NCBI RefSeq assembly: GCF_014279815.1
Contig: NZ_CP047941.1
Location: forward strand, 1,674,001 to 1,738,000
Reading direction: 5' to 3'
From: Synechococcus sp. NOUM97013
GTDB taxonomy: Bacteria > Cyanobacteriota > Cyanobacteriia > PCC-6307 > Cyanobiaceae
DNA length: 64,000 bases
Below the pieces are notes generated by a model. It was not told the DNA's origin, made no database searches, and saw only the letters and a program-made list of their open reading frames with translations. This document shows positions 1 to 64,000 of this stretch, piece after piece (the first letter of the stretch is position 1; every line of letters begins with the position of its first letter). A program made the translations under genes and the position numbers.

Positions 1-882
1 TGCACCTTCCACTTCTCCTTGAAAGACACGACTGGCTCGCACATCCGAGGCCTCGATGGTGCTCAACGCATCACGGTCAAACGGTTGGGTTCTACTCGAA
101 AACAGACGATTGGCGTGACGCAGCCGAAGACGCTCGATCGCATTCCGAATCGAACGGGCATTGGCAAAAAACGGCAATGCCCTGCGCCGGCTGATGTAGT
201 CCTGAAAGGCCAGGACGGCTTCATCACTGAACCGATAGTCCTGTTGCTTGAGCAACAACTGCGCAATCGCCATCAGTTCAACTTCGCTGTAATCAGGAAA
301 GTCAATGTGATGGGCTACGCGTGATGAAAGTCCTGGATTCGAGCGATAAAAATCCATCATTCGATCCTTGTACCCAGCAAAGATCACCACGAGATCCTGA
401 CGACTTCGCTCCATTTCCTGGAGAAGAATCTCGATTGCCTCTGCACCATAATCTCTTTCATTGGATGGCTTATAGAGGTAGTAAGCCTCATCAATGAACA
501 ACACACCCCCCTGTGCTCGCTTGAGCATATCTTTGGTCTTCGGAGCGGTATGACCCACGTACTGACCGACCAGGTCATCCCGCGTGGCTGTCACCACATG
601 CCCCTTCCGGAGGTAACCGAGGCGAAGCAGAATCTGCGACATCCTCTGAGCAACAGTGGTTTTACCTGTTCCAGGATGCCCAGTGAATGACATGTGCATG
701 CATGGCGCCGCACTGGACAGATCCAGCTGTTGACGGGCCTGGTCCACGAGCAACAGAGCGGCAATCTCACGAATGCGCGTTTTCACTGGTGCCAACCCAA
801 TCAGATCACGATCGAGCTGAGCGAGAACGTCCTCTACACCAGAGGTGGCATAAGCCGACTCCAGATCAACCGAAGAGTGCAT
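1..882 (-). CDS. cbbX: CbbX, AAA+ RuBisCO activase (3' end cut by window edge)
   Basis: AAA+ ATPase of the CbbX family, which removes inhibitory sugar phosphates from RuBisCO. The reading frame is open from an ATG at 882 to the left edge with no stop, giving 294 codons, so only the extreme C-terminus should be missing. Walker A is GHPGTGKTT near residue 66, Walker B is [10 protein letters not shown], and a [13 protein letters not shown] stretch follows. The start overlaps the last 17 bases of the acRAF gene upstream, so the two are probably translationally coupled. Known CbbX proteins serve red-type form I RuBisCO, and related activases are found beside alpha-carboxysome genes. Here it lies distal to the carboxysome operon, behind a likely terminator, so it may be regulated separately. 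Confidence 0.93.
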
Positions 883-1117
883 CGATCTCGGCAGCCAAGG
901 CTCGATCCGCCTCACTCAGCGAAGCATCAGGGGCATCCTCGTCAGGTCGAATGGTGATATTCACGTAGGTGCGGCCGAAGCTGATGTCGGGAAAGCGCTG
1001 GGTGGCTTCGCTGTGATCGCCAAGCTTGTCCAAGAAATCCCGCGTGGCGTCGTAAGTCTCGAACTCATAGCGCCGCTCAAGACAGACGGGACGTTTGCGC
1101 TCATGCCACTGATCCAC
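866..1117 (-). CDS. acRAF, pterin dehydratase-like RuBisCO assembly factor
   Basis: Small 83-residue protein of the PCD-like fold (pterin-4a-carbinolamine dehydratase-like), matching the alpha-carboxysome RuBisCO assembly factor acRAF. The order [18 protein letters not shown], then a [13 protein letters not shown] strand, is typical of the family, whose carboxysomal members have lost dehydratase activity and act as form IA RuBisCO chaperones. The start is a GTG at 1117 with a GAG eight bases upstream; an in-frame stop just before it limits any extension. It overlaps cbbX by 17 bases, giving an assembly-factor/activase pair. The role is inferred from family and location. Confidence 0.85.
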
Positions 1118-1462
1118 GTCTTGATCTCAATTCATTCAGAAATTTTAGATGAGCACAGGATCGCCATTGATCAACTTGATGGTATTGATCTCACACCATC
1201 ATTCTGAAATCAGCGATGTGCAACACAACCATCAATGATCATGCAAATAACACGAAAAGCGGGTTGAGCTCTCCACGAAAAGCCATCAGATGCATTCAAT
1301 TCACTTGTATTTGATGCAGAGAAGGAGACGACCAATCCTCAAAATTCACAGAGGTCACTGCATCAAGCTCGGCATCAGGCGCGATAGCGAATCGGTTCAA
1401 GCCACAACAGCAATGATTGAGAACGCGCGAAAAAGCCCGAAGGGGTGCTCCGCGCTTGGCGA
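1118..1462. other. Intergenic region between chpX and acRAF
   Basis: This 345-base gap separates the chpX stop from the acRAF start, both on the minus strand. It holds a terminator-like hairpin next to chpX (about 1429-1449) and, near acRAF, an ATTTTA (minus-strand TAAAAT) at 1142-1147 that could be a -10 element about 25 bases before the GTG. No convincing -35 or small gene was seen. The arrangement suggests acRAF-cbbX has its own promoter. Confidence 0.5.
1429..1449 (-). terminator. Putative intrinsic terminator after chpX
   Basis: On the minus strand, AGCACCCCTTCGGGCT is followed by TTTTT. The stem pairs AGC-CCC with GGGCT around a one-base bulge, with a CTTC-type loop. It lies 14 bases past the chpX stop and would end the long carboxysome/NDH-1 transcript before acRAF-cbbX. 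The stem is short, so strength is uncertain. Confidence 0.5.
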
Positions 1463-2608
1463 TCACCCTGGCAACAAAGCCACCCGCTGACATCCCATCA
1501 AGCGTTCTGACCAGCTAGAGGCGTAGGCGTGGTTGGCGGCCTGCTGCTCAGGATCTTCGGTGGTGAGGGGATGCGGCATCGTGCCCGCGATCGCTGCGTT
1601 GGTGACACAGAACATCGACTTCTGGAAACTGACGCAGATCTGCACGTGCGCATCGGCCTGGTTGCGACCGTGGGTGTCGTACCAACGACTGAGTTCTTCA
1701 GGCAGATTCCGGAACATGTCGGACATGCACAGGCTCGGTGGGATTCCAGCACCCATGCTCGGCACGGGATCGGCATACAGCGCTCCGTACTTGAACTGAC
1801 TCTGATCAGCGGCGATCTGACGCGCTTGGGCGTTGTACGACACGGTGCCAAGGAAAGGCATACCGCGGAAGAACACGGCCTCCACGTAGGGCACGGCCAC
1901 ATCCACCAGGAAGGTGAGACCCGCTTCGGGAGGAAGCAGCCAGACAGACTCACCGCCAAACTCAACTTCATACTGGATCGGACTTCCGGCAGCCTTCACA
2001 AGGCCATCGCGGATGTGATGCACCACATCCAGCACACAGGCGACTTCACCAATGCGGTAACGGCGCGCCAGATCGATGAAAATGTCACTCATCACCCGCC
2101 AGAACAGGCCCAGGGCGTAGATGGTCGTCATCGAACGAATCGCCTCAGGTGCAAAACCTGGATAGAGCGTGTTGACGAGACGCAGCAGGGGGTCCCTGCG
2201 GGAACGAAGAGAAATCACCCGACGACAGGCGTCCCGAAAAGGCTCTGAATCGAAATAGGCATCCATGCCACCGGTGCCATGCCAGAACATGGCCTTCTGG
2301 CAGTACTCGGCGTACTCGAAGTTGATGCGGTCACCCTTGAGGTGCTCCCAGAGACGCCCGAAGGAAAACCCTTCATGGAAAAAGCGCATCACCGGGAACG
2401 GATTCAGCAGCTGGGTTTTGCCTTGGTAAACAAGATTTCTGCTGTAGGCATCAAGCACAACGCCATAACTCTCCAGCACGTTCACCACCTGAAGCAGGTG
2501 ATCAGACGTGTCGGCCAACAAAGGGGAGTCAGAGAGCAAACGACGGATCAACTCCTCCTGATCAGGAAGGGTGACGTCGATCGCCTGCGGTCGTTCGGTG
2601 GTCGTCAT
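1463..2608 (-). CDS. chpX: ChpX (CupB-type) CO2 hydration protein
   Basis: CO2 hydration protein of the ChpX/ChpY (CupA/CupB) family, 381 residues, full length for the family. It associates with a specialised NDH-1 complex at the thylakoid membrane and converts CO2 to bicarbonate. Recognisable stretches include FGRLWEHLKGDRINFEYAEY, KAMFWHGTGGMDAYF and the C-terminal CVSFQKSMFCVTNAAIAGT. The ATG at 2608 overlaps the ndhD4 stop in an ATGA arrangement, so it is translationally coupled to ndhD4. The partners NdhF4 and NdhD4 upstream identify it as the subunit of the constitutive low-affinity NDH-1MS' uptake complex rather than the inducible CupA form. Confidence 0.93.
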   Translation of the reverse strand: MTTTERPQAIDVTLPDQEELIRRLLSDSPLLADTSDHLLQVVNVLESYGVVLDAYSRNLVYQGKTQLLNPFPVMRFFHEGFSFGRLWEHLKGDRINFEYAEYCQKAMFWHGTGGMDAYFDSEPFRDACRRVISLRSRRDPLLRLVNTLYPGFAPEAIRSMTTIYALGLFWRVMSDIFIDLARRYRIGEVACVLDVVHHIRDGLVKAAGSPIQYEVEFGGESVWLLPPEAGLTFLVDVAVPYVEAVFFRGMPFLGTVSYNAQARQIAADQSQFKYGALYADPVPSMGAGIPPSLCMSDMFRNLPEELSRWYDTHGRNQADAHVQICVSFQKSMFCVTNAAIAGTMPHPLTTEDPEQQAANHAYASSWSERLMGCQRVALLPG

Positions 2609-4107
2609 GAGAGCCCTCCGGGTTGAAGCAGTGTGGCGAGTTCACTGAGCTGAGTGGTGGCCGTCTGGCTAAGACCCACCAGGAGATTGGGTGCAACACC
2701 CAGAATCAGAATCAACAACGACATGGTGAGTGCGGGGATCTGCTGCCTCAGAGACACCTGCGTGAGGATGGAAGGGTTCGGATTCGCACCCGGAGCAATC
2801 GCGAGACGTCCGAAGAAGGCCCTGTTCACCAGCAGAAGGAAATACACGGCTGTTAATCCTGATCCCACCATGGACAGAAGCGTGGCCACTGGGAAGAGTT
2901 CGAAACTGCCCTTAAATACCAGGAACTCGGAAATGAACCCGGCCATGCCGGGAATCCCCGCACTGGCCATCACACCGATGATCATCAGCGTTCCCGTCAG
3001 TGGCAGGCCACGCTGGGGATTGAGGAGACCCCTCAGAACATTGAGATCGCGCGTGCCGGTGCGCTCATAGACCACACCAACCGCAAGGAAGAGCACAGCA
3101 GAAATCAGGCCGTGACTCACCATCTGGAACAACGCACCCATCAGTCCCAGGGGTGTGGCCGCTGCTGCAGCCAGCAGCACATAGCCCATATGGCCCACGG
3201 AGCTATAAGCCACCATGCGCTTCATGTCGGTCTGGGCGATGGCCGCAAGCGAGCCATAGAGCACAGATATGGCCGCCCAGCCTGCCAACCAAGGGGCAGC
3301 AACAGACCAAGCCTCAGGGAACAGCCCTAAACAGAAGCGAAGCAGTCCGTAGGTGCCGAGCTTAAGCAGAACCCCAGCCAGAAGCACGGACACAGGCGTG
3401 GAGGCTTCGGTGTGCGCATCGGGAAGCCAAGTGTGGAAGGGGAAGAGTGGAATCTTGATGCCGAAGCCGATCAGGAGAGCTCCCATCAGCACCAACTGGC
3501 TCGTCATCCCCATCTGGGCATTGAGGATCGGCCGGATGCCGAAATCAACCGTTCCGGTGACCAGAGCGATGCCCAGGAAGGCACCAAGGATGAGCACGCC
3601 GGACACGGCGGTGACGATCAGAAATTTTGTGGAGGCGTAGGCACGGTTCGCACCACCCCAGACGGCGATCAGCAACCAGAGGGGGATCAGCTCCAGCTCA
3701 TAGAAGAGGAAGAAGAGCAGAAGGTTCTGGGCAAGGAAAGCGCCATTGACGGCTCCGCTGATCACCAGCAGGAGAGCGAAATAAAGACGCGGTCGATTGC
3801 TGATCGAGCGGGAGGCGAGGGTGGCCACCAGACAGAGCACCCCATTCATCAGCACCAAGGGGAGCGAGAGCCCGTCAAGAGCGAGGCTGAATTCAAGACC
3901 GACCTGGGGCAACCAGGGGAACGTCTCCAGCATCTGCATGCCTGGCTCTGCGGCGCTGAACGGCAGCAGCAAAGCAAAGCTGAGCACGCACTGAACCACC
4001 AGCGTGATCACGCTCAAGGTGCGGGCGCGCTCAGAACTGCCTTCAGAGGGCAGAACACTGATCAGCAGTGCACCGAGGAAAGGAATGAGAAGAAGAATCG
4101 TCAGCAT
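2605..4107 (-). CDS. ndhD4: NdhD4, NDH-1 proton-pumping subunit of CO2-uptake complex
   Basis: NADH dehydrogenase subunit 4 family protein, 500 residues, with about 14 hydrophobic segments and the family core LLFFLFYELELIPLWLL and FHTWLPDAHTEA. Pairing with a variant NdhF and ChpX marks it as the NdhD4 paralogue used in CO2 hydration rather than respiratory NdhD1/D2. It follows ndhF4 by only 7 bases and overlaps chpX by 4. The predicted role is proton translocation coupled to CO2-to-bicarbonate conversion from plastoquinone reduction. Confidence 0.93.
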   Translation of the reverse strand: MLTILLLIPFLGALLISVLPSEGSSERARTLSVITLVVQCVLSFALLLPFSAAEPGMQMLETFPWLPQVGLEFSLALDGLSLPLVLMNGVLCLVATLASRSISNRPRLYFALLLVISGAVNGAFLAQNLLLFFLFYELELIPLWLLIAVWGGANRAYASTKFLIVTAVSGVLILGAFLGIALVTGTVDFGIRPILNAQMGMTSQLVLMGALLIGFGIKIPLFPFHTWLPDAHTEASTPVSVLLAGVLLKLGTYGLLRFCLGLFPEAWSVAAPWLAGWAAISVLYGSLAAIAQTDMKRMVAYSSVGHMGYVLLAAAAATPLGLMGALFQMVSHGLISAVLFLAVGVVYERTGTRDLNVLRGLLNPQRGLPLTGTLMIIGVMASAGIPGMAGFISEFLVFKGSFELFPVATLLSMVGSGLTAVYFLLLVNRAFFGRLAIAPGANPNPSILTQVSLRQQIPALTMSLLILILGVAPNLLVGLSQTATTQLSELATLLQPGGLS

Positions 4108-4114
4108 GATGACC

Positions 4115-5965
4115 TCACTGCAGAACCCAGCTCAGGGACGTGAGCAGCAGCACAATGGCGGCGATCACGGTGAGCACATAGGACTGAGACTGCCCACTGA
4201 TGCTCAGTTTCAAGCCCTCTGCGCTGGAGAGAGAGAAGCGGGCAAGCCCGTGAAGCACCCCGTCAACGGCATTGCGATCAAACCAGCCGGCCAGACGGGA
4301 GAACGTCGCCACAACATTCACGATCGTGACACGGTAAAAACGCTCGGTGTAAAAGTCGTTGGACAACAGATCCTGGAACCAGCGGAGGATCGGGTTGAGT
4401 GAGCGCGACCAGGCCTTGTTGAGGGGAATCAGCGCACCCACGAGCAGCCCTGCGGCTCCGCTGGCCACCACAAGAACAGCCGCCGAAGCAGGGAATGCAA
4501 GCAGACCATCCAGAGACTCCAACCGGATCAGCAGCAGAGGCGTCAACAGCACGATCACAGTGAGCGCCACCATGGGCAGTGCCATCTGCCAGTTGACCTC
4601 TGCTGAGCGTCGGGTCTTTGCGAGAGAGCGGCCAAGGAACACCTGGCGGAAGACGCGAGTGAGATTCAGCGCGGTCAGAGCGTTGGTGATCAAAAACACC
4701 GGAATAAAGATCGCCGCCCTGGCACCGACCAGTTCCACGGCCTGTGCAAAGCAAAGAAAACCACCTAGCGGCAGCAGACCCACCAGACCAGCGCCTCCTA
4801 CGAGGAAGGAACCGGTTGTGGCCGGCATTCGGCTGCCCAGGCCTCCGAGTTCCGTGATGTCCTGACAGTTGGTGGAGGCAATCACCCCGCCCACGCTCAT
4901 GGAGAGCAGGGCCTTGGAGACAGCGTGGGCGTAGAGCAACAGCAGGGCAAGAACAGGCACCTGCAGAGAGATGGCAATGAAGACAAGGCCGAGATAGGCC
5001 GTTGTGGAATACGAGAGGGTCCGCTTGATATCGACCTGGGCAATCGAAACCAGGGATCCACCGATCGCACTGATCGTGCCGATCACCTGCAGCACCACGA
5101 GCGTGACGGGCGCATGCTGCAGCAGAGGCATCACCTTCAGCAGAACAATCGCACCGCAGGTGACCACCACCGAGTTGCGCAGAATTGACGCAGGATTGGG
5201 GCCCTCCATGGCCTCATCAAGCCAAAGGTGCATCGGAAACTGAGCACACTTGCCGGTGGGGCCAGCGACCAAACCAAGGCCAAGCAGGGTGGCCGCCAGA
5301 GGCGTGAGTGTGTCGCGTGCGGACCAGGCATAGAGATCCTGAAAACTGGTGACGCCAGACCAAGCGGTGAGCGCCACCACACTCATCAGCAACATCACAT
5401 CACCAACGCGCTTGGTGAGGAACGCATCCCGAGCAGCGGTGACCACCAGAGGCTGGGCGTACCAGAAACCCACCAGCAGGTAGGTGGACAGGGTCAGCAT
5501 TTCCAGCAGGAAGTAGCTCTGGAAGAGGGAGTCGCTCAACACCACACCCGACATGGCTCCCTCAAAGAAACCCAGCAAGGCGAAGAAACGAGCCAAGGCC
5601 CATTCCTTATCCATGTAGCCGAGGGAATACACCTGTGAAAGCAGGCTGAGGCCAGTGATCAGCTCGAGAGCTGACACGTTGGTCAGTGAGAGGCTGAAGC
5701 TGATCTCAAGATTGAGATCACCAACCGTGAGCCAGGGCATGCCGATTACAGCAGGGCCCGTCGCCATCACATCCCTGAGCACCAAGCTGCCGTGAATGAC
5801 GGCAATCAGGGTGAGCAGGATATTGAGATAGGCCGGAGGACGATGGGCATCCCGCCGAAACCAGCCGAAAGCCCAGGGAAGGGACACCAGCATCCCAGCA
5901 AATCCATACAGAGGGATCAGCCAGGCGGTCTGAAGGGGCAGCGATAGAGCTGAAGTCAAAAGCAA
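4115..5965 (-). CDS. ndhF4: NdhF4, NDH-1 subunit 5 variant of CO2-uptake complex
   Basis: NuoL/NdhF family membrane protein, 616 residues, with the core GPTGKCAQFPMHLWLDEAME (canonical members have K/H residues at the same sites) and LLYAHAVSKALLSMSVGG. The long C-terminal region continues hydrophobic to the end. The first codon is TTG at 5965, and a second in-frame TTG lies two codons later, so the exact start is uncertain. It opens the ndhF4-ndhD4-chpX set, separated by 75 bases from the csoS1E-like gene, so read-through from the carboxysome operon is likely. Confidence 0.92.
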   Translation of the reverse strand: MLLTSALSLPLQTAWLIPLYGFAGMLVSLPWAFGWFRRDAHRPPAYLNILLTLIAVIHGSLVLRDVMATGPAVIGMPWLTVGDLNLEISFSLSLTNVSALELITGLSLLSQVYSLGYMDKEWALARFFALLGFFEGAMSGVVLSDSLFQSYFLLEMLTLSTYLLVGFWYAQPLVVTAARDAFLTKRVGDVMLLMSVVALTAWSGVTSFQDLYAWSARDTLTPLAATLLGLGLVAGPTGKCAQFPMHLWLDEAMEGPNPASILRNSVVVTCGAIVLLKVMPLLQHAPVTLVVLQVIGTISAIGGSLVSIAQVDIKRTLSYSTTAYLGLVFIAISLQVPVLALLLLYAHAVSKALLSMSVGGVIASTNCQDITELGGLGSRMPATTGSFLVGGAGLVGLLPLGGFLCFAQAVELVGARAAIFIPVFLITNALTALNLTRVFRQVFLGRSLAKTRRSAEVNWQMALPMVALTVIVLLTPLLLIRLESLDGLLAFPASAAVLVVASGAAGLLVGALIPLNKAWSRSLNPILRWFQDLLSNDFYTERFYRVTIVNVVATFSRLAGWFDRNAVDGVLHGLARFSLSSAEGLKLSISGQSQSYVLTVIAAIVLLLTSLSWVLQ

Positions 5966-6040
5966 CGAGACCGGAAGGGTCGTTGTGGAGCGTCTTGGCC
6001 GGGGAATCTAATCTGAAAAGGTCACCCGAAGGTGTGTCGA

Positions 6041-6655
6041 TCAGCTGCGCCGTCGCACATTCGTCGCGACAAGAGCAGGTTCAACCTCCTGATGGGGGCG
6101 CGCGATGATGTGTGCGGCCACAAGACCGTCGCCAACACGTTCACACGCATCAGCACCGGCACGCACTGCCGCGTTCACAGCGCCGGTCTCACCGCGCACC
6201 ATCACGGTGACATAACCACCGCCGACGTACTCACGGCTGATCAGCTGCACTTCCGCAGCCTTGGTCATAGCGTCGGCAGCCTCGATAGCGGGGACCATGC
6301 CGCGGGTCTCGATCATCCCCAGTGCGATGCCCTGCACAGACGGCTGAGGCGACGAGGCATCAGCTTTGGAAGCACCGCCCGATCTGGAAGCACCGGACCC
6401 ACCGCGATTGGAGCTGCGGCTGGTTGACGCACGGGTGGCACTGGCACGAGCCGTAGTGCTGCGCCGTGTCGTGGTGGTGGGTTTACTGCTGGCCACAGGA
6501 GTCACATCAACGGTTGCCGAGGATGCCGCTGCATCCGACTTGGTCGCAGCAGGCTTAGCAGCAGAACTGGACGCCGTTGTCTTGGCCGCCTGGGTTGCAC
6601 GAGCGGAAGCCGCAGAAGCAGCAGACGAGCGACGACGGGGAGCAGGAGTGGCCAT
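6041..6655 (-). CDS. csoS1E: CsoS1E-like BMC-H shell protein with long disordered N-terminus
   Basis: A 204-residue protein with two parts. Residues 1 to about 108 are rich in Ala, Ser, Thr, Arg and Lys with no hydrophobic core, so probably disordered. From about 109 to the end is a BMC domain (GIALGMIETRGMVPAIEAAD, then GGGYVTVMVRGETGAVNAAV) very close to CsoS1 encoded at 13410-13721. BMC-H proteins form hexameric tiles of the carboxysome facets. The basic low-complexity extension is not found on ordinary CsoS1; it might face the lumen or the cytosol and bind partners. It is the last shell gene of the operon. The CsoS1E name rests on length and domain layout. Confidence 0.8.
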   Translation of the reverse strand: MATPAPRRRSSAASAASARATQAAKTTASSSAAKPAATKSDAAASSATVDVTPVASSKPTTTTRRSTTARASATRASTSRSSNRGGSGASRSGGASKADASSPQPSVQGIALGMIETRGMVPAIEAADAMTKAAEVQLISREYVGGGYVTVMVRGETGAVNAAVRAGADACERVGDGLVAAHIIARPHQEVEPALVATNVRRRS

Positions 6656-6701
6656 GACAGGGGAAGAAGTGGGATGGAACGGTGAGGCTGGAGGCGATTA
6701 G

Positions 6702-6953
6702 TTATCCATCCGGCATCCAGTGATCGATGATCCCGCCGATTGTGAGATCAGTGAGCACGGTGTTATCAGGGCAGGCATGACGAGCGGCTGAACCGCTGGC
6801 AGTGAACACCCAGTTCCCCTCGCGGGCACCAACGGGATCCACAGCCACAAGCTTTTTGCCCTTGTTGTTCTGAAGAATGCGCAGATGCATGTGATCGAGA
6901 CCGGCCACCCGAAAGGTGCACACCAGAGTTCCCATCACCTGCATGATCTCCAT
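6702..6953 (-). CDS. csoS4B: CsoS4B carboxysome vertex protein (BMC-P)
   Basis: An 83-residue pentameric shell protein of the CcmL/EutN (BMC-P) family that caps icosahedral vertices. The fold signature is MQVMGTLVCTFRVAGLDHMH at the start, LVAVDPVGAREGNWVF in the middle and LTIGGIIDHW at the end. Its start overlaps the csoS4A stop by one base (TGATG), so the two are coupled. Length is normal for the family. Confidence 0.93.
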   Translation of the reverse strand: MEIMQVMGTLVCTFRVAGLDHMHLRILQNNKGKKLVAVDPVGAREGNWVFTASGSAARHACPDNTVLTDLTIGGIIDHWMPDG

Positions 6954-7273
6954 CAGGATGCGCCTCCCTGCTTGGGCGACGTGGTGGGCTTGGCCGGTGC
7001 CGGCGCCGCTGGGGAGGAGGGTTTCGGGGGATCGGGCTCCCAGTGATCAATGATGCCGACGATGGTCAGATCACTGGGATACGACTTGCTGCCGGCCGCC
7101 TCGCGGGCCGCGGAACTACTCACACAGATGACCCAGTCACCGGGTTTGGCGCCCACGGCATCGACAGCCACCTTTTTGGCACTGCCGTCCTGCACCACCT
7201 GCAGATGCTTGTGTTCGAAATCGGGAATCCGGTTCGTGGAAACGAGCGGCTTCAGGACCTTGACGATCAGCAT
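6953..7273 (-). CDS. csoS4A: CsoS4A carboxysome vertex protein (BMC-P)
   Basis: BMC-P pentamer subunit, 106 residues. The core (LIVKVLKPLVSTNRIPDFEH, AVDAVGAKPGDWVICVSSSA, LTIVGIIDHWEPD) spans residues 1-80. A roughly 25-residue Pro/Ala/Ser/Lys-rich tail follows, longer than in CsoS4B and probably flexible. It starts 2 bases after the csoSCA stop. CsoS4A and CsoS4B both fill shell vertices. Confidence 0.93.
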   Translation of the reverse strand: MLIVKVLKPLVSTNRIPDFEHKHLQVVQDGSAKKVAVDAVGAKPGDWVICVSSSAAREAAGSKSYPSDLTIVGIIDHWEPDPPKPSSPAAPAPAKPTTSPKQGGAS

Positions 7274-7275
7274 GG

Positions 7276-9042
7276 TCAGTGAGCCTCCTGCTGGACGGGA
7301 TCGAGTGTGGAACCTACCGCCACCGCCGGTAGGGGCTGGTCGCGGTCGCGGATGGTGAGAAGGGTGTGAAGCAGACCGTCCTTCACCAGGGATGCATAGC
7401 GCTCATCGATGGCCCGCTGAATGCGTTGGCAATCAGCAATGGCCCGCTCACGCGCACCGGGAACGCGACCGGAATAATCGAAGCGCACAACAACCGGAAT
7501 AGGCAGGTCACGGGAGACATTCAGACCCTTGAAGATCTTCACGCCCACGTCCAGATCGGGGGCACCCTGCTCGACGGTGTCGAGGTGAGCGAAATAGGTG
7601 AGGTTTCGCAGATGCACTTCCTTGAAACCAATGCCCACACCAATGAAACGCTCGGCATGGCCAGCATCGGGGTAGGGCCCACGATGGAGAGAGCGCACGT
7701 AATCCTGCTGAGAAATGTTGTTGATCAGCATGCGGACGATGAACGCCACCATGCCGTCGTCTGGCGATGACGAGGCATGCGTTCTCACGGCCGCTTCCAC
7801 CGCCTCCTTGGCCTGTTGGCGAGAGAGAGGTGCGGTGCTCTCGTAAAGAGCTGAAGCACACAGCCATTGATCCAGACGGATTTCACCGTCTGCATCGGGA
7901 ACATGGACCCGGATGGCATCGGTGTCCGTATCCAGTCCGATCAGCAGCAGATCAACGGAGGCACCGCAGCAGAAGCTGTTTTCAACGGCTTCACGGAAAT
8001 CGTGAAGACGGCGCAGTCCTGAAGATGCAGCAAGAGCATCATCACTGCCATGGGCAGCGCAACCCTGGTGGGTGGGATCCAATGAGCTGAAGTGGTACGT
8101 GACCACCTTCAGGTAACGGGTCGGAGCGTGCGCTTCGTTGGGACGCTGCTCGCGATAGCGACGGTGTTCGGTCTTGACCCAGCGGTTGACAGTGTTCTCG
8201 ATGTCGAACATCGCACCGGCATGGGAGCGACGTCGAACCGCACTGAACGGAATCCGCAGGGCATAGGCGATGGTGTGCGCGAGGCGACCATCAGCGCAGG
8301 GGGTCACATCCAGGAGATGAAAGCCGCACTCCAGCAGGAACGCGTTGAATTCATCGGAGGCAGCACTGCCCGAGGCTCCTTGAAGGGGGTCCTCCTGGAA
8401 AAACCGCTCACTGAAGAGCTGGTGCGACTGAAACACGCACCAGGCGAAGAGAGCGCGCATGTCCAGGGGGCGAACCCAGGACATTTCAAGGATGTGATCC
8501 GGCAGATCAAAACCAAGTTCGGCCCGTGCCAGCCGCTGAGCCTGGGTCAGAAAATCTGGCTCATGCTGCAGGGCAGAGACCTGCTTCAGCAGAGGAACGA
8601 TGCGATCAAAACGACCTTTGACCTCAAGTTCATAGGCCTGCAGCCTCTGATTGGATTGTTGATCCGTCAGAGGGTGAAAATCTTGGGACCAGGGCAGGGT
8701 CGTGCGGCTGAGATTGACCTCTGCACGCGGTTGGGGCTTACCACGTCGGACCCAAGCGGGCTGCTGTTGCACAGAAGGACGACGTTGATCGGCCTTGGAG
8801 CGCACACGACCTGCAGACACGGACCCTTTGGAAAGCTGGGCGGCCTTCCCAGAGGTGGTCAGAGCCTGCCTACGTTGCAGCGCTGAAACCCGCGTTGTGG
8901 ACTCAACCGATGATCTGGTGGATTGGCCCGCAGACCCCGAATCAGGGTCGACGGTTGCCGTCACCATGGATTGAAGCTGACGCCTGGTTGGGGCTGTGGG
9001 GGCAAGAGCTCGCCCGCCACGGGAAGGCTTAGAGCGAACCAT
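7276..9042 (-). CDS. csoSCA: CsoSCA, carboxysomal beta-carbonic anhydrase
   Basis: Carboxysome carbonic anhydrase (CsoS3/epsilon-type, a divergent beta-CA), 588 residues. It dehydrates bicarbonate to CO2 inside the shell. The N-terminal ~110 residues are basic and low-complexity, with a motif near 55-70 (SALQRRQALTTSGKAA) strongly resembling CsoS2 N-repeats, suggesting shared RuBisCO or shell binding. The active site fits the beta-CA pattern: PCADGR with C249, D251 and R253, then H317 and C328 at 11-residue spacing as the other zinc ligands. The C-terminal half is the pseudo-duplicated domain without a metal site. It sits between csoS2 and csoS4A in normal cso order. Confidence 0.94.
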   Translation of the reverse strand: MVRSKPSRGGRALAPTAPTRRQLQSMVTATVDPDSGSAGQSTRSSVESTTRVSALQRRQALTTSGKAAQLSKGSVSAGRVRSKADQRRPSVQQQPAWVRRGKPQPRAEVNLSRTTLPWSQDFHPLTDQQSNQRLQAYELEVKGRFDRIVPLLKQVSALQHEPDFLTQAQRLARAELGFDLPDHILEMSWVRPLDMRALFAWCVFQSHQLFSERFFQEDPLQGASGSAASDEFNAFLLECGFHLLDVTPCADGRLAHTIAYALRIPFSAVRRRSHAGAMFDIENTVNRWVKTEHRRYREQRPNEAHAPTRYLKVVTYHFSSLDPTHQGCAAHGSDDALAASSGLRRLHDFREAVENSFCCGASVDLLLIGLDTDTDAIRVHVPDADGEIRLDQWLCASALYESTAPLSRQQAKEAVEAAVRTHASSSPDDGMVAFIVRMLINNISQQDYVRSLHRGPYPDAGHAERFIGVGIGFKEVHLRNLTYFAHLDTVEQGAPDLDVGVKIFKGLNVSRDLPIPVVVRFDYSGRVPGARERAIADCQRIQRAIDERYASLVKDGLLHTLLTIRDRDQPLPAVAVGSTLDPVQQEAH

Positions 9043-9049
9043 TCGCGAT

Positions 9050-11413
9050 TCAGCCCCGTGCGCCGCCGGAGACGGTGATCAGGGAACCCTTTTCGGTGTT
9101 GCCGCTCGAACCGGTCACACGGCTGACAGGCCATTCGGTCTCCTCGTTGCGCTTGCGCTCAAAAGGGGACATGGCACTCATCGGACCAGGACGGCTGGGG
9201 TTGCGACGGCGGGCGGAAGCACCCTCAGTACCGGTGACATGCTCACCACGATCCCAGTCATCACCGGTGATTTTGGTGGACGAACCCTCACCGGTTACGC
9301 GGGAGGCAGGCTTCTCAGAGGGCTCACTGACCACAGCAACGGTGGGCTGGAACTGACGCTGCTGACGGTTTTGGAACTCGCGGTTGTCGAAGCGGAACTG
9401 CTCCGTACCGGTCACCTTGCCGCCAGCCATGTCAAAAGGGCCGGTGATGCGATTCCCGTGCTCGTAGGACGTACCGGTCACACCGGAATTGGCCTCACGT
9501 TGCTGCTGAGCAGCACGGGCGGGAGATACCACACTGAAGCGAGTCCAGGCGGCACCCTCTGGAGATTGGCCGTGGGTGTCGGTGCCAGCAGGGGCCTCAG
9601 CGCCGCAAGCCGCGGCCAGCTGATCAGCACCCACGTAAGGCGTGCCAGTCACTGCTTCACAAGCGCCACGCTTGTCTCCAGTCATCACACCACCCACACC
9701 GGGTTGGATGCCGGTCATGGCAGCAGAAGGGGTGCCGACACGCACAGGCGTGCGCTCACGGATGGCCTGAACTGCAGGGGTTCCGCAGTGCTGGCCGGCC
9801 TGCTCAAGACCTGCATAGGGGGTACCGGTGACGGCCTGGCAGCTGCCGGGCTCATCGCCCGTCACGTTCCCAGAACGGCCCGTACGGGTGCCGCTCACCA
9901 CCTGATTGCGGTTGGTGACGCTGAAACCAACCTTGGCGGCCTCGGGCTCGGGCTTACTGCCGCAGAACGCATTCACCTGCTCAGCACTGATGTATTGATC
10001 ACCGGTCACGCGGTGGCAGGAGCCGAACTCATCACCGGTGACCTGAGCCGAACGGCCCACCATGGTGCCGGTCACACCAGTACCGGACAGAGTTCCGGAG
10101 AGGCCAACCTTGGCAGCAGGACGGCCTTCGGGCAGGGGATCAGAACCAAGGTATTGATCGCCGGTGAGGCTGCGGTTGGCACCGGCTTCATCACCGGTGA
10201 CGCTGGCGGAGCGACCCACCATCACACCACTCAAAGGACGCCCCTGTTCGGTGAGGCTGTGGCCCACCTTGCGAGGGGAGGTCACTCCACCACCGCAATA
10301 GGCAGCGGACTGATTGGCGGAGATGTACTCCGTGCCGGTCACGGACTTACAGGTGCCGGGCTCATCGCCGGTGACTTTTTCGGAACGGCCGACTTCATTC
10401 CCGGTGACACGGTTTCCGTGGCTGGTGGCGGTGACGCGCACCTTGGCAGGAGTGGTGGCAGCGGGAGCGGTCTGACAGAAGGTCTGGAAGACTTCAGCGC
10501 CCAGGTACTCCGTACCTGTGATGGACCGACAGGTGCTGGCTTCGTTGCCGGTGGTTTTCACCGAGCGGTTCGCCTGAGTGCCGGTCACGGTCTGGCCGGC
10601 CGTGGTGGTGCTTTCACCAACTTTCCAGTGGGCATCAGCAGCAGCGGCTTGCTTGGCGCCGTGGCGATTGGGACCGGTGGGGCGGGTCACACCAGCGCTT
10701 TGCTTGTTGCGGGCGCCGGCCTTGGTGCGCAGCTCACGCACCTGTTGAGCCAGCTCACGGCTGGTGAGATCAGGATTGGCCTGACGCGCAACAGCGGCGG
10801 CACTGGTGGGTTGCTTGCCAGCGGTTTTGCCGTGCTTCGCCATGGCCTCACGACGAGCCAGCACCAGCGCGCGGCTGGGGTTCTCGATGGCACGGCGCTT
10901 GGGGGTCGCCGAACGGCGCTCGGTGCGGCCGCTCAACTGGACCCTTGCAGCAGGGCGTACAGAGAGTTCAGCTTTCTCATCAGCACGCTTGCCACCACAA
11001 CCACAAGTCTTGGTCTCCTGGGGTGCGGACGCCGCAACGGGCTTCGGATGCTTCGCAACATCAGAGCGATTGCGGTCTTTGCTGGTATCAGCGGATTTGC
11101 CACGACGTGAGAGAGCTTCACGACGAGCCAGCACCAAGTCACGGCTGGGATCGCGCTGGGGCTTCACCTGCGAACGAATAGGGGCGGCCGAAGGAGTCAG
11201 CGTTGCCGAACGTCGCGGAGCAACAGCGACGGGAGCGGCTGGAACAGCAACTTCGGCCTGGTCGGCATTGGCATTGGTGCGGGTTGCTCTGGCATCAGAG
11301 GCGGTACGCACCCGATTGGCACCGCCACTAGCGGCGACAGAAGCTTTCTTACCGGAAGTGGTCAGCGCCTTGCGGCGCTCAAGTGCGAGTTCGCGACTGG
11401 AGAGTCTTGCCAT
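9050..11413 (-). CDS. csoS2: CsoS2, intrinsically disordered carboxysome scaffold
   Basis: A 787-residue repeat protein that bridges RuBisCO and shell. I chose the ATG at 11413 (MARLSSREL) over an upstream TTG because the longer form would run through two hairpins. N-terminal repeats of the type RELxLxRRxAxxxxGK occur near residues 6-24, 90-108 and 180-200, with a weaker one near 218-232; these bind RuBisCO in known homologues. Six middle repeats span about 264-604, each with VTG(T/D)-type motifs and mostly a Cys pair; the third lacks both cysteines. The C-terminal region (about 625-787) has further VTG motifs and ends in a short conserved tail for shell anchoring. I see no programmed frameshift signal that I could support. 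Confidence 0.95.
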   Translation of the reverse strand: MARLSSRELALERRKALTTSGKKASVAASGGANRVRTASDARATRTNANADQAEVAVPAAPVAVAPRRSATLTPSAAPIRSQVKPQRDPSRDLVLARREALSRRGKSADTSKDRNRSDVAKHPKPVAASAPQETKTCGCGGKRADEKAELSVRPAARVQLSGRTERRSATPKRRAIENPSRALVLARREAMAKHGKTAGKQPTSAAAVARQANPDLTSRELAQQVRELRTKAGARNKQSAGVTRPTGPNRHGAKQAAAADAHWKVGESTTTAGQTVTGTQANRSVKTTGNEASTCRSITGTEYLGAEVFQTFCQTAPAATTPAKVRVTATSHGNRVTGNEVGRSEKVTGDEPGTCKSVTGTEYISANQSAAYCGGGVTSPRKVGHSLTEQGRPLSGVMVGRSASVTGDEAGANRSLTGDQYLGSDPLPEGRPAAKVGLSGTLSGTGVTGTMVGRSAQVTGDEFGSCHRVTGDQYISAEQVNAFCGSKPEPEAAKVGFSVTNRNQVVSGTRTGRSGNVTGDEPGSCQAVTGTPYAGLEQAGQHCGTPAVQAIRERTPVRVGTPSAAMTGIQPGVGGVMTGDKRGACEAVTGTPYVGADQLAAACGAEAPAGTDTHGQSPEGAAWTRFSVVSPARAAQQQREANSGVTGTSYEHGNRITGPFDMAGGKVTGTEQFRFDNREFQNRQQRQFQPTVAVVSEPSEKPASRVTGEGSSTKITGDDWDRGEHVTGTEGASARRRNPSRPGPMSAMSPFERKRNEETEWPVSRVTGSSGNTEKGSLITVSGGARG

Positions 11414-11440
11414 GTCCGCCCGAGGATTTCGACGTGAGTT

Positions 11441-11460
11441 GAAGAGACACTTGTCTCTTC
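11441..11460 (-). promoter_or_regulatory. Stem-loop in the csoS2 leader
   Basis: Perfect inverted repeat GAAGAGAC / GTCTCTTC with a four-base loop (nine pairs if the loop is two bases). It begins directly after the T-run of the upstream terminator-like hairpin and ends 27 bases before the csoS2 ATG. A stem here could stabilise the 5' end of a csoS2 transcript or compete with the terminator. Function is inferred. Confidence 0.6.
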
Positions 11461-11461
11461 G

Positions 11462-11495
11462 AAAAAAACTGGAGCCCTGAACTGAATCAGGGCTC
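11462..11495 (-). terminator. Terminator-like attenuator between cbbS and csoS2
   Basis: On the minus strand a perfect 9-bp stem, GAGCCCTGA pairing with TCAGGGCTC around a six-base loop (11472-11495), is followed by CAG and seven T. This is a textbook intrinsic terminator inside the operon, 20 bases past the cbbS stop. It should end most transcripts after cbbLS and let a fraction read into csoS2 and the shell genes, matching the need for far more RuBisCO than shell protein. Confidence 0.8.
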
Positions 11496-11515
11496 GGAAC
11501 CAATTGATCCGAAGA

Positions 11516-11857
11516 TCAGCGGCCTTCGAAGACCACGAAGCAAGCACCCTGGCTCTGGGTGTAAGCGTCGTAACCGACGATGCGCACGTGGTGGTCGGGG
11601 TAAGCGCGATGGCAAGCCTCGAGCTCGCTGACCACAACGTTGAGATCCTTCTCACCGAAGAAGGGCAGCTTCCAATAAGACCAATAAGTGGCCATGGAGT
11701 TACTGGGATGGACGTGCTCGACGAGCGGGCTCCAACCCTGGGCAATGATGTACGCGATCTGGTCGTAGATCTCGTCCTGGGTCATCGGCGGGAGGAAGCC
11801 GAAGGTCTCCAGGGTGGCGACTGTTTGGTAGTCACCCACGGTGCTCTGGAAAGGCAT
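11516..11857 (-). CDS. cbbS: RuBisCO small subunit, form IA
   Basis: Ribulose bisphosphate carboxylase small subunit, 113 residues, of the form IA short type. Conserved stretches are ETFGFLPPMTQDEIYDQIAY, WSYWKLPFFGEKDLNVVVSE and a C-terminal VRIVGYDAYTQSQG segment. It lies 67 bases after cbbL and before the operon's internal hairpin. It completes the L8S8 enzyme packed in the carboxysome. Confidence 0.96.
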   Translation of the reverse strand: MPFQSTVGDYQTVATLETFGFLPPMTQDEIYDQIAYIIAQGWSPLVEHVHPSNSMATYWSYWKLPFFGEKDLNVVVSELEACHRAYPDHHVRIVGYDAYTQSQGACFVVFEGR

Positions 11858-11924
11858 GGGGGTCCTGGTTGTAAGAAAAGAGGGTGGCCGGTTGCATCAA
11901 CCGGCCGATAACACGATCAGCTGA

Positions 11925-13340
11925 TCAGTTCTGAACGTCGAGCTTGTCGACGGTGTCGAACTCGAACTTGATCTCCTTCCAGGTCTCGAGGGCGATGGCC
12001 AGCTCGGGGCTGTGCTTCGCGGCTTCCATGAGGATGTCGCGGCTCTCTTTCTCGAGATGACGGCCGGCATTGCGTGCCTTGACGCAGGCCTCGAGGGCCA
12101 CACGGTTGGCAGCAGCACCTGCAGCGGAGCCCCAGGGGTGACCGTGGGTACCACCACCGAACTGCAGAACGGAGTCGTCGCCGAAGATGGTGACCAGGGC
12201 GGGCATGTGCCACACGTGGATACCGCCGGAAGCAACGGCGAACACGCCAGGCATGGAACCCCAGTCCTGATCGAAGAAGTTGCCGCGGCTGCGGTCTTCG
12301 GGCACGAAGGATTCGCGCAGCTGGTCGATGTAGCCGAGGGTGGTCTGACGATCACCTTCCAGCTTTCCGACCACGGTGCCGGTGTGGAGCTGGTCACCAC
12401 CGGACAGACGCAGACACTTAGCGAGAACGCGGAAGTGGATGCCGTGCTTGGGATGACGGTCGATCACCGCGTGCATGGCGCGGTGGATGTGCAGGAGCAT
12501 GCCGTTCTTACGGCACCACTTCGACAGACCGGTGTTGGCTGTGAAGCCACCGGTGATGAAGTCGTGCATGATGATCGGCATTCCGAGTTCCTTGGCGAAC
12601 TCAGCGCGCTCGTACATCTCCTCGGGAGTGTTGGCGGTCACGTTCAGGTAGTGACCCTTGCGCTCGCCGGTCTCCTGCTCGGACAGCTTGATGGCTTCCG
12701 CAACGAATTCGAAGCGGTTCTGCCAACGCTGGAAGGGCTGGGAGTTGATGTTCTCGTCGTCCTTGGTGAAGTCCAGACCGCCACGCAGGCACTCATAGAC
12801 AACACGGCCGTAGTTCTTACCGCTCAGGCCGAGCTTCGGCTTGATGGTGCAACCCAGCAGAGGACGGCCGTACTTGTTCATCCGGTCGCGCTCGACCTGG
12901 ATGCCGTTCGGCGGGCCGTAGCAGCTCTTGATGAAGGCCATCGGGAAGCGGATGTCTTCCAGACGGAGGTGGCGCAGCGCCTTGAAACCGAACACGTTGC
13001 CGACCAGGGAGGTCAGAACGTTGGTGATGGAACCCTCTTCGAACAGATCGAGGGGATAGGCGATGAACGCATAGAAGGACTCCTTGTCACCAGGGACGTC
13101 TTCGATGCGGTAGCAGCGGCCCTTGTAGAAGTCGAGGTCGGTGAGGAGCTCGGACCACACGGTGGACCAGGTGCCGGTGGAGGATTCAGCAGCCACAGCA
13201 GCGGCGACTTCTTCCTTGGGCACACCTTCCTGGCCGGTGCATTTGAAGCAGGCCAGCAGGTCGGTATCGAGGGGGACGTAATCAGGAGTCCAGTAAGTGT
13301 CCCTGTACTCCTTGACCCCGGCGTCGTACTTCTTGCTCAT
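11925..13340 (-). CDS. cbbL: RuBisCO large subunit, form IA
   Basis: Ribulose bisphosphate carboxylase/oxygenase large subunit, 471 residues, full length. The active-site regions are intact: [37 protein letters not shown] (with the carbamylated Lys and the Mg-binding Asp and Glu), and loop 6 [11 protein letters not shown]. The N-terminal [15 protein letters not shown] matches proteobacterial-like form IA enzymes, consistent with an alpha-cyanobacterium. It is preceded by csoS1 and followed by cbbS. ATG start at 13340. Confidence 0.97.
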
Positions 13341-13409
13341 GAGAAAACTCCGTTAAGTCGGTGAAGGGGGGTGAGACGTTGCAACCTCAGATCAGAGGTT
13401 CAGCCGATC

Positions 13410-13721
13410 TCAGTCCTTCTGACCCAGGAAGTTGCCGTTGCCCAGTGCAGGCTCCACTTCGCGGTGGGGGCGGGCAATGATGTGAGCAGCAACGAGGCCG
13501 TCGCCCACGCGCTCACAGGCATCGGCGCCAGCACGCACAGCTGCGTTCACAGCACCGGTTTCGCCGCGAACCAGAACGGTGACGTAGCCGCCGCCGACGA
13601 ACTCACGACCGATCAGGCGCACTTCGGCAGCCTTGGTCATGGCGTCAGCTGCTTCGATCGCGGGGACGAGGCCGCGAGTCTCGATCATGCCGAGAGCGAT
13701 GCCCATGGTTTCGTTAGCCAT
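13410..13721 (-). CDS. csoS1: CsoS1, major BMC-H carboxysome shell protein
   Basis: Single-BMC-domain shell protein of 103 residues (MANETMGIALGMIETRGLVP, then GGGYVTVLVRGETGAVNAAV and GDGLVAAHIIARPHREVEP). It forms hexamers that tile the carboxysome facets. It is the first gene of the minus-strand cso operon, in the usual marine picocyanobacterial place before cbbL. The BMC domain of the csoS1E-like gene is a close copy at both protein and DNA level. Confidence 0.95.
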   Translation of the reverse strand: MANETMGIALGMIETRGLVPAIEAADAMTKAAEVRLIGREFVGGGYVTVLVRGETGAVNAAVRAGADACERVGDGLVAAHIIARPHREVEPALGNGNFLGQKD

Positions 13722-14012
13722 TGCCTACCGGGAAAAGGGGTGGAATGTTCGCCGCAGAGACTGCTCTGCCGATGGGGACGGCGTCAAGAGCTAGCGAGTA
13801 AATCCCGGATCACTGTCCGTAGTGAACCTGATAAGCCAAACTGATCACCCTGTCGTGGACTGATCCAGAGAACTGTGCCAAGGGATGTGAGCAGGCCACC
13901 ACAAACGGTTGACGATCGCGACAAGGGCGACAGGTTTACATTCCGCAATCGTTCCTGACGGTTCTTGACGGCCCCCATCCCACACAATGGTGCTCCTCTG
14001 CAGAACCGTGCC
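13722..14012. other. Upstream region of the carboxysome operon
   Basis: About 290 bases between the csoS1 start (minus) and the likely HAM1 start (plus). It must contain the main carboxysome promoter and probably one for HAM1. A minus-strand TTGACG lies near 13786-13791, but no good -10 follows at the right spacing, so I cannot place the start site. Confidence 0.4.
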
Positions 14013-14591
14013 TTGCGCACCCTGATCATCGCCAGCGGCAATCCGCACAAGGTTGCTGAAATCGAATCGATGCTCGGGCCGATTGCCATTGAGGTTCAAC
14101 GGCAGCCAGCAGATCTCGAGGTGGAGGAGACGGGATCCACCTATCTGGAGAACGCACGGCTGAAGGCCTGCGCCGCTGCCGAACGAACAAGCTGCTGGGC
14201 TCTCGCCGACGATTCAGGCCTCGAGGTGGATGCCCTCGATGGGGCTCCCGGGCTGTTCACCGCCCGCTTCGCAGCCTCGGACCCCGAGAAGTTGATGCGC
14301 CTGACGGAGGCCATGCAGGGAGTCCCCTACCGAAGCGCCTGTTTTCGCAGTGCCATGGTCCTTTGTTCACCAGATGGTGAGTGCGAGGAGGAAGCAGAGG
14401 GGTTCTGCTGGGGGGAGCTGCTCCAGGAGCCTGCTTACACCGGAGGCGGCATTGAATCGTTGTTCTGGGTGCGGGAAGCCGGTTGCAGCTATGGACAACT
14501 GAACGCAGCACAACTGAGCAAGCTGGGCAGTCGAGGCAAGGCAGCACGGGCACTTGCACCGGGGCTGCGACGTCGCCTCCATCTGAATTGA
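14013..14591 (+). CDS. RdgB/HAM1 family non-canonical purine NTP pyrophosphatase
   Basis: Hydrolyses dITP/XTP-type nucleotides to monophosphates, keeping deaminated purines out of DNA. The family signature is LIIASGNPHKVAEIE at the N-terminus, SGLEVDALDGAPGLFTARFA in the centre and a C-terminal LSKLGSRGKAARAL. Length from the TTG at 14013 is 192 residues, normal for the family. An upstream in-frame TTG at 13965 would add 16 residues without family similarity, and neither has a clear ribosome binding site. It sits between csoS1 and csoS1D in opposite orientation, a placement common in marine picocyanobacteria. Confidence 0.88.
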   Translation: MRTLIIASGNPHKVAEIESMLGPIAIEVQRQPADLEVEETGSTYLENARLKACAAAERTSCWALADDSGLEVDALDGAPGLFTARFAASDPEKLMRLTEAMQGVPYRSACFRSAMVLCSPDGECEEEAEGFCWGELLQEPAYTGGGIESLFWVREAGCSYGQLNAAQLSKLGSRGKAARALAPGLRRRLHLN

Positions 14592-14617
14592 AGCTTGATT
14601 GGAACTGAATTCTCAGC

Positions 14618-15403
14618 TCAACGCTGGGAGGAACGTCGATTCACCATATCGATGGCCCGCATGGCCGCTGCAGCCGCCTCCTCCACATCACCTTCCCGGC
14701 CAGCCAGGGTGAGGCGACCAAAAGCACCCACCGCTTTCACATCCACCAGGGTGATGTTCGAGGCCTTTTCGGCTTCGTTCGCGGCAATCAGCACGTAGCC
14801 GGCTGGCTCAGTTTCCAAAATGAACATGCTCATTCCGGCTTCGATCATCGAACCGCGGCGGTTCTGACGATTGATCAACACAGCATGGTCAGGCGTGATG
14901 GCTCGGATGACTTCTGTCCAGCTGACATCGGCAGGAGTGCGTTGATCAACAGAGCTGCCGATGGCTTCAAGAACCACATCACCGGAATGGATCACGGTGC
15001 TTTGATCGCGGTGATACAAGGCCATCGAGCCGAAGGCTCGTTCCACCACCATCTGTCCGAGGCGGACATTGCTGGCTTTCAGGGCAATGTCAGTGACCCG
15101 GTGAACTGCCATACCGGGAGACACTTCCATCCAGAGGCATGCATCTCCAGGGATGGGAAGAAAGCCCTGACTCACTGTTCCCATGTAGGCCGCCAATTGA
15201 GGCTGCAGGGAATCGATAAAGACATAGGTGCGCAGTTCAATCGACTGCACATGACTGTTTTGCCGCAAGAGACGCGGTGATTCCGAATCCGTCGTCACCA
15301 CGCAGCTGGCTCCACCAGCGGAGGGATGGACCTCCGTTCCGGTGACGAGAGCGCTTCCGCCGACCCGCCGCTCCCTGGCATCGAAGCCGGCGAAACGATT
15401 CAT
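14618..15403 (-). CDS. csoS1D: CsoS1D, tandem-BMC shell protein
   Basis: A 261-residue protein with two fused BMC domains. Known CsoS1D forms trimers that stack face to face with gated central pores and are thought to pass RuBP and 3-PGA. The first ~50 residues are variable. Domain 1 begins at [20 protein letters not shown], domain 2 around [20 protein letters not shown] and [20 protein letters not shown]. The conserved pore-type [14 protein letters not shown] segment is present. It lies just outside the operon proper, convergent with HAM1. Confidence 0.93.
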
Positions 15404-15499
15404 GGCGCGGATCTTACTGGAAGCTCTTCAAGAATCAGGGAATGGGCGCTTGCGCAGCTGGACACAGCCGATACCTTCAGCCCAGCTGCTTTTTGAGCC

Positions 15500-15907
15500 A
15501 TGGCTTCGACACGCCGAACCGCTGAAGAGGCAGGTCAACTCTCGACAGAGATCAACGCCGAGCAGGCCCTGGGCCTCGTGAGTTACAGCCTCATGCAGCG
15601 ACTCGCCAGCGAGGGGCAGGGGGAACTTCCCTGGATCGAAGCGCAGGAAAGCGGTGCCAGCAGCATGGTGCGGCAACTGCGCCACAGACTGGAGCTGACG
15701 TCTTTAGCCATCGAAACCGGTGCCCCGCTCACCACATCGGAGGTGTCCTATTTGCTGGGGGCACGCCCGGCCAGCGAAGTCGTTGAACGCGGAGGCCTCC
15801 AGGCCCGTCGGGTAAGCCGCAACGTCTGGCGTTTGACCCGCATCGAGGAATCCGAAAGTCGCACTAACGGACACTTCGGTGATGATCGCTTCCGTCGCAG
15901 ACTCTGA
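15500..15907 (+). CDS. Conserved hypothetical protein, weak HTH-like segment
   Basis: A 135-residue soluble protein I do not recognise as a named family. Residues near 1-20 are polar, the middle is helical, and the segment LTTSEVSYLLGARPASEVVERGGLQARRV followed by WRLTR resembles a helix-turn-helix or MerR-type winged element, though weakly. It is divergent from csoS1D with 96 bases between and is followed by a clear terminator. Its closeness to the carboxysome island suggests, without proof, a regulatory role. Confidence 0.75.
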   Translation: MASTRRTAEEAGQLSTEINAEQALGLVSYSLMQRLASEGQGELPWIEAQESGASSMVRQLRHRLELTSLAIETGAPLTTSEVSYLLGARPASEVVERGGLQARRVSRNVWRLTRIEESESRTNGHFGDDRFRRRL

Positions 15908-15953
15908 GCAGGATCAGGTTTTAGTTAGATCGCTGGCATGGTCAGCAAAATGA

Positions 15954-17426
<1,473 letters not shown>

Positions 17427-17430
17427 ATCC

Positions 17431-19011
17431 ATGCAACTCACGCTCTGGACCTATGAAGGCCCGCCACATGTGGGCGCCATGCGCATCGCCGCATCGATGC
17501 GCGGCGTGCACTACGTGCTGCATGCACCACAGGGGGACACCTATGCCGACCTGTTGTTCACGATGATCGAACGACGGGGGGAGCGCCCACCAGTCACCTA
17601 CACCACGTTTCAGGCGAGGGATCTTGGAGGCGACACTGCTGAACTGGTGAAGCGAACGGTACGGGAAGCGGCCGAGCGCTTTCAACCCGAGGCACTGCTC
17701 GTTGGAGAGAGTTGCACCGCTGAACTGATTCAGGACCAACCCGGTGCTCTGGCCCAGGGGATGAACCTGACGATGCCGGTGGTGCCATTGGAACTGCCTG
17801 CTTACAGCAAAAAAGAAAATTGGGGAGCATCCGAAACGCTGTATCAGCTGATCCGCAACCTGCTGAAGCCACAGGTACCGGATCAACCTCAGCACGACAC
17901 ACAGGCCTGGAAAGCTGAGGGGCGCCGGCCGCGGGTGAATTTGCTCGGACCCTCGCTGCTTGGATTCCGCTGTCGCGATGACGTGCTCGAAGTACAGCGG
18001 TTATTGACCGTTCATGGCGTGGATGTGGGCGTGGTGGCTCCCCTTGGCGCCAGCGTGAATGACATCCAACGCTTGCCTCAGGCGGATCTCAACGTCTGCC
18101 TCTATCCAGAGATTGCCGAGTCCAGCTGCAGCTGGATGGAGCGGAATTTCGGCATCCCCTTCACACGCACGGTCCCAATCGGCGTCGGCGCCACGCACTC
18201 CTTTTTGGTGGAGGTGCACACCCTGCTTGGCCTAGAGCCACCGGCAGCCGATGAGGGCTATCAACGCTCACGATTGCCCTGGTACTCCGAATCAGTGGAT
18301 TCGACTTATCTAACCGGGAAGCGCGTATTCATTTTCGGCGATGGCACCCATGCCATCGCCGCGGCACGCATCTGCCAGGAGGAGCTGGGTTTCGAGGTGG
18401 TCGGCCTTGGCACTTACAGCCGTGAAATGGCAAGGGCGGTGCGTGCTGCCGCAAAGCAACTGGGCCTGGAAGCCCTGATCACGGATGACTATCTGGAGGT
18501 GGAGGCCGCTATGGCGGAGACAGCACCTGAGCTGGTTTTGGGCACACAGATGGAGCGTCACAGCGCCAAACGTCTAGGACTTCCTTGCGCAGTGATCAGC
18601 ACGCCAATGCACGTGCAAGACGTGCCTGCACGCACCAGTCCTCAGATGGGATGGGAAGGGGCCAACGTCATCTTTGATGCCTGGGTGCACCCCTTGATGA
18701 TGGGCTTGGAAGAGCACCTGATCGGCATGTTCCGCCACGACTTCGAGTTCGTGGATGGACATCAGAGCCATCTCGGCCACAGCGGGGGGTCGGGCGCCGA
18801 CACGGAAAGTCCCACGACATCAAATACAGATCAAGCCAAGACGGCCACAGGTCTGGCTTGGACTGCAGATGGCGAAGCCGAGCTGCGCAAGATTCCATTT
18901 TTCGTACGCGGAAAAGTGCGACGCAATACGGAAACCTACGCACGCGAAAAAGGCCACCTGGAGATCAGCAGCGAAACGCTCTATGACGCCAAAGCACACT
19001 TCAAGGCATGA
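17431..19011 (+). CDS. chlB: ChlB, dark-operative protochlorophyllide reductase subunit B
   Basis: NifK-like subunit that with ChlN forms the catalytic NB component. The ATG at 17431 gives [20 protein letters not shown], the invariant family start, and places D36 (PQGD) at the position of the Asp that is the unusual fourth ligand of the NB cluster. Length is 526 residues. A polar linker near 452-475 precedes the C-terminal small domain ([20 protein letters not shown]), which closes over the substrate. Confidence 0.96.
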
Positions 19012-19162
19012 GTATTTGCACTTAATTCTTTTACTTTAATCATTAAAAATTAGCGAATATCCTGATGTCAGCGGGAGCAGATCTTTGATTTCTCGTTGTA
19101 AATGAGCCACAGACCATGAACTGCTGTTGAATGAAATCAAACCCATTGGAGAAGGGTGCTGA
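19012..19162 (+). promoter_or_regulatory. AT-rich leader of chlL with strong ribosome binding site
   Basis: A 151-base gap between chlB and chlL, with a strikingly AT-rich stretch at about 19018-19062 in an otherwise GC-rich window. Such a stretch is typical of a promoter, so chlL probably has its own start site besides read-through from chlNB. A GGAGAAGG ribosome binding sequence lies about 8 bases before the ATG. Confidence 0.5.
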
Positions 19163-20053
<891 letters not shown>

Positions 20054-20062
20054 TGACATGCC

Positions 20063-21051
<989 letters not shown>

Positions 21052-21211
21052 TCAGTCTGACGGCCAGCCGAAACCAGCGGCATGCTTCGGTCACGAATCT
21101 CAGCGGGCAGAGCCGTCAGCAGGCGGCCCTGCCGAACCATCAACACGGCCTTGAAGCAAGAGCCACGCACAGCAAAGAGAGCACACAATCAAGAGAAGAA
21201 AGTGATCTGCT

Positions 21212-21733
21212 GTGCTGAATCTGATTCTTGCAACCGCCCTGACCTCGAGTGCAGCAGCATGCCCCCAACAGGTGACAGAGCGCCTGGATGAACTGTATCG
21301 ATGGCACCTCGCTGCCCAGGCGGAACAGCAACGCGGTGACCTCACACTGCAGAAACAGACATTTACGCCTGAGCTCTATGACCAACTGAACCGTGCCTGG
21401 CATCTCGACCCGCGGGTGGATGGAGCCTTTCTCGACTTCGTGGTGTTCAGCGGAACCCAGGTGTCAACGTTTGGAGCCAAGGTGATCGGCTGCCACAAGC
21501 TCTACCCAGCGGTGAATGCTTTTTCTCCGGGAGTGATCACAGCATCTGTTGAAGTGCGCGCAGGGCTCAGAGGACGCGCATCTGAGCCCACCCAGCAACT
21601 CTCGTATCGCCTGATTCGGTCTGACAACGGCTGGGTGATCAGCGACCTGATTTACAACCATCAAAGCGGCACCAGCATCAGCCTCTCCGAACTGCTTCGG
21701 TCGATCCTTTCAACAGCTTCGGGCGGCCGCTGA
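21212..21733 (+). CDS. Secreted conserved hypothetical protein (DUF3828-like)
   Basis: A 173-residue protein with a short hydrophobic N-terminus (MLNLILATALTSSAAAC) that looks like a signal peptide; a Cys right after could be a lipid anchor, although the lipobox is poor. The mature part, with FTPELYDQLNRAW, LDFVVFSGTQVSTFGAKVIG and SYRLIRSDNGWVISDLIYN, resembles the DUF3828/NTF2-like type of small exported domains. It is divergent from por with 181 bases between. Function unknown. Confidence 0.75.
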   Translation: MLNLILATALTSSAAACPQQVTERLDELYRWHLAAQAEQQRGDLTLQKQTFTPELYDQLNRAWHLDPRVDGAFLDFVVFSGTQVSTFGAKVIGCHKLYPAVNAFSPGVITASVEVRAGLRGRASEPTQQLSYRLIRSDNGWVISDLIYNHQSGTSISLSELLRSILSTASGGR

Positions 21734-21847
21734 AGCTGCAATCAGCTCCTGAAATCGAGCTTTCACGGTGTAACGAGACGTTGAGACGACCAAAAGTGTC
21801 TTTAGATTTCCTTTAGGTTCAGCACAGCGCCACCCTGGCAAGCAACC

Positions 21848-21943
21848 TTGGCTCCCTCAAAAAAAGATCTCGGCCTCCTGGCCAGCACCTTTTTGTTAGG
21901 CCTCGGCCTGCTTCAGGTCATGCTCGGCACATTTGGTTTTTAG
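21848..21943 (+). CDS. Possible 31-residue hydrophobic membrane peptide
   Basis: From a TTG at 21848 the frame reads a charged start (APSKKD) followed by one hydrophobic stretch of about 24 residues (LGLLASTFLLGLGLLQVML) and a stop at 21941. Size and shape match small single-span thylakoid subunits, but I cannot match it to a named one. No ATG and no clear ribosome binding site are present. Its stop overlaps the stop of a convergent small frame on the other strand. Confidence 0.35.
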   Translation: MAPSKKDLGLLASTFLLGLGLLQVMLGTFGF

Positions 21944-22086
21944 TGGCCACCAAACCAGGCACAGCAGTTTCCGATGCGCAGGAAGGACAAACCCTTCACA
22001 GCCACTGCTGCGGGCAAAAATGAAATGCCCAGGATGACCTGCTGATTTCGTTTGATCGCTTCCTCAGACAGCTGAACATCTTTCAA
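21940..22086 (-). CDS. Possible 48-residue small membrane protein
   Basis: From a TTG at 22086 the frame reads KDVQLSEEAIKRNQQVILGI, then a hydrophobic FLPAAVAVKGLSFL and a Cys/Trp/Gly-rich end (RIGNCCAWFGGH). An in-frame stop a few codons upstream fixes the size. The amphipathic-then-hydrophobic composition looks protein-like rather than random. The rare start and missing Shine-Dalgarno lower confidence. Confidence 0.35.
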   Translation of the reverse strand: MKDVQLSEEAIKRNQQVILGISFLPAAVAVKGLSFLRIGNCCAWFGGH

Positions 22087-22138
22087 AACATCCCGAGATC
22101 GGAGGAAGTTTTAAACGGCCAGAGCTGACGACAGCCGC

Positions 22139-22315
22139 TTAGCAGTCGTACTCCAACAATCCACGTCGCGCTCTTGTCTCAGCGTCGCTTTCCTTCATCT
22201 GAGACTCGTCGTAAGTCAACGCCTGCAACGGACACCCCGGTGCTCTGAAGGGCCGGTGCTTGCCGTCATCAATCCATTCACCAACAGGTTGGCCGTGAGC
22301 GGTGTGAATCAGCAT
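22139..22315 (-). CDS. Small hypothetical protein
   Basis: A 58-residue frame from the ATG at 22315 (MLIHTAHGQPVGEWIDDGKH) to an acidic C-terminus. A longer form from 22360 is possible, but its extra residues are Arg/Cys-rich and look like non-coding. No family recognised. The first half may form a small beta unit with HTAHG and PVGEWID motifs. Confidence 0.45.
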   Translation of the reverse strand: MLIHTAHGQPVGEWIDDGKHRPFRAPGCPLQALTYDESQMKESDAETRARRGLLEYDC

Positions 22316-22475
22316 CCCATCGATGCAGCATCGATCCCTCTGTATCGCTGCTGAACGCATCTGCCAGCCCCATGTCAGCAGTTGCCCTCCATATCGAGCA
22401 ACTGCTCCTGGAACCGTTCGTTCCTTCTGTTTCCAGGATTCCGCAGCCGTACCATGCTCAAAATCACATCAACGC

Positions 22476-22700
22476 ATGGCCTACAGAATTGCGATTGGAT
22501 CAGAAGGTGGTGCGTTTCGTGATGTTGATCTCCACGATGACCTTGAAGATGCAATGGCCGCATTGAACAAGTTGATCAACCAAAAAGGCTGGAAGGAACC
22601 CGACTTGGTCGTCTCTTTATTTGACACAAAATCCGGCAAGAGGATGGCCCAATATGGCCTGCAAGATTTCAACTACGAGCAGGCTACATCCAACACCTAA
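22476..22700 (+). CDS. Small conserved hypothetical protein, 74 residues
   Basis: ATG at 22476 gives MAYRIAIGSEGGAFRDVDLH, then an acidic helix (DDLEDAMAALNKLINQKGW) and a strand pair (DLVVSLFDTKSGKRMAQYGL). It looks like a compact folded domain. The in-frame extension upstream to 22323 is Cys/Pro/Ser-rich and unlikely to be translated. Function unknown. Confidence 0.65.
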   Translation: MAYRIAIGSEGGAFRDVDLHDDLEDAMAALNKLINQKGWKEPDLVVSLFDTKSGKRMAQYGLQDFNYEQATSNT

Positions 22701-22790
22701 TACGCCGGATCTCTCTGCCCTCTGGACATCACCGTGGGCACGGGTGCTTGGGGCCTGCCAGATCCAGAGCAAACCCACAACAACTAAGCT

Positions 22791-23174
22791 TCAGTGCCAG
22801 ATCACTCTCAAGCGATTGGGAGCAATCCACTGCTCCTGCTCATCCATCAGCCGCTTGTCGCCACCAAGGGTGAACAGCGTGTCGAAGCGTTGCTGCAACC
22901 CCTGCAATTTATTGGCCTCCACATCCACAACAGCAGCAAGCTCTCCGTGGCGATCAAGCCTCTCCTGATAAGCCACAGAAAGCCTCACGAGACTCACTGA
23001 TCCCAAGAAGATCAACCCCACCTTTACAGCGAGAGCAAGGGTGCTGCACAACAGCTCCCTGCGATCGTTCTGATGCTGAAGAAGAGCCGCCAATGAGGCG
23101 GCGTCAGGCGCGGATGGAACAGCTTTCTGCATGTCCGCTTGTAACGCGAGGACCGGATCCTGCCAAGTGGACAT
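22791..23174 (-). CDS. Membrane-anchored hypothetical protein downstream of psaM
   Basis: A 127-residue protein with an N-terminal polar region (1-43), one transmembrane segment (about 44-64, TLALAVKVGLIFLGSVSLV) and a coiled-coil-like tail (QERLDRHGELAAVVDVEANK). It begins 17 bases after the psaM stop on the same strand, so the two are probably cotranscribed. I do not recognise a family; location suggests a thylakoid or plasma-membrane protein. Confidence 0.7.
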   Translation of the reverse strand: MSTWQDPVLALQADMQKAVPSAPDAASLAALLQHQNDRRELLCSTLALAVKVGLIFLGSVSLVRLSVAYQERLDRHGELAAVVDVEANKLQGLQQRFDTLFTLGGDKRLMDEQEQWIAPNRLRVIWH

Positions 23175-23191
23175 GTTCCATCCCGGTGCAC

Positions 23192-23296
23192 TCAGGCGCG
23201 ATAGAGGCTCACGCAGAGACGCAAAGCCAAAACACCGGCGTGAGCAGCGACCACGAGAGCGATGAAAACTTCGGTCTGGGTGATTGAGCTGACCAT
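23192..23296 (-). CDS. psaM: PsaM, photosystem I subunit XII
   Basis: A 34-residue single-span protein. The frame ITQTEVFIALVVAAHAGVLA followed by LRLCVSLYRA matches the PsaM pattern T-x(4)-ALV-A...(V/F)LA-x-RL...LY. PsaM sits near the trimer interface of photosystem I. The ATG at 23296 has no clear ribosome binding site. Its start codon overlaps the candidate ATG of the divergent gene at 23295 in the tetranucleotide CATG. Confidence 0.85.
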   Translation of the reverse strand: MVSSITQTEVFIALVVAAHAGVLALRLCVSLYRA

Positions 23297-23876
23297 GTCG
23301 GAACCACGAAACAACTGCATTCTTTCGTGCTCAGCCCTCGGGACGCCATCATTCGCAAAGGCCTGTCACACCCTCATGCAAGCGTTGAGTCCTGATCCAG
23401 TGGTCACCATCGACGCCGAGGCGATCCAGACGCTGAATCTGAAACCGCTCGACCCCTGGTTGACACAACCACTGGAGACCCTGCTCCAGGCCGGGGCTGC
23501 CTTGGAAATTCGCTACGCATGGCCGCGCCCTGCCGAAGACCCCAGGGAATTGAGTGAATGCCCTGAGCCTCGGCTCTGGGCGCTCAAAGCCGACGCGCAG
23601 CACCCCTGGCTACCCCTGCTGCTGGATCGTTCCAGTGGCAGCCTCGCCCAACATGTGGCCATGCTGGTCCCCCACGATTTCAGCACCAGCGAGGGCATTC
23701 GCTTCGACCCGCAGGCCCTGGAGCTGTGGATCACTCACCGCCTGATGCTGCTGGACTACCTCAGCGCACAGTCCGGCAAATCCGGCCAGCAGCGGGGAAA
23801 TCTGAGCCTGATGGCCGCAAGTCTGGGCTTCGAGTTAGATGCCGCGTTCTGGCAACTGCTGGATCAGTCCCGGTAA
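23295..23876 (+). CDS. Conserved hypothetical soluble protein
   Basis: About 193 residues from the ATG at 23295 (MSEPRNNCILSC). An in-frame ATG at 23262 would run across psaM antisense, so I prefer 23295; a later start such as 23376 is also possible. Features include a Leu/Pro-rich middle, WLPLLLDRSSGSLAQHVAML and a C-terminal helical region (ITHRLMLLDYLSAQSGK). No family recognised. It runs divergently from psaM. Confidence 0.6.
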   Translation: MSEPRNNCILSCSALGTPSFAKACHTLMQALSPDPVVTIDAEAIQTLNLKPLDPWLTQPLETLLQAGAALEIRYAWPRPAEDPRELSECPEPRLWALKADAQHPWLPLLLDRSSGSLAQHVAMLVPHDFSTSEGIRFDPQALELWITHRLMLLDYLSAQSGKSGQQRGNLSLMAASLGFELDAAFWQLLDQSR

Positions 23877-23942
23877 GGAAATGGAAGACACCAACTGAGG
23901 TCGGCCAGATCACAACCTTGGGAACCTTTTCTCTTTAAACAA

Positions 23943-24953
23943 GTGTCGCCAGTGGTCGCACTCATGGACCTGAACATCTGGATGGTGGTGGGTTTTCTGC
24001 TCGCTGCCTATTCCGTGGTCGCCAACGACTCCCTGCAAACCCTCGGCACTTACATCTCATCGAACCGAGCACGCACGCCCAAGTGGATCCAGATGAGCTT
24101 CATCTGCGCCATCACACTTGTGGTGCTGGGATTGGGCTGGTGCATCAACAAGGGTGATCCCGCCTGGGGGCGCCTGGAGCACTTTCCCCTTCCTGAAACC
24201 TTCACCTGGGTGTACGTCCTGCCGCCGCTGGCTGTGCTGGCCCTGACAGCCTGGGGTGCCCCTGTCAGCACATCCTTCCTGGTGTTGACGTCCTTTGTGC
24301 CGGCCAACATCGGCAAACTGCTGCAAAGCTCGTTATCGGGCTACGTCCTGGCATTCGGGCTGGGGTGGATCGTCTGGTGGCTGGGCATGTGGATGCTGGA
24401 ACGCTGGGTGTTCCAGCGGACTCGCGACCACCAAGAGTTCAACAGGATCTGGTACGGGCTTCAGTGGTGCTCAACCGGATTTCTCTGGAGCATGTGGATG
24501 GTCCAGGACCTGGCCAACATCTTTGTGTATCTGCCGCGCAGTCTGGGGATACTGCCGATGGTGCTCTGCACCGTGATTCTCTGCATCGGACTGTGCCTGC
24601 TGGTGGTCAGCGGCGGCGGACCGATTCAAGGAGTTCTGCGCAGCAAAACCAACATGGCTGATCTGCGCTCGGCAACCGTGATCGACTTCACGTTCGGGCT
24701 GTGCCTGCTGATCAAGGCCAGCTTGAGCAGCTTTCCGCTCAGCACCACCTGGGTCTTCCTGGGACTGATCGGCGGTCGAGAAGTCGCCCTGCGTTTCAAG
24801 GAACAGAGCCTCGATGAGGTGTTCACCAATCGGAAAGGTGGAGACCTCCGTCAGATCGTTGGCAACGACATCGGCAAAGCGTCAGTTGGTGTTCTGGTCA
24901 GCGTGTTGTTTGCCCTTGGGCTCCAACCACTGATCGCCTGGAGCAGCGGCTGA
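23943..24953 (+). CDS. PiT-like permease, diverged inorganic-phosphate transporter family
   Basis: A 336-residue polytopic membrane protein with about 9-10 hydrophobic segments. Two inverted PiT hallmarks are recognisable but changed: VVANDSLQTLGTYISS near 25 (PiT has G-x-N-D) with GAPVSTSFLVLTSF near 105, and a second half with FPLSTTWVFLGLIGGREVAL near 275. PiT carriers use Na+ or H+ to import phosphate. The substrate here cannot be read from sequence. The GTG at 23943 or the ATG at 23964 could be the start. Confidence 0.7.
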   Translation: MSPVVALMDLNIWMVVGFLLAAYSVVANDSLQTLGTYISSNRARTPKWIQMSFICAITLVVLGLGWCINKGDPAWGRLEHFPLPETFTWVYVLPPLAVLALTAWGAPVSTSFLVLTSFVPANIGKLLQSSLSGYVLAFGLGWIVWWLGMWMLERWVFQRTRDHQEFNRIWYGLQWCSTGFLWSMWMVQDLANIFVYLPRSLGILPMVLCTVILCIGLCLLVVSGGGPIQGVLRSKTNMADLRSATVIDFTFGLCLLIKASLSSFPLSTTWVFLGLIGGREVALRFKEQSLDEVFTNRKGGDLRQIVGNDIGKASVGVLVSVLFALGLQPLIAWSSG

Positions 24954-24971
24954 ATCCCTGCGATCAAGCAG

Positions 24972-25742
24972 TCATGCCTGCTGCAAGGCCAGCTCAAGAG
25001 CCCGCCGACCACTGTCCACAGCCAAAAGCGCGGCAAGCCCTCTGAGCAGCCACGCCAAGGTGCCAGCGCGCACACTGTCGAGCCTGGAGGCCGTCCATTG
25101 GGCCGCCACAGCGGCGACAGCTCCGAGCAGCACACCCAGCATCCACTGCCCACGCCCTTCCTGAAGAAACTGAAGCGATGCAGCCGTGGCGGAACACGCC
25201 ACCGCCAGCGTGCTCAAGCGGATGGCCTGACGAATCGGCACCGACAACCCGCTCACCATCAACGGCACCATCAACAGTCCACCGCCAAGGCCCAGCATTC
25301 CGCCGGCAAGACCTGCCACGCCACCCACCGCGGTCAGCCCGGCCAGCGGCAACGGCTGATCGTCAGATCTCTCAGTGTCACCACGATCACCGCGAATGGT
25401 GAACGCCAGCACCACGTAAAGCAGCGACTGCAGCGTCAACAGATGCCAGCCGGCCACCAGGCGTCCCAGCTGGCTGAACACCCAAGCGGTCAGGAAAGCC
25501 GCCAGACCGATGGCAAGAGCAGGCTTGAGCTGCAATGACCTGGAGCGAAGGTGGATGAAGCTGCCACCCAGCGCCGTTGGCACGATCGCGAACGTGCTGG
25601 TGGCCAGGGCCTGATGAGGACTGAGCCCCATCCAGAGCAGCAAAGGCGCGAAGATCAACCCACCTCCAATGCCAAGGAGGCCTGCCAGGGCTCCTGCCAG
25701 GAGGCCCAGAGGCACCGCCAGCAACACATCCGTCAAAGTCAT
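24972..25742 (-). CDS. TauE/SafE family membrane permease
   Basis: Sulfite exporter TauE/SafE family, about 256 residues from the ATG at 25742 (MTLTDVLLAVPLGLLAGALA). The two-fold repeat typical of the family is visible: GLLGIGGGLIFAPLLL near residue 22 and GGMLGLGGGLLMVPLM near 145. Such proteins move organic sulfonates, sulfite or related anions; the substrate is unknown. The start lies 7 bases from the candidate start of the divergent ligase-like gene. Confidence 0.85.
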   Translation of the reverse strand: MTLTDVLLAVPLGLLAGALAGLLGIGGGLIFAPLLLWMGLSPHQALATSTFAIVPTALGGSFIHLRSRSLQLKPALAIGLAAFLTAWVFSQLGRLVAGWHLLTLQSLLYVVLAFTIRGDRGDTERSDDQPLPLAGLTAVGGVAGLAGGMLGLGGGLLMVPLMVSGLSVPIRQAIRLSTLAVACSATAASLQFLQEGRGQWMLGVLLGAVAAVAAQWTASRLDSVRAGTLAWLLRGLAALLAVDSGRRALELALQQA

Positions 25743-25749
25743 CGCCGCC

Positions 25750-26523
25750 ATGACGCAGCCTGCATCCTGCCGGTCCGAACAACGGAACAGCGGGCGCGTG
25801 GTGCCCACCCTTGTACTCGATGGTGCCGAGCAGATGGCGTTGGATGCCTTGCTGCTGGAAGGGTGCTGGAGGTCAGAGCAGCGATCCCCCGTGATTCGGT
25901 TTTATCAGTGGCGTCGCCCAACGCTCTCCCTGGGCCGGCATCTCCGTCGGATTCCTGACCGCTGGCATCAGCTTTCCCGTGATGGGCATGTGGCGCTGGT
26001 TCGACGTCCAAGTGGTGGTGGAGCTGTGTTGCACGCTGGCGGACTCACCTACGCCTTGATCTGGCCCGAGGCCCCACACCAACGTCAAGAGGCCTACGCA
26101 ACCCTGAACAGCCGCATCCAGCGTGGATTCCAACAGCTCGGGGTCAACTTGAGCTCCGGTGCACATCCTCAGGACGCTGGCGAAGTCAACTGCTTTGCCC
26201 GCTCCACCCAGGCCGACCTCGTGGATGAGGACGGCAGCAAACGGATTGGCAGTGCCCAGTTCTGGCAACACGGTCACCTGCTTCAGCATGGGGAAATCCC
26301 GCTGACACCGCCAGTCAGCCTCTGGAGATCTCTCTTCGAAAGCCCACCACCGCAATGGCATCCCGAGCCCCCCTCAGTTCAGGACGTGGAACAAGCACTG
26401 ATGCAGGCCTTGAGCCAGCAGTGGCCAGGATTGAAATGGATCACCCGTCCGATCAGCGCCGCCGAACGCGCTGATCTCCAAACCAGAGCCTCCCTCTATC
26501 GGCTGGAGGCATCCGCGCTTTGA
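25750..26523 (+). CDS. Lipoate/biotin-protein ligase family protein
   Basis: Member of the BPL/LplA/LipB cofactor-transferase fold, about 257 residues from the ATG at 25750. Typical elements are VRRPSGGGAVLHAGGLTYAL near 84-103 and SKRIGSAQFWQHGHLLQHGE, which retains the Lys of the LplA active site. It would activate lipoate or octanoate, or move it to carrier proteins. The C-terminal accessory domain of full LplA is missing. Its 3' end overlaps the convergent protease gene by 28 bases. Confidence 0.8.
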   Translation: MTQPASCRSEQRNSGRVVPTLVLDGAEQMALDALLLEGCWRSEQRSPVIRFYQWRRPTLSLGRHLRRIPDRWHQLSRDGHVALVRRPSGGGAVLHAGGLTYALIWPEAPHQRQEAYATLNSRIQRGFQQLGVNLSSGAHPQDAGEVNCFARSTQADLVDEDGSKRIGSAQFWQHGHLLQHGEIPLTPPVSLWRSLFESPPPQWHPEPPSVQDVEQALMQALSQQWPGLKWITRPISAAERADLQTRASLYRLEASAL

Positions 26524-27767
26524 TCCACCAGGAGACCTGAAGACTGCATGCTCTTCACCACTTGGGCGAGGGGCATCCCGAAGGGATAGGTGTTGCTGCG
26601 ACGGGCAGCGGTCAGCATCGCGTCGGGAAGTTTCACGGACAAACCTTTGAGCACAGCTTCTCCGAGATCACAGCGATCAAGGGTTCCACTAGGGAGACCT
26701 GCAGGACCCAGCACCAACAGACGGCCCTGTGCACTGGACTCCAGTGCAATCACCGCCTTCCACAGCGGAGCTGACTGCTGAATCGATGGCAGCCGGTCGA
26801 GGGGCTCCAGATGATCAGCGATGGTCTGTCGGTCCCACTGCTGAACAGGCAAATCCTTGAGCGGTTGATCGGTGATGAAACCGATCCAGCGCCCCCCGCG
26901 ACACACCAGCACCCAGTCAGGAAGGCTCTGGTCACCGTCTTCACTGGCGCCAAGACGGAGTTTGCTGAGGCTGCGCAAGCTCTGATCGGCCTCCACCACA
27001 CGAAAACGCCGCGCCGTGGCGGGTCCGACGGTTTCGCGCTTAAGCACCTGTTGAAGGGCCAGGGTCTGCGTCTGACTGCGCGAAGCACCCATCCCGAACC
27101 AGCCCAGAAGCATCAGCCAGAACCCTGAGAAGCCGCCGCCCCGCAACACAATCCAGAAGCCGAGCATGATCGCGAACAGCGACAGAAAACGTCCACTCGC
27201 GGTTGCCACCTGAATGCCACGGCGCTGACTTCCGGTCCACTGCCAGACAAGCGATTTGAGAATCAGGCCACCATCCAGCGGCAACCCGGGCAACAGATTG
27301 AAGATGGCCAGCACCAGGTTGAGCCAGCCCAGCTGAGCCAACAGATTTCCCAACAACGGATTGACGTGGTTGCCGGGATGGGAAACCACCAGCAGGATCA
27401 GCCCGAGAATCAGGCTGACCGCGGGTCCGGCGGCAGCGACGCGCAGCGACCCCATCGCCGTGGAGCATTCACGCTCCACCCGCGCCACTCCCCCCATCAG
27501 GAAAAGGGTGATGCTGCGCACCTTCACCCCTTCACGCAGGGCCACCAGCGAATGGCCCAATTCATGCAGCAGCACCGAAACAAACAGCAGCAGGGCGGTG
27601 AGCAGACCCATGAACCAACTGATCCAGACCGTGCCAGTGGCATCCGGCATGGTGCTGGCCACCTGCTGCTGAAACGCCATCGTGAACAGCACCAGAATGA
27701 TGAACCAGCTGGGATGAACCCTGAGGGGGATCCCACCGATCCGCATCAATTGCCAGCCATCACCCAC
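26496..27767 (-). CDS. Site-2 protease family (M50) membrane metallopeptidase
   Basis: 423 residues. The zinc-binding LLHELGHSLVAL (HExxH) is near 67-78 and the second motif NLLPGLPLDGG near 158-168, both inside about six hydrophobic segments. The C-terminal 190 residues are soluble and look like a CBS-domain pair. Members perform intramembrane cleavage of regulatory proteins. The frame starts at a GTG (27767); an ATG seven codons in is an alternative. Gene organisation with the divergent trpF is tight (71 bases). Confidence 0.88.
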   Translation of the reverse strand: MGDGWQLMRIGGIPLRVHPSWFIILVLFTMAFQQQVASTMPDATGTVWISWFMGLLTALLLFVSVLLHELGHSLVALREGVKVRSITLFLMGGVARVERECSTAMGSLRVAAAGPAVSLILGLILLVVSHPGNHVNPLLGNLLAQLGWLNLVLAIFNLLPGLPLDGGLILKSLVWQWTGSQRRGIQVATASGRFLSLFAIMLGFWIVLRGGGFSGFWLMLLGWFGMGASRSQTQTLALQQVLKRETVGPATARRFRVVEADQSLRSLSKLRLGASEDGDQSLPDWVLVCRGGRWIGFITDQPLKDLPVQQWDRQTIADHLEPLDRLPSIQQSAPLWKAVIALESSAQGRLLVLGPAGLPSGTLDRCDLGEAVLKGLSVKLPDAMLTAARRSNTYPFGMPLAQVVKSMQSSGLLVDQSADASSR

Positions 27768-27838
27768 GTGCTTTTCCGGCGGGAGTGGCCGGTCTCGTTA
27801 CCTCAATCCTAGAAAGGACCCCCAACAGCCTTCTCTTC

Positions 27839-28534
27839 ATGGTCGACCAGGGCCTGTCCCTCAAGATTTGCGGTCTCACTGACAGCGATCAGGCTTGCGC
27901 GATCGCCGCCATGGGTGTGCAGGCCATCGGTGTGATCGGCGTTGCTGGAACACCACGATTCGTCGAGGCGGAACAGCGGCGGGCCATCTTTCAGCGCCTT
28001 GCCGTGGAGCATCCCTCCGTTCAACGGGTCTGGGTTGTGGCTGATCTCAGCGAAGAGGAACTGGGAACCAGCCTCGCAGGAGAGGGACAACCCTCTGTGA
28101 TTCAGCTGCATGGCCAGGAATCACCGCATCTCTGCGAGCAACTGAGACGACGGTTCCCGCAGATTGCCTGGTGGAAAGCGCTGCGTTTGCGCGATGCACA
28201 GGATCTGAGCCGGCTTGACACCTACACCGATTGCGTGGATGCACTGCTGTTGGATGCCTGGAGTCCGAGCCAGCTGGGAGGCACTGGACACCGGCTGGAT
28301 CCTGCCTGGCTGACGCAGGTCGATGAACGCATCCATGAAGCAACACCCTGGTGGCTCGCGGGTGGCGTCAGTGCTGAGTGGGTACCCACCCTGCTGCAAC
28401 AGGTGCGCCCCTTTGGTCTGGATGCATCCAGTCGGTTGGAAGATCGCCCTGGCGTGAAGAATCTCGAATTAGTGAGGGATCTGGTAACTGCCGTGAAAGC
28501 TTTTCAGGCCACATCAACCCACTCGGACACTTGA
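27839..28534 (+). CDS. trpF: Phosphoribosylanthranilate isomerase
   Basis: Third step of tryptophan biosynthesis, a (beta/alpha)8 enzyme of 231 residues from the ATG at 27839. The active-site motifs are SLKICGL at the N-terminus (the Cys is present), LLLDAWSPSQLGGTG with the catalytic Asp, WWLAGGVSAEWV and GLDASSRLEDRPGVKN at the phosphate site. An in-frame extension upstream to 27785 has no family match. Confidence 0.93.
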   Translation: MVDQGLSLKICGLTDSDQACAIAAMGVQAIGVIGVAGTPRFVEAEQRRAIFQRLAVEHPSVQRVWVVADLSEEELGTSLAGEGQPSVIQLHGQESPHLCEQLRRRFPQIAWWKALRLRDAQDLSRLDTYTDCVDALLLDAWSPSQLGGTGHRLDPAWLTQVDERIHEATPWWLAGGVSAEWVPTLLQQVRPFGLDASSRLEDRPGVKNLELVRDLVTAVKAFQATSTHSDT

Positions 28535-28618
28535 ATGCTCAATCCAGAGAACAGCAATTGATTGAACTCACCAACATGAGCGATCACTGTCCACTGGATT
28601 GGAGAAATCAGCAGGCGA

Positions 28619-29401
28619 TCAGGTGCTGAGCAGCGCTTCCTGCTGACGCACCAGCTCAAAGAATTCCTGCTTGAGGCTGGGATCGTGGCGGAAGTCGCCA
28701 CGCACCACCGAGTTCACCATGCTGGTTTGGGGCTCCTGCACTCCACGCCATTTCATGCAGTAGTGCTGAGCTTTGATAATGATGCCGAGACCTTGGGGCT
28801 CGCAGAGCTTTTCAATCTCATCGGCGAGGATCATCACCGCCTCCTCCTGGATGTGGGGACGGGAAAACACCCAATCAGCCACACGCGTGAACTTGGAAAG
28901 TCCGATCACCCGGGCACCAGGTTTGATCCCGATCCAGCAATTGCCCATGATCGGAACGAGGTGGTGGGAGCAGGCGGAACGAACCGTGATCGGTCCGACT
29001 GTGTAGATCTCATCCAGCTGCTTCACATTGGGAAAGCTGGCCACCTTGGGCTGCTGGTGATAACGACCCTTAAACACTTCTTGCAGATACATCTTGGCGA
29101 CCCGCTCAGCCGTTTCGGCTGTGTTGTGGTCGTTGTCGATGTCGATGACCAGGCTCTGGAGCAGATCTCGCACCCTGTCAGCCACTTCAACCTGAAGCGT
29201 TTCAAGCTCACCGGGAAGCAGATGATCAGCAATGTTGTCGTTGGCGAAGAACGACACTCCGCGCTCGCGGAGGCGCTCACGAATCACCTCAGAAATCTTG
29301 GCCTCCGCGAACTGCAATTGACCATTGCTTGAAGGATTGGTGCTCAGAGAAGCGAAAGCAGCACCGTTGCCGTTACTGGAAGTAGGGAGTGTGGAAGTCA
29401 T
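28619..29401 (-). CDS. folE: GTP cyclohydrolase I
   Basis: First enzyme of tetrahydrofolate and pterin biosynthesis, converting GTP to dihydroneopterin triphosphate. 260 residues: a variable Ser/Asn-rich start (1-32), then the core with SACSHHLVPIMGNCWIG (zinc Cys and His) and KAQHYCMKWRGVQEP (second zinc Cys). Normal length. It is the last gene of a minus-strand run with the SDR and accA. Confidence 0.95.
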   Translation of the reverse strand: MTSTLPTSSNGNGAAFASLSTNPSSNGQLQFAEAKISEVIRERLRERGVSFFANDNIADHLLPGELETLQVEVADRVRDLLQSLVIDIDNDHNTAETAERVAKMYLQEVFKGRYHQQPKVASFPNVKQLDEIYTVGPITVRSACSHHLVPIMGNCWIGIKPGARVIGLSKFTRVADWVFSRPHIQEEAVMILADEIEKLCEPQGLGIIIKAQHYCMKWRGVQEPQTSMVNSVVRGDFRHDPSLKQEFFELVRQQEALLST

Positions 29402-29413
29402 CTCTTTCAGAAT

Positions 29414-30121
29414 TCAAAAGGCGCCGGTGGCTGGCATGAGAGTGAGGTCTTCAACGACCTGTGTGGCAGGTTGTTGAGCAAGATGAAGAAGTGCTTCAGC
29501 GGCCTGATTGACGGGCAGCATCGCACGCCGGTCGAAATCACTGCTGACTGTGGGTGAATCCCAGAGGGATGTGTCGACAGCCCCAAGGGTGAGCGTGCAG
29601 GCACGGATTCCGTGGGAACGCTCTTCCTCAGCGAGGCAACGGGTGAAACTGGCCAGAGCAGCCTTTACCGTGCAGTAAGCACCCCAGCCGGGGAAGGCAT
29701 TGCGAGCAGCATGACTGCTGACGTTGATGACCAAACCCCCTGCAGGACGCATTGAGGGAACGACAGCCGCACACACTTGGAACACACTGGTGAGATTGAG
29801 CTGCATCAGCCAATTCCAGCGATCCAGAGGCATCTCCAGCAACTCCCCAGTCCAGGCCGCGCCAGCATTGTTGATCAACACCGATGGGCGAAGCCCCTGG
29901 CTGAGCAGCACTTCCAAGCCCGGCGCAATGGCCGAGGGATCAGTGAAATCGATGGATTGATGAATCACACGTGATCCACCTGATCGCAGCTCGGAGGCCA
30001 AAGATTGCAGAGCCGCTTCACTTCTGGACACCAGAAGCAGGTCCCAGCCTGCAGCAGCAAATGATTTTGCTGCTGCATGGCCTATACCACGCGATGCACC
30101 AGTAATCAGGACTGAGGGCAA
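29414..30121 (-). CDS. Short-chain dehydrogenase/reductase
   Basis: Classical SDR, 235 residues. The NAD(P) motif TGASRGIG is at 7-14, NNAGAAW near 86 and a catalytic region with S..., Y (WGAYCTVKAALASF, YxxxK) around 148-162. Substrate unknown. The TTG start at 30121 fits the beginning of the fold (PSVLITGASRG). It lies between accA and folE in one direction, 12 bases before folE, so it is probably in that operon. Confidence 0.85.
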   Translation of the reverse strand: MPSVLITGASRGIGHAAAKSFAAAGWDLLLVSRSEAALQSLASELRSGGSRVIHQSIDFTDPSAIAPGLEVLLSQGLRPSVLINNAGAAWTGELLEMPLDRWNWLMQLNLTSVFQVCAAVVPSMRPAGGLVINVSSHAARNAFPGWGAYCTVKAALASFTRCLAEEERSHGIRACTLTLGAVDTSLWDSPTVSSDFDRRAMLPVNQAAEALLHLAQQPATQVVEDLTLMPATGAF

Positions 30122-30145
30122 GAAATCGGTGCAAACTGCAGCACA

Positions 30146-31135
30146 CTAGTCAGCGAAGTCGCTCCCCGGCGAGGACCCATCCAGAAAACGCCCCATTGCT
30201 CGGAATTTCTGGTAGCGCTGATCTTTCAGCTCTTCAGCCGAGAGTGACAGCAGATGGTCGAGATGGCGGTTCAAAGCGACGCGCAGCGTTTCACCGGCCT
30301 CAAGAGGGGCCCAGTTGTTACCACCGGCAGGCTCCTCCAGCACTTCATCCACCACACCGAGGCTGAGCAGATCCTTACCAGTGATGCGGAGTGCAGCCGC
30401 GGCCTCGCTGGCTTTAGCGGCATCCCGCCAGAGAATCGATGCGCAAGCTTCAGGGCTGGCCACGGTGTAGACACTGTGCTCGAACATCAGCAATCGATCC
30501 GCCACGCCGATTCCGAGCGCCCCACCGGAGCCACCTTCACCGATCACCGTGGCGATGATCGGCACACGCAACCGGAACATTTCACGCAGGTTGACGGCAA
30601 TGGCCTCTCCTTGTCCCTGCTCCTCAGCCAGAAGTCCGGCATAGGCACCCGGCGTGTCGATGAAGGCCAGAATTGGTAGGCCAAAGCGATCGGCATGCTC
30701 CATCAGCCGCAGGGCCTTGCGGTAGCCACCAGGGGTGGCCATCCCGAAATTGCGGGCCACGTTTTCCTTCGTGTCGCGTCCCTTTTGATGGCCGATCAAC
30801 AGCACGGAACGGTCTCCCAGACGGCCAATCCCACCGATCAGGGCCTGGTCGTCACTGCCACGGCGATCGCCATGCAACTCGACCCAGTCGTCACAGAACA
30901 TCTGGATGAAATCCAGCGTGCTGGGACGATGCGGGTGGCGCGCCACCTGAATTTTCTGCGCGGGTGTCAGCGACTGGAAGATCTCATCCCGACGCCGTGC
31001 GGCAAGGGTTTCCAGTTGAAGCAGCTGCTGGCTGACATCCACCTCGGAATCCCGTGCCAGCTGACGAATCTGCTCAATCTGCTGTTCGAGCTCAACCAGG
31101 GGCTTCTCGAAATCAAGCAGCGGGCGTCTGGCCAT
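30146..31135 (-). CDS. accA: Acetyl-CoA carboxylase carboxyltransferase alpha subunit
   Basis: Alpha subunit of the carboxyltransferase that makes malonyl-CoA for fatty-acid synthesis. 329 residues, full length. The family's [40 protein letters not shown] and [20 protein letters not shown] are all present. It starts 20 bases after the acyl-ACP reductase stop, linking fatty-acid supply to alkane synthesis. Confidence 0.96.
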
Positions 31136-31155
31136 AGGAGAACGCGGAACGAAGG

Positions 31156-32196
31156 TCAGGCAGTGACAGCCTGAGGCTGCCCTTGGAGATTGAGGGTGGA
31201 GAAACCGTGGCGGACGGAAGCCTCCCCAATGAAATCCATCTTCTCAAGCGTGATGTTGTTGCGTCCCCAACTGAAGTTGGTGTGGCACTCCTCGAACTCG
31301 AGCAGCATCGCTTCAGCGAAGCAAGCAAACATCTGGCGCTGAGGTTTCTCCATTTCGGCGATTTCCATCATCGTCCAGCCAATGTCAGTGCCGAATTCGA
31401 CGATGCCTCCCTTGAGCACGTGAACACCTTCACTGGCGACCTTGGCGTCCAGATTCTTGGGATAGCCACCGTCGATCATCAGGCAGGGCTTGCGCAGTGA
31501 CGCGGCATCAATCTCAAGAGTGCGCGGCATGCTTGCCACCCAGACGACCACATCGGCTTCAGGGAGCGCTTCATCCAAGGTGAGAATTCGTCCGCCACCG
31601 AGCTCGGCCTGCAAATCCTTGAGCGGCTGCTGCTGGCGTGCAACCAGGAGCAGCTCACCCACACCCGTGCGGTTCGCTAGCCAGCGGCAAACAGCACTAC
31701 CGATGTCACCGGTGGCACCGACCACAGCAACTTTGGCTTCAGCCAAATTGATGCCCAGCAGCGGTGCATTGTTCTCGACCTGACGGCTGATCACCCAGGC
31801 CGTATGGGTGTTGCCGGTGGTGAAACGCTCCCACTCCAGCGTTGTGCTGCGCACATGCTGGTGTTGAAGCAGGTTGAAATTTTCAAAAATGATGGAGGTG
31901 AAGCCGCCCAGAGCTGTGATGTTGATGCCCTTCTTCTGGGCCAGCTCCATGGCATTAAGCACCTTGCGTCTCGCCGTCTTGAAGCGGCTGAGCATTTCTG
32001 GCACGAAACAGGAATCGATGTAGGCGCCAGCAATGGTTTTCCCCGTGGCGCTCGTCACCTCGACATGCTCGACCAGCTGTGGTGGAGCACTGCACCACAC
32101 ATCCAAATCGCCTTCGGCGATGTGATCGAACCCAAGCTCAGAAGCTTTCCGCCTCGCCGCTTCAAAGCTTGTGGAGTGTCCGATCAGACCAAACAT
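31156..32196 (-). CDS. aar: Long-chain acyl-ACP reductase (alkane pathway)
   Basis: Reduces fatty acyl-ACP to the aldehyde used for alkane synthesis. 346 residues from the ATG at 32196 ([14 protein letters not shown]); 44 residues upstream in the same frame have no family match. The NADPH motif is [17 protein letters not shown] (near 158), and the conserved Cys is likely in the [15 protein letters not shown] segment. It follows ADO with 156 bases between. Confidence 0.94.
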
Positions 32197-32352
32197 GTAC
32201 CGCCGACGGTCGTACGTGAACGCATGGAACAGAACCTCACCACAAAGGTGGGCTGATCGATCATGGTCCCACGAAGGCACGTGTCCTGCAAAACGTGCCT
32301 GTGAAAAAACCGGACCTGATCGGCGCATCCAAGGCTGGAAACGCCCGGCAAA

Positions 32353-33084
32353 TCAGACCGCTAGAGCGGCTGCAGCCATCCGGGCAATGTCACGGCTGGT
32401 GAAGCCGATTTCGCCAAGGGCTTCCTGATAAGCGATCAGGAAATCTTCGATCAGATCTTCCTTTTCCATGTGGAGAACAGCGGCATCTTCAGCCACCTGC
32501 TCAAGCATGGAGCGAATCAAGGGGAGATTGGCCTTGTTGGCCTCCATCAGCTCGTCCTTGCTGGCCTCGAAGTTGGCTTTGAGCCACTCCTGGCCATAGT
32601 TCAGATGTGTGTATTCGTCCTTAACCACACCCTCTGTGATCTTGCGGGCGAAGGGATCCGCGACAGGGATGTAGATGTGATACGCCGAAATCGCAAACGC
32701 TTCGATCAGCAGGGCCTGAATCAGCAGGCAAGTGACAACCTTGCCTTCCTTGAAAGCGGTCTGAAAGTTGCCGTGCAAAGGACCAAAGAATTCCTTGGCG
32801 AACGGAAGATCGGCTTCAACACCCAAATTTCGACCGCAGGAGGTGAAGCCTTTCATGTGCTTCATCTCCATCCGTGCGAGGCGCTTCAGCTCCTCAGCCT
32901 GGTCAGGAATCAACGTGCCGAGGGAGATGTAATTGTCGTGAGCCTCCTGCTCGCCCTCGATCACGATCGCGTTGATCCGGCTGTAGGCATCTTTGTAGGC
33001 CTCAGTCGTGAAATCGGGCAGCTGCTGAGCTGCTTCATCCCGCTCCTCCAGGACGGCGACGTCAGGGCTGACGGGAGTCGGCAT
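32353..33084 (-). CDS. ado: Aldehyde-deformylating oxygenase (alkane synthase)
   Basis: Ferritin-like di-iron enzyme that converts fatty aldehydes to alkanes plus formate. 243 residues from the ATG at 33084; an upstream TTG would add seven. Iron ligands are visible in [34 protein letters not shown] and [12 protein letters not shown] (Glu and ExxH pairs). With AAR just downstream it forms the usual cyanobacterial hydrocarbon pair. Confidence 0.95.
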
Positions 33085-33158
33085 GGATCTTTCCACAACA
33101 GTCAATGGGTCCGACTGTAACCAGTGCCACCGTCAATGGATGTTCCGATTGGTGATCC

Positions 33159-33992
33159 TCAGATACGACGGGGGTCCGCAAGGGGTGGCCAGGATGACTC
33201 CAATAAACGCGTGAACAGGGATTTCCAGTGCCGGATGAGCTGCGTTTGCAGCTGGCGGCCAAGGGCAATGTCGGCATCGCGACTGTCACCCACGACCCCG
33301 GATGCACTGAGATCAGCCGTGAACCACGCCATGGGCGCATGCCCCTCAAGACTCCAGCCCTCTGGGGGCGTTGAGGCGGCAGCAGCGCTCGAATGGTCCC
33401 CGTCTGCCGGTCGTTCACTGGCCACCAGCGAAGGTTCCATCGCGAGCATCAAGCTGGTCTCGGCCAGGCCTGCATGCAGGCCATGCTTCAGTTCATGGTC
33501 GGGCAGCAAATCACTGAGCCCGGAGACACCGCTCCAAATGAAACAGGGCAGCACAGCCATGGATGGAGATTGGGCCGCCAGTTCACGCGCCGCGGCCTGC
33601 AGCAGCCCGATCTGTCCGCCATGGGCGTTGAACAACACCAGTCGCTTCACCCCCTGTTCAGCCAGCTGACCACCCACCTGCTTGATCAGAGCGATCAGCA
33701 GCTCGGCACTCAGGCTGACGGTGCCGGGAAAACCGCGATGTTCCGGGGAAAAACCGATGGCCTGTGGGGGGAGAGACCAGAGCGGCAGGTCCTTCGGGAG
33801 CTCCCCCAAGACGGCATCAAGAATGCGCTCCGCGAACAGCGCATCCGTCGCTAAGGGCAACTGGGGGCCATGTTGTTCCATGGCACCAAAAGGCCAGACC
33901 ACCGTTGAACCTTGGCGTTGAAGGGCCTTGGCCGCCTCAGGCCAGGGCATGAAATGCAGCCGTTTGGCTGTTTGAACTTCACCGGACTGCAT
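33159..33992 (-). CDS. Creatininase family amidohydrolase
   Basis: 277 residues of the creatininase/MftE/FapB-like fold. Metal-site motifs FGAMEQHGPQLPLATDALFA (ExH...D) near 35-54 and VLFNAHGGQIG (HGG) are intact, as is the Glu in LAETSLML. Family members hydrolyse creatinine, formamides or peptide precursors, so the substrate cannot be named. It precedes ADO by 74 bases on the same strand. Confidence 0.85.
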   Translation of the reverse strand: MQSGEVQTAKRLHFMPWPEAAKALQRQGSTVVWPFGAMEQHGPQLPLATDALFAERILDAVLGELPKDLPLWSLPPQAIGFSPEHRGFPGTVSLSAELLIALIKQVGGQLAEQGVKRLVLFNAHGGQIGLLQAAARELAAQSPSMAVLPCFIWSGVSGLSDLLPDHELKHGLHAGLAETSLMLAMEPSLVASERPADGDHSSAAAASTPPEGWSLEGHAPMAWFTADLSASGVVGDSRDADIALGRQLQTQLIRHWKSLFTRLLESSWPPLADPRRI

Positions 33993-34043
33993 CCTGAATC
34001 AACCTCCTGCTGTCAGACTGTCCTGCCAAGGACGATGGGTCCC

Positions 34044-35351
34044 ATGGCCGGAACAGAACGTCAGATTTCCCGCCCGGATGGTGGCAAAGGTGCCACGTCT
34101 TCGGCGCAACCCCCCCGCAAACCGCTGCAGGTGATGCACATCAGCAAGCGCGAGGAACAGGAGCGCTTGCGCAAGGAGGCTGAACAGGCCAGGGCGGCTG
34201 CTGATGCTGCCGCTGCGCGAGCCGAAGAGCTGGAACAAGCTGCTCTGGCCGCAGAGGGTGGCAAGGCTGTGGCTCCCAAGGCACCATCCGCCCCCAGGGC
34301 ACCCCAATCCCCAGCAGACCCAGCCGCAGGAGCACCCTTCAGGGACCCGGATGACGACGACCTGGCAGGCATGACCATGGCGGACCTGCTGGGTCCTGCC
34401 GACTCCAACCGTCAATCAAAACCGTCCAATGCTGCATCGGCCGCTGTCAGCCGCAGTGTGGACGACTTCGATTTCGACGAAGATGCATTTCTGGCGGCCT
34501 TGGACGCTAATGAGCCGGTGGGGACCACCGGAGAGGTGGTGACCGGCACCGTGATTGGGATGGAAAGCGACGGTGTGTATGTCGACATCGGCGGCAAGGC
34601 ACCGGGCTTCATGCCCAAGAACGAGTGTGGCCTCGGCGTGATCACCAACCTGAAAGAACGGTTTCCGAAGGGGCTGGAAATCGAGGTTCTGGTGACACGC
34701 GAACAGAACGCAGACGGCATGGTCACCATCAGCTGTCGTGCCCTGGCATTGCGCAAGAGCTGGGACAAGGTGCGCGAATTGGAGAAAGAAGGCAAGGTGG
34801 TGCAGGTGAAGGTGACCGGTTTCAACCGCGGCGGTGTCACCTGCGATCTCGAGGGTTTGCGCGGCTTTATCCCCCGCTCTCAGTTGCAAGAGGGCGAGAA
34901 CCATGAATCACTGGTGGGCAAAACCCTTGGGGTGGCCTTCCTTGAGGTCAACCCTGAAACGCGCAAATTGGTTCTCTCCGAGAAGCGCGCAGCCACGGCT
35001 GCCCGTTTCTCCGAACTGGAAGTCGGTCAGCTGGTGGAAGGCCACGTCGCTGCCATCAAGCCCTATGGGTTGTTCATTGACCTCGGTGGCATCAGTGGAC
35101 TGCTGCACCAATCGGTGATCACCGGAGGCAGCCTGCGGTCCTTGCGTGAAGTGTTTGACCACGGCGATGCCGTGAAGGCCCTGATCACCGAACTCGATCC
35201 AGGCCGGGGTCGGATCGCACTCAACACGGCTCTTCTGGAGAATCAACCCGGTGAGCTGCTTGTTGAGAAAGACACAGTGATGGCCGAAGCGGCCGATCGT
35301 GCCAACAGAGCCCGTAACGTCCTCAGGCAGCAGGAACAGTCAGCTGGATGA
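34044..35351 (+). CDS. Ribosomal protein S1-like RNA-binding protein (S1b/Nbp1 type)
   Basis: About 435 residues. Residues 1-55 are a polar leader, 35-85 an Ala/Glu/Arg coiled coil, and about 85-150 an acidic and Pro-rich linker. Three S1 OB-fold domains then follow: about 160-230 (TGTVIGMESDGVYVDIGGKA), 245-315 (GKVVQVKVTGFNRGGVTCDL) and 330-400 (GHVAAIKPYGLFIDLGGISG). Three domains, not six, fit cyanobacterial S1-type proteins that bind mRNA leaders. ATGs at 34035 and 34044 compete; an AAGGA lies 11 bases before the latter. Confidence 0.85.
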   Translation: MAGTERQISRPDGGKGATSSAQPPRKPLQVMHISKREEQERLRKEAEQARAAADAAAARAEELEQAALAAEGGKAVAPKAPSAPRAPQSPADPAAGAPFRDPDDDDLAGMTMADLLGPADSNRQSKPSNAASAAVSRSVDDFDFDEDAFLAALDANEPVGTTGEVVTGTVIGMESDGVYVDIGGKAPGFMPKNECGLGVITNLKERFPKGLEIEVLVTREQNADGMVTISCRALALRKSWDKVRELEKEGKVVQVKVTGFNRGGVTCDLEGLRGFIPRSQLQEGENHESLVGKTLGVAFLEVNPETRKLVLSEKRAATAARFSELEVGQLVEGHVAAIKPYGLFIDLGGISGLLHQSVITGGSLRSLREVFDHGDAVKALITELDPGRGRIALNTALLENQPGELLVEKDTVMAEAADRANRARNVLRQQEQSAG

Positions 35352-36262
35352 TCACAGCTCCGCAGTCCGCCGGTGATACCGGTGCCAAATCCGGGTCCGC
35401 ACGCGAAGCGGACTGGGAACTGGATTTTTATTCCAGGCCGATCCTGGAAGCCGACGGCAAGAAGCGCTGGGAGCTGTTGATCATCAGCACCCCCGACATC
35501 AGCCACAGAGAATGCTTCCGATTCGCCAAGCGTTGTCCTGCCAATGAGGTGAATTCCACCTGGCTGGCAGCTGCCCTGCGTGAAGCGATTGCTCAGGCTG
35601 AAAACGAGGGCTGGAAAGCACCCCGACGTCTGCGGGCCTGGCGCAGTGCCATGCGAACGATGGTGCAGCGAGCAGCCACTGAACTGAAGCTGGAGATGGT
35701 GTCCAGCCGACGAACCTATGCCTTGTTGGACTGGCTTGAAGAGCGGGAAAAAACGGTGTACCCGCAAGAGGAGGGCTTTATGGCCGGACCACTGGCACCG
35801 CCTCCATCCCCGGTCGTAACACCTCCGCTTCCCCTACCTGAAGCGGTGCGGGGTGATGCCTGGAGCTGGGCTGGCCTTCCCTTGGGAAGCCTGAAAGACG
35901 CCGGTGAGTGGCCGATGGGCTTCAACGGACTGCTGCCGGTGCCTTCGGCTCTTGATCTGAACCAGCAAGTTCCCGGATTACGGCTGTTCAGTCGCACCCG
36001 GGCCCTGGCCCTGGCGGGATGGCTTGGCGGTCTTGAGCCTGTGCGACTGCGCGTCACTGCTAATCAGCTGATCCTCGACGCCGGTCAGGATGATTCCTGG
36101 CTGGTGAGTGATCTAGCTCCGCAGGAAGCCGGACAGATCGATGAAGCCCTGAAGCAGTCCTGCAAGGACGTGCAGGGACTGCAGTTCATCGCCATCCAGA
36201 GCGCACCAGACAGCGAAAGGTTCGAGGGCTTCTGGATGTTGCGGGATCAACCTGAGCCATGA
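35348..36262 (+). CDS. Tab2/Atab2-like RNA-binding protein
   Basis: 304 residues with the family signature ELDFYSRPILEADGKKRWEL at about 25-44 and later MGFNGLLPVPSALDLN, then SRTRALALAGWLGG. In algae and plants Tab2 binds psaB leaders and helps PsaA/PsaB translation; cyanobacterial homologues probably do likewise for photosystem I. It overlaps the S1-like gene by 4 bases (ATGA), and pairing with an RNA-binding protein supports a translational role. Confidence 0.9.
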   Translation: MITAPQSAGDTGAKSGSAREADWELDFYSRPILEADGKKRWELLIISTPDISHRECFRFAKRCPANEVNSTWLAAALREAIAQAENEGWKAPRRLRAWRSAMRTMVQRAATELKLEMVSSRRTYALLDWLEEREKTVYPQEEGFMAGPLAPPPSPVVTPPLPLPEAVRGDAWSWAGLPLGSLKDAGEWPMGFNGLLPVPSALDLNQQVPGLRLFSRTRALALAGWLGGLEPVRLRVTANQLILDAGQDDSWLVSDLAPQEAGQIDEALKQSCKDVQGLQFIAIQSAPDSERFEGFWMLRDQPEP

Positions 36263-37101
36263 GCCCCCTGCACGGGGCGCATGCTGACTTGGGCGACGAT
36301 CCATTCGATCGACCTGACAGCCGGTTCAACACCCTCCAGGGGTGGAGCTGGATCGGTTGTTATGGCGGCTATTACCTGCAGGCCAATCACTTGCAGGAAG
36401 CTGGTTTTGAACATGGATTCTTCACCCGGCGCTGGCATGGTCGCGGTCCTGACGAACTGGCCGGGTATCTCTCTGCCGGAGTGAGTGTGCATCGCCCCCA
36501 GCAGGTGCACGGATCTGTTGTGCTGGAGGCTTCAGCAACAACCGGTGCGCCCTGGCCGGAGGCCGATGGTGTGGTGAGTGATCGCGGCGGCCAGAGCCTC
36601 TGGGTGTGCGGAGCCGACTGCACCCCGGTGCTTCTGGCGGATCCAGTCAGCGGTCATGCCGCGGCCTGCCATGCCGGCTGGCGCGGAGTCGCCCGTCGCA
36701 TCCTGAATGAAGCGATCCTGAAGCTGGAACAACGAGGTGCACGCCGCGAGTCGCTCTTGGTGGCCCTGGGTCCTGCCATCAATGGGCAGCACTACCAGGT
36801 GGACGAAAACGTGGCGCTTGAAGTCGGCGCCTCACTGGACGGAACCCCCCGCACAATCGCTGACCTGGAAACCATGGAGGTCGTCAGTCCCGATCCAAAG
36901 GATGGCCACTGCCGCCTCGACATCCGAGCAGCCGCCAGGCTGCAGCTGCAGCATGCCGGCTTGGAGGACAGCAAGATCGCCACGTGTCCGTTATGCACGC
37001 TGAGTGAACCAAACCTGTTTCATTCCTGGCGCAGGGATCAGGTGAAAGCCGTGCAATGGAGCGGCATCGTTGGCCAGGCCGCGGAGTCAACGCTCAGCTG
37101 A
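36259..37101 (+). CDS. PgeF/YfiH-family laccase-domain protein (peptidoglycan editing factor type)
   Basis: 280 residues of the DUF152/multicopper polyphenol oxidoreductase family. Motifs: HRPQQVHGSVV, WVCGADCTPVLLADPVSGHA, CHAGWRGVARRILNEAI and TCPLCTLSEPNLFHSWRRDQ. The HGS, CADC and CHAGW elements carry the metal and catalytic His/Cys residues. Known members hydrolyse unusual muropeptides or purine nucleosides. It overlaps the Tab2 gene by four bases and the convergent FAD gene by 15. Confidence 0.88.
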   Translation: MSPLHGAHADLGDDPFDRPDSRFNTLQGWSWIGCYGGYYLQANHLQEAGFEHGFFTRRWHGRGPDELAGYLSAGVSVHRPQQVHGSVVLEASATTGAPWPEADGVVSDRGGQSLWVCGADCTPVLLADPVSGHAAACHAGWRGVARRILNEAILKLEQRGARRESLLVALGPAINGQHYQVDENVALEVGASLDGTPRTIADLETMEVVSPDPKDGHCRLDIRAAARLQLQHAGLEDSKIATCPLCTLSEPNLFHSWRRDQVKAVQWSGIVGQAAESTLS

Positions 37102-38769
37102 TGCAGCGGCCTTCGTTGCGAGAAGACGCAAGGCCACTGCTTCGGCTGCCCGAATGCCATCAATCGCAGCAGACAGAATTCCACCGGCGAAGCCAGCACC
37201 TTCACCGGCAGGGGTGAGTCCAGACACATTGAGCGACTCCAACTGCGCATCCCTCGGGATGCGCAGCGGCGAAGAGGTTCGCGTTTCAACTCCCGTCAAC
37301 ACAGCATCGGGATGGGCATAACCCGACATCTTGTTATCGAAGGCAGGCAGTGCCTCGCGCAGGGCCTCCACCATCGCTTCGGGGAGCAGATCAGCCAGAT
37401 CAGACGGCGTCACCCCGGGCTGGTACGAAGGTTCGACGGAGCCAAGCCGTGTCGAAGGACGAGCGGCCACGAAGTCTTCGAGCCGCTGCACCGGTGCGCT
37501 GTAATCCTCGCCCCCAAGCCTGAACGCGTTGGATTCCAGTTCCCGTTGAAAGGCCAGACCGGCCAGCGGATCTCCTGACCACCGTTCATGGGGAATCAGA
37601 TCGGCATCCAATACAGGCATCACCAACCCGCTGTTGGCATTGCGCTCATTGCGGGAATGCTGGCTCATGCCATTGGTGACCACACGGCCCGGTTCCGAGG
37701 TGGCACCGACCACGAAGCCACCGGGGCACATGCAGAAGCTGTAGACGCAACGGCCATTGCTGGCGTGATGCACCAGTTTGTATTCGGCAGCGCCCAGAAG
37801 AGGATGACCTGCACAATCGCCCCAACGGGCCCGATCAATCAACGACTGCGGATGCTCGATGCGCACGCCGATGGCAAACGGCTTCCGTTCAAGCGCCACC
37901 CCCGTCTCCTCAAGCATGGCGAACGTATCGCGAGCCGAATGACCAGGGGCGAGCACCACCTGGGCGCAGGCAAGCTCACTGCCATCGGCCATCTGCAGAG
38001 CCCGAATTCGCCAGGGCTTGCCAAGATCAGAGGTCGAAGGCTCCAGGAGCAGACGATCCACACGCGCTCCGAAGCGCACCTCCCCCCCTAGGGCTTCGAT
38101 CTTGGCCCGCAGGCCCCGCACGACCGTTGCCAGCTTGAACGTGCCGATGTGAGGCCGATGCAGGGTGAGGATTTCGCGATTGGCACCGCACTCCACCAGT
38201 TCCTCGAGCACCTTCCGTCCGTAATGGACCGGGTCACTGACCTGGCTGTACAGCTTGCCGTCGGAGAAGGTGCCGGCACCCCCTTCGCCGAACTGAGCAT
38301 TGGATTCCGGCTGGAAGTCTGAGGTCCGCCTCCAGAAGCCGAACGTGTCGAGGCTGCGCTGTTTGACGGGTTGTCCCCGTTCCAGCAGCAGCGGTCGAAA
38401 ACCCATCTGGGCGAGCAACAGCGCTGCGAAATAACCGCAGGGACCGGCACCGATCACCACAGGACGCGCTGGATCTTCACCGTCCTGGAGCGATGAAGCG
38501 CGGGCCACAAAGCGATAGCGCTCATCCGGCGCCAGGCGGATGCGACGGTCTGAAGCACGGCGGCGCAACAGTGCCTTCTCGCCGCGCACGTTCACATCCA
38601 CGCTGTAGATCAAACGGATGCGATCGCGGCGACGGGCATCAATGCTCCGTTTCACCAGATGTTGTGAAATCAGCCGCTCACGGGGAACGCGCAGACAGCG
38701 GAGTACTGCCTGCTCCAGATCTTCATCCGTGTGATCAAGATCAAGCCGTAGCTCGCTGATGCGCAGCAC
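37087..38769 (-). CDS. FAD-dependent dehydrogenase (COG2509 type)
   Basis: 560 residues. An N-terminal domain of about 90 residues precedes the FAD Rossmann fold with VVIGAGPCGYFAALLLAQMG near 104-123. The family signatures ESNAQFGEGGAGTFSDGKLY and VVLAPGHSARDTFAMLEE follow, with C-terminal YGLTPAGEGAGFAGG-like glycine-rich FAD contact (GLTPAGEGAGFAGGILSA). Its substrate is unknown. GTG start at 38769. Confidence 0.85.
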   Translation of the reverse strand: MLRISELRLDLDHTDEDLEQAVLRCLRVPRERLISQHLVKRSIDARRRDRIRLIYSVDVNVRGEKALLRRRASDRRIRLAPDERYRFVARASSLQDGEDPARPVVIGAGPCGYFAALLLAQMGFRPLLLERGQPVKQRSLDTFGFWRRTSDFQPESNAQFGEGGAGTFSDGKLYSQVSDPVHYGRKVLEELVECGANREILTLHRPHIGTFKLATVVRGLRAKIEALGGEVRFGARVDRLLLEPSTSDLGKPWRIRALQMADGSELACAQVVLAPGHSARDTFAMLEETGVALERKPFAIGVRIEHPQSLIDRARWGDCAGHPLLGAAEYKLVHHASNGRCVYSFCMCPGGFVVGATSEPGRVVTNGMSQHSRNERNANSGLVMPVLDADLIPHERWSGDPLAGLAFQRELESNAFRLGGEDYSAPVQRLEDFVAARPSTRLGSVEPSYQPGVTPSDLADLLPEAMVEALREALPAFDNKMSGYAHPDAVLTGVETRTSSPLRIPRDAQLESLNVSGLTPAGEGAGFAGGILSAAIDGIRAAEAVALRLLATKAAASAER

Positions 38770-38801
38770 GCGCTATCTCCCATCGGACCCCTCAGAAAAC
38801 C

Positions 38802-40058
38802 TTACCGGCCGGACATCAGCCGGGTGGAAGCCTCACCGGAAGGCGCTTGTCCAGGGCGCTGACTGAGATCACTGGCGGCACCCATCAGCCGCACCGAGTC
38901 ACCACTGAGGCGAGCCGCAACCGCATCACAAAGGGACGCCGGCTCCTGATCAGGGTCAAGCCAAGCCAAGGGATGTCGGGTGCCCTCCACTGACACAGGT
39001 GATGGGGCCAACGACGCAAGGGTGAGCATGCGAGCGGTGTCATAACCGGAGGCCGCCAGCAGGTCAGGGGTCTGACCGCGTTCGGCCAGGAAACGCTCCT
39101 GAAATCCAGACCAGGCTGGACCATGGGCCGGCTGCTCCAAGACGAGCTGTTTCCAGGAACGCATCGGCAGATCCTGGACACGATGTGACGGCAGCATCCA
39201 GACCCAGGCGCGGGCCGTGGGTGTGACGCCCAGGGCGCCCTTCGCCTGCGCATCCGCCAGCTGCAGCGCCAGGGGACTTTCAGGAGAAGTCGCCAACACA
39301 AGGGCATCCGGACCTTTCCAGGTCAGATCCTGAAACAAACGCTCCAGAGCCACAGGATTCTCCGGATCCACCGTTTGCACCAGGGGGTCCTCAAAGGACT
39401 CCACCCGGCCTCCCAGCCGCTGGTACATCTCCACAAAATCCTCTGCCTGATCGGCACTGCGATCGGAGGGATCTGCCACCACCATCACCCGTTTCCATCC
39501 CTGAGCAAGGGCATCGGAAGCCAGCTGCTCGAGGTCGTCCTGAAGAGGGCTCAGCACGGGATGGAGGCGGCCCTCAGGATCCAGTTCGACCAGGCTGGCC
39601 AGCGACTCACCGCGTTGATAAGGGAGCACCACACCCAGCTTCTGGTCCTGTGCCAGGGAGGAGAACCCACGCAGGTCGGCAGCAAACGGGGCCACCAGCA
39701 GTGCTGTCTCCGGCCCGGTCGACAACGGAACTCCTTGATCGCTCTTGAAGGTCTGCCAATCAACGGCCACCGGATCCACACCGCAGTCCCTTGCCTCCTC
39801 TTGGCCGAGCTGGAAGCCACTCAGAAACGACGCCTTCGCTCCTGACAGCCCATCCGGCAACAACCCGACCACAGCCGATGGTGATGTGGAACTGGCAGCC
39901 AGCGCCTGACAACCGATCATCGTCGCCGCAATCACTGCGGCAGAACGCAACACCTGAGTGGGAAGACGGCGGATGAACCCAGCTGGATCAGCTCCAACCG
40001 CGGAATCTGATTCTTCGTTGCTGCTGACCCTGGATTCAGCCTCAGGGTTGGGGTCCAT
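38802..40058 (-). CDS. Periplasmic binding-like protein with N-terminal anchor (PBP-activator type)
   Basis: 418 residues. A polar cytosolic stretch (1-30) is followed by a hydrophobic segment (about 37-56, VLRSAAVIAATMIGCQALAA), which may be a signal anchor or a lipoprotein site at the Cys. The rest is a type-I periplasmic binding fold with two alternating domains (LLVAPFAADLRGFSSLAQDQ; GWKRVMVVADPSDRSADQAE; PDALVLATSPESPLALQLAD). It most resembles LppC/LpoA-like or amino-acid-binding proteins. No ABC permease lies next to it. Confidence 0.7.
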   Translation of the reverse strand: MDPNPEAESRVSSNEESDSAVGADPAGFIRRLPTQVLRSAAVIAATMIGCQALAASSTSPSAVVGLLPDGLSGAKASFLSGFQLGQEEARDCGVDPVAVDWQTFKSDQGVPLSTGPETALLVAPFAADLRGFSSLAQDQKLGVVLPYQRGESLASLVELDPEGRLHPVLSPLQDDLEQLASDALAQGWKRVMVVADPSDRSADQAEDFVEMYQRLGGRVESFEDPLVQTVDPENPVALERLFQDLTWKGPDALVLATSPESPLALQLADAQAKGALGVTPTARAWVWMLPSHRVQDLPMRSWKQLVLEQPAHGPAWSGFQERFLAERGQTPDLLAASGYDTARMLTLASLAPSPVSVEGTRHPLAWLDPDQEPASLCDAVAARLSGDSVRLMGAASDLSQRPGQAPSGEASTRLMSGR

Positions 40059-40083
40059 GGCGTCGGAACCTGATTCTCGAAAG

Positions 40084-40308
40084 CTAAGGAGACTGATCGG
40101 GTTCGTCTGTGTTTGTCACAGAATCGGTGGAGCCACCTTGAAACACCAAGGCCAGCAGACCAGCAGACAGCAGCAGGCCACCGATCGTGAGGGCCAATGA
40201 ACGGTTGTCCGATGCGGCATCAGCCCAGAAGGCTGTGCTCAAAAACGCTGATCCCAGAAGCACGCACGGGACCATGACAACCCCGGATGCAATGCGATTG
40301 CGCGCCAT
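40084..40308 (-). CDS. Small membrane protein, two spans
   Basis: 74 residues: two hydrophobic segments (about 9-27 and 39-56) and a polar acidic tail (GSTDSVTNTDEPDQSP). I do not recognise a family. It starts one base after the stop of the SNase-like gene, within a minus-strand run with ilvB. Confidence 0.65.
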   Translation of the reverse strand: MARNRIASGVVMVPCVLLGSAFLSTAFWADAASDNRSLALTIGGLLLSAGLLALVFQGGSTDSVTNTDEPDQSP

Positions 40309-40309
40309 C

Positions 40310-40669
40310 TCAGGATTCGGAACAGGTGGATTGAGCCAAACCCTCCTGGATCAGGGCTGCTCCAAGATCCAGTTCATCACCCAGAGGCGTCACCCGGGCA
40401 ATGAGCACGCCTTCAGAGGAGCCTTCGGGGCGAAGGTTGACGCGACGGCGGCGGGGCAGTTCTGCGCGCAGCCAGTCTTGAGCGCGTTGCTGATCATCGA
40501 CAGCCACATCCACACAAGCCAGTTGAACCGTGTAGTTGCGATTGCGGTCACCGACCTGCAGCAACGTGGCGGAACGCACCTGTAGCACCTCGGCCGCAAG
40601 GGATTCGAGCGGTTGAACCAGCAACAGCGTCAAGCCGAGGATCACACCGAACAGAAAACGGAGTCTCAC
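40310..40669 (-). CDS. Exported SNase-like domain protein
   Basis: 119 residues. A clear signal peptide ends near residue 25 (LLLVQPLESLAA). The mature part follows the staphylococcal nuclease order: a beta barrel (VGDRNRNYTVQLACVDVA), a helix (AQDWLRAEL), a barrel strand pair (RVNLRPEGSSEGVLIARVTP) and a terminal helix (LGAALIQEGLAQSTC). Catalytic Arg/Glu/Asp positions are poorly kept, so nuclease activity is doubtful. Its GTG start overlaps the ilvB stop (GTGA). Confidence 0.7.
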   Translation of the reverse strand: MRLRFLFGVILGLTLLLVQPLESLAAEVLQVRSATLLQVGDRNRNYTVQLACVDVAVDDQQRAQDWLRAELPRRRRVNLRPEGSSEGVLIARVTPLGDELDLGAALIQEGLAQSTCSES

Positions 40670-42477
40670 TGGCCTGCAACGCTGGAGGACGAGGATCCAA
40701 GATCCTGGAAGGCCAGCTCCGGATGGGCGGGCAGACCGACCATCTGTGCGTTGCTGCAGCCGGGCGGAACCATGGGATAGCAGTTCTCACCACGGCGCAC
40801 GCGCACATCAATCAGGGTCGGATTGGGAGACGCGAAGGCCTTCTCCAGCCCGCTGTGCAGGTCCGCACGATCAACAATCGTCATTCCCTCCACTCCGAAT
40901 GCCTGGGCCAGAGCCTGAAAATCAGGCATTCCGTTGTGCATATCCGAAGCGGAGTAGCGCTCCTCATAGAAGCTTTCCTGCCACTGACGCACCATCCCCT
41001 GCCATTGGTTGTTGACGACCACCACCTTCACCGGCAAGCGGTACTGAGCCAGGGTTCCTAGTTCCTGGATGTTCATAAGCACGCTGGCATCGCCAGCAAT
41101 GCAGACCACCTGACGATCGGGGCATGCCACCTGGGCACCAAGCGCCGCAGGCACGCCGAATCCCATGGTGCCCAGACCAGCACTGCTGATCCAGCCGCGA
41201 GGCCCATTGCGCAGATACTGGGCGGCCCACATCTGATGCTGACCCACATCGGTGGTGGCGATCGCGCCAGGAGCCAGATCACGAACGGCCATCAACACCT
41301 CTTGGGGATAGATGGCGCCCTCTGCAGGCGGAACCGTCAGTGGGTAACGCTGCTTCCATTCCCGGATGCGTTCCAGCCAGTTGGCCGTGCGGGGTTCAGG
41401 GGAACGCCGCAGGCTGAGATCGACCATGGCCGACAAGCTGGCTCCCACATCACCGAGCACGGCGACTTCAGGACGACGGTTCTTGCCGATTTCAGCGGGA
41501 TCGATCTCGAAATGGATCACCCGGGCCCGGGGGGCGAAGGTGTCGAGCTTGCCGGTGACCCGGTCGTCAAAGCGAGCGCCGACCGCGATGAGAAGGTCGC
41601 AGTCGGTGACGGCGAAGTTGGCATAAGCCGTGCCATGCATCCCCAGCATGCCCAGAGCCAGAGCATGGTTCTCATCAAATGCCCCCTTGCCCATGAGGGT
41701 TGTGGTGACAGGGATTTGATAGCGCTCTGCCAACAGGCGAATGCTGTCGTGCGCTGACGCGGCGATTGCACCACCCCCCACATAAAGCAGAGGGCGATCC
41801 GACTCGGCGATCAGGTCGAGTGCCGCCTCGATCGACTGGGGATCAGGCGACGGTGTGGAGGCGAACCCTGCTGGCACCACGGAGCCTGGCTCCACTGGCA
41901 CATAGTCGAATTCCTCCTGACCCACATCCTTGGGGATATCGATCAGAACCGGCCCTGGGCGGCCTGAAGCCGCGATATGAAACGCCTGGGCAACGACCGA
42001 AGCGAGATCAGCAGGATTACGCACCACCCAGGAGTGCTTCACAATCGGAAGGGTGATGCCGAAGATGTCGGTTTCCTGGAATGCATCGGTACCGATGGCC
42101 GTTCGCGGCACCTGTCCGGTGATCACCACCATCGGCACGGAATCCATCTGAGCGGTGGCGATTCCCGTCACCAGATTGGTGGCACCGGGCCCGGATGTTC
42201 CAAAACAGACGCCGACACGTCCCGTGGCGCGGGCGTAGGCGTCAGCAGCGTGCGTTCCGCCTTGCTCATGACGCACGAGGTAGTGACGCAGCCAGCCTTC
42301 GCTCTCGGCGACATGCAGCGCGTCATAAATCGGCAGGATGGCGCCACCCGGGTAGCCGAAGATCGTCTCCACCCCATGGCGACGCAGTGCATCCATCAGG
42401 GCCTGGGCCCCGGTCATGCGCCGGCTGCCACCACTGCCTGACGCTGCATCGGCTTTTGGAGCGGAGGTCAGCGTCAC
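40666..42477 (-). CDS. ilvB: Acetolactate synthase large subunit
   Basis: ThDP-dependent first enzyme of valine/leucine/isoleucine synthesis. 603 residues. YPGGAILPIYDAL (near 41) with the family's catalytic Glu in LVRHEQGGTHAADAYARATG, and the ThDP motif GDASVLMNIQELGTLAQYRL...NNQW. Full length. The start is a GTG at 42477. The small subunit gene is not in this window. Confidence 0.95.
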   Translation of the reverse strand: MTLTSAPKADAASGSGGSRRMTGAQALMDALRRHGVETIFGYPGGAILPIYDALHVAESEGWLRHYLVRHEQGGTHAADAYARATGRVGVCFGTSGPGATNLVTGIATAQMDSVPMVVITGQVPRTAIGTDAFQETDIFGITLPIVKHSWVVRNPADLASVVAQAFHIAASGRPGPVLIDIPKDVGQEEFDYVPVEPGSVVPAGFASTPSPDPQSIEAALDLIAESDRPLLYVGGGAIAASAHDSIRLLAERYQIPVTTTLMGKGAFDENHALALGMLGMHGTAYANFAVTDCDLLIAVGARFDDRVTGKLDTFAPRARVIHFEIDPAEIGKNRRPEVAVLGDVGASLSAMVDLSLRRSPEPRTANWLERIREWKQRYPLTVPPAEGAIYPQEVLMAVRDLAPGAIATTDVGQHQMWAAQYLRNGPRGWISSAGLGTMGFGVPAALGAQVACPDRQVVCIAGDASVLMNIQELGTLAQYRLPVKVVVVNNQWQGMVRQWQESFYEERYSASDMHNGMPDFQALAQAFGVEGMTIVDRADLHSGLEKAFASPNPTLIDVRVRRGENCYPMVPPGCSNAQMVGLPAHPELAFQDLGSSSSSVAGQ

Positions 42478-42537
42478 AGCGTTGTCACGGAGAACTGACC
42501 CTCCACGTTAGGTGGCCATACGCCGTCGTGAAGGCGA

Positions 42538-43713
42538 TCAGAGCAGACCCAGGGCATGCAGAGGACCCTGACCACTGATCAGTTCCAACAGGAAAGCCGA
42601 GAAACCCAGCATGGCCAGACGGCCATTCCACACTTCGGAGCTGTTGTTCCACCCCCATTCCCACTTCTCCTGGGGATAGAGCTTCACCTTGGTAGGCAGT
42701 TCAGCCGCAGCATCAAGGCTTACCTCTGGTCCCTGGAGGCTGGTTTCCACAAGATCGGCGAGGCCTTCGATGAAAGCGGGATAGGTGTCGAGGGCGCGCA
42801 CCCGCCGAAAATTGACGACACCAGCCTCGGTGGCCAGCTCGCGGTACTCGATGTCGATTTCCTCGAGAGTTTCGATGTGCTCACTCACGAAACTGATCGG
42901 CACCACCACCAGATCGTTGGTTTTGGCTTTGCCGAGTTCTTCGAGTGCTTCCTCGGTATAGGGCTTAAGCCACTCCACCGGACCCACGCGGCTCTGGTAA
43001 GCCAGCGTATGGGGATTGCCATGCCCCATCAGCTCTTCGAGCTTCTTCATGATCAGGCCAGTGCAGGCCTCGATCTCCTGCTGATAAGGGTCACCAGCCT
43101 CCTCCACATAGCTTTTCGGAACCCCGTGAGCACTGAAGAACACATGGGCCTGGTTGGGGTCGTCGCTGTTGCGAACCTCCTCAGCAATCAACTCGGCCAT
43201 GGCCTGGACATACCCGGGATGGTCGAACCAACTGCGAATGCAGCGGATCGGCAGCTTTTCAAAACTGCTGTCGCCTTGGCGCAAGCGCTGCAGCTCTCGG
43301 AAACTGGATCCACTGGTGCTGATAGAAAAGTGGGGGTAGAGAGGCAACACCACCACCTCATCCATCCCATCCGCCTTGATGTCGGAAACAGCAGATTCTG
43401 TGAAGGGATGCCAGTAGCGCATGGCCACATAACTCGTGGCCTCGATTCCCCGTTGGCGAAGCAGGCTCTGCAGTTCGCGGGCCTGCTGCTCGGTGATTCG
43501 TCGCAACGGTGAACCACCGCCGATGGAGCGATAGGCCTCCTGGGATTTACCGCTTCGCAGCGTGCTGATCAACCAGGCCAGCGGCTTCTGCAGCGCTGGG
43601 ATCGGCAGTCGGATGATCTCCGGATCTGCAAACAGATTGAAGAGAAAAGGACCGACATCCTGAATGCGCTCAGGCCCACCGAGATTGAGCAGCACGACAC
43701 CGACCCGAGACAT
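42538..43713 (-). CDS. hemH: Ferrochelatase with C-terminal chlorophyll-binding tail
   Basis: Inserts iron into protoporphyrin IX to make haem. 391 residues from the ATG at 43713 ([20 protein letters not shown]); 150 residues upstream in frame are unrelated. Core motifs [14 protein letters not shown] and [20 protein letters not shown] are present. After about 340 a linker leads to a single CAB/HLIP-like helix, [19 protein letters not shown], the known cyanobacterial tail that may bind chlorophyll and regulate the enzyme. It is divergent from the recombinase-like gene. Confidence 0.95.
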
Positions 43714-43784
43714 GTCCGAAACCGATTTCAGGGGTTGAGAGTAACCCCCATCAAAGGCATGGTGGGCCAGGCCTGAACGAAAGG

Positions 43785-44975
43785 ATGGAACAAAGCGACG
43801 CGTTCGAAGTAGCAAAAGGAAACGCGAATGCTTCGCTGGCTGCATCGGGCGTGGGGCTGAGGATTGAACGGCGCGGGATGCGCCTGAACCTGCGCGGTTC
43901 ACTACCAGGTCGTCGTGCGCCTGAGCGACGATCCGTGCAACGCCTGAGCCTGGGCGTTGCAGCCGATGCACAAGGGCTGCTGGAAGCCGAACAAATCGCC
44001 CGGGTGATCGACGGGCAGTTGAAGCGCGACCAGTTCCGTTGGGAGCAATGGAATGCCGCAACACACAGCGCGACGCCGACAACGGCCCTGTCGGACCGTC
44101 GAGGGGAGGTTCCGATGAACGATCAGATCGAAGCGTTCCGTGCGGCATTTTTCGCCGATCCACGCCGACGACGCTCCCCCTCCGGCAGTCGCACGACCTG
44201 GGCGGGGGCTTACAACCCCTATTTGCGCAGGCTCAGAAGCCTGGCCAGCCAGGACGCAGAAGGGATCAGCAGCGATTTGCTGATGAAAGCGCTGCACAGC
44301 TATCCCGATGGCAGTCGCAGTCGTCAGCAATGCAGCACAGCCCTTGCAAGCCTGGCCAAACATCTCAACATCGACCTGCCAGATGACTGGCGAGCGGAAG
44401 CCGCGGGCTATGGCTTGCATCGCGCCCGGTTTCGTCAGCTTCCGAGCGACAGCCTGATCCTGGAATCGCTGCTGAGAATTCCGAACCCGCGTTGGCGGCT
44501 GGCCTATGGACTAATGGCGACCTATGGCCTCCGCAACCACGAGGTGTTTTTCTGCGACCTCAGCGCCCTCGGCAGCGGTGGCGACCGAGTGATCCGCGTG
44601 CTCCCGACAACCAAAACCGGTGAACATCAGGTGTGGCCCTTTCATCCCGAGTGGGTGGAGCGCTTCGATCTCACAAGGCTGGGCAACGCCTCGGATGCTT
44701 TGCCATGCATCAGCACGGATCTGCGCCGAACCACGCTTCAACAGGTGGGACGCCGTGTGAGCGAGCAGTTTCGGCGCTATGAGCTGCCGCTCACTCCCTA
44801 CGACCTCCGCCATGCCTGGGCCGTCCGCACGATCCACATCGGGCTGCCCGACACGGTGTCCGCTCGGATGATGGGGCACTCGGTGGCAATCCACACCCGC
44901 ACGTACCACCACTGGATTACCCGCCGGGATCAGCAGCAAGCCGTGGATGCAGCGCTGGCTCGTCATCAGGCCTGA
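43785..44975 (+). CDS. Tyrosine recombinase-like protein, solitary
   Basis: 396 residues with an integrase layout. Residues about 25-90 ([34 protein letters not shown]) resemble the arm-binding domain of phage integrases; 110-205 is a core-binding helical region; the catalytic domain holds R250 (YGLRNHE), K277 (TTKTGEH), R342 (PYDLRHAWA, where the usual His is Tyr339), H365 (MMGHS) and nucleophile Y374 (TRTYHHW). No att repeat, tRNA, excisionase or phage gene lies nearby. Genes on both sides are housekeeping, which suggests a domesticated recombinase. Start at 43785 follows AAGG. Confidence 0.85.
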
Positions 44976-45066
44976 GGGCAAGCCGACGGGCCAAGCGAGC
45001 CCCAGCCGTGGCCGCCAGGATGGGAGTGGTTGTTGAACGCAGCAACCCGCTCTGTCACTGGTGCTG

Positions 45067-45714
45067 ATGACATCCTTCCTGAGACCGCTGGCCTACCAAT
45101 ACCGCTGGATCTACGACACCGTTACGGCCGTGTCATCCCTCAGCGTCGGAGGCGTAGAGCGCCTGCGGGCTCTGGGGCTCGACGCGCTGCAGCCCAAACT
45201 GACCCCCAAGGCCGACGTTCTCGATCTCTGCTGCGGGAGCGGTGAAGCAGCGGCACCGTGGCTGAAAGCAGGTTTCCAGGTGACCGGACTGGACATCTCA
45301 CCCTTGGCGCTGTCATTGGCCGCGCAACGGCATCCAGGTCTCAAGCGGGTGGAGGGTCTTGCTGAAGAACCTCCGCTGCAGGAGGCCAGCTTTGATGCCA
45401 TCCAGATGAGTGTGGCCTTGCACGAATTTCCCCGGACGGAACGGGCTCAGGTGCTGAAGCAATGTCTGAAATTGCTGCGCCCGGGTGGCTGGCTGGTGCT
45501 GGTGGATCTGCATCCCGCCGGCCCCTTGCTTCGCCTGCCACAGCAACTGTTCTGCGCGCTGTTTGAAACGGACACGGCCATTGCCATGCTCGAAGATGAC
45601 CTGCCGAGTCAGCTGAAGACGCTCGGTTTCACTGACATCAACCAGGAACTGCTGGCGGGAAACGCCCTGCAGCGCATCACCGCAACCCGTCCCACCACAG
45701 CCTTCACGCCATGA
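45067..45714 (+). CDS. Class I SAM-dependent methyltransferase
   Basis: About 215 residues from the ATG at 45067 (a GTG two codons earlier is possible). Motif I is VLDLCCGSGEAAAPWLKAGF near residue 52, followed by VTGLDISPLALSLA and RPGGWLVLVDLHPAGPLLRL. The fold is UbiE-like. The substrate is unknown. It overlaps cobO by 4 bases. Confidence 0.8.
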   Translation: MTSFLRPLAYQYRWIYDTVTAVSSLSVGGVERLRALGLDALQPKLTPKADVLDLCCGSGEAAAPWLKAGFQVTGLDISPLALSLAAQRHPGLKRVEGLAEEPPLQEASFDAIQMSVALHEFPRTERAQVLKQCLKLLRPGGWLVLVDLHPAGPLLRLPQQLFCALFETDTAIAMLEDDLPSQLKTLGFTDINQELLAGNALQRITATRPTTAFTP

Positions 45715-46376
45715 CCAACAACAACCTTGATCAGGCCGCCGCAGAACTGGGCATGGGGGGCAAGCTCGCTCCAGAGACCGATGACAGCGGCTACCGCAAA
45801 CGCATGGAGCGTCGCCAAGAAGTGCAGCGTCAGCGAGTGGAGGAACGCAACAAGGAAAAGGGATTGATTCTCGTGTTCACCGGCCAGGGAAAAGGCAAAA
45901 CAACCGCAGGGCTTGGTTTGATACTGCGCACCCTGGGTCATGGCGAACGGGTGGCAATCGTCCAGTTCATCAAGGGAGGCTGGGAGCCGGGTGAAGCGCG
46001 GGCACTGCAAGCCTTCGGCGACCAAGTGTCTTGGCATGCCCTGGGGGAGGGATTCACCTGGGAGACCCAGGACCGACAGCGTGATCAACAGCTGGTCGGC
46101 GAGGCCTGGCAAACCGCTCTGGGCTATCTGCGCGACGGCAACGTGAAACTGGTGCTTCTCGATGAACTGAACGTGGCACTCAAGCTGGGTTACATCGAGG
46201 CCGACACCGTGATCGCTGGCTTGCGAGAGCGTCCTGAGCTGTGCCATGTAGCAGTGACCGGTCGTGGTGCACCCAAGGACCTGATCGAAGCAGCAGATCT
46301 GGTCACCGAAATGACGCTTGTGCACCACCCCTTCCGTGAACAGGGTGTGAAAGCTCAAGCAGGCATCGAGTTCTAG
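45711..46376 (+). CDS. cobO: Corrinoid adenosyltransferase (CobO/CobA type)
   Basis: ATP:cob(I)alamin adenosyltransferase, 221 residues. The P-loop is VFTGQGKGKTTAGLGLIL (near 55-72) and DELNVALKLGY carries the Walker B-like site. The C-terminal VTGRGAPKDLIEAADLVTEM is characteristic. It completes adenosyl-cobalamin or salvages corrinoid. ATGA overlap with the methyltransferase suggests cotranslation. Confidence 0.93.
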   Translation: MTNNNLDQAAAELGMGGKLAPETDDSGYRKRMERRQEVQRQRVEERNKEKGLILVFTGQGKGKTTAGLGLILRTLGHGERVAIVQFIKGGWEPGEARALQAFGDQVSWHALGEGFTWETQDRQRDQQLVGEAWQTALGYLRDGNVKLVLLDELNVALKLGYIEADTVIAGLRERPELCHVAVTGRGAPKDLIEAADLVTEMTLVHHPFREQGVKAQAGIEF

Positions 46377-46391
46377 TGGGCTGACCTGCGA

Positions 46392-46577
46392 TCAGGACTG
46401 CTCTAGGTCATGACGAAGCAGCCCTGAAGCAGCGGTCAGCACCGAAAGCCCACTCACCAACAACGCACGATGCACCACTGGATCCCGCCAGCAGGAAGGA
46501 TCCTGACTGGCCTTGTCCAGAGCTGAAAGGGTGAGGCGAGCCATCACGGAACTGCGTCCACCGATTTCCTCAGACAT
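46392..46577 (-). CDS. Small hypothetical protein
   Basis: 61 residues from the ATG at 46577 (MSEEIGGRSSVMARLTLSAL), with a C-terminal hydrophobic region (VVHRALLVSGLSVLTAASGL) that could be one membrane span. An upstream ATG (46610) adds eleven residues. Convergent with cobO. Family unknown. Confidence 0.5.
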   Translation of the reverse strand: MSEEIGGRSSVMARLTLSALDKASQDPSCWRDPVVHRALLVSGLSVLTAASGLLRHDLEQS

Positions 46578-46679
46578 CGCATTCACGTCGTTGCCCCATG
46601 CAAGCGGCAAAGACGGCTCCGCGCCAGTGCTGTGACCGTCTGATCCCTGTTGCTACTGTCAGCAGGATCAGGTGACTGA

Positions 46680-47387
46680 ATGGGCTACGCGCGCGCACTC
46701 CTGAAACTCAGCGGTGAAGCGCTGATGGGGGACCAGGGCTACGGGATTGACCCAGCCATCGTTCAGTCCATTGCCTCTGATGTCGCCAAAGTGATCGAAG
46801 GCGGCACGCAGCTGGCCATCGTGGTCGGCGGGGGCAACATCTTCCGCGGCCTCAAGGGATCGGCAGCCGGAATGGATCGGGCCACTGCCGACTACGTGGG
46901 AATGCTGGCCACTGTGATGAATGCCATCACGCTGCAGGATGGCTTGGAGCAGGCAGGCGTCCCGACCCGCGTTCAGACAGCCATCGGCATGCAGGAGGTG
47001 GCGGAGCCTTACATCCGCAGGAAAGCCATCCGCCATCTGGAGAAAGGCAGGGTTGTGGTGTTCGGGGCCGGCTGCGGCAATCCTTTCTTCACCACCGACA
47101 CCACAGCGGCCCTGCGCGCTGCCGAGATCAGTGCCGATGTCGTGTTCAAAGCCACGAAAGTGGATGGGGTTTACGACAAGGACCCTGAAAAACATGCCGA
47201 TGCGGTGCGCTACGACCAGCTGACGTTCCAGCAGGTGCTGAGTGGAGAACTGGCGGTGATGGACAGCACGGCTATCGCCCTCTGCAAGGACAACAACATC
47301 CCAATCGTGGTCTTCAATCTGTTTGAAGCCGGCAACATCGGCCGAGCCGTCGCGGGCGAACCCATCGGTTCTCGCATCAGCAACTAA
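46680..47387 (+). CDS. pyrH: UMP kinase
   Basis: Phosphorylates UMP to UDP; 235 residues. The N-terminal [28 protein letters not shown] and the C-terminal [16 protein letters not shown] and [12 protein letters not shown] are family hallmarks. It directly precedes frr, as in many bacteria. Confidence 0.96.
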
Positions 47388-47395
47388 TCAACGTC

Positions 47396-47944
47396 ATGTC
47401 AAATCCCGAGCTCGAATCCAGCATGCGCAAGTCGGTGGAAGCCACCCAGCGCAACTTCAACACGATCCGCACCGGACGAGCCAACGCCTCCCTGTTGGAT
47501 CGCATCAGCGTTGAGTACTACGGAGCCGATACCCCCCTGAAATCACTGGCGACGCTGTCAACGCCGGACTCCCAGACCATCCAGATCCAGCCCTTCGACA
47601 TCAGCGCCTTGGCCTCGATCGAAAAGGCCATTGCCATGAGTGAACTGGGTTTCACACCCAACAACGACGGCAAGGTGATCCGGATCAATGTGCCGCCGCT
47701 CACGGAGGAACGTCGTAAGGAGTTCTGCAAGCTGGCCTCCAAATACGCCGAAGAAGGCAAGGTGGCGCTTCGCAATCTCCGTCGCGATGCGATCGACAAG
47801 ATCAAAAAGCAGGAAAAAGACGGCGATTTCAGTGAGGATCAGAGCCGCGACGAGCAGGACGCCGTGCAGAAAGTGCTCGACACGTTCATCGCTGAGCTGG
47901 AGAAGCACCTCGCCGACAAGGAAGCTGACATCCTCAAGGTTTGA
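47396..47944 (+). CDS. frr: Ribosome recycling factor
   Basis: 182 residues, standard for the family. [20 protein letters not shown] at 11-30 and [20 protein letters not shown] in the C-terminal half are signature segments; the fold is a three-helix bundle. It releases ribosomes from mRNA after termination. It is 8 bases after pyrH and overlaps the next gene's start. Confidence 0.97.
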
Positions 47945-49086
47945 ACGGTTCTGATCAACGGATCCGCGATGTCATCATCGTCGGATCCGGTGCCGCCGGC
48001 GGAGCAGCAGCAGCCCACCTCGCCGCCGCCGGCCACGACATCCTTCTGCTTGAGAAGGATCACACCACGCGGATCAAACCCTGTGGCGGCGGGATGGCCG
48101 CCTCCGTGCAGCAGTGGTTTCCATTCTCTCTGGAACCTGCGGTCGAGCAGGTGATCCGAAGAGTTGATTTCAGCTGGTGCCTTGGCGACCCGGTCGTGGC
48201 AGAACTGCCGGGGGATGCACCCTTCTGGATTGTCCGGCGGGAAAAGCTGGATCAGCTACTGGCCGAACAGGCCTGCCAGGCCGGAGCTGAACGCATCGAT
48301 GGTGTGACTGTTGATGATGTCGCCCGCAACCGAGAGCTCTGGGAGGTCAAAGCCAGCGACGGTCGGCGCTGGTGCTCCAAAGCCGTGGTGATCGCTGACG
48401 GTTCTTCCTCACCCTGGCCGCAACGTCTCGGGCTGGGAGCCAAACAGGTGCAGACCGCCACCACCATGTCAGTACGACTCGAAGGGCAAGGCTATCTCGC
48501 TGATGGCACCACCCGCTTCGAATTCGGCCTGGTGAAACAAGGGTTCGCCTGGGCCTTTCCCGTCGCTGGTGGCGTAAACATCGGGGTGGGCAGCTTCATC
48601 GGGCGCCAGGATGCCGACCCAGAGAAAGTGCTGGCAAAGCTCTTGCCCGACCTCGGTTTTGCCCCTGATGCTGGAATTCGCCAGCGCGGCCAGTTGCGGG
48701 TGTGGAACGGCCACCACCGCATTGATGGCGATGGAATCGTCGTGGTCGGCGATGCGGCATCCCTTTGTGACCCCTTTCTTGCCGAAGGTTTGCGACCCGC
48801 CTTGATGAGCGGTTGCGAAGCGGCCCGACACCTCGACCAGTGGCTCCGCGGCAACCAGGCAGATCTTCGTGGTTACAGCCGAGCCATGCGACATCGGTGG
48901 GGCGAGTCGATGGCCTGGGGCCGACGGATTGCCCAGGTGTTCTACCGCTTTCCAGGGGTGGGCTATCAACTGGGCATCAAACGTCCCACAGCTCCCCAGA
49001 GAATCGCCCAGATCCTGTCCGGTGAGATGGGGTACGGCGATATTGCCCAGCGTGTGATCAAACGTCTGCTGCTGAAGCGCAGTTAA
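47941..49086 (+). CDS. Geranylgeranyl reductase family FAD oxidoreductase
   Basis: 381 residues. The FAD motif is [20 protein letters not shown] near 12-31, then LEKD and the family's [11 protein letters not shown]. Later [20 protein letters not shown] is the second FAD contact. It resembles ChlP-type geranylgeranyl reductases. The start is a TTG at 47941 that overlaps the frr stop TGA. The 3' end overlaps photolyase by 4 bases. Confidence 0.88.
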
Positions 49087-50555
49087 AGCTCAAGCGCGAG
49101 TTGCTGCGCGTTCGGATCGTCGACCTGACGTCGCGAACGGCGCCTGGATGTCGAGGGCAGACCTGCGCGCCTCGACCCATGACGTCGCTGAATGGCATCC
49201 GCATGACGATCGAAGCCAGCAGAACGTCGAATGGCGAAGATGCGGTCTTTGGCCTCCCTGGCTGACTGAGCGCAATCCACGATCGGAGGTGGCATGGAAC
49301 CACCGAGTCCCCAAGGCTCATGCAGATGCACAGCGGGAACATCGGCCAATTCCGGACACCAGCGGCGGATGAATACACCGTCCGGGTCGTGGTCGAGCCC
49401 CTGCTTGATCGGGTTGTAGATCCTGATGGTGTTGATGGAGGTGCTGCCCGACTGCATCTGGCACTGGCTCCAGTGAATTCCCGGTTCGTAATCGACGAAC
49501 TGACGGGCGAGGTGCAATCCGCTTTCGCGCCAAGGGAGCCAGAGGTTGTAGCTGGCGAACGACATCAGCATGGCCCGCATGCGGAAGTTGATCCAGCCGT
49601 GGGCTCGCAACGCACGCATGCAGGCATCCACAAAAGGCACCCCAGTGCGCCCCTCCGCCCAGGCCGCCAACCGCTCAGGATCTGAAGGGCGGATGCCGCG
49701 CATGAACGGGTGAAAATCCTGCCATTCGATCGTTGGTTGATCTTCCAGCTTCTGGATGAAATGACAATGCCAGTGCAGGCGAGATCCAAAGCTGCTCGCG
49801 CCGCGGCCAGACACCTCCCGACTGCACTGCAACACCTCCCGCATCGACAGGCACCCCCAAGTGAGATAGGCCGACAGGCGGGAACATCCTGTGAATGCCC
49901 GGTTCGGGCTTGAGATGGAGCTGCAGTAGCGCTGCACCCGATGCTGGATGAAATCCTCCAGTTCCCTCAGCCCCTGTTGCCGACCACCGGCTTGTCGATG
50001 GGGGCAAGGGTCCGCTGGGAGTGCGAGGGCCGTTGCATCCGGCAGGTCTCCAGGGGACACCGCAGAAAGAGGTGTCAGAGAGATGGGCGATGGCGTCAGT
50101 GACTCCCCCATCCGGGCCTCCCAACGCTGGGCCCATCCCCTGCGAGAGCGCATGCGTCGGGTCACACCGAACTGAGGGATTTCATGCCAGGGGATTCCCT
50201 GCTCCTTGGCCCAGGCAGCCACACGCCGATCACGGGCATAGGTCCAATCGTTGCCAGTCTCCTCATGGCTCCAAACGGCCTCAACACCCAACTGAAGACG
50301 GGCGCGTTCCAGCACCTCCACCGCGCCACCACAGCGCACCACCAGCGGCTGCCCCAGGGCGGCCAACCCCTCACGCAGATCAATGAGCGCTTCTCTGCAG
50401 AAGGCCCACTGCCGACCTGAAGCATCGGGTTGCCGCCAATACTCCGGCTCCACGATGTAGAGAGGAAGCACAGGGCCACGCTCCAGAGCCTGGATCAAGG
50501 GTTGGTGATCCACCCATCGCAGATCACGTTTGAACCAGACCAGCTGGAGGGGCAT
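49083..50555 (-). CDS. Cryptochrome/photolyase family flavoprotein
   Basis: 490 residues. N-terminal alpha/beta photolyase domain (LQLVWFKRDLRWVDHQPLIQ; VWSHEETGNDWTYARDRRVA) and C-terminal FAD-binding helical domain (WHCHFIQKLEDQPTIEW, GVPFVDACMRALRAHGWINF, DYEPGIHWSQCQMQSGST). The C-terminal Arg/Ser-rich tail (about 460-490) is extra. It could be a CPD photolyase or a cryptochrome; the W-H-C-HF... variant resembles the CryPro/FeS-less class I branch, which I cannot settle here. Confidence 0.85.
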   Translation of the reverse strand: MPLQLVWFKRDLRWVDHQPLIQALERGPVLPLYIVEPEYWRQPDASGRQWAFCREALIDLREGLAALGQPLVVRCGGAVEVLERARLQLGVEAVWSHEETGNDWTYARDRRVAAWAKEQGIPWHEIPQFGVTRRMRSRRGWAQRWEARMGESLTPSPISLTPLSAVSPGDLPDATALALPADPCPHRQAGGRQQGLRELEDFIQHRVQRYCSSISSPNRAFTGCSRLSAYLTWGCLSMREVLQCSREVSGRGASSFGSRLHWHCHFIQKLEDQPTIEWQDFHPFMRGIRPSDPERLAAWAEGRTGVPFVDACMRALRAHGWINFRMRAMLMSFASYNLWLPWRESGLHLARQFVDYEPGIHWSQCQMQSGSTSINTIRIYNPIKQGLDHDPDGVFIRRWCPELADVPAVHLHEPWGLGGSMPPPIVDCAQSAREAKDRIFAIRRSAGFDRHADAIQRRHGSRRAGLPSTSRRRSRRQVDDPNAQQLALEL

Positions 50556-50606
50556 CGGGGGCGAAGCATTCAGGCCGTCGTGGATTCGACCCTAAACAGC
50601 CTGAAA

Positions 50607-50993
50607 TCAGAGCTGAGAGGTGATTTTGAGATCGCGAAGTCGTTCATCCACCGATGCCAACAACTCAATGGCAAACATCGGGGCTTCCTGCACAGCAAAC
50701 AAAAATTTGTCGCGATTCATCTCGATGAGACGGCAATCATTTTCCGCCTGAGCTGTGCTCAGACGTCGGTGACCGTCCATCACCAGGGCACCGGCACCAA
50801 AGACATTCCCAGCCTCAATCACCTCATAGCCCTGTTGACCGTTGTCGTTGGTCCAGGACAACCGCACGGTGCCCTCCAGCACCCCGAACATGGAGGAGCC
50901 TGGATCATCGGCACGAAAGATGATGTCACCCGCCCTGACGCTGCGAACCTCGCTCGTCTGAGCAAGCGCACGCATGGTGTCGAGAGCATTCAC
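50607..50993 (-). CDS. Stand-alone cyclic nucleotide-binding domain protein
   Basis: 128 residues consisting of one Crp-like cNMP-binding domain: VRAGDIIFRADDPGSSMFGV, EVIEAGNVFGAGALVMDGHR and a terminal ELLASVDERLRDL helix. There is no DNA-binding domain, so it is a single-domain sensor or decoy rather than a transcription factor. The PBC Glu/Arg pair for cAMP is not clearly kept. It sits 24 bases downstream of the transaldolase stop on the same strand. Confidence 0.85.
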   Translation of the reverse strand: MNALDTMRALAQTSEVRSVRAGDIIFRADDPGSSMFGVLEGTVRLSWTNDNGQQGYEVIEAGNVFGAGALVMDGHRRLSTAQAENDCRLIEMNRDKFLFAVQEAPMFAIELLASVDERLRDLKITSQL

Positions 50994-51017
50994 GGGAGAA
51001 GGGCAATCAAGGGACCG

Positions 51018-52190
51018 TCAAGCCGTTGTCAGTGAGAGTGCAGCACCAAAACCTCGGCGCACGTCCTCCTGTGACAGAAGTCCATCGTGGTCAAGGTCCA
51101 GTGCGTCGAAGACGGCGTCACTGCCCAGCCATTCATCCCGCGTGATGGATCCATCACCGTTCATGTCATTGAGCAGAAAGATTTCCTGCACGGCATGGCC
51201 GAACGCCTGGCCACCCTCGAGTTCAGCCAGACGATGGGCCAGCATGCTTTCAAGGGTTTCGATCGCTTTACTGAAGCCTTTGATTCCTTCCGACAACTTG
51301 TCAGTGGCCATGCGATCCGCGGCCATCATCGTTTGGAACGACTCAGCATCAACATGAATCTGAGCTTCACCGCCAGCGGGGTTGTCAGCATCGAGCTTGC
51401 GGGTGAGTGCCGCATCGCTGGACCGCAGCTGATCCAGCAGCTTGGGTGAGATCGTGAGCAGATCACAACCGGCCAGCTCAGTGATTTCATCGATGTTGCG
51501 GAAGCTGGCTCCCATCACTTCGGTGTTGTAGCCGTAAGCCTTGAAATAGTTAAAAATCCTGGTCACAGACAGAACCCCAGGATCCTCCGGACCTGGGTAG
51601 GAATCGCGCCCGGTTTCGGCCTTGTACCAATCGAGGATGCGCCCCACGAAGGGAGAAATCAGGGTGACACCGGCCTCAGCACAGGCCACGGCCTGCCCGA
51701 AACCGAACAGCAACGTGAGGTTGCAGTGGATGCCTTCTTTCTCAAGCACTTCAGCTGCTTTGATCCCTTCCCAAGTGGAGGCAATCTTGATCAGCACGCG
51801 GTCGTTGCTGATGCCCGCATCGTTGTAGAGGCGAATCAGTTTGCGGCCTTTCTCAATAGTGGCTTCGGTGTCGAAGCTCAACCGGGCATCCACCTCTGTG
51901 GACACCCGACCCGGCACGATCTTGAGGATCTCCTTTCCGAAGATCACACTGATTTCATCGAGGGCTTCACGCACGACCTGCTCAACAGGCGCGTTTTCAC
52001 CCATCAGATGGCGTGAGGAGCGCAGGGCTTCATCAATCAGGCCCTGATAGGCGGGTATCTGAGCCGCTGCAAGAATCAGCGACGGATTGGTGGTGGCATC
52101 GCGGGGAGTGAACTTACGGATCGCCTCGAGATCACCGGTGTCCGCCACCACGACGGTCATTTCGGACAGCTGCTCTAGAAGAGTGGCCAT
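51018..52190 (-). CDS. tal: Transaldolase with C-terminal EF-hand-like calcium loops
   Basis: 390 residues. Residues about 1-325 are a TalAB-type transaldolase ([37 protein letters not shown] with the Schiff-base Lys, [20 protein letters not shown]). The last 60 residues carry two EF-hand loops: 342-353 ([12 protein letters not shown], all canonical ligands) and 365-376 ([12 protein letters not shown], with Asp at position 12). Transaldolase moves dihydroxyacetone units in the pentose phosphate pathway; the fusion suggests calcium effects on carbon flow. Confidence 0.93.
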
Positions 52191-52283
52191 GACGTTGAAG
52201 GGCTTGATCTCCGTAACGTAGAGACGATTATTTGTGCTGGCATCGGCAGATTTTCTGTTGAATTAATGCGCAGTCCGAGTGCA

Positions 52284-54089
52284 TCAACCGGCCTTGGTTG
52301 GTATCGACCTGGAGGCACTGCTGGGTGGAATCTTCTCGATCACCAGCAATCCATCAATGATCGATTTGGCCACAGGAAGAGCCACAGTTGAGCCGTAGGC
52401 GTTGTCTCCTTTCGGCTCATCAACCACCACCAACACCACATAGCGAGGATCTTCGACGGGAAGGGTGGCCACAAAACTGCAGATCAGAGCCCCTGGCACG
52501 TACACACCATTGAGCGCCTTTTGCGCCGTCCCTGTCTTTCCACCGATCCGGTAGCCAGGGGTTTTCACCCCTTGGCCACTGCCCTGCTCAACAACCGACT
52601 CCATCCAGGCGAGCACCGTTTCGGTGACTTCAGGGTCCAACAATGGCTTTCCCTGCCGGGATCCAGGAGGTGCAAGGGCATCACCCGCTCTCAGCCCCCG
52701 GGTGATGTGCGGACTGACCAGACGTCCCCCATTCGCCAATAACGCATGAAGCTGCACCAACTTCAACGGCGTGAGCGAAAAGCCCTGACCAAAGGATGCC
52801 GTGGCAGGTTCAATCGGTTGTGAGGTGAACTGATCTTTCGTCTTGATCTGTCCGGCGACCGCTCCGGGAAGATCCGTATCTGGCCTTGCATCCAAGCCGA
52901 GTCGACTCATCCAATCCCAGTAGGTGGACGATGGAAGATTGGCCATGGCCTTGACCATGCCCACGTTGCTGGACACCTGAAGAACAGTGGCGTAATCGAT
53001 CAGACCATTGGCTCGGCGGTCGTGGTTGTTGATCGGCCAACCGCCAATGGTGACCGAACCATTGTCATCAACACGACCCGATGACTGAATGGCGCCCTCC
53101 TGAAGCGCTAAGGCCAGGTTGATCGGCTTAAAGGTGGAGCCAGGCTCGTAGAGATCCTGCACAGACCACTCACGGAAACGAGCTGGCGGGAAACTCCAGT
53201 AGCTGTTGGGGTCGTACGTGGGCACTGAAGCCAGCGCCAGCAACTCACCATTGGTGACGTCCATCACGATCGCGACACCCTTCTGGGCCTTCCAGGTCTT
53301 GACCTGATCAGCAAGAGCCTTGGCCGCGACAGCCTGAAGACGGGCATCCAGAGTGAGTTGAAGCCTCAGGTCATCCCCAAAGAACACACCTGCATCGAGG
53401 TTGTCCGGCAACGGAGTTCCATCGGCGCCACGACGCAGACTGCGCGCCTGTTCGTGGCGCTGCAGATCCTGATGACGGCTCTGTTCGAGACCGGCCTGCG
53501 GTTCACGATCCTGATTCAGAAAACCGACGACATTCGCAAACAGTTCGCCCTGGGGGTAGACCCGATGGGGATACGACTCGAGATCAACACCGCTGATGCC
53601 TTCTGCCCTGATCGTGGTGGCAGTCTCCGGATCGAGACCGTCCATCAGCTTGATCCCTGATGGGCGATCACCCATACGCTGCAGGATCGCCTCCTCTGAC
53701 ATGGGAAGTAGTGGTGCGAGGCGGGCCGCCACATCGGCTGGCGGCCGGATCAAGGTCGGTTCATCGCCTGGCAGGTTGAAGTAGCGGGGATGCAGCCAAA
53801 GGCGATAGCGCTCCTCATCAAGGGCCACCAGTCGGCCAGTGCGGTCGACGATCGGTCGCCGGGTTCCAAGCGGTTGGGTGCGCTGCGTCTGCACCGACCG
53901 CGCCCGGGCTTCCAGTTCAGTGGCCTGAAAGACCTGCAACCAGGCCATCCGCCCCATCAGCCCGACCAAGCCCAGACACAACAGGGCAAACACCGAACGC
54001 ATGCGACCCGGTGGAACCGGCTCGAGCGGAACCACACGCCTGCGTGAGCGTTGACCGGGAGTGCGGCGAGACTGATCGGTGCGGCCCAT
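52284..54089 (-). CDS. ftsI: Class B penicillin-binding protein (FtsI-type transpeptidase)
   Basis: 601 residues from the ATG at 54089; a TTG one codon earlier is also in frame. Membrane anchor at about 25-47 (VFALLCLGLVGLMGRM), pedestal domain, then transpeptidase domain with the SxxK serine motif YEPGSTFKPINLAL (catalytic Ser), SSNVGM (SxN) and GGKTGTAQKA (KTG). It builds septal peptidoglycan. The FtsL-like gene lies directly upstream. Confidence 0.93.
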   Translation of the reverse strand: MGRTDQSRRTPGQRSRRRVVPLEPVPPGRMRSVFALLCLGLVGLMGRMAWLQVFQATELEARARSVQTQRTQPLGTRRPIVDRTGRLVALDEERYRLWLHPRYFNLPGDEPTLIRPPADVAARLAPLLPMSEEAILQRMGDRPSGIKLMDGLDPETATTIRAEGISGVDLESYPHRVYPQGELFANVVGFLNQDREPQAGLEQSRHQDLQRHEQARSLRRGADGTPLPDNLDAGVFFGDDLRLQLTLDARLQAVAAKALADQVKTWKAQKGVAIVMDVTNGELLALASVPTYDPNSYWSFPPARFREWSVQDLYEPGSTFKPINLALALQEGAIQSSGRVDDNGSVTIGGWPINNHDRRANGLIDYATVLQVSSNVGMVKAMANLPSSTYWDWMSRLGLDARPDTDLPGAVAGQIKTKDQFTSQPIEPATASFGQGFSLTPLKLVQLHALLANGGRLVSPHITRGLRAGDALAPPGSRQGKPLLDPEVTETVLAWMESVVEQGSGQGVKTPGYRIGGKTGTAQKALNGVYVPGALICSFVATLPVEDPRYVVLVVVDEPKGDNAYGSTVALPVAKSIIDGLLVIEKIPPSSASRSIPTKAG

Positions 54090-54092
54090 CAA

Positions 54093-54581
54093 TCAGTAGC
54101 CGTGCCGAATGGGTTGGTCCATCAGCGAACCGAGCATGGCCAGATGGTCGGCAGGTGGCTCAGCAGAGATGGCGCTGGGGCGATCGAGATAAACCAGATT
54201 GGCGACTGTGGTGGGAACCATCTGACGAGGCCCACTGGAGCGTTCCAGCAGATGCCGTTCGAGCATCGCCGTGGATTCCGTCAGCCGATGCGCCATCTCA
54301 CGGGTCATCTCCAACTGGCGGAAGGCCAGGGTCCAGCGATGCTGCCAATGCAAGGTGAGACCACTCAGCACCAGAACAGCGGCGAACACACCGACCAAAC
54401 TGCCATCGGCGGCACGATGCAGGCCAGCCAGAAGAGGTGACTGCCGGGCAACACGACGAGCCGAGAGGGAGCCCTGAATGACTTCAAAAGCCCCAGTGGC
54501 CGCCGATCGTTGGGTGGACGACGGTTGAGATTGCGGAACCGCGACCACGGACAAGGTTCGATCAATGCGCCAGTGAACCAT
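54093..54581 (-). CDS. FtsL-like bitopic membrane protein upstream of FtsI
   Basis: 162 residues with a polar N-terminus (1-55), one membrane span (about 60-76, LVGVFAAVLVLSGLTLHW) and a short coiled-coil-like segment (FRQLEMTREMAHRLTESTAM). The layout and position right before ftsI fit FtsL of the divisome, which diverges in sequence. Family match by topology only. Confidence 0.55.
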   Translation of the reverse strand: MVHWRIDRTLSVVAVPQSQPSSTQRSAATGAFEVIQGSLSARRVARQSPLLAGLHRAADGSLVGVFAAVLVLSGLTLHWQHRWTLAFRQLEMTREMAHRLTESTAMLERHLLERSSGPRQMVPTTVANLVYLDRPSAISAEPPADHLAMLGSLMDQPIRHGY

Positions 54582-54632
54582 CTGGGACGGGGCACCGCAA
54601 GACTGAAACCTTGACCAGGACTGAAGATTGGC

Positions 54633-56009
54633 TCAGCTGCCCAGCAAGAGAAGGTTCAGGAAGGTGACGCCGTTCCAGAGCGCGTGCATCACGACGCAGG
54701 GCAGCAGGCGCCCTGTGCTCAGTCGCAACAACCCCAGCCCCAGACCCAGCACCAACAGCGGCGCCAGTTCACCAAGACTGAGATGCGCGACCGCAAACAC
54801 CAAGGCACTGACCAATACGCCGCCGGCACGACCCAGCGACCGCCCGAGAACAGGCAGCAGCACACCTCGGAAAATGGTTTCTTCGAACAGCGGCGCCAGC
54901 ACCACCGCCGTGGTGGCGAGCAGAAACAGAGCCAAGGAACTGTTGCTGGTCAGCACAATTTCCAGCAGGGGGTTGCTGCCGCCCTGGTCGCCGATCACCC
55001 GCGACACCAGCCAACTCGTCAGCACGACGGGGGGCATCACCATCAGCCAACCTCGCAGGGCCTGCAGCACAGCCGTTCCAACGGGCTGGGGTCGCCACTG
55101 CAACCAACCACCCGGAGGAGATGGCGACGCATCGACTGTTTTGAGCTGCTGACGCAGGATCAGCAATGGCGGGACAGCCAGCGCGATGTAGCCGAACAGC
55201 ACGGTGATGCCTTGGGAGAGGGGTGCAGTAAGCCCTCGGGTGAGCAACCCGGCCACGGGCAACACCACCACAGGCGCAATGACCTCACCGAGCACGACGA
55301 ATCCACCGGCTACCAGCAGCACCATGTCCAGTGGACCGAGGGGTGGTGCCACGAGCGCAGGCCAAGGGGCAAGGCGGCGGCGCACCAGCAGCCACAGATG
55401 ACGGATCAGCAAGAGCCCCCCGAGCAGCAACGCCAACAAGGGCAGAAGCTCACTGATGACCAGCCGCCTGGCCGCCGCGCTTGCCGATCGGGGATCAAGA
55501 CACGACGTGGGATCACCACCCAGAGCCTCACAGGCCAACCGACGGACCAGTGGATCAGGAGCCTGCGTCAGCAACCTGGCGCGATCATTGGCCGACACAT
55601 CGCGAGCGTCGAGGTCCGTCAGAGACTTCTGGAGCTCCGGAAATGGGTCGGAGTGAGGCGCAGACTCCTGGAGAGTGCGCAGATACTTAGGGTCGGACTC
55701 CAACGCGGCGAACAGCAGCGCCTGACGATCATCAAGACGATCGAGAGGGGTTTGGCGCAGGCTGTTCAGCAGAGCAGCGCTGGGATCGGCACCCACAAGA
55801 AGCGATTGCAGCGGTGCTGGCACCTTCGGCTCAGCCAGCAGAGCCATCTCCTGCTGCTCCAGGGAGAGCGCGGGAGCGACTGATGGCTTGCTGACACTGT
55901 CAACCAGACCGAGCACCCAGACAGTGGTGGCCAGGACCAGCGAGAGGAGTGCCAGCAACACCTTCCAGATCGGAGCTGCCGAAGAACGTCCCGTGGGTGG
56001 ACTGGTCAC
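54633..56009 (-). CDS. CPBP family intramembrane metalloprotease
   Basis: 458 residues. The first ~180 are a membrane anchor followed by a soluble helical domain, then a polytopic CPBP domain with LFEETIFRGVLLPVLGRSLG (EExxxR), LVFAVAHLSLGELAP and VVMHALWNGVTFLN (His). These belong to the CAAX protease/bacteriocin-processing family. GTG start at 56009. Target unknown. Confidence 0.88.
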   Translation of the reverse strand: MTSPPTGRSSAAPIWKVLLALLSLVLATTVWVLGLVDSVSKPSVAPALSLEQQEMALLAEPKVPAPLQSLLVGADPSAALLNSLRQTPLDRLDDRQALLFAALESDPKYLRTLQESAPHSDPFPELQKSLTDLDARDVSANDRARLLTQAPDPLVRRLACEALGGDPTSCLDPRSASAAARRLVISELLPLLALLLGGLLLIRHLWLLVRRRLAPWPALVAPPLGPLDMVLLVAGGFVVLGEVIAPVVVLPVAGLLTRGLTAPLSQGITVLFGYIALAVPPLLILRQQLKTVDASPSPPGGWLQWRPQPVGTAVLQALRGWLMVMPPVVLTSWLVSRVIGDQGGSNPLLEIVLTSNSSLALFLLATTAVVLAPLFEETIFRGVLLPVLGRSLGRAGGVLVSALVFAVAHLSLGELAPLLVLGLGLGLLRLSTGRLLPCVVMHALWNGVTFLNLLLLGS

Positions 56010-56114
56010 GCAGCGCTAGCAACTGTGAGGGATTCTCCTTGGTCACGGGCGTTCGAGGCCAAGAACGATCCAAGCAAAGATCGAAAGAAAGAGGCGTGGA
56101 GGCTCGCCAATACG

Positions 56115-57470
56115 ATGGCGGCGCTCTCTCTGCATGAACCGGTGTCCTTGCGTCTCCTCCTCGTTCGCCACGGTCTCAGCAGCTTCAATATGGAGCGACG
56201 AATTCAAGGGCGCGATGACCTCTCAACGCTGACCACAACCGGCGAGGAACAGGCCCGTCGCACAGGCCAGGCGCTGGCTGATGTGCCAGTGACAGCGGTG
56301 TATAGCTCCCCGTTGAAACGGGCAGCATCCACAGCCACCGGTGTGCTGGCTGAACGCAGTGACAATCTGTCCCCCAGCTTTGATGACGGTCTTCTCGAGA
56401 TTGATCTGGAACCCTGGAGCGGACTGACCGCCGACGAGCGGGCTGAGCGATTTCCCGAGGAATTCGCCACCTGGAAACGTCAGCCCGAAGCCTTGGAGCT
56501 GACCCGTGCCGATGGACGTCGCTACAAGCCCCTGCAGGACCTGATGCAACAGGCGCGGGAGTTTCTCGACGCACTGATCAGAAAGCACCCCGTGGATGGC
56601 AACGACACGGTTCTGATCGTTGGGCACAACGCCATTCTGCGCTGCCTGATCGTGACGCTCCTCGGTGAGCCAGAACAGGGATTCCGGCGTCTCCGCCTAG
56701 ACAATGCTTCGCTTTCGATTTTCAACCTCAGCCCCAAAGCTGATGGGCATCAGGTGCAGATCGAGTGCCTCAACAGCACGGCTCACCTCGAACCCCCGCT
56801 GCCGAGCAAGGGCAAGGGAGCAAGGCTGATCCTGGTGCGACATGGGGAAACGAACTGGAACCGTGACGGTCGCTTTCAGGGGCAGATCGACATTCCGCTC
56901 AACAGCAATGGCCATGCCCAGGCTGAAGCCGCCCGAGGTTTTCTGGCCGATGTGCCGATCCAGAAAGCCATCAGCAGCTCAATGACGCGCCCGAGGGAAA
57001 CAGCGGAGGGGATCCTGAAATCCCATCCCGGCGTCACCCTGGAGCAAACCGACGGTCTCGTCGAAATCGGCCATGGCCTCTGGGAAGGGAAGCTGGAATC
57101 CGAAATCAAGGCGGAATGGGGTGATCTGCTCGAGGAATGGAAGCGCACACCGGAAACCGTCCAGATGCCGGAAGGGGAAACCATCCAGGATGTCTGGGAG
57201 CGATCGGTTCAGAGCTGGAACACGATCGCCAATGGTCTGGATTCAGCCGAAACCGCTCTGGTGGTGGCCCATGACGCCGTCAACAAAACCATCCTCTGCC
57301 ACCTGCTGGGACTGACTCCTGCAGACATTTGGGCCGTTAAACAAGGCAATGGCGGCGTCACGGTGGTCGACATGCCCACAGAACCGGGCCAGCCTGCAGT
57401 AGTGGCCTGCCTGAATCTCACCTCCCACTTGGGTGGGGTTCTCGATCGCACAGCCGCTGGAGCGCTCTGA
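56115..57470 (+). CDS. Tandem histidine phosphatase, CA1P-phosphatase-like
   Basis: 451 residues from the ATG at 56115 (MAALSLHEPV). Two complete phosphoglycerate-mutase-like domains: domain 1 about 10-225 with LLVRHGLSSFN, SSPLKRAAST, GLLEIDLEPWSG and LIVGHNAILR; domain 2 about 235-440 with LVRHGETNWNRDGRFQG, SSSMTRPRETA, LVEIGHGLWEGK and VVAHDAVNK. Both keep the catalytic RHG and second His. Tandem fusions of this type include plant 2-carboxyarabinitol-1-phosphatase, which removes a RuBisCO inhibitor. Alternatives are a cobalamin or sugar-phosphate phosphatase. Confidence 0.85.
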   Translation: MAALSLHEPVSLRLLLVRHGLSSFNMERRIQGRDDLSTLTTTGEEQARRTGQALADVPVTAVYSSPLKRAASTATGVLAERSDNLSPSFDDGLLEIDLEPWSGLTADERAERFPEEFATWKRQPEALELTRADGRRYKPLQDLMQQAREFLDALIRKHPVDGNDTVLIVGHNAILRCLIVTLLGEPEQGFRRLRLDNASLSIFNLSPKADGHQVQIECLNSTAHLEPPLPSKGKGARLILVRHGETNWNRDGRFQGQIDIPLNSNGHAQAEAARGFLADVPIQKAISSSMTRPRETAEGILKSHPGVTLEQTDGLVEIGHGLWEGKLESEIKAEWGDLLEEWKRTPETVQMPEGETIQDVWERSVQSWNTIANGLDSAETALVVAHDAVNKTILCHLLGLTPADIWAVKQGNGGVTVVDMPTEPGQPAVVACLNLTSHLGGVLDRTAAGAL

Positions 57471-57483
57471 AATCCCAGAACCG

Positions 57484-58761
57484 ATGACCGAGATGCTGCT
57501 GCTCGACCCCGTCCAGGTGCTTCAGGGCCCAGGACATGCCGTTGAGATCGGTGGAGCAGCGCTCTTCCGAGATGGCCGGCTGGAAGCACTCGGCGACACA
57601 GCGCGGACGGCTGGTCGTGCAGCGGACATCACCGCACAAGATGCCGCGCACCAATTGCTCGCGCCCTGCCTGGTGGATGCACATTCGTTCCTTCACGAAC
57701 CGTTTCAAGGCCAGGGGGAGACCCTTACCAGCCTGATGCGTTCCGCTGGAGCCGGCGGCTTTGGCCAGATCGCTCTGCTGCCCGATGGCAACGCGCGCTG
57801 TGAACGTCCGGAACACCTGCAGGGCTTTCAGTTAAAGGACTGCGATGTGGACGTGCATCTCTGGGCTGGTTTCAGTCAAGGCGGAGATGGTGAGCGGCTC
57901 ACCCCTCATGCCGATCTAATCGAAGCCGGTGCTGTTGGACTGTCTGACGGTGGTTCCATCCCATCCATGGCCTTGATCGATCGGGCACTCACCCTGGGGG
58001 AGTGCGGATCAGCACCGATCCTGATCGCGCCCCTCGACCTCAACCTTCGGGGCGAAGGACTGCTGCGTGAAGGACCGGAAGCACTGAGGGCCGGTTGGCC
58101 GGGTGATCCCCCGAGCAGCGAAACGGTACCGCTCAGCCAGCTTGCTCAGCTCCAGCAAGAACATCCCGACCGCCGGCTGCTGGTGATGGGCGTATCGACA
58201 GCTGAAAGCGTTGCGTTGCTGCAGCGTCAGCCCAAGCGTCCCGGTTCAACCGTGAGTTGGTGGCACCTGATCCAGAGCAGCAACGACAGCGCCGCAACCG
58301 CCGCGTCTTGGTTCGTCTCGCCATCCCTGGGCAATGAGGGAGATCGGCAGGGACTGATCGAGGGTCTACGCAACGGAGTGATTGATGCCGTGGCAGTCCA
58401 TGCCTTGCCCTTGGATGACGAGGAGTGTCTGCTGCCACCGGATCAGCGCCAACGGGGCGTCACCGGCCATCAACACGTCCTGCCCGCTCTTTGGCAGGCC
58501 TTGGTTGTGACGCACGGATGGAGCGCCGAACAGCTCTGGGCCATCCTGAGCTTCAAGCCGTCGACATTGCTTGGACTGAAGCCGGAGCAGCTCGCGATCG
58601 GCAGCAACCGCTGGCTGTTGTTCGACCCCGAGCTGACTTGGACGCCATCGCGGGATGATCCTTCCGCATCAAACGCAGCCAATCAACCCTGGCTGCATCG
58701 AGCCATCACCGGGAAAGTGGTGGATTGCGGCCTCAGGACCCCAGAGAGCCACTGCGGTTAA
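57484..58761 (+). CDS. Dihydroorotase-like protein without metal ligands
   Basis: 425 residues of the amidohydrolase (PyrC-like) fold. The overall layout is intact, including GVTGHQHVLPALWQALV and the C-terminal composite (FKPSTLLGLKPEQLAIGSNR). But VDAHSFLHEP replaces the D-x-H-x-H-x-R metal motif, IAPLDLNL the HAED-type segment, MGVSTAES the His of HVST, and AVHALPLD the TDHAPH motif. So it is probably inactive, possibly a scaffold for another pyrimidine enzyme. ATG at 57484 is 13 bases after the phosphatase stop. Confidence 0.8.
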   Translation: MTEMLLLDPVQVLQGPGHAVEIGGAALFRDGRLEALGDTARTAGRAADITAQDAAHQLLAPCLVDAHSFLHEPFQGQGETLTSLMRSAGAGGFGQIALLPDGNARCERPEHLQGFQLKDCDVDVHLWAGFSQGGDGERLTPHADLIEAGAVGLSDGGSIPSMALIDRALTLGECGSAPILIAPLDLNLRGEGLLREGPEALRAGWPGDPPSSETVPLSQLAQLQQEHPDRRLLVMGVSTAESVALLQRQPKRPGSTVSWWHLIQSSNDSAATAASWFVSPSLGNEGDRQGLIEGLRNGVIDAVAVHALPLDDEECLLPPDQRQRGVTGHQHVLPALWQALVVTHGWSAEQLWAILSFKPSTLLGLKPEQLAIGSNRWLLFDPELTWTPSRDDPSASNAANQPWLHRAITGKVVDCGLRTPESHCG

Positions 58762-59464
58762 GGGGCCAAAACCGCCAGAACGCCCGACCGATGATTTCAT
58801 CCTCGGGAAGAAAGGGCCCACCCGGCCAGTAGCGACCATCCCAACTGTTGGCTCGATTGTCACCCAACACCAGCACATGCCCTTCAGGCACCGTCACATT
58901 CAGGGTGCGGCAGAGGCTCATCCCCTGATCATCCAGCGTGCAGTAGTTGGTGACGTAAGGCTCATCGAGTGGGACACCATTGACCGTCACTGCACCGCGG
59001 GGATTAACGGTCACCTGATCACCACCGATGGCGACGACACGCTTGATGTAGGCATCACAGGCGGGGTGGCTGACGCCAGGGATCAATCCAATCAGCGGGA
59101 AATTGGCCAAAGCACAACGGAACAGCGGTGGAGAGTCGGTGGTTTTCAACGCTGGATCAAAGGCATGCGGAGAGTTGAACACCACAATTTCTCCGCGACG
59201 CGGCGGCCGACCGGCATAGGTGAGCTTCTCGACCAGCAGGCGATCCTGGATTTGCAAGCCGGGCAACATGGAGCCCGAAGGAATGAACCGTGCTTCTGCG
59301 ACGTAATGCCGGATGCCGAGATATAAGGCAAGCGTGAACAGCACAGGACCCCAGAAATCCCAGAAGGGATGCGATTTGCGGGTCGAAGCAGGGGCAGGCG
59401 CTGGCGAGGAACCCGAAGGAGACTCAGCTCCTTTGGATGAGGCGTCGGGCTGAGGGTCAGGCAA
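58733..59464 (-). CDS. lepB: Signal peptidase I
   Basis: 243 residues. Polar start (1-28), membrane span (about 33-50), then FIPSGSMLPGLQIQDRLLVE with the catalytic Ser, GEIVVFNSPHAFDP and YIKRVVAIGGDQVTV with the catalytic Lys, and VLGDNRANSWDGRYWP. Removes signal peptides on the outer face of the membrane. The first codon is TTG. Its 3' end overlaps the dihydroorotase-like gene by 29 bases. Confidence 0.95.
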   Translation of the reverse strand: MPDPQPDASSKGAESPSGSSPAPAPASTRKSHPFWDFWGPVLFTLALYLGIRHYVAEARFIPSGSMLPGLQIQDRLLVEKLTYAGRPPRRGEIVVFNSPHAFDPALKTTDSPPLFRCALANFPLIGLIPGVSHPACDAYIKRVVAIGGDQVTVNPRGAVTVNGVPLDEPYVTNYCTLDDQGMSLCRTLNVTVPEGHVLVLGDNRANSWDGRYWPGGPFLPEDEIIGRAFWRFWPLNRSGSLGS

Positions 59465-59547
59465 CGGAAACCCAGATGAAGCGTTTGGGCACCCAAGATA
59501 GGCCTGATGGCGCTGGCCTCCTAGCCTGACAACAGCGGAGCACGCCC

Positions 59548-61053
59548 ATGGTCAGACCCCGGTGGCAAAGCGCGAAACCGACAGCGAGCCGCCAATTTTG
59601 GCTGAGATGGGACCGTGCGATCGCCACCATCGCCGCGGTGAACCTGGCCTGGGTCGTGTTTGATGTGACCTATGTGCCATTGCGCAATTTTTGGTTGCAG
59701 CGGACCCTCTATCCCCTTCCCACGCTTGGCCTCGCAGTTCCACTGCCCTGGCTGCCGGACGTCACCAAGGTCTATGACCGAGTGAAAGGCATTGAGCCTC
59801 ACCAAGACACTGCCTCCTACATCAGGCATTTTCAGCGACTGGAAGCGACCGCTGCGTCAAGCGGCATTAACAGCCCAGCAGCACGCCAGCTGAGGCTGGA
59901 AATGGTGGTGAAGAACAGTCAGCTGATCGATGAAAACCCTTTCGTAGCCTCAAACAAGACTGGTTCGCTGGAGAAGCTCAAGAGTCGTCTCCGGGCCAGA
60001 GCCGACATGGATTCAGCCAAGCAGGCCGCCGCCCATCTGCTTGGTGAGAGTTATCTGACACCAGATAACTGGCAGGACGAGAAACGTTTTTGGCAAGAGA
60101 GCATCCTCCCTCTCGCCGCCACGAACTATTGGCGTGGAACCGATGAGACCGGGCAACCGATCGACTTGTCCTGGCGGATTGATTTTCCTTTTCAGATTCT
60201 GTTTCTGCTGGACATCGGCTTACGGGCGGTTCGTCTCAAACGACGCTTTCCCGCGATTGCCTGGCGTGACGCACTGTTGCGCCGCTGGATCGATCTGCCA
60301 CTGCTGATCCCGTTCTGGAGATTGCTGCGGGTTGTGCCGGTGACCGAGCGTTTGTCCAGCACACGCATGATCCAGTTGGAGCCCCTGCGGGCTGCAGTCA
60401 GTCGAGGGGTAGTGGCAGTCCTGGCCCTTGAGTTGTTCGAAGTCATCACCCTGCGAACTCTGGATGCGGCCCAGGACGCCGTCCGGTCTCCCCGCTGGCC
60501 GGAGCAGATCCGCAGGCTGTGCAGCCACCAAAGCGTCGACGACGACGGCGAGAGGGAACTGGCGGAATTACTAAGACTCTGGCTGCCACTGGTGCTGACG
60601 CAGGTGGGACCAGCCATGCGTCCACAACTGGTGGCACTGGTGAGCCATGCCCTGCGGCGGAATTTGGAGGAGACGGCGATCCCGTCTTCACTACGAGCAC
60701 TGCCGGGGATGGAACACGCCGAAGACCGTCTCAGCCTCCAGCTCTCCAATGGCTTGGTCGACTCACTGCTGAACCTTTCTCGCCGTGCCGGCGATCGCTT
60801 AGGTCAGAAGGATCAGGTGCTGCAGGAGCTGGGCATTCAGACGGTGGATCGTTTTTGGGAAGAGCTCGCCAGAACCTTGGAACGGGGTCCTGTGCTTGAA
60901 CGCAGTCAGGAACTGGTTGCTGCGTTCCTGGAGGAACTGAAGCGCAACAGCATGACGCAATTGCGTTCACAGAAGGATGTGGATGCGCTGATCAAGGAAC
61001 TCGATGGCCTGAATTTCAATCCAGCAGTTCAGCCTCCCAGACCTCAGGCTTGA
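59548..61053 (+). CDS. Conserved hypothetical membrane protein
   Basis: 501 residues. One hydrophobic span near 22-46 (WDRAIATIAAVNLAWVVFDVTY), a soluble helical region (90-210), then a second hydrophobic part (about 215-255 with RRWIDLPLLIPFWRLLRVVPVT and 285-300). It ends in a helical cytosolic tail rich in Leu and Arg. The RLLRVVPV segment recalls voltage-sensor-type channels, but no pore or selectivity motif is seen. Function unknown. Confidence 0.75.
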   Translation: MVRPRWQSAKPTASRQFWLRWDRAIATIAAVNLAWVVFDVTYVPLRNFWLQRTLYPLPTLGLAVPLPWLPDVTKVYDRVKGIEPHQDTASYIRHFQRLEATAASSGINSPAARQLRLEMVVKNSQLIDENPFVASNKTGSLEKLKSRLRARADMDSAKQAAAHLLGESYLTPDNWQDEKRFWQESILPLAATNYWRGTDETGQPIDLSWRIDFPFQILFLLDIGLRAVRLKRRFPAIAWRDALLRRWIDLPLLIPFWRLLRVVPVTERLSSTRMIQLEPLRAAVSRGVVAVLALELFEVITLRTLDAAQDAVRSPRWPEQIRRLCSHQSVDDDGERELAELLRLWLPLVLTQVGPAMRPQLVALVSHALRRNLEETAIPSSLRALPGMEHAEDRLSLQLSNGLVDSLLNLSRRAGDRLGQKDQVLQELGIQTVDRFWEELARTLERGPVLERSQELVAAFLEELKRNSMTQLRSQKDVDALIKELDGLNFNPAVQPPRPQA

Positions 61054-61375
61054 AGCCCGTCAAAAACCGACCATCAGGGCCACGCAGGAAGGGGCGCTTG
61101 ATCAACTTTCCGTCGGAAGCGAGGGCCTGCAATGCCTGGTCACGGGTCATGGCCTTGACAGCAGCTGCACCAAGGGCGCGGTAGCTCTGGCCACTGGTGT
61201 TGAACAGCGGCTTGAGACTGCCGAACTGGTCGGCAGCTTCCGAGAGCCAATCGAGCGAGGGAGGCTCAAGCGTGATGTCGACGACATGACAGGAAAGGCC
61301 CTGACTCTCAAGCCAAGTCAGGGCCTTTCTGCAGGTGCTGCAACGTGAATAACTGAAAACGGTGTAATCAGCCAA
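61016..61375 (-). CDS. ArsC/Spx-family protein
   Basis: 119 residues of the arsenate reductase/Spx/MgsR thioredoxin-like family, with FSYSRCSTCRKALTWL (CxxC) at 6-21 and LIKRPFLRGPDGRFLTGF near 90-107 that includes the family Arg. Could be an arsenate reductase or a redox regulator. First codon TTG at 61375. Overlaps the 3' end of the membrane protein by 38 bases. Confidence 0.85.
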   Translation of the reverse strand: MADYTVFSYSRCSTCRKALTWLESQGLSCHVVDITLEPPSLDWLSEAADQFGSLKPLFNTSGQSYRALGAAAVKAMTRDQALQALASDGKLIKRPFLRGPDGRFLTGFKPEVWEAELLD

Positions 61376-61379
61376 CGAA

Positions 61380-61739
61380 TCAGCGACCCAGCAGGCTCTT
61401 CACAGCACCAATCAAGCTGTTGGAGCCCTGACCGACGCCATCCTGAGGACGCGTGCGGACCGTGACGTCACCATTGACGCTGGTGCGGCAGCTCAAGCGG
61501 TAGTTGGCAGGACGGTCGGCCAGGTAGACCTCTTCCACATCACTGCGAGGCGAAAGGTTCTGGGCGCCTTCAATCACTTCAATCACACAGGTGCCGCACT
61601 GACCGACGCCACCACAGTTGTTGAGATTGTTCAGACCTTTGTAGGGGTTCACACCGGCCGAGAGAGCCGCTTTCCGCAGATTGGCGCCTTCAATACAGCC
61701 GACTTGCTGGCCTTCCTGCTCGAAACGGATGGTGGGCAC
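61380..61739 (-). CDS. 2Fe-2S ferredoxin, adrenodoxin-like spacing
   Basis: 119 residues. The cluster ligands are in NCGGVGQCGTCVIEV with C-x5-C-x2-C, then a later Cys in YRLSCRTSV. The x5 spacing is of the vertebrate/bacterial type rather than the plant-type x4 of photosynthetic ferredoxin. A 20-residue tail follows. It starts with GTG at 61739, four bases upstream of the ArsC-like gene on the same strand. Probable electron carrier for a biosynthetic enzyme. Confidence 0.88.
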   Translation of the reverse strand: MPTIRFEQEGQQVGCIEGANLRKAALSAGVNPYKGLNNLNNCGGVGQCGTCVIEVIEGAQNLSPRSDVEEVYLADRPANYRLSCRTSVNGDVTVRTRPQDGVGQGSNSLIGAVKSLLGR

Positions 61740-61846
61740 GGGGCGTCCTTACATGTCGGTGGCTCAATTTACAGCAATCAACCGATGGAAGGAGGCAAAA
61801 CAGCCAGGCAAGTCCGCCGTTTCTGAGAGAGAAATCCGGTCCCGGA

Positions 61847-62359
61847 CTATTGGGATGCCGCTGCGACACAGGTCTCGAGCAGAGGCTGCACGGCTTCCAC
61901 ATCGCGCCAGCCACCGATGCTGGTCACGCGCCCTTCCATATTTTTATAAGTACGAAAGAATTCAGCCACATCCTCCAGCTGACTGGGTGCGATCTGGCGG
62001 ATGCTCTGAATGCTGCTTTGACGAGGATCGGCTGCGGGAACACACAGAATCTTGCCGTCGTAGTGCCCCATGTCGTGCATGTCGAGCACACCAATGGGCC
62101 TGGCATGGATCAGACATCCGGCAAAGGTGGGCTCGGCCATGATCACCATGGCATCGAGCGGTGATCCATCTTCAGCGAGTGTGTTCGGGACGAAGCCGTA
62201 ATCGAAGGGATAACGCACCGCTGAATGGAGCACACGGTCCAGCGCCATCACCCCGGCATCTTCGAGGTATTCGTACTTATTGCTGCTTCCGGCAGGGATC
62301 TCAACGATCAGATTGATCAGCCCTGGAGAGGGTGACGGTGTAAGAGCCCTGAGATCCAT
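61847..62359 (-). CDS. ppa: Inorganic pyrophosphatase
   Basis: Family I soluble inorganic diphosphatase, 170 residues. Motifs: IVEIPAGSSNKYEYLE, YPFDYGFVPNTLAEDGSPLD with the Asp pair that binds Mg, and GRPIGVLDMHDMGHYDGKIL-type segment (DMGHYDGKIL). Full length. ATG at 62359 is inside the end of an upstream small gene. Confidence 0.95.
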   Translation of the reverse strand: MDLRALTPSPSPGLINLIVEIPAGSSNKYEYLEDAGVMALDRVLHSAVRYPFDYGFVPNTLAEDGSPLDAMVIMAEPTFAGCLIHARPIGVLDMHDMGHYDGKILCVPAADPRQSSIQSIRQIAPSQLEDVAEFFRTYKNMEGRVTSIGGWRDVEAVQPLLETCVAAASQ

Positions 62360-62528
62360 GACGCTCCTTGACGGCGATGGAGGAATGGTTTGGGCGGTCG
62401 GTCAACACGGCAGCAAGCGGAACGCCTAAACCTGTGACGGCAAGGGTAAAGCCGAGAAGAGCGAGAGCAGGAACAGACACGAGCTGCGCGGGGTGCGCAG
62501 GAGATTGGGGGGCAGGCTCAGGGTCCAT
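62301..62528 (-). CDS. Possible small membrane protein overlapping ppa
   Basis: 75-residue frame: a Pro/Ala-rich start, one hydrophobic span (about 16-42, LVSVPALALLGFTLAVTGLG) and a polar tail. It overlaps the first 59 bases of ppa in another frame. The single span and ATG start make it plausible, but the overlap and lack of a known family lower confidence. Confidence 0.45.
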   Translation of the reverse strand: MDPEPAPQSPAHPAQLVSVPALALLGFTLAVTGLGVPLAAVLTDRPNHSSIAVKERHGSQGSYTVTLSRADQSDR

Positions 62529-62663
62529 TCAGTGGTGATCGGGGACATCCCACACCTCAGTGCTGATAGCGATGAGGACATCGGAGGCGAAGTAAAGCAC
62601 CGATGGGGAGATGAAAAGGATCAAGTGATCGATTTCACTTGCATTCTGCCACTGTTGGAACGC

Positions 62664-63128
62664 TTATGCAGCAGGCCTGTCCTGTCGATCCCTGCGGGAA
62701 GCAAGATCCGAGGGCGCCTCAGGCAGCCCATCCAGCCGGGTGCGGATTAAACGCAGTTCCTCGAGGATTGCCCCGAGCACTTGCTGGGTGGCCGTCGAAG
62801 GCGAGTTGAGCACTTCAACAGTGACTTCCTTGATCCTCAGGACGTCCTTGGCGAATCGGGCGACTTCATTGGGGTGAAACAGCAGCGGATCTTTCTGATC
62901 ACTCCTGTATTCGGGATTGAGCTTGCGAGGATTGAAGGGAGGATTGAGGTTGCGGGGATCAGTGTTGGTGTAACGGTAAACAGACGCCCTTGAACGGTTT
63001 AGAGATTTCTGAACATCGTCGATCCCAACCAAAGCATCTGATTGCGAAAGAGCAGCGGTAGCGTCGCCTCGCAATTCCCCAGATTCGGTGATAGAGGGCA
63101 CCGAAACATCAAGCGACCGAGGAAACAT
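62664..63128 (-). CDS. HTH-like hypothetical protein divergent from proS
   Basis: 154 residues from the ATG at 63128 (MFPRSLDVSVPS); the longer frame up to 63293 overlaps proS and is Cys/Arg-rich. Residues about 30-60 (ALVGIDDVQKSLNRSRASVY) look like a helix-turn-helix, then a basic loop (RNLNPPFNPRKLNPEYR) and a coiled-coil C-terminus (VLGAILEELRLIRTRLDGL). It may bind DNA as an oligomer. Family unknown. Confidence 0.65.
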   Translation of the reverse strand: MFPRSLDVSVPSITESGELRGDATAALSQSDALVGIDDVQKSLNRSRASVYRYTNTDPRNLNPPFNPRKLNPEYRSDQKDPLLFHPNEVARFAKDVLRIKEVTVEVLNSPSTATQQVLGAILEELRLIRTRLDGLPEAPSDLASRRDRQDRPAA

Positions 63129-63273
63129 GAGACAGCGCTGGGACAGCTTGGAATCCGCAGACCATAGCAGCTGAGACTCAGGACGCCAGCATCGATCACA
63201 GCGAAAGAGACAGTTCTGAAATCGACCGTTTTGTTGCGGGTGATAGCTTCCAACACACCAATGAAATGATGTG

Positions 63274-64000
63274 ATGCGCGTCTCCCGCCTCACGTTGGTG
63301 ACGTTGCGGGATGTCCCCGCAGATGCAGAGATTCCGTCACATCAACTGCTGGTCCGCGGTGGATACATCCGACGCGTCGGATCAGGGATTTATGCCTATC
63401 TGCCGCTGATGTGGAGGGTGTTGCGCAAGATCAGCGCGATTGTGCGCGAGGAGCTTGACGCCCTCGGCGCTCTCGAGACCCTGCTGCCGCAATTGCAACC
63501 TGCCGAACTTTGGGAACGCAGCGGGCGCTGGCAGGGATACACGGCAGGTGAAGGAATCATGTTCCACCTCGAAGATCGCCAGGAAAGAAACCTCGGTCTC
63601 GGTCCAACCCATGAAGAGGTGATCACCGATCTGGCAGGAGACCTGCTGCGTTCTTACAAACAACTCCCCGTCACGCTCTACCAGATCCAGACGAAATTCA
63701 GGGATGAGATCCGTCCCCGGTTCGGATTAATGCGCGGGCGTGAATTCATCATGAAGGACGCCTACTCCTTCCATGCTGACGAGAAAGACCTGGAGGAAAC
63801 CTATGCGGCCATGGCTGGGGCCTATGCACGCATTTTCGAGCGCTGCGGTCTCAATGCCGTCGGCGTGGATGCCGACAGTGGCGCCATCGGAGGTGCTGCC
63901 TCACAGGAGTTCATGGTCACCGCCGATGCCGGGGAGGACCTCATCTTGACCAGCTCGGATAGCAGCTACGCCGCCAACCAAGAGAAAGCTGTCTCCATTC
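63274..64000 (+). CDS. proS: Prolyl-tRNA synthetase (3' end cut by window edge)
   Basis: First 242 codons of class II prolyl-tRNA synthetase. The class II core is clear: [40 protein letters not shown] (motif 2 region) and [20 protein letters not shown] (motif 2), then DAYSFHAD. An ATG at 63274 is preferred; a GTG one codon before is also in frame. It is divergent from the HTH-like gene with 145 bases between. Confidence 0.95.

Follow-up and report, generated by a model that had tools for sequence, protein, structure and literature searches.

The window, a stretch of 64,000 nucleotides from Synechococcus sp. NOUM97013, carries a cso operon on its minus strand that reads csoS1 (13721-13410), cbbL for the RuBisCO large subunit (11925..13340), cbbS for the RuBisCO small subunit of 113 aa (11516..11857), csoS2 for the carboxysome scaffold (9050..11413) and csoS3 (9042-7276). 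The cbbS gene gave 435 relatives by tblastn, and csoS2, whose product starts with MARLSSREL (ATG at 11413-11411), yields a PF12288 CsoS2_M match in its own genome; the open reading frames csoS1, cbbL and csoS3 are named after the initial annotation and their families. The gap between cbbS and csoS2 is 102 nt long. Stem-loop 1 (11472..11495, minus strand) starts 20 nt past the cbbS stop and is formed by a perfect 9-bp stem, GAGCCCTGA (11495-11487) pairing with TCAGGGCTC (11480-11472), around a 6-nt loop. It is followed by an 11-nt linker, CAGTTTTTTTC (11461..11471), which on the minus strand consists of CAG (11471-11469), seven T (11468-11462) and C (11461), and by stem-loop 2 (11441..11460, minus strand), a perfect 8-bp stem of GAAGAGAC (11460-11453) and GTCTCTTC (11448-11441) with the loop AAGT. 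A csoS2 leader of 27 nt (11414..11440, minus strand) completes the gap. The letters and coordinates that the initial annotation had given for both stems are exact; its description of a 9-bp stem with seven T after it is right as to the perfect stem and the number of T, but the T-run lies 3 nt away from stem 1, the CAG spacer intervening. Another hairpin, GGCCGGTTG ATG CAACCGGCC (11886..11906, minus strand), is found in the cbbL-cbbS gap. The operon has an orderly appearance, with hairpins in both RuBisCO gaps and with csoS2 and csoS3 tightly packed; as these two genes are just 7 nt apart in 61/77 loci, the hairpins are located in the RuBisCO half of the operon.

In the window's own genome both stems are part of the minimum-energy fold, with probabilities of 0.97 and 1.0 for stems 1 and 2 in a 342-nt context. 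The cbbS-csoS2 gap folds at -37 kcal/mol as compared to -26.2 +/- 3.65 kcal/mol in dinucleotide shuffles (z -2.96), and none of 200 such shuffles was as good. A strong hairpin is nothing rare between same-strand genes of this genome, 18/131 of the sampled gaps having one, and terminator-like patterns showed no excess by count, 12 being present in 13 kb vs 9.7 +/- 2.9 in shuffles; as the region holds about as many as the shuffles do, we rejected the pattern count as proof. Unlike a REP-like repeat, which has many genome copies, the exact pattern of stem 1 occurs at a single place in the 2.55-Mb genome, and so does that of stem 2. A search of 11000-14200 against Rfam returned nothing at the hairpin site and no match above gathering score, the sole hit with E no higher than 5 (18 bits vs a gathering score of 57) lying at 11211-11270 on the plus strand.

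A first set of relatives, the best 80 of the 435 loci in named genomes together with 26 of the 31 genomes in the window's genus, its own among them, yielded 106 cbbS-csoS2 gaps, 95 of them unique. The shuffle test covered unique gaps of 30-300 nt without N, and the best stem of the cbbS-csoS2 gap was matched in no more than 5% of 60 dinucleotide shuffles in 91/92 unique gaps. The same threshold was reached by the cbbL-cbbS gap in 72/89 unique gaps, the window's own being among the weaker ones by folding energy (z -1.3). The cbbL-cbbS hairpin hardly varies among 18 marine Synechococcus gaps of short length, in which RNAalifold predicts 9 pairs with no double change, and on the same gap of 17 Prochlorococcus-type rows RNAalifold gave no consensus. 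A third hairpin, in the csoS1-cbbL gap, is not claimed, since just 7/62 unique gaps reached the 5% threshold; RNAalifold found no structure in 55 csoS1-cbbL gaps.

In an even sample of 386 genomes drawn from the phylum PF12288 was present in 58, all belonging to the window's family and distributed over 14 genera, and a hairpin stands 3' of cbbS in 58/58 of these alpha-cyanobacterial genomes. In 55 of the 56 scored gaps (loops up to 12 nt) the stem was seen in at most 5 of 100 shuffles, which preserve base content only, and its probability in context exceeded 0.8 in 54/56, the exceptions being L173 (0.0) and L184 (0.19). L173 and the unscored L161 and L179 have stems of at least 8 pairs with wider loops, which fall outside the shuffle test, and in genus g10 and in L194 the scored stem is not always the first past the cbbS stop. 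By a mechanical rule stem 2 was found in 25/56 genomes, in 20 with a probability above 0.5, the linker between the stems measuring 8-16 nt overall and 9-12 nt in 22/25 gaps having stem 2; the rule did not find it in the 14 scored gaps of genus g2, nor in g4 or g7. A second stem is present behind stem 1 in many marine lineages. Genus g2 (L148, L152, L153, L155, L160, L161, L162, L166, L167, L169, L170, L178, L179, L188, L191 and L195) carries a different hairpin, on CUUUCUCC/GGAGAAAG, its gaps being A+T-rich and its genomes 1.6-1.7 Mb in size, and is probably high-light Prochlorococcus.

Three alignments of unique gaps were used for covariation. A1 holds 53 of 57 marine Synechococcus/Prochlorococcus gaps (L066, L070, L072 and L077, which resemble L060, were omitted); A2 holds 35 of 38 freshwater-type gaps (L036, L043 and L044 were omitted for their long gaps, and L056 was entered from a point further along, at which its stem is found); and A3 holds 51 of the 95 rows, hand-picked across clades, several rows that had a long leader or an ambiguous stem being omitted. 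Clades were labelled by record titles and, for some rows including L039, L038, L019 and L068, by the appearance of the sequence. The initial annotation had placed paired hairpins between the genes of abundant RuBisCO and those of the scarcer scaffold and had named covariation in other alpha-cyanobacteria as a check; both stems are RNA structures preserved by compensatory change, stem 1 with changes on both sides at 9/9 pairs in A3 and stem 2 with double changes in 7/8 pairs in A1. In A3, 96.3% of the stem 1 cells are paired as compared to 78.8% after dealing out and 22-53% when slid, a percentage that is biased towards structure because the rows were hand-picked and those with unclear stems omitted, and double changes occupy 104 cells vs 36.9 expected. 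In A1, where the outermost pair of stem 1 is misaligned, 99.5% of the cells of its 8 pairs are paired and 4/8 show double changes, 85.7% of the stem 2 cells are paired, and further pair types, one of five measures, were not above shuffles (121/500 reach it). In A2, 6/7 predicted pairs show double changes. As the three alignments overlap and their rows are related, these tests are not independent. Stem letters vary by clade: marine Synechococcus has GAGCCCUGA/UCAGGGCUC, many freshwater rows have variants of GGUCCCGG/CCGGGACC, and Prochlorococcus has AUAGCCUCGA/UCGAGGCUAU or UUAGCCCUGAAA/UUUCGGGGCUAA.

A hairpin formed by one RNA strand tolerates G-U and not A-C, and a DNA palindrome would also keep its arms alike. 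Over all pairs, read on the operon strand, G-U vs A-C counts for stem 1 were 22 v 4 in A3, 16 v 3 in A2 and 7 v 1 in A1 (p 0.07), and for stem 2 in A1 38 v 9. G-U outnumbers A-C in all four counts, with p-values that are loose due to the related rows and overlapping alignments, which points to selection on the operon RNA. These comparisons show stem 1 to be a structure of the operon-strand RNA that selection has maintained, at a similar place after cbbS. Since the letters have changed while pairing was kept, the hairpin probably marks the end of the abundant RuBisCO message and the start of the scarcer scaffold message.

The T-run is far less uniform than the stem. Five or more T within 5 nt of the stem were found in 30/58 genomes, mainly in three of the 14 genera (g1 7/10, g2 13/16, g9 8/10, g8 1/2, g11 1/1 and 0/19 in all others), in a tally that uses a stem starting within 40 nt if present, the one so used in L194 being weaker than its stem at 55. 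Runs of at least four T begin 2-5 nt from the stem in g1 and g9 and at 0 or 1 nt in g2; the window's genus and those like it have the set-back run. Under a more permissive criterion of 5 T in 8 bases, the first set gave 32/36 for marine Synechococcus, 11/38 for freshwater rows and 8/21 for Prochlorococcus. For comparison, in 464 kb of the window's own genome 46/174 gene ends with a gap have a strong hairpin and 10 of the 46 carry four or more T; with the window's site set aside, nine such T-run hairpins remain, eight in which the run begins at 0 or 1 nt and one with T inside the stem. Three Prochlorococcus genomes that are not known to belong to g2, sampled over 400 kb, gave a strong hairpin at 13/200 gene ends and a T-run at 1/13 of these. 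The gene ends of both controls, like the same-strand gaps sampled above, come from our own rough gene finder (76% coverage). A provisional terminator score was -6.5 at the window's site, below threshold, and ranged from 11 to 55 in eight own-genome controls, which were picked for their T-runs, the one of nine with T inside the stem being omitted. The score was above zero in 1/10 of g1, 0/10 of g9, 14/16 of g2 and 4/22 of the other genera, three of these four being g7.

Outside cyanobacteria we reached another class, probably proteobacterial, by way of a genome titled Betaproteobacteria. CsoS2 was present in 72/369 of its genomes, and the best 30 loci included 28 with a gap, from which L196 (the centre's own locus) and the misread L198 were dropped to leave 26. 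A significant hairpin starting 7-45 nt past cbbS was found in 13/26 gaps, and none in the remaining 13/26. None of the 13 significant hairpins has four or more T behind it, and yet 3/13 score above zero, indicating that a strong stem alone can lift the provisional score. As an alignment of 16 of these gaps gave no consensus structure, single-sequence tests alone count here and homology of the hairpins is not claimed. Inverted repeats were also seen by eye in the cbbS-csoS2 gap of Thiodictyon and Nitrobacter plasmid records. The genome L043 / G413, titled Betaproteobacteria, has a cso locus of cyanobacterial type, for which assembly contamination, perhaps a binning error, seems likelier than transfer.

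Between stem 2 and the csoS2 ATG there is no Shine-Dalgarno-like AGGAGG; instead GGGCGGAC (11414-11421, minus strand), with which the leader ends, adjoins the start codon. GGGCGGA[CT] precedes the csoS2 start in 32/58 genomes. Nine copies of GGGCGGAC were counted on both strands of the 464-kb sample, and the csoS2 copy alone abuts ATG, GTG or TTG. GACGGGCGG is probably the complement of a conserved 16S rRNA segment around position 1400.

We propose, with nearly an even chance of being right, that stem 1, a conserved RNA hairpin between cistrons, makes up the 3' end of the RuBisCO portion of the cso message. A rival reading, that stem 1 and a U-run act everywhere as a leaky intrinsic terminator stopping some polymerases while the rest continue into csoS2, we regard as somewhat unlikely. 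The G+C-rich stem with a T-run in g1, g9 and g2 is terminator-like, and in g2, where the run stands directly at the stem and the provisional score is mostly above zero, U-run termination at the site is plausible. Beyond g1, g2, g9, g8 and g11, however, the long T-run is absent, and the other class has none behind its significant hairpins; a gap separates run and stem in g1 and g9, which sets these sites apart from eight of the nine own-genome controls, and 19/20 of the scores in these two genera are below zero. In the window itself the U-tract does not follow the stem directly, and the operon, rather than ending, continues at once. The earlier remark that the first stem looks like a terminator fits g2 but is weakly backed in the window's own genome and in the many relatives that have the hairpin and no T-run. 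Since strong gene-end hairpins in Prochlorococcus seldom carry a T-run, missing T-runs say little there and their absence is a weak counter-argument. In Prochlorococcus MED4 genes further along an operon are more stable and have lower levels, and 5/9 CO2-fixation genes belong to the cluster of mid-to-end genes (PMC2897979). A step-down in that strain would thus not come from faster downstream decay, and the MED4 fit favours termination or polarity over decay, in line with a leaky terminator in MED4. As the stem is constant and the U-run variable, U-run termination is nevertheless unlikely as the shared function.

It is also conceivable, albeit quite improbable, that the hairpin merely protects the RuBisCO message or caps strongly expressed cistrons, the level of csoS2 resulting from its own translation start. 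The hairpin of the cbbL-cbbS gap fits this, as do the conserved letters ahead of the csoS2 start, which could be a translation signal; what such protection leaves unexplained is the second stem and the near-constant linker of many marine lineages. That the stems are DNA palindromes, serving as a regulator binding site or as the site of an internal csoS2 promoter, we consider highly improbable. They are perfect inverted repeats and sequence data alone are at hand, but the excess of G-U over A-C on the operon strand, the variation of the letters between clades and the occurrence of each exact stem at one place in the genome argue against it, and a scan of 7000-20000 for promoters of the sigma-70 type found none of that type. 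Competition between the two stems, as in an attenuator, is hardly credible: tandem stems ahead of a gene would suit it, and the earlier suggestion that stem 2 could fold against the terminator was along this line, but the arms of the two stems have no bases in common, and both form together in the same fold of the own genome, so that stems 1 and 2 are not mutually exclusive with each other.

Stem 1 as the 3' end of the RuBisCO part could work as follows. The polycistronic RNA would be cleaved within the U-rich linker, or the polymerase would sometimes stop there; stem 1 would protect the csoS1-cbbLS piece from 3' exonucleases, stem 2 would cover the 5' end of the piece carrying csoS2, and output would be lower for the tightly packed genes from csoS2 and csoS3 onwards. 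With a stem for the 3' end, a U-rich single-stranded linker and a stem for the 5' end, the arrangement resembles the pattern of a processed intercistronic site, and the linker may be a site for RNase E; the cyanobacterial enzyme shares its substrate preference with the E. coli one, which cleaves single-stranded RNA rich in A/U (PMC10989914). Where the U-run directly follows the stem, as in g2, leaky intrinsic termination would be the likelier means at the same site. Possibly, then, stem 1 lowers expression ahead of csoS2, in most lineages through processing and protection and in some through leaky termination. A step is indeed required, as CbbL and CsoS2 stand at 8:1 in carboxysomes of H. neapolitanus; in carboxysomes produced by E. 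coli the ratio is 8:1.3 (PMC9040747). These values are compatible with cis-encoded control and also with control by translation, and differences in translation alone could set the ratio. The hairpin between cbbL and cbbS, whose products are needed in equal amounts, counts against equating hairpin with ratio step: a hairpin need not be one. A broader proposition, which we hold to be unlikely, is that the conserved site is a carboxysome stoichiometry valve whose chemistry has turned over across lineages. In proteobacteria and the majority of alpha-cyanobacteria it would act through processing of the RNA and protection of its ends, in marine Synechococcus as a displaced-U hairpin, and as a true leaky terminator in those Prochlorococcus that are the most streamlined, where stem 2 was not found.

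Elements of this kind are known elsewhere. In the puf operon of Rhodobacter a hairpin lies between the abundant and the scarce part of one photosynthetic operon, and the cso hairpin is like it in placement; puf has decay data, whereas the cso hairpin is known from sequence. For cso transcripts of Halothiobacillus neapolitanus, whose operon is proteobacterial, unlike the cyanobacterial one of the window, Cai reportedly suggested in 2008 that secondary structures within the operon could give rise to unequal levels. The stoichiometry of the C. cellulolyticum cellulosome is set by stem-loops of this kind, 28/33 of them having no U-run, and the puf operon is named as SRPS in the same paper (PMC4423207). 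The cso site is like the cellulosome SRPS described there in that, within an operon encoding a complex, abundant cistrons carry stem-loops at their 3' ends, most of them without a U-run, and in that orthologous stem-loops are kept between species, as our covariation alignments indicate for the cso stem. The position after cbbS was found in every sampled alpha-cyanobacterial genome, and the abundance of the cistron is taken from PMC9040747. The likeness has its limits, as cleavage sites and RNA levels were mapped in the cellulosome system (PMC4423207), which is another machine from another phylum. A full-text literature search, with subscription papers mostly outside its scope, found no description of a cbbS-csoS2 hairpin in alpha-cyanobacteria. 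Taken on sequence comparison, the cbbS-csoS2 hairpin is a real and widely conserved RNA element of a known kind, for which we infer the function.

Alpha-cyanobacteria perform much of the ocean's carbon fixation. With a cis element in all 14 sampled genera that have CsoS2, the unequal output of RuBisCO, scaffold and shell becomes testable by a small deletion, and when cso operons are transferred into other hosts, constructs that alter the cbbS-csoS2 gap could alter the ratio. The longest cbbS-csoS2 gap of the 95 unique ones, that of L036 (4343-4996), measures 654 nt and by eye contains many short repeats of the AACTGATTCAG kind.
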